A stretch of 11,707 nucleotides of DNA from an uncultured Elusimicrobium sp. Lineage in GTDB: Bacteria; Elusimicrobiota; Elusimicrobia; Elusimicrobiales; Elusimicrobiaceae. Below the pieces are notes generated by a model, which worked only from the letters and a program-made list of their open reading frames with translations, did no database searches and was not told the DNA's origin. Within the stretch, counting starts at the first letter, position 1, and the number at the start of each line of letters is the position of its first letter. Below are positions 1-11,707 of this stretch, one piece after another. The position numbers were made by a program, and so were the translations under genes. The DNA lies in NCBI GenBank assembly GCA_946061795.1, contig CAMGSK010000032.1, forward strand, positions 1-11,707, given 5' to 3'.

Positions 1-175
1 CGGAAAAGGCTTCGTTGACTTTTTTAAACCGCTCTTCGGCATCTTTGTCTCCGGGACAGCGGTCGGGATGGCACTTCATGGCGGCGCGGCGATAAGCGGA
101 TTTGATTTCCGCGGCGCTGGCCGTACGGGCAACGCCTAATACTTCATAATAATCTTCTTTCATGGCGGTAGGCAT
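1..175 (-). CDS. dnaJ: DnaJ co-chaperone, N-terminal J domain (partial, runs off left edge)
   Basis: DnaJ (Hsp40) stimulates the ATPase of DnaK and hands it unfolded clients. Only the first 58 codons are in the window. They read as a J domain: a DYYEVLGV start, helix II with [13 protein letters not shown], the diagnostic HPD loop in [10 protein letters not shown], and helix [13 protein letters not shown]. The start at 175 ([10 protein letters not shown]) is chosen because an extended -10 lies 8 nt upstream; the ATG at 163 (MKEDYY) is equally plausible from the protein alignment. Neither start has a Shine-Dalgarno. The usual hrcA-grpE-dnaK-dnaJ order holds, but a pilin unit and terminators separate dnaJ from dnaK, so it must be transcribed separately. 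I see no CIRCE in front of it. DnaJ could not be told from a CbpA-type J protein without the missing zinc-finger region; synteny favours DnaJ. Confidence 0.88.
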
Positions 176-183
176 AAATAAGT

Positions 184-192
184 AAAATATCA
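184..192 (-). promoter_or_regulatory. Putative extended -10 promoter of dnaJ
   Basis: On the minus strand TGA-TATTTT lies 8 nt before the ATG at 175, inside a very AT-rich stretch (about 176-222). No convincing -35 is visible. It fits the TGn plus TA-rich hexamer pattern seen before other genes here, but in such AT-rich DNA a chance match is possible. Confidence 0.35.
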
Positions 193-239
193 ATTAATCT
201 AATAATATATATTTTATGAAATTTGGCGCACCGGCGCAC

Positions 240-267
240 AAAAACGCCCCGGGCGGCAACCCGGGGC
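240..267 (-). terminator. Rho-independent terminator of the first pilin gene
   Basis: GCCCCGGG (246-253) and CCCGGGGC (260-267) form a perfect 8-bp GC stem with a 6-nt loop. On the minus strand it is followed by a run of five T (240-244). It lies about 20 bp after the pilin stop and so insulates dnaJ from the pilin transcript. Confidence 0.85.
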
Positions 268-286
268 TGATTGCATCAAAAGAGGA

Positions 287-835
287 CTATGGCAAATCAT
301 AAATATGCATGCCGGGAGTATTGTTCACAAGTTTTCCTCCTAGAGATAAACACACTTTATCCCACCTTTCATTTCCGGCATAACACTTAGCCGGGATATT
401 TTGCCGAAAATGGCGCAAATAATTTGCATAATTATATGAACCGCCCGGACGTCCGTTCAGGCGGAAACTTACATAAGAGCCGTAGCCATAGTCTGAACGA
501 ATACCATATTCTCCCCAATCAGCCACCCATCTATCATTCCCGCTGGTTTCTCCCGGAGAGTTTGCATGTTGCAGCCCGGCAGGAATACCAATATCCAAAT
601 CTTCAAACCGCATTGCATACGTTCCGTTAGCTAAATAATACAGCTGTTGGGCTTGCCAAACAGAATCCACAAACTGCATTTTTGACACATACCGGCTTTT
701 ATCCACCGCCAATTGGTACTTTGGAAACGCGACAGCCGCCAGGATACCGATGATTAACACCACCACTAACAGCTCTATCAGAGTAAATCCGGCGTTTTTT
801 AAGCCGGAGAGAGATTTTTGATAAATTTTGTTCAT
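287..835 (-). CDS. Type IV pilin-like protein (PilE/PulG family), copy 1
   Basis: Major- or minor-pilin-like prepilin, expected to be cut by prepilin peptidase and assembled into a type IV pilus or pseudopilus. The 182-residue product has a short basic leader, the cleavage site NAG|FTLIE (after G16) with the essential Glu at mature position 5 (E21), and a hydrophobic N-terminal helix up to about residue 38. Further on are ANGTY and a DLDIGIPAG segment (residues 69-87), then a C-terminal cysteine pair C151/C162 followed by LSLGG, likely a disulfide-closed D-region. The ATG at 835 is chosen; an in-frame TTG two codons upstream lies where the transcript probably starts. No Shine-Dalgarno is present. 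No assembly ATPase, platform or peptidase genes are nearby, so it is an orphan pilin gene. It sits between dnaK and dnaJ and has a close paralogue at 9922-10446. Confidence 0.9.
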   Translation of the reverse strand: MNKIYQKSLSGLKNAGFTLIELLVVVLIIGILAAVAFPKYQLAVDKSRYVSKMQFVDSVWQAQQLYYLANGTYAMRFEDLDIGIPAGLQHANSPGETSGNDRWVADWGEYGIRSDYGYGSYVSFRLNGRPGGSYNYANYLRHFRQNIPAKCYAGNERWDKVCLSLGGKLVNNTPGMHIYDLP

Positions 836-870
836 ATGCAAAATTTATCAAAAAAAAAAAACAATGCAAG
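815..870. repeat. 56-bp promoter/start module, copy 1 (identical to 10426-10481)
   Basis: This block is identical base for base to 10426-10481. It covers the putative -35, a 12-T tract, the -10, the start codon and codons 2 to 7 of the pilin gene. Identity stops abruptly on both sides: at codon 8 inside the gene (TCT against CCC) and one base beyond the CTTGCAT motif upstream. It contains a 16-bp perfect inverted repeat with arms 815-830 and 839-854, and the ATG in the 8-bp centre. Confidence 0.95.
842..869 (-). promoter_or_regulatory. Putative promoter of pilin copy 1 with T12 spacer
   Basis: On the minus strand, TTGCAT (864-869) could serve as a weak -35 and TGA-TAAATT (842-850) as an extended -10, with a 16-bp spacer that is mostly twelve consecutive T (850-861). 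The -10 ends 6 nt before the ATG, so the transcript would be leaderless or nearly so. The element is identical before the second pilin gene. Assignment is by inspection only. Confidence 0.55.
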
Positions 871-909
871 CCCCGGGCAACACCGTGCTCCATACAGGAA
901 AAATACTTT

Positions 910-918
910 TGCTATAAT
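910..918 (+). promoter_or_regulatory. Extended -10 promoter for the 43-residue ORF
   Basis: TGC-TATAAT (910-918) is a perfect extended -10. It ends 8 nt before the ATG at 927. No good -35 is visible, as is common for extended -10 promoters. It is divergent from the pilin promoter at 842-869. Confidence 0.6.
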
Positions 919-926
919 AAATGACG

Positions 927-1058
927 ATGAAAACGCTCTATCTCTTTCGGCGGGCCAACCGGCCGGAACTTTACGAAAAAACTTTGGCGTATTTTATCGC
1001 CCAAACCCGCGCCGGCAAGCGGTACGGACCCTTTCAAACGGACCCGGAAGTTTACTAA
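927..1058 (+). CDS. Small protein of 43 residues, function unknown
   Basis: The short ORF begins MKTLYLFRRANRPELYEK and ends DPEVY before a TAA. Support for it being real: a perfect extended -10 just upstream at leaderless spacing, third codon positions as GC-rich as the neighbouring genes, an amphipathic-looking centre (PELYEKTLAYFIAQTR), and a terminator downstream at 1101-1128 that also works in this direction. It is divergent from the pilin gene and convergent with dnaK. No signal peptide or membrane segment is present. The segment RPELYEK...FIAQTRA faintly recalls the helix of D-aminoacyl-tRNA deacylases (Dtd), but this is too short and weak to assign. It could be an intact small protein, a remnant of a longer gene, or chance. 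Confidence 0.5.
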   Translation: MKTLYLFRRANRPELYEKTLAYFIAQTRAGKRYGPFQTDPEVY

Positions 1059-1094
1059 TCCACACAGAAAACAAATATCCTAAAACATCCGCTT

Positions 1095-1128
1095 AAAACA
1101 CCAAGGGGAGCCTTTTGGCTCCCCTTGG
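1095..1128 (-). terminator. Terminator after dnaK (probably bidirectional)
   Basis: CCAAGGGGAGCC (1101-1112) and GGCTCCCCTTGG (1117-1128) form a perfect 12-bp stem with a 4-nt loop. On the minus strand it is followed by TGTTTT, 25 bp after the dnaK stop. On the plus strand TTTGTGT follows, so it may also end the small ORF at 927-1058. Confidence 0.88.
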
Positions 1129-1152
1129 TTTGTGTATGGGTTCAAACAACGT

Positions 1153-3030
1153 TTATTTGTCCACCACTTCGGCTTCCACCACGTCGTCTTTGCCGCCGTT
1201 GTTTCCAGCCGCCTGCTGGGCCGCGTCCGGGCCCGGCTGGGCTCCGGCTTGCGCACCCGCCGCGCCGGCGTTGGCCTGCTGCTGGGATTTGTACATGGCT
1301 TCTCCCAGCTTTTGTCCGGCCTGCAAAGCCGCGTCTTTGGCGGAGCGGATTTTGGCCGCGTCGTCGCCTTTGAGCGCGTCTTTCAGGTCCGTCAACGCGC
1401 GGTCAATGGCCAAGCGGTCATCCTGGGACACTTTGTCTCCGTACTCTTTTAAGGCTTTTTCGGTCTGATAGAGCACGCTGTCGCCTTCGTTTTTCGCTTC
1501 CACGAATTCTTTGTGTTTTTTGTCTTCTTCAGCGAATTTTTCGGCGTCTTTGACGAAGCGTTCCACTTCCGTGTCGCTGAGTTTGTTGGGCGAGCTGATG
1601 GTAATATGCTGCTCTTTGCCGGTGCCCAAGTCTTTGGCGGACACTTTCAAAATGCCGTTAGCGTCAATGTCAAAGGTGACCTCAATCTGCGGCACGCCGC
1701 GCGGAGCGGGAGGAATGCCGTCAAGGTCAAATTTACCCAAAGGCACGTTGTCTTTGGCCATGGGGCGTTCACCCTGCAGAACGTTAATCGTGACCGCGGG
1801 CTGATTGTCCGACGCGGTGGAGAAAATCTGCGTCTTTTTGGTCGGGATGGTGGTGTTGCGCTCAATGAGGCGCGTGCACACGCCGCCCAACGTTTCCAGG
1901 CCCAAGGACAAAGGCGTGACGTCCAACAGCAACACGTCTTTGACGTCCCCGGTCAAAATGCCGGCCTGCACGCTGGCGCCGATCGCCACGCATTCCATGG
2001 GGTCGATGCCGCGTTCAATTTTCTTGCCCACGTGGTCTTCCACATATTTCTGCACAATAGGCATGCGGGTCGGGCCACCCACCAAAATAATGCGGTCCAC
2101 GCCGTTGGCGTCCAGTTTGGCGTCGGACAAAGCTTGGTCAATGGATTTGCCGCAGCGTTTGACGATATTGTCCACCAAGCTTTCCAGTTTGGCGCGGGAC
2201 AATTTGAGTTCCAAATGTTTCGGGCCGGTGGCGTCTGCGGTGATAAACGGCAGGTTGATGTCCGTTTCCATGGTGGAGGACAGCTCAATTTTCGCTTTTT
2301 CGGCCGCTTCTTTCAAGCGTTGTTGGGCCTGTTTGTCGTTGGACAAATCAATGCCGGTGCTCTTTTTAAATTCGTCCACCATCCACGCGATGATGGCGTT
2401 GTCCATATCCGTGCCGCCCAGCTGCGTGTCACCGGAAGTGGAGAGCACTTCAAACGTGCCTTCCGCACCCATTTCCATAATGGTGACGTCCAGCGTACCG
2501 CCGCCCAAGTCAAAGACCAGAATTTTCTGCTCTTTGCCGGCTTTATCAATGCCGAAGGCCAAGGCGGCAGCCGTCGGTTCGTTGACCAAGCGCACCACTT
2601 CCAACCCGGCGATACGGCCGGCGTCTTTGGTGGCCTGGCGTTGGTTGTCGTTAAAATAAGCGGGCACGGTGATGACGGCTTTTTCCACCGGTTCGCCCAA
2701 GAACGCTTCCGCGTCTTTTTTCACTTTCTGCAAGACGAAAGCGGACAATTGCTGCGGCGTAAATTCCTGTCCGCGCAGATTAAATTTGTAATTTTCCCCC
2801 ATTTTGCGTTTGAACGCGGTCACCGTGCCTTCCGGGTTGGCGATAGCCTGCCGGCGGGCCGGTTCGCCCACCAAACGCTGTCCGTCTTTGGTAAACGCCA
2901 CATAAGACGGAAACGCTTTACCGCCGACGGAGCTCCCCTCCGCAGACGGGATAATCGTTCCTCTGCCCCCTTCCATGACCGCCGCGGCGGTGTTGGAGGT
3001 TCCCAAGTCAATGCCAATAATTTTAGCCAT
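1153..3030 (-). CDS. dnaK: Molecular chaperone DnaK (Hsp70)
   Basis: ATP-dependent cytoplasmic Hsp70 that binds and releases exposed hydrophobic peptides with DnaJ and GrpE. The 625-residue length is normal. Visible landmarks: phosphate-binding [10 protein letters not shown] (5-14), a second phosphate motif DLGGGTLDV (174-182), GGTDMD (205-210), the adenosine motif LVGGPTRMP (316-324), the interdomain linker VLLLDV (366-371) followed by [12 protein letters not shown], the substrate-binding beta domain, a charged helical lid, a disordered Gly/Ala/Gln-rich stretch, and the EAEVVDK end. The start at 3030 has a good AGGAGA Shine-Dalgarno. It is the last gene of hrcA-grpE-dnaK, 41 bp after grpE, and ends at a strong terminator. 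Regulation should be through the CIRCE/HrcA system upstream of hrcA. Confidence 0.98.
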
Positions 3031-3071
3031 AATTTTACTCTCCTTTCCAAATCAATAAATAATCACTTCTT

Positions 3072-3656
3072 TTATGCTTCTTCCCCCGCTTTGCCCACCA
3101 CCACTCTGGCGGGGCGCAGCGTCTTTCCGTCCATCATAAATCCCATTTGTACTTCTTCCAGCACCAAGCCGTCCTGCTCGGCTTTGGCCGGCAAAGTGGC
3201 GATGGCCTCCTGCGTCATGGGGTCATAGGGTTTGCCTATGGTGTCCATTTTTTCCACGCCTTCGGCCTTAAACGCTTTGTCTAGTTCCCCCAGAACCATT
3301 TTTATGCCGTCCAAAAAGTTTTTCAGTTCCGCGGCGCATTCTTTGCCGGGCTCTTGCGTCTGCATTTTGTCGCGCTGGCGCAAAAGCACTTCATAAGCGG
3401 GAAGAAGTTTTTCCGCGAATTCTTTTTTCCCGTAGGCAAGCAGCGCGGCTTTTTCCCGGTCGGTGCGTTTGCGGAAGTTGTCATATTCCGCGCTCAGACG
3501 CACATATTTGTCGTAATAATCGGGCTGGGCCGGAGCGGCGGGCTGCGCCGTTTCTTCCGCTTCGGAAACGTGGATTTCCGGTTCCGAATCGGCCGGCAAG
3601 TCCCGCGCTTCTTCTTCCGTCAAGCCGTCTTCACGTTTGTGATGTTTTTTACTCAT
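3072..3656 (-). CDS. grpE: Nucleotide exchange factor GrpE
   Basis: GrpE dimers release ADP from DnaK and reset the chaperone cycle. The 194-residue product has the family layout: a charged, probably disordered N-terminus (SKKHHKREDGLTEEEARD and the acidic stretch after it), a long coiled-coil (YDKYVRLSAEYDNFRKRTDRE and onward, about residues 48-75), and the C-terminal beta domain with GKPYDPMTQEAI and the closing VQMGFMMDGKTLRPARVVVG. The start overlaps the end of hrcA by 8 bp (ATGAGTAA), indicating translational coupling. dnaK follows 41 bp later. Confidence 0.97.
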   Translation of the reverse strand: MSKKHHKREDGLTEEEARDLPADSEPEIHVSEAEETAQPAAPAQPDYYDKYVRLSAEYDNFRKRTDREKAALLAYGKKEFAEKLLPAYEVLLRQRDKMQTQEPGKECAAELKNFLDGIKMVLGELDKAFKAEGVEKMDTIGKPYDPMTQEAIATLPAKAEQDGLVLEEVQMGFMMDGKTLRPARVVVGKAGEEA

Positions 3657-4746
3657 AGTCGTCTTCTTTGCCGGGCAGCGCGTTCCAGGCGCTGATGCTG
3701 CCCTCCAGCAAGTCCCCCATAAATTTCACCAAAGACATGACTTTGGTGTATTGCATATGCTTCGGGCCGATAATGCCCAGCATGCCCACCGTTTTGTCCC
3801 CCACGCGGTAAGCGGAGGAAACGATGCTGACGTTTTGCAATTCTTTCAGTTCGTTTTCGCTGCCGATACTGACGGCCACCTCTTTGCCGCTGCGGCGCAA
3901 ATCTTCCATTTTTTCGGCCAGCAGGCCCGAAAGACGCTGACGCTCTTCCACTACGCGCATCATCTGTTTGAGGTCTTCGTAATCGGCTTCTTCGGTATTC
4001 TCCAGCATCCGGCCAATGCCTTCCACATAAAGTTCTTCGGCCGCGGTCTGCGGTTTCTGCATGTCTTTAAGCACTTGCACCGCCAAATCCGCCACATCGG
4101 CGATTTCCCGGTGGTCAGACTGCATGTACTGCCATAAGAATTTCTGCGCGTCTTTGAGCGTCATGCCTTCAATTTCTTGATTGATAAATCCGCTGAGCAT
4201 GCGCAATTTGGCGGGCGACAGATCATATCCCAGTCTTACCGGCCAGTGCCGCACGATGCCCGATTCCGTCACCAAAACGGCCAAAATCAATCCCGGGCCT
4301 ATCGGCAAGAAGTCCAGCCGTTTGACCACCTGGTCCGTCACGTTGGCCGCATAGACAAATCCCGCCGCACCGGACAGGCGCGCCAATAACCGGGAAGTAT
4401 GCAGCATGACATTGTTCAGTTCGCCCACGCGTTCATCGTATTGCTGTTCAATGCGTTCGCGCTCTTGGGCCGCCATGCGCTGCATTCCCATCAGATAGTC
4501 CACGTAATAGCGGTAAGCTTTATCGGTCGGGATCCGGCCGCCGGACGTGTGCGGCTGATAGAGGTATCCCTCATCTTCCAAATCTTTCATAATATTGCGG
4601 ATGGTGGCGCTGGAAATATCTTTCAGCGCGCTGGAAGCAATCAGCTGGGAACCAACCGGACGGCGGTTTTCCACAAACTGCTGCACCACCCAGCGCAGGA
4701 TTTTCTCTTTTCTTTCTTTGGCCACTTCGGGTTTGAGTATTCTCAT
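3649..4746 (-). CDS. hrcA: Heat-inducible transcription repressor HrcA
   Basis: HrcA binds CIRCE operators and represses class I heat-shock genes; GroEL normally keeps it active. The product is 365 residues, at the long end for the family. It begins with a winged-helix domain (VENRRPVGSQLIASSALKDI, then SSATIRNIMKDLEDEGYLYQPHTSGGRIPTDKAYRYYVDYL, about residues 26-85), followed by a GAF-like dimer core. A late GxxR-type region ends in VGMLGIIGPKHMQYTKVMSLVKFM. An AAGGAAA Shine-Dalgarno precedes the ATG at 4746. As first gene of hrcA-grpE-dnaK, with a CIRCE at 4787-4813, it should repress its own operon. Confidence 0.97.
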   Translation of the reverse strand: MRILKPEVAKERKEKILRWVVQQFVENRRPVGSQLIASSALKDISSATIRNIMKDLEDEGYLYQPHTSGGRIPTDKAYRYYVDYLMGMQRMAAQERERIEQQYDERVGELNNVMLHTSRLLARLSGAAGFVYAANVTDQVVKRLDFLPIGPGLILAVLVTESGIVRHWPVRLGYDLSPAKLRMLSGFINQEIEGMTLKDAQKFLWQYMQSDHREIADVADLAVQVLKDMQKPQTAAEELYVEGIGRMLENTEEADYEDLKQMMRVVEERQRLSGLLAEKMEDLRRSGKEVAVSIGSENELKELQNVSIVSSAYRVGDKTVGMLGIIGPKHMQYTKVMSLVKFMGDLLEGSISAWNALPGKEDDYE

Positions 4747-4786
4747 AAAGTTTCCTTAAAGCGCCGTCTGACCTTTCCGCCTTATT

Positions 4787-4813
4787 TTAGCACTCGTTTT
4801 GGAAGTCTGCTAA
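4787..4813. promoter_or_regulatory. CIRCE operator (degenerate right arm) for HrcA
   Basis: TTAGCACTC (4787-4795), a 9-bp spacer, then GTCTGCTAA (4805-4813). The known CIRCE consensus is TTAGCACTC-N9-GAGTGCTAA. The left arm is perfect, the spacer length is exact, and the right arm has two mismatches. It lies across the expected transcription start of the hrcA promoter, the usual repressing position. Confidence 0.9.
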
Positions 4814-4814
4814 T

Positions 4815-4844
4815 AGTGTACAACAATTAATTTATTTTTGTCAA
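4815..4844 (-). promoter_or_regulatory. Promoter of the hrcA-grpE-dnaK operon
   Basis: On the minus strand a perfect -35 TTGACA (4839-4844), an 18-bp spacer, and a -10 TACACT (4815-4820). The start would be near 4808, inside the CIRCE, leaving a leader of about 60 nt with a Shine-Dalgarno. It is the only promoter in the window with a consensus -35. Confidence 0.75.
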
Positions 4845-4868
4845 CCCCAAATTTAGATTGCTAATTTT

Positions 4869-4979
4869 GGCCCGCAGACCGTCCGTTTCTTTTCTTGAGT
4901 ATAGAAAGGACGAAGCCCGCAGGCAAGAGCGTTTTTTGGATTAGACGACTTTCGGCAAACCGAGAAGAATCTGCGGGCC
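4869..4979. other. Candidate structured RNA or folded DNA element between hrcA and tatD
   Basis: GGCCCGCAGA (4869-4878) and TCTGCGGGCC (4970-4979) form a perfect 10-bp closing stem around 91 nt. Inside are two hairpins: GTCCgTTTCT with AGAAAGGAC (4881-4890 and 4903-4911, one bulge), and CTTTCGG-CAAA-CCGAGAAG (4949-4967, one bulge). The 8-mer GCCCGCAG occurs again at 4915-4922, so 4971-4978 could pair with either copy. Either strand would fold. I could not match it to SRP RNA, 6S RNA, RNase P, tmRNA or a riboswitch class I know. No U-tract follows on either strand, and a plus-strand -10 (TGC-TAATTT, 4859-4867) sits slightly too close. The rest of the 4747-5039 gap holds the hrcA promoter/CIRCE and the tatD promoter. 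Confidence 0.35.
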
Positions 4980-5024
4980 AGACATCCCCATACACATCCG
5001 CCTCTTCTGCATTTGCGTCTAAAA

Positions 5025-5033
5025 AGCTAAAAT
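5025..5033 (+). promoter_or_regulatory. Putative leaderless promoter of tatD
   Basis: AGC-TAAAAT ends 6 nt before the ATG at 5040. The hexamer has 5 of 6 consensus bases but the upstream TGn is imperfect and no -35 is visible. The spacing matches that before murE, the TIGR02757 gene and both pilin genes. Confidence 0.45.
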
Positions 5034-5039
5034 ATGCTT

Positions 5040-5843
5040 ATGAAATTTATTGATTCGCATGCCCATATCAATGACCCGGCGTTTGACTCGGACCGCCCGG
5101 AAGTGTTGAAGCGCGCTTTTGCCTGCGGCATGGAAAAAATGACCGAGATAGGCTGCCAAACCGATGAATGGTCTGCGGCTTTGGCTCTGTGCGCCCAGTA
5201 CCCCGGCCGTATCTGCGCCGCATTGGGCATCCATCCGGAATTTGCCCACACGTTCAACGAGGCGGCACGGACGGATTTGACGCAAAAGCTGGCAGACCCG
5301 AACGTTCGGGCGGTGGGAGAAATCGGCTTGGATTACGTTTATTTGCATGAATGCCCCAAGGAAACACAGCTGCGCGTGTTTGAAGAAATGCTGACTTTGT
5401 CCAACGCCGCGCACAAACCCGTCGTCCTGCACGTCCGCCGGGAAGGGGAAGAATACGAACCGTACGCCCAAACGTTTGCTCTTTTAAAACACGCATGGAA
5501 ACCGGACGCTTCTCTGAAACATCCGGGCGTGCTGCATTGTTTCTCCGCCCGCTACGAAGAGGCCAAACAAGCCCTGGACCACGGCCTGCTGCTGGGCATT
5601 AACGGATGTTTTACTTATAAGAAAAACGAATATATCCGCGAAGCCGTCAAAAAAGCGGGTATGGACAAATTGGTATTGGAAACGGACTGCCCTTATCTTT
5701 CGCCGCAAGGCAAAAGAGGGACCCGAAACGACCCGTCCAATATTCCGCTCATTCTCCAGTGGGTGGCGGATTATTTGGATGTGCCGGTGGAAAAACTGGC
5801 CGAAATCACCACGCAAAACGCGTTGGATTTATACTCATTGTAA
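5040..5843 (+). CDS. tatD: TatD family metal-dependent hydrolase (DNase)
   Basis: TatD enzymes are TIM-barrel, two-metal hydrolases; characterised members act as 3'-5' exonucleases or DNA repair nucleases. The 267-residue length is typical. Metal ligands appear in order: DSHAH (H7, H9), GEIGLDY (E94), VLHVR (H131), LHCFSA (H166) and ETDCPYLSP (D216), with the family ending GTRNDPSNIP. The ATG at 5040 is preferred over the ATG at 5034 because 5034 directly abuts the -10 hexamer and because family members start close to the DSHxH motif. No Shine-Dalgarno is present. A small lipoprotein gene follows after 15 bp. The exact substrate of this paralogue (TatD, YcfH or YjjV type) cannot be told from sequence. 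Confidence 0.93.
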   Translation: MKFIDSHAHINDPAFDSDRPEVLKRAFACGMEKMTEIGCQTDEWSAALALCAQYPGRICAALGIHPEFAHTFNEAARTDLTQKLADPNVRAVGEIGLDYVYLHECPKETQLRVFEEMLTLSNAAHKPVVLHVRREGEEYEPYAQTFALLKHAWKPDASLKHPGVLHCFSARYEEAKQALDHGLLLGINGCFTYKKNEYIREAVKKAGMDKLVLETDCPYLSPQGKRGTRNDPSNIPLILQWVADYLDVPVEKLAEITTQNALDLYSL

Positions 5844-5858
5844 TAAGGGAGCCGCTTT

Positions 5859-6206
5859 ATGAAAAAAATCATTCCGCTCTGCGCCGCCGCAGCCGTACTG
5901 TGCGCCTGCGCGGGACAAACCAAACACTTCAGCGCCGTCAAAGATTCCGTATGGAGCCAGGACCCCATGAACATGTGCGCCAGCCTGATTGAACAGAACC
6001 AAAAAGCTTTGCAAACCATACGCAAACAATACGGCCAAGACGCCGCGCAGGCCGCCCAGCCGCTGTATCAGGAACTGGACCTGCAAAGCAACGCCGTCTG
6101 CCGCAGCCGCATCGCCCGGCAGGCGCAAGTGGAACGCCTCAAAGAATTGCGCGCGCAATACACGCAACAAATTGAAACGGCCATTTTGCACACCATGCAA
6201 AAATAA
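5859..6206 (+). CDS. Small lipoprotein, function unknown
   Basis: The 115-residue product starts MKKIIPLCAAAAVLCACAG, a lipoprotein signal peptide with lipobox LCAC, so C17 should be lipidated after cleavage by signal peptidase II. The mature part is largely helical and rich in Gln, Ala and Arg (for example IEQNQKALQTIRKQYGQDAAQ and QAQVERLKELRAQYTQQIE), suggesting a short coiled coil in the periplasm or on a membrane face. Two more Cys (in NMCASL and AVCRSR) may form a disulfide. An AAGGGAG Shine-Dalgarno lies 15 bp after tatD, so the two are probably cotranscribed. I do not recognise the family. Confidence 0.85.
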   Translation: MKKIIPLCAAAAVLCACAGQTKHFSAVKDSVWSQDPMNMCASLIEQNQKALQTIRKQYGQDAAQAAQPLYQELDLQSNAVCRSRIARQAQVERLKELRAQYTQQIETAILHTMQK

Positions 6207-6226
6207 CCAAACAATCCAGACAAAGC

Positions 6227-6264
6227 AAAGCCCCGGACCATAACGCCCGGGGCTTTCTTCTTTT
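6227..6264 (+). terminator. Bidirectional terminator between lipoprotein gene and murD
   Basis: AAAGCCCCGG (6227-6236) and CCGGGGCTTT (6247-6256) form a perfect 10-bp stem with a 10-nt loop. On the plus strand CTTCTTTTTT follows. On the minus strand the stem is followed by GCTTTGTC, so it can also end the murE-murD transcript, whose stop codon is at 6271. Confidence 0.88.
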
Positions 6265-6270
6265 TTAAAA

Positions 6271-7647
6271 TCATCCTGCGGAACGACTGCGCTTGATACG
6301 CCGCGTCACCAGCGTTTTAAACACGCGGCCCCGTTCCTCATAATCTTTAAATTGGTCAAACGACGCGCACGCCGGAGACAGAAGAACCACATCTCCTTTT
6401 TTCGCACGGTCAAACACATATTCCACCGCGCGCTCCAGCGTGCCGCAGCGGGTAATGGGAAAACCTTTCAGTTCGCGTTCTATTTTGTCCATGCATTCGC
6501 CGACGCTGAGCACTTCTTTGCATCGCCCTTCCATATACGGAAGCAAGGCTTCATAAGAGGCTCCTTTGTCACGCCCGCCCAAAATCAGCCAAATATGTGG
6601 AACTTTGTCAAAGGACTGCAGTGCGATGACGGTGGAATCTAAATTGGTGGCCTTGGAATCGTTGACATACACCACGCCGCGGTGATGGGCGAAGGGTTCA
6701 ATGCGGTGCTCCATGGGTTCAAACCGGGAAAAAACGGACTGAATTACGTCAGCCGGCACATCCGCGGCCAACGCGCACAAAGCCGCGGCCATGGCGTTTT
6801 CCACATTATGAATCCCCTTCAGTTTGGGCGGGCACAAATGATAGCCCGCGCTGAAAATAATTTCGTCCCCGTCAAAAAACACGTCCGTTTTGAGCGCATG
6901 TTTGGGCTTGGCCGAAAACGCGCTGAGCGCGCCTTTCACCGCTCCGGCTAAAGAGGCGCAAATATCGTCTCCGCCGTTCAGCACGGCAAAATCATTGGCG
7001 CGCTGGTTTTTGAACAAACGGGCCTTGGCGCGGATATAGCCGTCCATGCCGCCGTGATGGTCCAAATGGTCCGGCGTAATATTGAGCAGGCAGGCTACGT
7101 GCGGACGGAAAAACGTGCTGTCCTCCAGCTGATAGCTGGAAACTTCCACCGCCAAAAAATCTCCGGGGCGCAATTCATCGGCCACGGACGAAACGGGCGC
7201 GCCGATATTGCCCGCCACAAACGCGCGGCGGCGCGGCTGCAGGCATGCGCAATATTCTTTTAAGATTTCCCCCAGCAAAGAAGTGGTCGTCGTTTTGCCG
7301 TTGGTGCCGCTGACGGCCAGCACCCGCACGCCTTTGGGTGCAAAAGCCAGCGCGACCTCCAATTCTGAAAATACGGGGATTTTGCGTTTGCGGGCTTCTT
7401 TTAAAACCGGATGGCGGGGGAAAATGCCCGGGCTTTTGACGATGAACCCGCATTCAAACACTTTTTCCGTATGTCCCCCGGTTTCCACCTCCGCCCCGGC
7501 CGGGACGGAAGCAGGAGAAACGCAATGTTCTTCACTGATTAAAACGGGAAATCCGCGGCGGAGTAGGAGTCCGGCCGCCGCTTTCCCGCTGCGGCCCAGC
7601 CCCAACACGCACGCTTTTTTCCCCGCGAATTTTTCCGGCTTAAACAC
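6271..7647 (-). CDS. murD: UDP-N-acetylmuramoylalanine--D-glutamate ligase MurD
   Basis: Cytoplasmic ATP-dependent ligase adding D-Glu to UDP-MurNAc-L-Ala in peptidoglycan synthesis. The 458 residues contain a Rossmann-like N-domain (VLGLGRSGKAA, 14-24), the ATP loop SGTNGKTT (113-120), the VEVSSYQLE motif, NITPDHLDHH, the lysine expected to be carbamylated (YIRAKARLF), NDSKATN, and ILGGRDKG. The last motifs are typical of MurD rather than MurC, E or F. The start is a GTG at 7647, supported by an AAGGGGG Shine-Dalgarno six bases upstream; it overlaps the end of murE by 8 bp, implying coupling. Unlike the common dcw order, neither murF nor mraY lies between murE and murD. Confidence 0.95.
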   Translation of the reverse strand: MFKPEKFAGKKACVLGLGRSGKAAAGLLLRRGFPVLISEEHCVSPASVPAGAEVETGGHTEKVFECGFIVKSPGIFPRHPVLKEARKRKIPVFSELEVALAFAPKGVRVLAVSGTNGKTTTTSLLGEILKEYCACLQPRRRAFVAGNIGAPVSSVADELRPGDFLAVEVSSYQLEDSTFFRPHVACLLNITPDHLDHHGGMDGYIRAKARLFKNQRANDFAVLNGGDDICASLAGAVKGALSAFSAKPKHALKTDVFFDGDEIIFSAGYHLCPPKLKGIHNVENAMAAALCALAADVPADVIQSVFSRFEPMEHRIEPFAHHRGVVYVNDSKATNLDSTVIALQSFDKVPHIWLILGGRDKGASYEALLPYMEGRCKEVLSVGECMDKIERELKGFPITRCGTLERAVEYVFDRAKKGDVVLLSPACASFDQFKDYEERGRVFKTLVTRRIKRSRSAG

Positions 7648-9091
7648 GTTTCCCCCTTATGGCTTCCCGCGCGGTTTGCTGGTCCGAAAACGGCAGTACG
7701 GTGTGGCCTATTTTTTGCGTTTGTTCGTGGCCTTTGCCCGCTACAATGACGACGTCTCCCGGGCGGGCGGCATTGACCGCTTTAAAAATGGCGGCGCGGC
7801 GGTCCGGCTCCACTTCATAATTGGAGAATCCTTCCATGCCTTTTTGAATATCGGCGAAAATTTGCTCCTGCGGTTCCGTGCGGGGATTGTCGTTGGTCAA
7901 AAAAACCAAATCGCTGTTTTGGCAGGCGGTGCAGCCCATAAGCGGACGCTTGGTGCGGTCCCGGTCACCGCCGCAGCCGAACACGGTAATCACGCGGCCC
8001 GTTTTGAAATTTTCTATCGTTTTATACGCCCGCTGAAGAGATTCGTCCGTATAGGCGAAATCCACAAATACGAAATAATCCTGTCCTTCGTCTATGCGTT
8101 CCATGCGCCCCGGCACGCCGGGCAAAGCGGCCATGCCGCAAAGCGCGGTTTGTTCATCCACGCCGCCGGCCTTGGCGATGCACAGCGCGGCCAAAGCGTT
8201 ATATACGTTGTGGCGGCCCAGCAAATTGATTTTTCCGTTTAATCCGTTGACGGAAAATTCCGTGCCGTGCAGACTTTCGCGGATATTCTCCGCCCGGTAA
8301 TCGGCCGGAGTTTCCAAGCCGTAGCTCAGTACGCGCACGCGGCCGCGGAGCATGTCCGCCAGCTGCCGTCCGTACGGGTCGTCTGCGTTGATAACAGCGG
8401 TTTTGAGCGGTTTGTGATTATCGGGAGCCAGCAGTTCTTCAAATAATTTTTTCTTGGCGGCGAAATAGTTTTCAAATGTATGATGAAAGTCCAAATGGTC
8501 GCGCTGCAAATTGGTAAATACGGCCGTATCAAAATGAATGTGCCGCACGCGCTGCTGTTCCAATGAGTGGGAAGAGACTTCCATGACCAACCCGTCCGTC
8601 TGCGCGTCGCGCATCTGCTTAAGCAGCGCAAACAGCGGCAAAGCCAGCGGCGTAGTATTCGGCGCGTCCGTGACGACGCGGCCGTTAATGCGGTAATTGA
8701 CCGTGCCCAGCACCGACGTTTTTTTGCCGCCGCGCGTCAGAGCCGCCTCGGCCAGATAGGAAATACTGGTTTTGCCTTTGGTCCCGGTCACGCCGGTAAT
8801 GCGCAGGAAATCGGACGGACGGCCGTAAAATTCATAAGCGGCGTCGGCCATGTCCTCGTCCATGTTGTCGGAGTGGAAATACGCCGCGCTCCAATTTTGC
8901 GCCGGCTCCTGGGCAGACACTATCAGGGCCGCGCCTTTTTGCACGGCGTCCCCGATAAAAGCGTTGCCGTCATGATGCACGCCTTTGAGCGCAAAAAAAA
9001 CATATCCGGGCCGCACTTCGGCCGAATTAAAAGTAAGCCCCGTCAGACGCAATCCGCGGGAACGGGCAAAATCAAGTACGCGGGAAGACAT
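7640..9091 (-). CDS. murE: UDP-MurNAc-tripeptide ligase MurE, meso-DAP type
   Basis: Cytoplasmic ligase adding the third residue of the peptidoglycan stem. The 483 residues include the N-domain contact LTFNSAEVRPG, the ATP loop GVTGTKGKTS (100-109), DAPNTTP, VMEVSSHSLEQQR, FTNLQRDHLDFH, the carbamyl-lysine region AAKKKLF, the hinge GVPGRMER, FGCGGDRDRTKRPLM and DNPRTE (from 401). DNPR is the known signature for meso-diaminopimelate. Odd point: the usual DYAHTPD motif reads DFAYTDE (344-350), replacing the common His. An eight-T run lies in codons 30-33. The ATG at 9091 has no Shine-Dalgarno, but TGA-TAAGAT ends 6 nt upstream, so the mRNA is probably leaderless. It is divergent from the gene at 9125. 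Confidence 0.95.
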   Translation of the reverse strand: MSSRVLDFARSRGLRLTGLTFNSAEVRPGYVFFALKGVHHDGNAFIGDAVQKGAALIVSAQEPAQNWSAAYFHSDNMDEDMADAAYEFYGRPSDFLRITGVTGTKGKTSISYLAEAALTRGGKKTSVLGTVNYRINGRVVTDAPNTTPLALPLFALLKQMRDAQTDGLVMEVSSHSLEQQRVRHIHFDTAVFTNLQRDHLDFHHTFENYFAAKKKLFEELLAPDNHKPLKTAVINADDPYGRQLADMLRGRVRVLSYGLETPADYRAENIRESLHGTEFSVNGLNGKINLLGRHNVYNALAALCIAKAGGVDEQTALCGMAALPGVPGRMERIDEGQDYFVFVDFAYTDESLQRAYKTIENFKTGRVITVFGCGGDRDRTKRPLMGCTACQNSDLVFLTNDNPRTEPQEQIFADIQKGMEGFSNYEVEPDRRAAIFKAVNAARPGDVVIVAGKGHEQTQKIGHTVLPFSDQQTAREAIRGKRV

Positions 9092-9097
9092 AATTAT

Positions 9098-9106
9098 ATC
9101 TTATCA
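9098..9106 (-). promoter_or_regulatory. Extended -10 promoter of murE-murD
   Basis: Minus-strand TGA-TAAGAT ends 6 nt before the murE ATG. A -35 at normal distance would fall at about 9120-9126, on the start codon of the divergent gene. A closer TATAAT (9093-9098) ends only 1 nt from the ATG and would start transcription inside the gene. Confidence 0.5.
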
Positions 9107-9109
9107 AAT

Positions 9110-9118
9110 TGCTACAAT
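9110..9118 (+). promoter_or_regulatory. Extended -10 promoter of the TIGR02757 gene
   Basis: TGC-TACAAT ends 6 nt before the ATG at 9125. It lies back to back with the murE -10 in a 33-bp divergent gap, so the two polymerase footprints must overlap. Confidence 0.55.
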
Positions 9119-9124
9119 AGCCGT

Positions 9125-9931
9125 ATGAAGAAAGACAAAGCCTTCTTTGACGCGCTTTACCGCCGCTATAACCGCCCGGCGCTGGTCAGCCCGGACCCGC
9201 TGGAATTTTTGCACCGCTGGACGGACGTGCGGGACAGGGAAATCGCCGCCCTTATCGGAGCGTGCTTCGCCTACGGCAACGTCAAAGCCATTACTAAAAA
9301 TTTGAACTCGCTGTTCGCGGTGATTTTTTCCCCGCGCGCCTATGTGCTCTCCGCAACTCCCGTGCGGCTAAAAAAAGATTTCGCCGGGTTTAAATACCGC
9401 TTTACCACACAAGAGCAATTGTGCGCGTTTTTACTGGCCATTCAACAGATTTTAAAAGAATACGGCTCCTTGGAAGCTTGTTTTATACAGGGCCTTTCCC
9501 CGCAAGATGAAAGCGTCTGCCGCGCCTTGGCGCACTTTGCCCAATGTTTGCGCGCACACGGGAACGTACGCTCTTTGGTGCCGGACCCGGCCAAAGGCAG
9601 CGCGCTCAAACGCCTGAATTTATTTTTACGCTGGATGGTGCGTCAAGACGAAGTGGACCCGGGCGGCTGGAATGTTGCGCCCAAGCTGTTGGTGGTGCCG
9701 CTGGACGTGCATATGCACCGCTGCGCGCGCGCCCTGGAGCTGACCCGCCGCAACGCCGCAGACATGAAAACCGCGCTGGACATTACGCGCTCGCTGGCGC
9801 GCTTCTGTCCGGAAGACCCCGTGAAATATGATTTTTGCATTACGCGTTTTGGCATACGGCCGGACATGGATGAAGAAGAACTGATCCAAAGCAAAAAACC
9901 GGCCCGCAAACCAACGCCCCGTCACCAATAA
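9125..9931 (+). CDS. TIGR02757 (DUF2400) family protein
   Basis: Conserved bacterial protein of unknown function, 268 residues. Recognised by the C-terminal core LVPDPAKGSALKRLNLFLRWMVR, the segment PKLLVVPLDVHMHR, the TRRNAADMKTALDIT stretch, and PEDPVKYDF, all characteristic of this family. The N-terminal half (YNRPALVSPDPLEFLHRW, REIAALIGACFAYGNV) also fits. The fold is thought to resemble helix-hairpin-helix DNA glycosylases, but no activity is assigned here. The reading frame is open far upstream inside murE antisense; the ATG at 9125 is chosen because the family starts there and a -10 lies 6 nt upstream. The Lys/Arg/Pro-rich tail (KKPARKPTPRHQ) looks non-conserved and overlaps the convergent pilin gene by 10 bp. 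Confidence 0.9.
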   Translation: MKKDKAFFDALYRRYNRPALVSPDPLEFLHRWTDVRDREIAALIGACFAYGNVKAITKNLNSLFAVIFSPRAYVLSATPVRLKKDFAGFKYRFTTQEQLCAFLLAIQQILKEYGSLEACFIQGLSPQDESVCRALAHFAQCLRAHGNVRSLVPDPAKGSALKRLNLFLRWMVRQDEVDPGGWNVAPKLLVVPLDVHMHRCARALELTRRNAADMKTALDITRSLARFCPEDPVKYDFCITRFGIRPDMDEEELIQSKKPARKPTPRHQ

Positions 9932-10446
9932 TAATAGGCGTACGTTCCGTTGTCGGTTTCCTGCGTTCCTCCGTAAGAAAGGCACAGCCGGTTTCCGAAT
10001 GCGTCGCCTGAGCGGGCAATACAAATATGCCGCTTTGTTTTGACGGGAAAATCCAAATGATAACCGTAGTGAATCCCTTGGGCGATACAATAAGAATAAT
10101 ATCCATCAGACTTAGGTTGTATTGAAAAATCAGGATAGTTGGCCTGCTCGGACCAAGTCCCATTCGGAGCGGAAATGCTGCGATAACCGGAGGGAATTTC
10201 CACATCTAAATCGGCAAAATGCAACGTATATTCTCCGTTGGCCATACGGTAGCGTTCCTGTGCGGCGGCCAAACTGCGCGCCAACGCCATGCACTTGGAC
10301 ACTTTCGCTTTAGCCACCGCCATGCGGTACTGCGGCAGGGCAACGGCCGACAGAATACCGATAATTAAAACGACAACAAGCAGCTCTATCAGCGTAAATC
10401 CGGCGTTTTTCTCGCCGGGGAAGGGTTTTTGATAAATTTTGTTCAT
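9922..10446 (-). CDS. Type IV pilin-like protein (PilE/PulG family), copy 2
   Basis: Paralogue of the pilin at 287-835; 174 residues. Same leader MNKIYQK, cleavage site NAG|FTLIE with E21 as mature Glu5, and near-identical N-terminal helix. The common middle motif ANGEY...DLDVEIPSG (69-87) is followed by a divergent central region. The C-terminal Cys pair C142/C155 is followed by LSYGG, with two extra Cys (C52, C120). The tail is Tyr-rich and ends YYYW. The ATG at 10446 is chosen; an in-frame TTG at 10452 adjoins the -10. There is no Shine-Dalgarno. No assembly genes are near. The 3' end overlaps the TIGR02757 gene by 10 bp tail to tail, and I find no clear terminator, only a T6 run in that neighbour's sequence. 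Confidence 0.9.
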   Translation of the reverse strand: MNKIYQKPFPGEKNAGFTLIELLVVVLIIGILSAVALPQYRMAVAKAKVSKCMALARSLAAAQERYRMANGEYTLHFADLDVEIPSGYRSISAPNGTWSEQANYPDFSIQPKSDGYYSYCIAQGIHYGYHLDFPVKTKRHICIARSGDAFGNRLCLSYGGTQETDNGTYAYYYW

Positions 10447-10481
10447 ATGCAAAATTTATCAAAAAAAAAAAACAATGCAAG
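10426..10481. repeat. 56-bp promoter/start module, copy 2 (identical to 815-870)
   Basis: Perfect copy of the block at 815-870. It includes the same 12-base homopolymer (10461-10472) and the same 16-bp inverted repeat (arms 10426-10441 and 10450-10465) with the start codon in the centre. It begins 22 bp after the pentapeptide-repeat gene ends; identity is lost on both sides immediately. Confidence 0.95.
10453..10480 (-). promoter_or_regulatory. Putative promoter of pilin copy 2 with T12 spacer
   Basis: Same elements as for copy 1: TTGCAT (10475-10480), a 16-bp spacer carrying T12, and TGA-TAAATT (10453-10461) ending 6 nt before the ATG. The pilin therefore need not depend on read-through from the upstream tilS unit. 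Confidence 0.55.
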
Positions 10482-10502
10482 AGGGAGACGAAAGGAAGAA
10501 AA

Positions 10503-11045
10503 TCAAACGATGTCCAAATCGTACTTTTCCAAAAGGCCCGCCAAATTCCACGCGGAAAAGCGCGTTTTTTTCAGCGAATTGTCCTCCGGGTCTATGACAA
10601 ACCCGAAAGAAGAAGACAAATCCGCCTTGTCCAGCCGGGCATGATGAAATACGGCGCGGGATAAATCGCAGCGTTCAAACAAAGCGCCCGTCAAATCGCA
10701 CTGCGTAAAAACGGCGGAACGCAAACTGCAATTTTTAAAAATCGTTTTTTTCAGAGAAAAGCCGTAAAAAGAACCGAAGTCCAGTGCGCAGTCCTCAAAC
10801 GAGACGGAAAACACCAGCTTATAACAATCGTGAAAATTCAGTCCGGCCATTTGACATTGGGTAAAACGCGCCCCGTTCAGCGCGGTATTTTTCAACACCG
10901 CCGCACTGAAACGGCAGCCTTCAAAAGAGCAATTTTCAAAACGAATGCCGGACAGGTCCGCTTTGGCGAAATCACAGCAAAGAAACGCCGCGTTTTCAAA
11001 CGCGTCTTCCGGCGGACGGGAGTGAAGATTGCGGTAAGAGATCAT
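10503..11045 (-). CDS. Pentapeptide-repeat protein, Qnr/McbG-like
   Basis: The 180-residue product is almost entirely pentapeptide repeats of the A(D/N)LxF kind (FAKADLSGIRFENCSFEGCRF, FTQCDLTGALFERCDLSRAVF), giving a right-handed quadrilateral beta helix. The closing segment IDPEDNSLKKTRFSAWNLAGLLEKYDLDI matches the tail of Qnr-type proteins (IDP..N.LKKA.FS....GLL..Y.I), which mimic DNA and protect gyrase from quinolones. A break in the repeats near residues 79-95 resembles the Qnr loop region. Function as gyrase protector is inference; chromosomal relatives are often of unknown role. Its ATG overlaps the tilS stop (ATGA), so it is coupled to tilS. Confidence 0.88.
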   Translation of the reverse strand: MISYRNLHSRPPEDAFENAAFLCCDFAKADLSGIRFENCSFEGCRFSAAVLKNTALNGARFTQCQMAGLNFHDCYKLVFSVSFEDCALDFGSFYGFSLKKTIFKNCSLRSAVFTQCDLTGALFERCDLSRAVFHHARLDKADLSSSFGFVIDPEDNSLKKTRFSAWNLAGLLEKYDLDIV

Positions 11046-11707
11046 TTCAATTTTTCCGTCAGCTGAAGGGCCATGTCCGCCAAATGCCGGCGGATTTTGG
11101 GTTGCTTGCTTTCCAGCAGCGGCAGCAACGTGCCGCGAATCCAGTTGCGGGTAAACGCATCGTCAAAATTGCTCTCGTCCGTGACGAAAGACAAGCCGTT
11201 GTGCGCGATATATTCTTCCACTTCCGCGCGCGTCACGCACAGCAATGGACGCACGATTCGAACCCGTTCGTTCAACGCGCGACGGACCGGAATGCCGCAC
11301 AGACCTTCCGCACGCGTGCCGCGCAGCATGTTAAGCAAAAACGTTTCGGCTTGGTCGTCCAAATGATGTCCCAGCGCTATTTTGCCCGCGCCCGTTTCCC
11401 GCGCCGCCTGGGCAAAGGCGGCATAGCGGGCCTTGCGCGCGGCGTGCTCCGGGCTTAAATTCCATTTCTTGGCCAGTGTTTTGACGGCCTTTTTTTTAAC
11501 CGTCAGCGGTATGTTCCATTTTTTGCACAATTCCCGGCAAAACTTTTCATCCGCGCGCGCCGCCGCGACGCGCAAGCCGTGGTTGACGTGCACCGCATAC
11601 AATTCAAAACGGTTTTTCCGCGAAAGATATGCCAAAAAATGCAACAGGCACACCGAATCCGCCCCGCCAGACAATCCCACCAACACCGTTTCTCCCCGTG
11701 CAAACAA
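11042..11707 (-). CDS. tilS: tRNA(Ile)-lysidine synthetase TilS (5' end outside the window)
   Basis: TilS joins lysine to C34 of tRNA-Ile(CAU), changing codon reading from AUG to AUA. Visible parts: the PP-loop LSGGADS (residues 12-18 of the visible part), VHVNHGLR, a basic insert, GHHLDDQAETFLLNMLRGT, the RPLL...RAEVEEYI segment, and DESNFDDAFTRNWIR. The coding region stays open to the right edge; a TTG there is not a convincing start, and the N-terminus is probably outside. The protein stops soon after the catalytic domain (LPLLESKQPKIRRHL...LTEKLK), so it is a short form without the C-terminal domains of E. coli TilS. The stop overlaps the start of the pentapeptide-repeat gene. Confidence 0.95.
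   Translation of the reverse strand: MFARGETVLVGLSGGADSVCLLHFLAYLSRKNRFELYAVHVNHGLRVAAARADEKFCRELCKKWNIPLTVKKKAVKTLAKKWNLSPEHAARKARYAAFAQAARETGAGKIALGHHLDDQAETFLLNMLRGTRAEGLCGIPVRRALNERVRIVRPLLCVTRAEVEEYIAHNGLSFVTDESNFDDAFTRNWIRGTLLPLLESKQPKIRRHLADMALQLTEKLK

Follow-up and report, generated by a model that had tools for sequence, protein, structure and literature searches.

Two pilin genes in the window, by which we mean the whole 11,707-nt stretch of DNA from an uncultured Elusimicrobium analyzed here, share the same 56 base pairs around their start codons, and the question that this locus raises is what keeps these letters identical. The first-pass annotation of this DNA had reported the two stretches as identical including a 12-base homopolymer, and direct comparison bears this out: both minus-strand copies agree over all 56 nt, and the two loci are 84% alike across the surrounding 173 nt. 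The block is composed of CTTGCATTG, a T12 run, the 30-mer GATAAATTTTGCATATGAACAAAATTTATC and AAAAA (Table 1). What that annotation overlooked is that the core forms a perfect inverted repeat around the start codon, and that the 12-base run occupies the position of a promoter spacer. Both genes pass the cut-off for the N-terminal methylation motif PF07963 (32.7 and 32.9 bits; cut-off 21.2). An intrinsic terminator at the block could be discarded, since on the sense strand the T-run comes before the stem, and a scan for terminators and promoters over 600-1100 found no terminator; the likely terminator of pilin 1 lies outside the scanned range. The second pilin also matches the DNA-uptake pilin ComP_DUS, though below threshold (22.2 bits; cut-off 27.3).

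Table 1. Features of the two pilin loci, in window coordinates
Feature	Position	Strand	Remark
Module copy 1, 56-bp block	815..870	-	identical to copy 2
Putative -35 region CTTGCATTG, hexamer TTGCAT	862..870	-	assigned by position and alignment, not by consensus scan
T12 spacer tract, copy 1	850..861	-	
Putative -10 box TAAATT (TAnnnT), within left dyad arm	842..847	-	last T kept in 160/164 sites
30-bp dyad GATAAATTTTG-CATATGAA-CAAAATTTATC, proposed operator	820..849	-	centered on predicted start site
Start codon ATG, its A (835) the predicted +1	833..835	-	from ATG geometry in pilin sites
Pilin gene 1, 182 aa	287..835	-	N_methyl PF07963, E 4.7e-8
Likely terminator after pilin 1	246..267	-	GC-rich inverted repeat, then T-run; read from sequence
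Module copy 2, 56-bp block	10426..10481	-	
Dyad of copy 2	10431..10460	-	
T12 spacer, copy 2	10461..10472	-	
Pilin gene 2, 174 aa	9922..10446	-	N_methyl PF07963, E 4e-8

The two copies of the window belong to a much larger set. In the host genome (1.30 Mb, 159 contigs, 85.6% complete) the 30-bp core occurs at 37 places at up to 3 mismatches, 8 of them exact, while the reversed pattern of the 30-mer, used as a control at the same threshold, gave 0 places there, so that the matches are not due to chance; with a free 10-nt center the dyad pattern matches 38 places. These 37 places rule out that the block occurs in only two copies as the trace of a recent duplication. The expectation that every copy precedes a pilin gene held for 32 of the 37 cores, which are followed by an N-methyl pilin match within 200 nt on the same strand. 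Of the remaining five, C60, C96 and C125 are truncated by contig ends, C6 appears degenerate, and C116 enters a non-pilin-like frame before its contig ends. The proposal of a family-wide module stands in part only: among the 75 PF07963 matches of the host genome, 46 have a run of at least nine T plus GATA within 300 nt upstream and 32 have the dyad as judged by pattern, some of the remainder being cut by contig ends. The promoter is moreover not confined to pilins in a sister genus, where another secreted family has it too. The T10GATA motif is found at 53 sites in the host genome, at least 2 of which serve non-pilin genes. One such site (L269, on C71) precedes a secreted-looking protein without a Pfam match, and at the other, L285 (G000:C93), the gene behind the T-run promoter encodes a papain-like peptidase (DUF1796) and has its ATG at +14. 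A pilin promoter at G000:C58:4626 has a T-run of only 7, and a TATAAT further downstream would restore an 18-bp spacer.

The pattern of conservation can be read from 28 of the 37 copies, the other 9 being skipped since they are cut by a contig end or have no recognizable helix. The dyad arms average 99.6% pairwise identity and codons 2-7 average 98.8%, and codons 4-7 consist of the same triplets in all 28 copies. The first-pass annotation had noticed in two genes that the helix codons differ synonymously and that the block is better conserved than this constrained helix. Both observations extend to the larger set, where third positions agree to 96.5% in codons 2-7 versus 68.5% in the 17 helix codons, despite a helix protein sequence that is 97.5% alike. 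The wide divergence of the rest of the proteins was also confirmed, with a median identity of 31% among 27 pilin bodies. Upstream, identity falls to 66% in the 9 nt before the T-run and to 28% in the 21 nt farther out. Constraint at the protein level does not account for codons 2-7, where synonymous positions are nearly fixed and where the corresponding dyad arm persists in copies that carry it outside coding DNA. Selection on the DNA itself is supported by the recurrence of the block before tens of pilins with diverged bodies and flanks. Among the options named for such selection, the combination of promoter and operator fits best; gene conversion confined to the block is conceivable but need not be invoked, because the block edges match promoter and dyad elements and because other species have the same promoter with other dyads or none.

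What kind of element is the block? We collected 164 distinct sites by a T-run of at least 9 plus GATA, about 50 from the host genome and 114 from relatives; the GATA is hence fixed by search design. T-run length ranges from 9 to 15 with a mode of 12 (n = 113). An upstream TTG is present in 157 of the 164 sites (TTGAC in 84, TTGCAT in 19), and its spacer to TAnnnT measures 16 bp in 107 of these 157 and 15-18 bp in 140, the range of sigma70-type boxes. The T11 copies of G011 have one extra base, so that the spacer stays at 16. The last T of the -10 box is kept in 160/164 sites and the three preceding bases vary. From their sequence, the TTG, the T12 run and the TAnnnT with its 16-bp spacer look like a sigma70 promoter. 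A consensus scan that needed 9 of 12 positions did not call the window promoter, which is no close match to the full consensus; its -35 hexamer TTGCAT is poor, whereas many other copies have TTGAC. A pilin lies downstream of 149 of the 157 sites with enough sequence, and in 87 of these 149 the first ATG stands 14 nt after the G of GATA. ATG at this distance places the predicted +1 on the A of the ATG itself. There is no Shine-Dalgarno sequence, and the T-run and AT-rich DNA precede the start codon. Judged by promoter geometry, the pilin mRNA is thus probably leaderless. The same +14 ATG is seen at L121, L151 and L185 though they have no good dyad, and other pilins have the same promoter followed by a Shine-Dalgarno leader. 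T tracts between -35 and -10 alter promoter activity according to work cited in PMC8553145. The pilin block resembles this known case in the T tract of its spacer; the effect described there is a general physical one, with neither a family-wide module nor an operator, unlike the pilin block.

The 30-mer is a perfect dyad of the form GATAAATTTTG-N8-CAAAATTTATC, with 11-bp arms and an 8-nt center that holds the pilin ATG; the arms lengthen to 16 bp if the flanking T5 and A5 are counted. The right arm falls in codons 2-7, which encode the prepilin leader. In several copies the dyad lies upstream with the ATG outside it (C29:8204 and C5:13789 in the host genome; L192, L245, L271, L275 and L309), and the right arm is therefore kept even where it is non-coding. 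The arms are mostly fixed across copies, and co-variation was analyzed in 82 distinct central-ATG cores, of which 56 were preselected by similarity (up to 3 mismatches) and the rest taken from loci. Pair 5-26 is A-T in 67, C-G in 3, G-C in 1 and unpaired in 11. At pair 12-19, to either side of the start codon, 21 cores have C-G, 18 T-A, 3 G-C and 1 A-T, and 39 are unpaired; here the second base of codon 2 changes in step with a non-coding base, and the amino acid is altered. For both pairs the observed count was reached by 0 of 5000 shuffles, which ignore relatedness. Counts were reached by 10 of 5000 shuffles for pair 10-21, by 60 for 11-20, by 219 for 13-18 and by 379 for 6-25, and pair 9-22 gave no co-variation signal in this test of the 82 cores. 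The leader-bearing copies showed no excess of pairing at fixed geometry (3.26 versus 3.03 in shuffles, shuffle maximum 3.53); with a flexible loop, stems of at least 7 bp are found in 11 of 73, whereas 500 swaps average 3.8 and never exceed 9. Dyad symmetry thus appears to be under selection in the central-ATG cores, and weakly or not at all over the leader-bearing copies at fixed geometry.

The best explanation in our view, which we favor with modest confidence, is that the block is a compact promoter-operator module of a large class of dispersed pilin genes. The TTG and TAnnnT, set 16 bp apart by the T12 spacer, would form a promoter of the sigma70 type, and transcription would begin at or beside the A of the ATG to give a leaderless message. 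The 30-bp dyad centered on this start may be a DNA operator for a dimeric regulator, a protein that we infer from the symmetry of the site. Its left half would overlap the -10 box, and its right half would be hidden in codons 2-7, which code only for the leader that is removed at maturation. A single regulator could then jointly switch tens of pilin paralogues while their bodies diverge, and slippage of the T-run may additionally vary the promoter spacing of single copies. Operators that overlap the -10/+1 region of leaderless genes are a known kind, and they share with the pilin block a dyad across the start site whose right half lies in coding DNA. The pilin block differs from them in being repeated before tens of diverged paralogues, within a sacrificial leader peptide. 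If this reading is right, a module of roughly 50 bp, overlapping the start codon and concealed in a later-cleaved peptide, could allow a small gut bacterium to regulate tens of pilin paralogues.

Could the dyad act as RNA instead, a hairpin with the start codon in its loop that controls translation? The arms co-vary, as this reading would have it, and a 91-nt stretch folded as RNA gives a 16-bp stem of -21 kcal/mol (z -2.85; 3 of 200 shuffles equally good). However, the predicted transcript begins in the loop and leaves the left arm untranscribed, and in the leader-bearing copies the dyad stands ahead of the Shine-Dalgarno sequence and does not cover the ATG. We regard the hairpin as unlikely. 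A DNA operator is likelier, because the predicted start falls in the loop with the left arm outside the normal transcript, and because the dyad survives with the start codon outside it while its arms co-vary. A functionless block whose identity is maintained by recent duplication or gene conversion is highly improbable: codon 2 has species-typical variants (AAC in the host, often AGC in G015), as expected under such a process, yet identity beyond the block is absent, with flanks only 28% and bodies 31% alike, and the promoter geometry is common to several species and the sister genus. The block might also be a recombination or insertion site that spreads pilin cassettes. In its favor, pilin units are missing or different-bodied in the same dnaK-dnaJ gap of the seven close relatives with a recognizable dnaJ, and the orientation of the units relative to replication is strict. 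In three of these relatives (G010, G019 and G001) the gap measures 173-248 nt and no pilin unit was found in it. G000 and G015 have T-run pilins with different bodies between dnaK and dnaJ; G008 and G049 have another gene there, presumably YdeI-like, of which the window retains a remnant. The pilins thus arrive as complete units, each with its promoter, gene and terminator. The block, though, is internal to such a unit, and the sister genus has the T-run promoter without the dyad, so that a recombination site is distinctly unlikely. Spread by phage found no backing in viral_contigs, where two patterns gave 0 exact matches. The remnant in the window is short (920-1060) and matches the end of the gene that is intact in G008 and G049. 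In the dnaK-dnaJ region of the other 23 relatives, several have pilins without a T-run, in either orientation (L378, L381, L382, L391, L393 and L397).

A different role for the T12 tract is tentatively conceivable and compatible with the dyad as an operator, namely phase variation, in which slippage between -35 and -10 would switch the promoter of each paralogue by its spacing. A homopolymer is kept exactly in the spacer, where a contingency locus could have it, and its lengths spread from 9 to 15 around the mode. In 294 kb of the relative G062, T-runs of at least 10 occur only at pilin T-run promoters (3/3). L264 and L265 have the same letters after the tract but T10 versus T12, and the orthologue-like pair L094/L123 has T16 versus T12 at 97% upstream and 93% downstream identity; tract length was seen to vary between copies and between species, the comparisons covering these rather than one strain. 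Also in line with phase variation is the sister genus, in which this promoter serves two surface families, both multi-copy and variable. On the other hand, the sharp mode at T12 with spacer 16 and the compensated T11 copies are as expected of a fixed optimum, and of the five closest pairs compared four have equal tracts (12/12). A precedent is sabA of H. pylori, where a poly-T tract of 13-19 T slips in the promoter of a surface adhesin (PMC2715451). The likeness is a homopolymeric T tract in a surface-protein promoter; unlike the pilin block, sabA is one gene with slippage shown, and is not known to have a start-codon dyad or a genome-wide family.

A new observation is the strict leading-strand orientation of the T-run pilin promoters in G062. 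The two contigs of this genome carry 60 T10GATA sites, all of which (60/60) have a PF07963 match 17-131 nt downstream on the same strand. GC skew switches sign near 220 kb of C1, where it becomes positive, and is about zero around 55-130 kb of C2. On C1 the 6 sites left of the switch are on the minus strand and the 22 right of it on the plus strand; the 32 sites of C2 all lie beyond 180 kb and are minus. Hence 60/60 promoters are on the leading strand, versus 250 of 421 ORFs of at least 150 aa in 36 sampled stretches (534 kb; Fisher p = 4e-13). A smaller sample gave 136/226 ORFs by contig arm and 138/226 by local skew. The other G062 pilins are on the leading strand in 38 of 46 cases (p = 9e-4), and T-runs of at least 7 without GATA show no orientation bias (98 versus 125). 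Among the matches listed for 13 genomes of the genus, adjacent sites are co-oriented in 166 of 172 cases, as are 46/48 in four sister-genus genomes, and in the host genome G exceeds C on the site's own strand around 40 of the 42 sites that have sufficient flank. Candidate causes are avoidance of head-on collisions at strong promoters, strand-dependent slippage and the mode of spread. Such a strict rule, in a genome where only 59% of sampled ORFs are co-oriented, is a clean natural test of replication-transcription conflict or strand-dependent slippage. More speculatively, and we think this rather doubtful, each copy might combine a T12 slippage switch with a start-codon operator in a lineage-wide contingency system, pinned to the leading strand since replication direction would set slippage, with pilins and the Cys-rich proteins of the sister genus sharing the switch.

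As a module, the 56-bp block belongs to a genus of gut Elusimicrobiales, namely Cand. Avelusimicrobium and its kin. Exact full dyads were found in at least 102 stretches of genome_contigs, and the 80 dyad stretches among the matches listed carry the names Elusimicrobiales, Cand. Avelusimicrobium or "uncultured bacterium". With up to 3 mismatches allowed, the dyad is present in 12 of 25 genomes of the genus and missing from 13, and it was found in 0 of 16 genomes of another family of the order. T10GATA is more widespread, in 49 of 61 genus genomes with 0-103 sites each; across the phylum (149 genomes) it reaches high numbers only in some members of the genus and of the sister genus g11, with 0-2 elsewhere. 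From the 97 sites in four g11 genomes we opened 30 loci, of which 10 lead to pilins (9 in G079, 1 in G083), the remainder mostly to a multi-copy, Cys-rich protein family with a signal peptide (G083, G086 and G116); inspection by eye revealed no dyad at these 30 loci. The T-run promoter signature thus also detects variable surface-protein families in uncultured Elusimicrobiales. Our literature search found no description of the dyad/T-run pilin module. Elusimicrobium minutum reportedly has an expansion of pilin paralogues, a likeness in that many dispersed pilin genes occur in the phylum, and we know of no shared promoter or dyad described for them. The Cys-rich proteins (L400-L429) have a signal peptide followed by ..ESCSS.G..QYK....C....RTCC...WS.W.., and their genes follow the T-run promoter with a leader of about 80-110 nt. 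In the pilin genes of the window, a second inverted repeat, this one GC-rich (CCGGC..GCCGG; 784-806 and 10395-10417) lies in the codons directly before GFTLIE, and it is present in most of the 28 aligned copies, in many of them as CCGGCG..CGCCGG.
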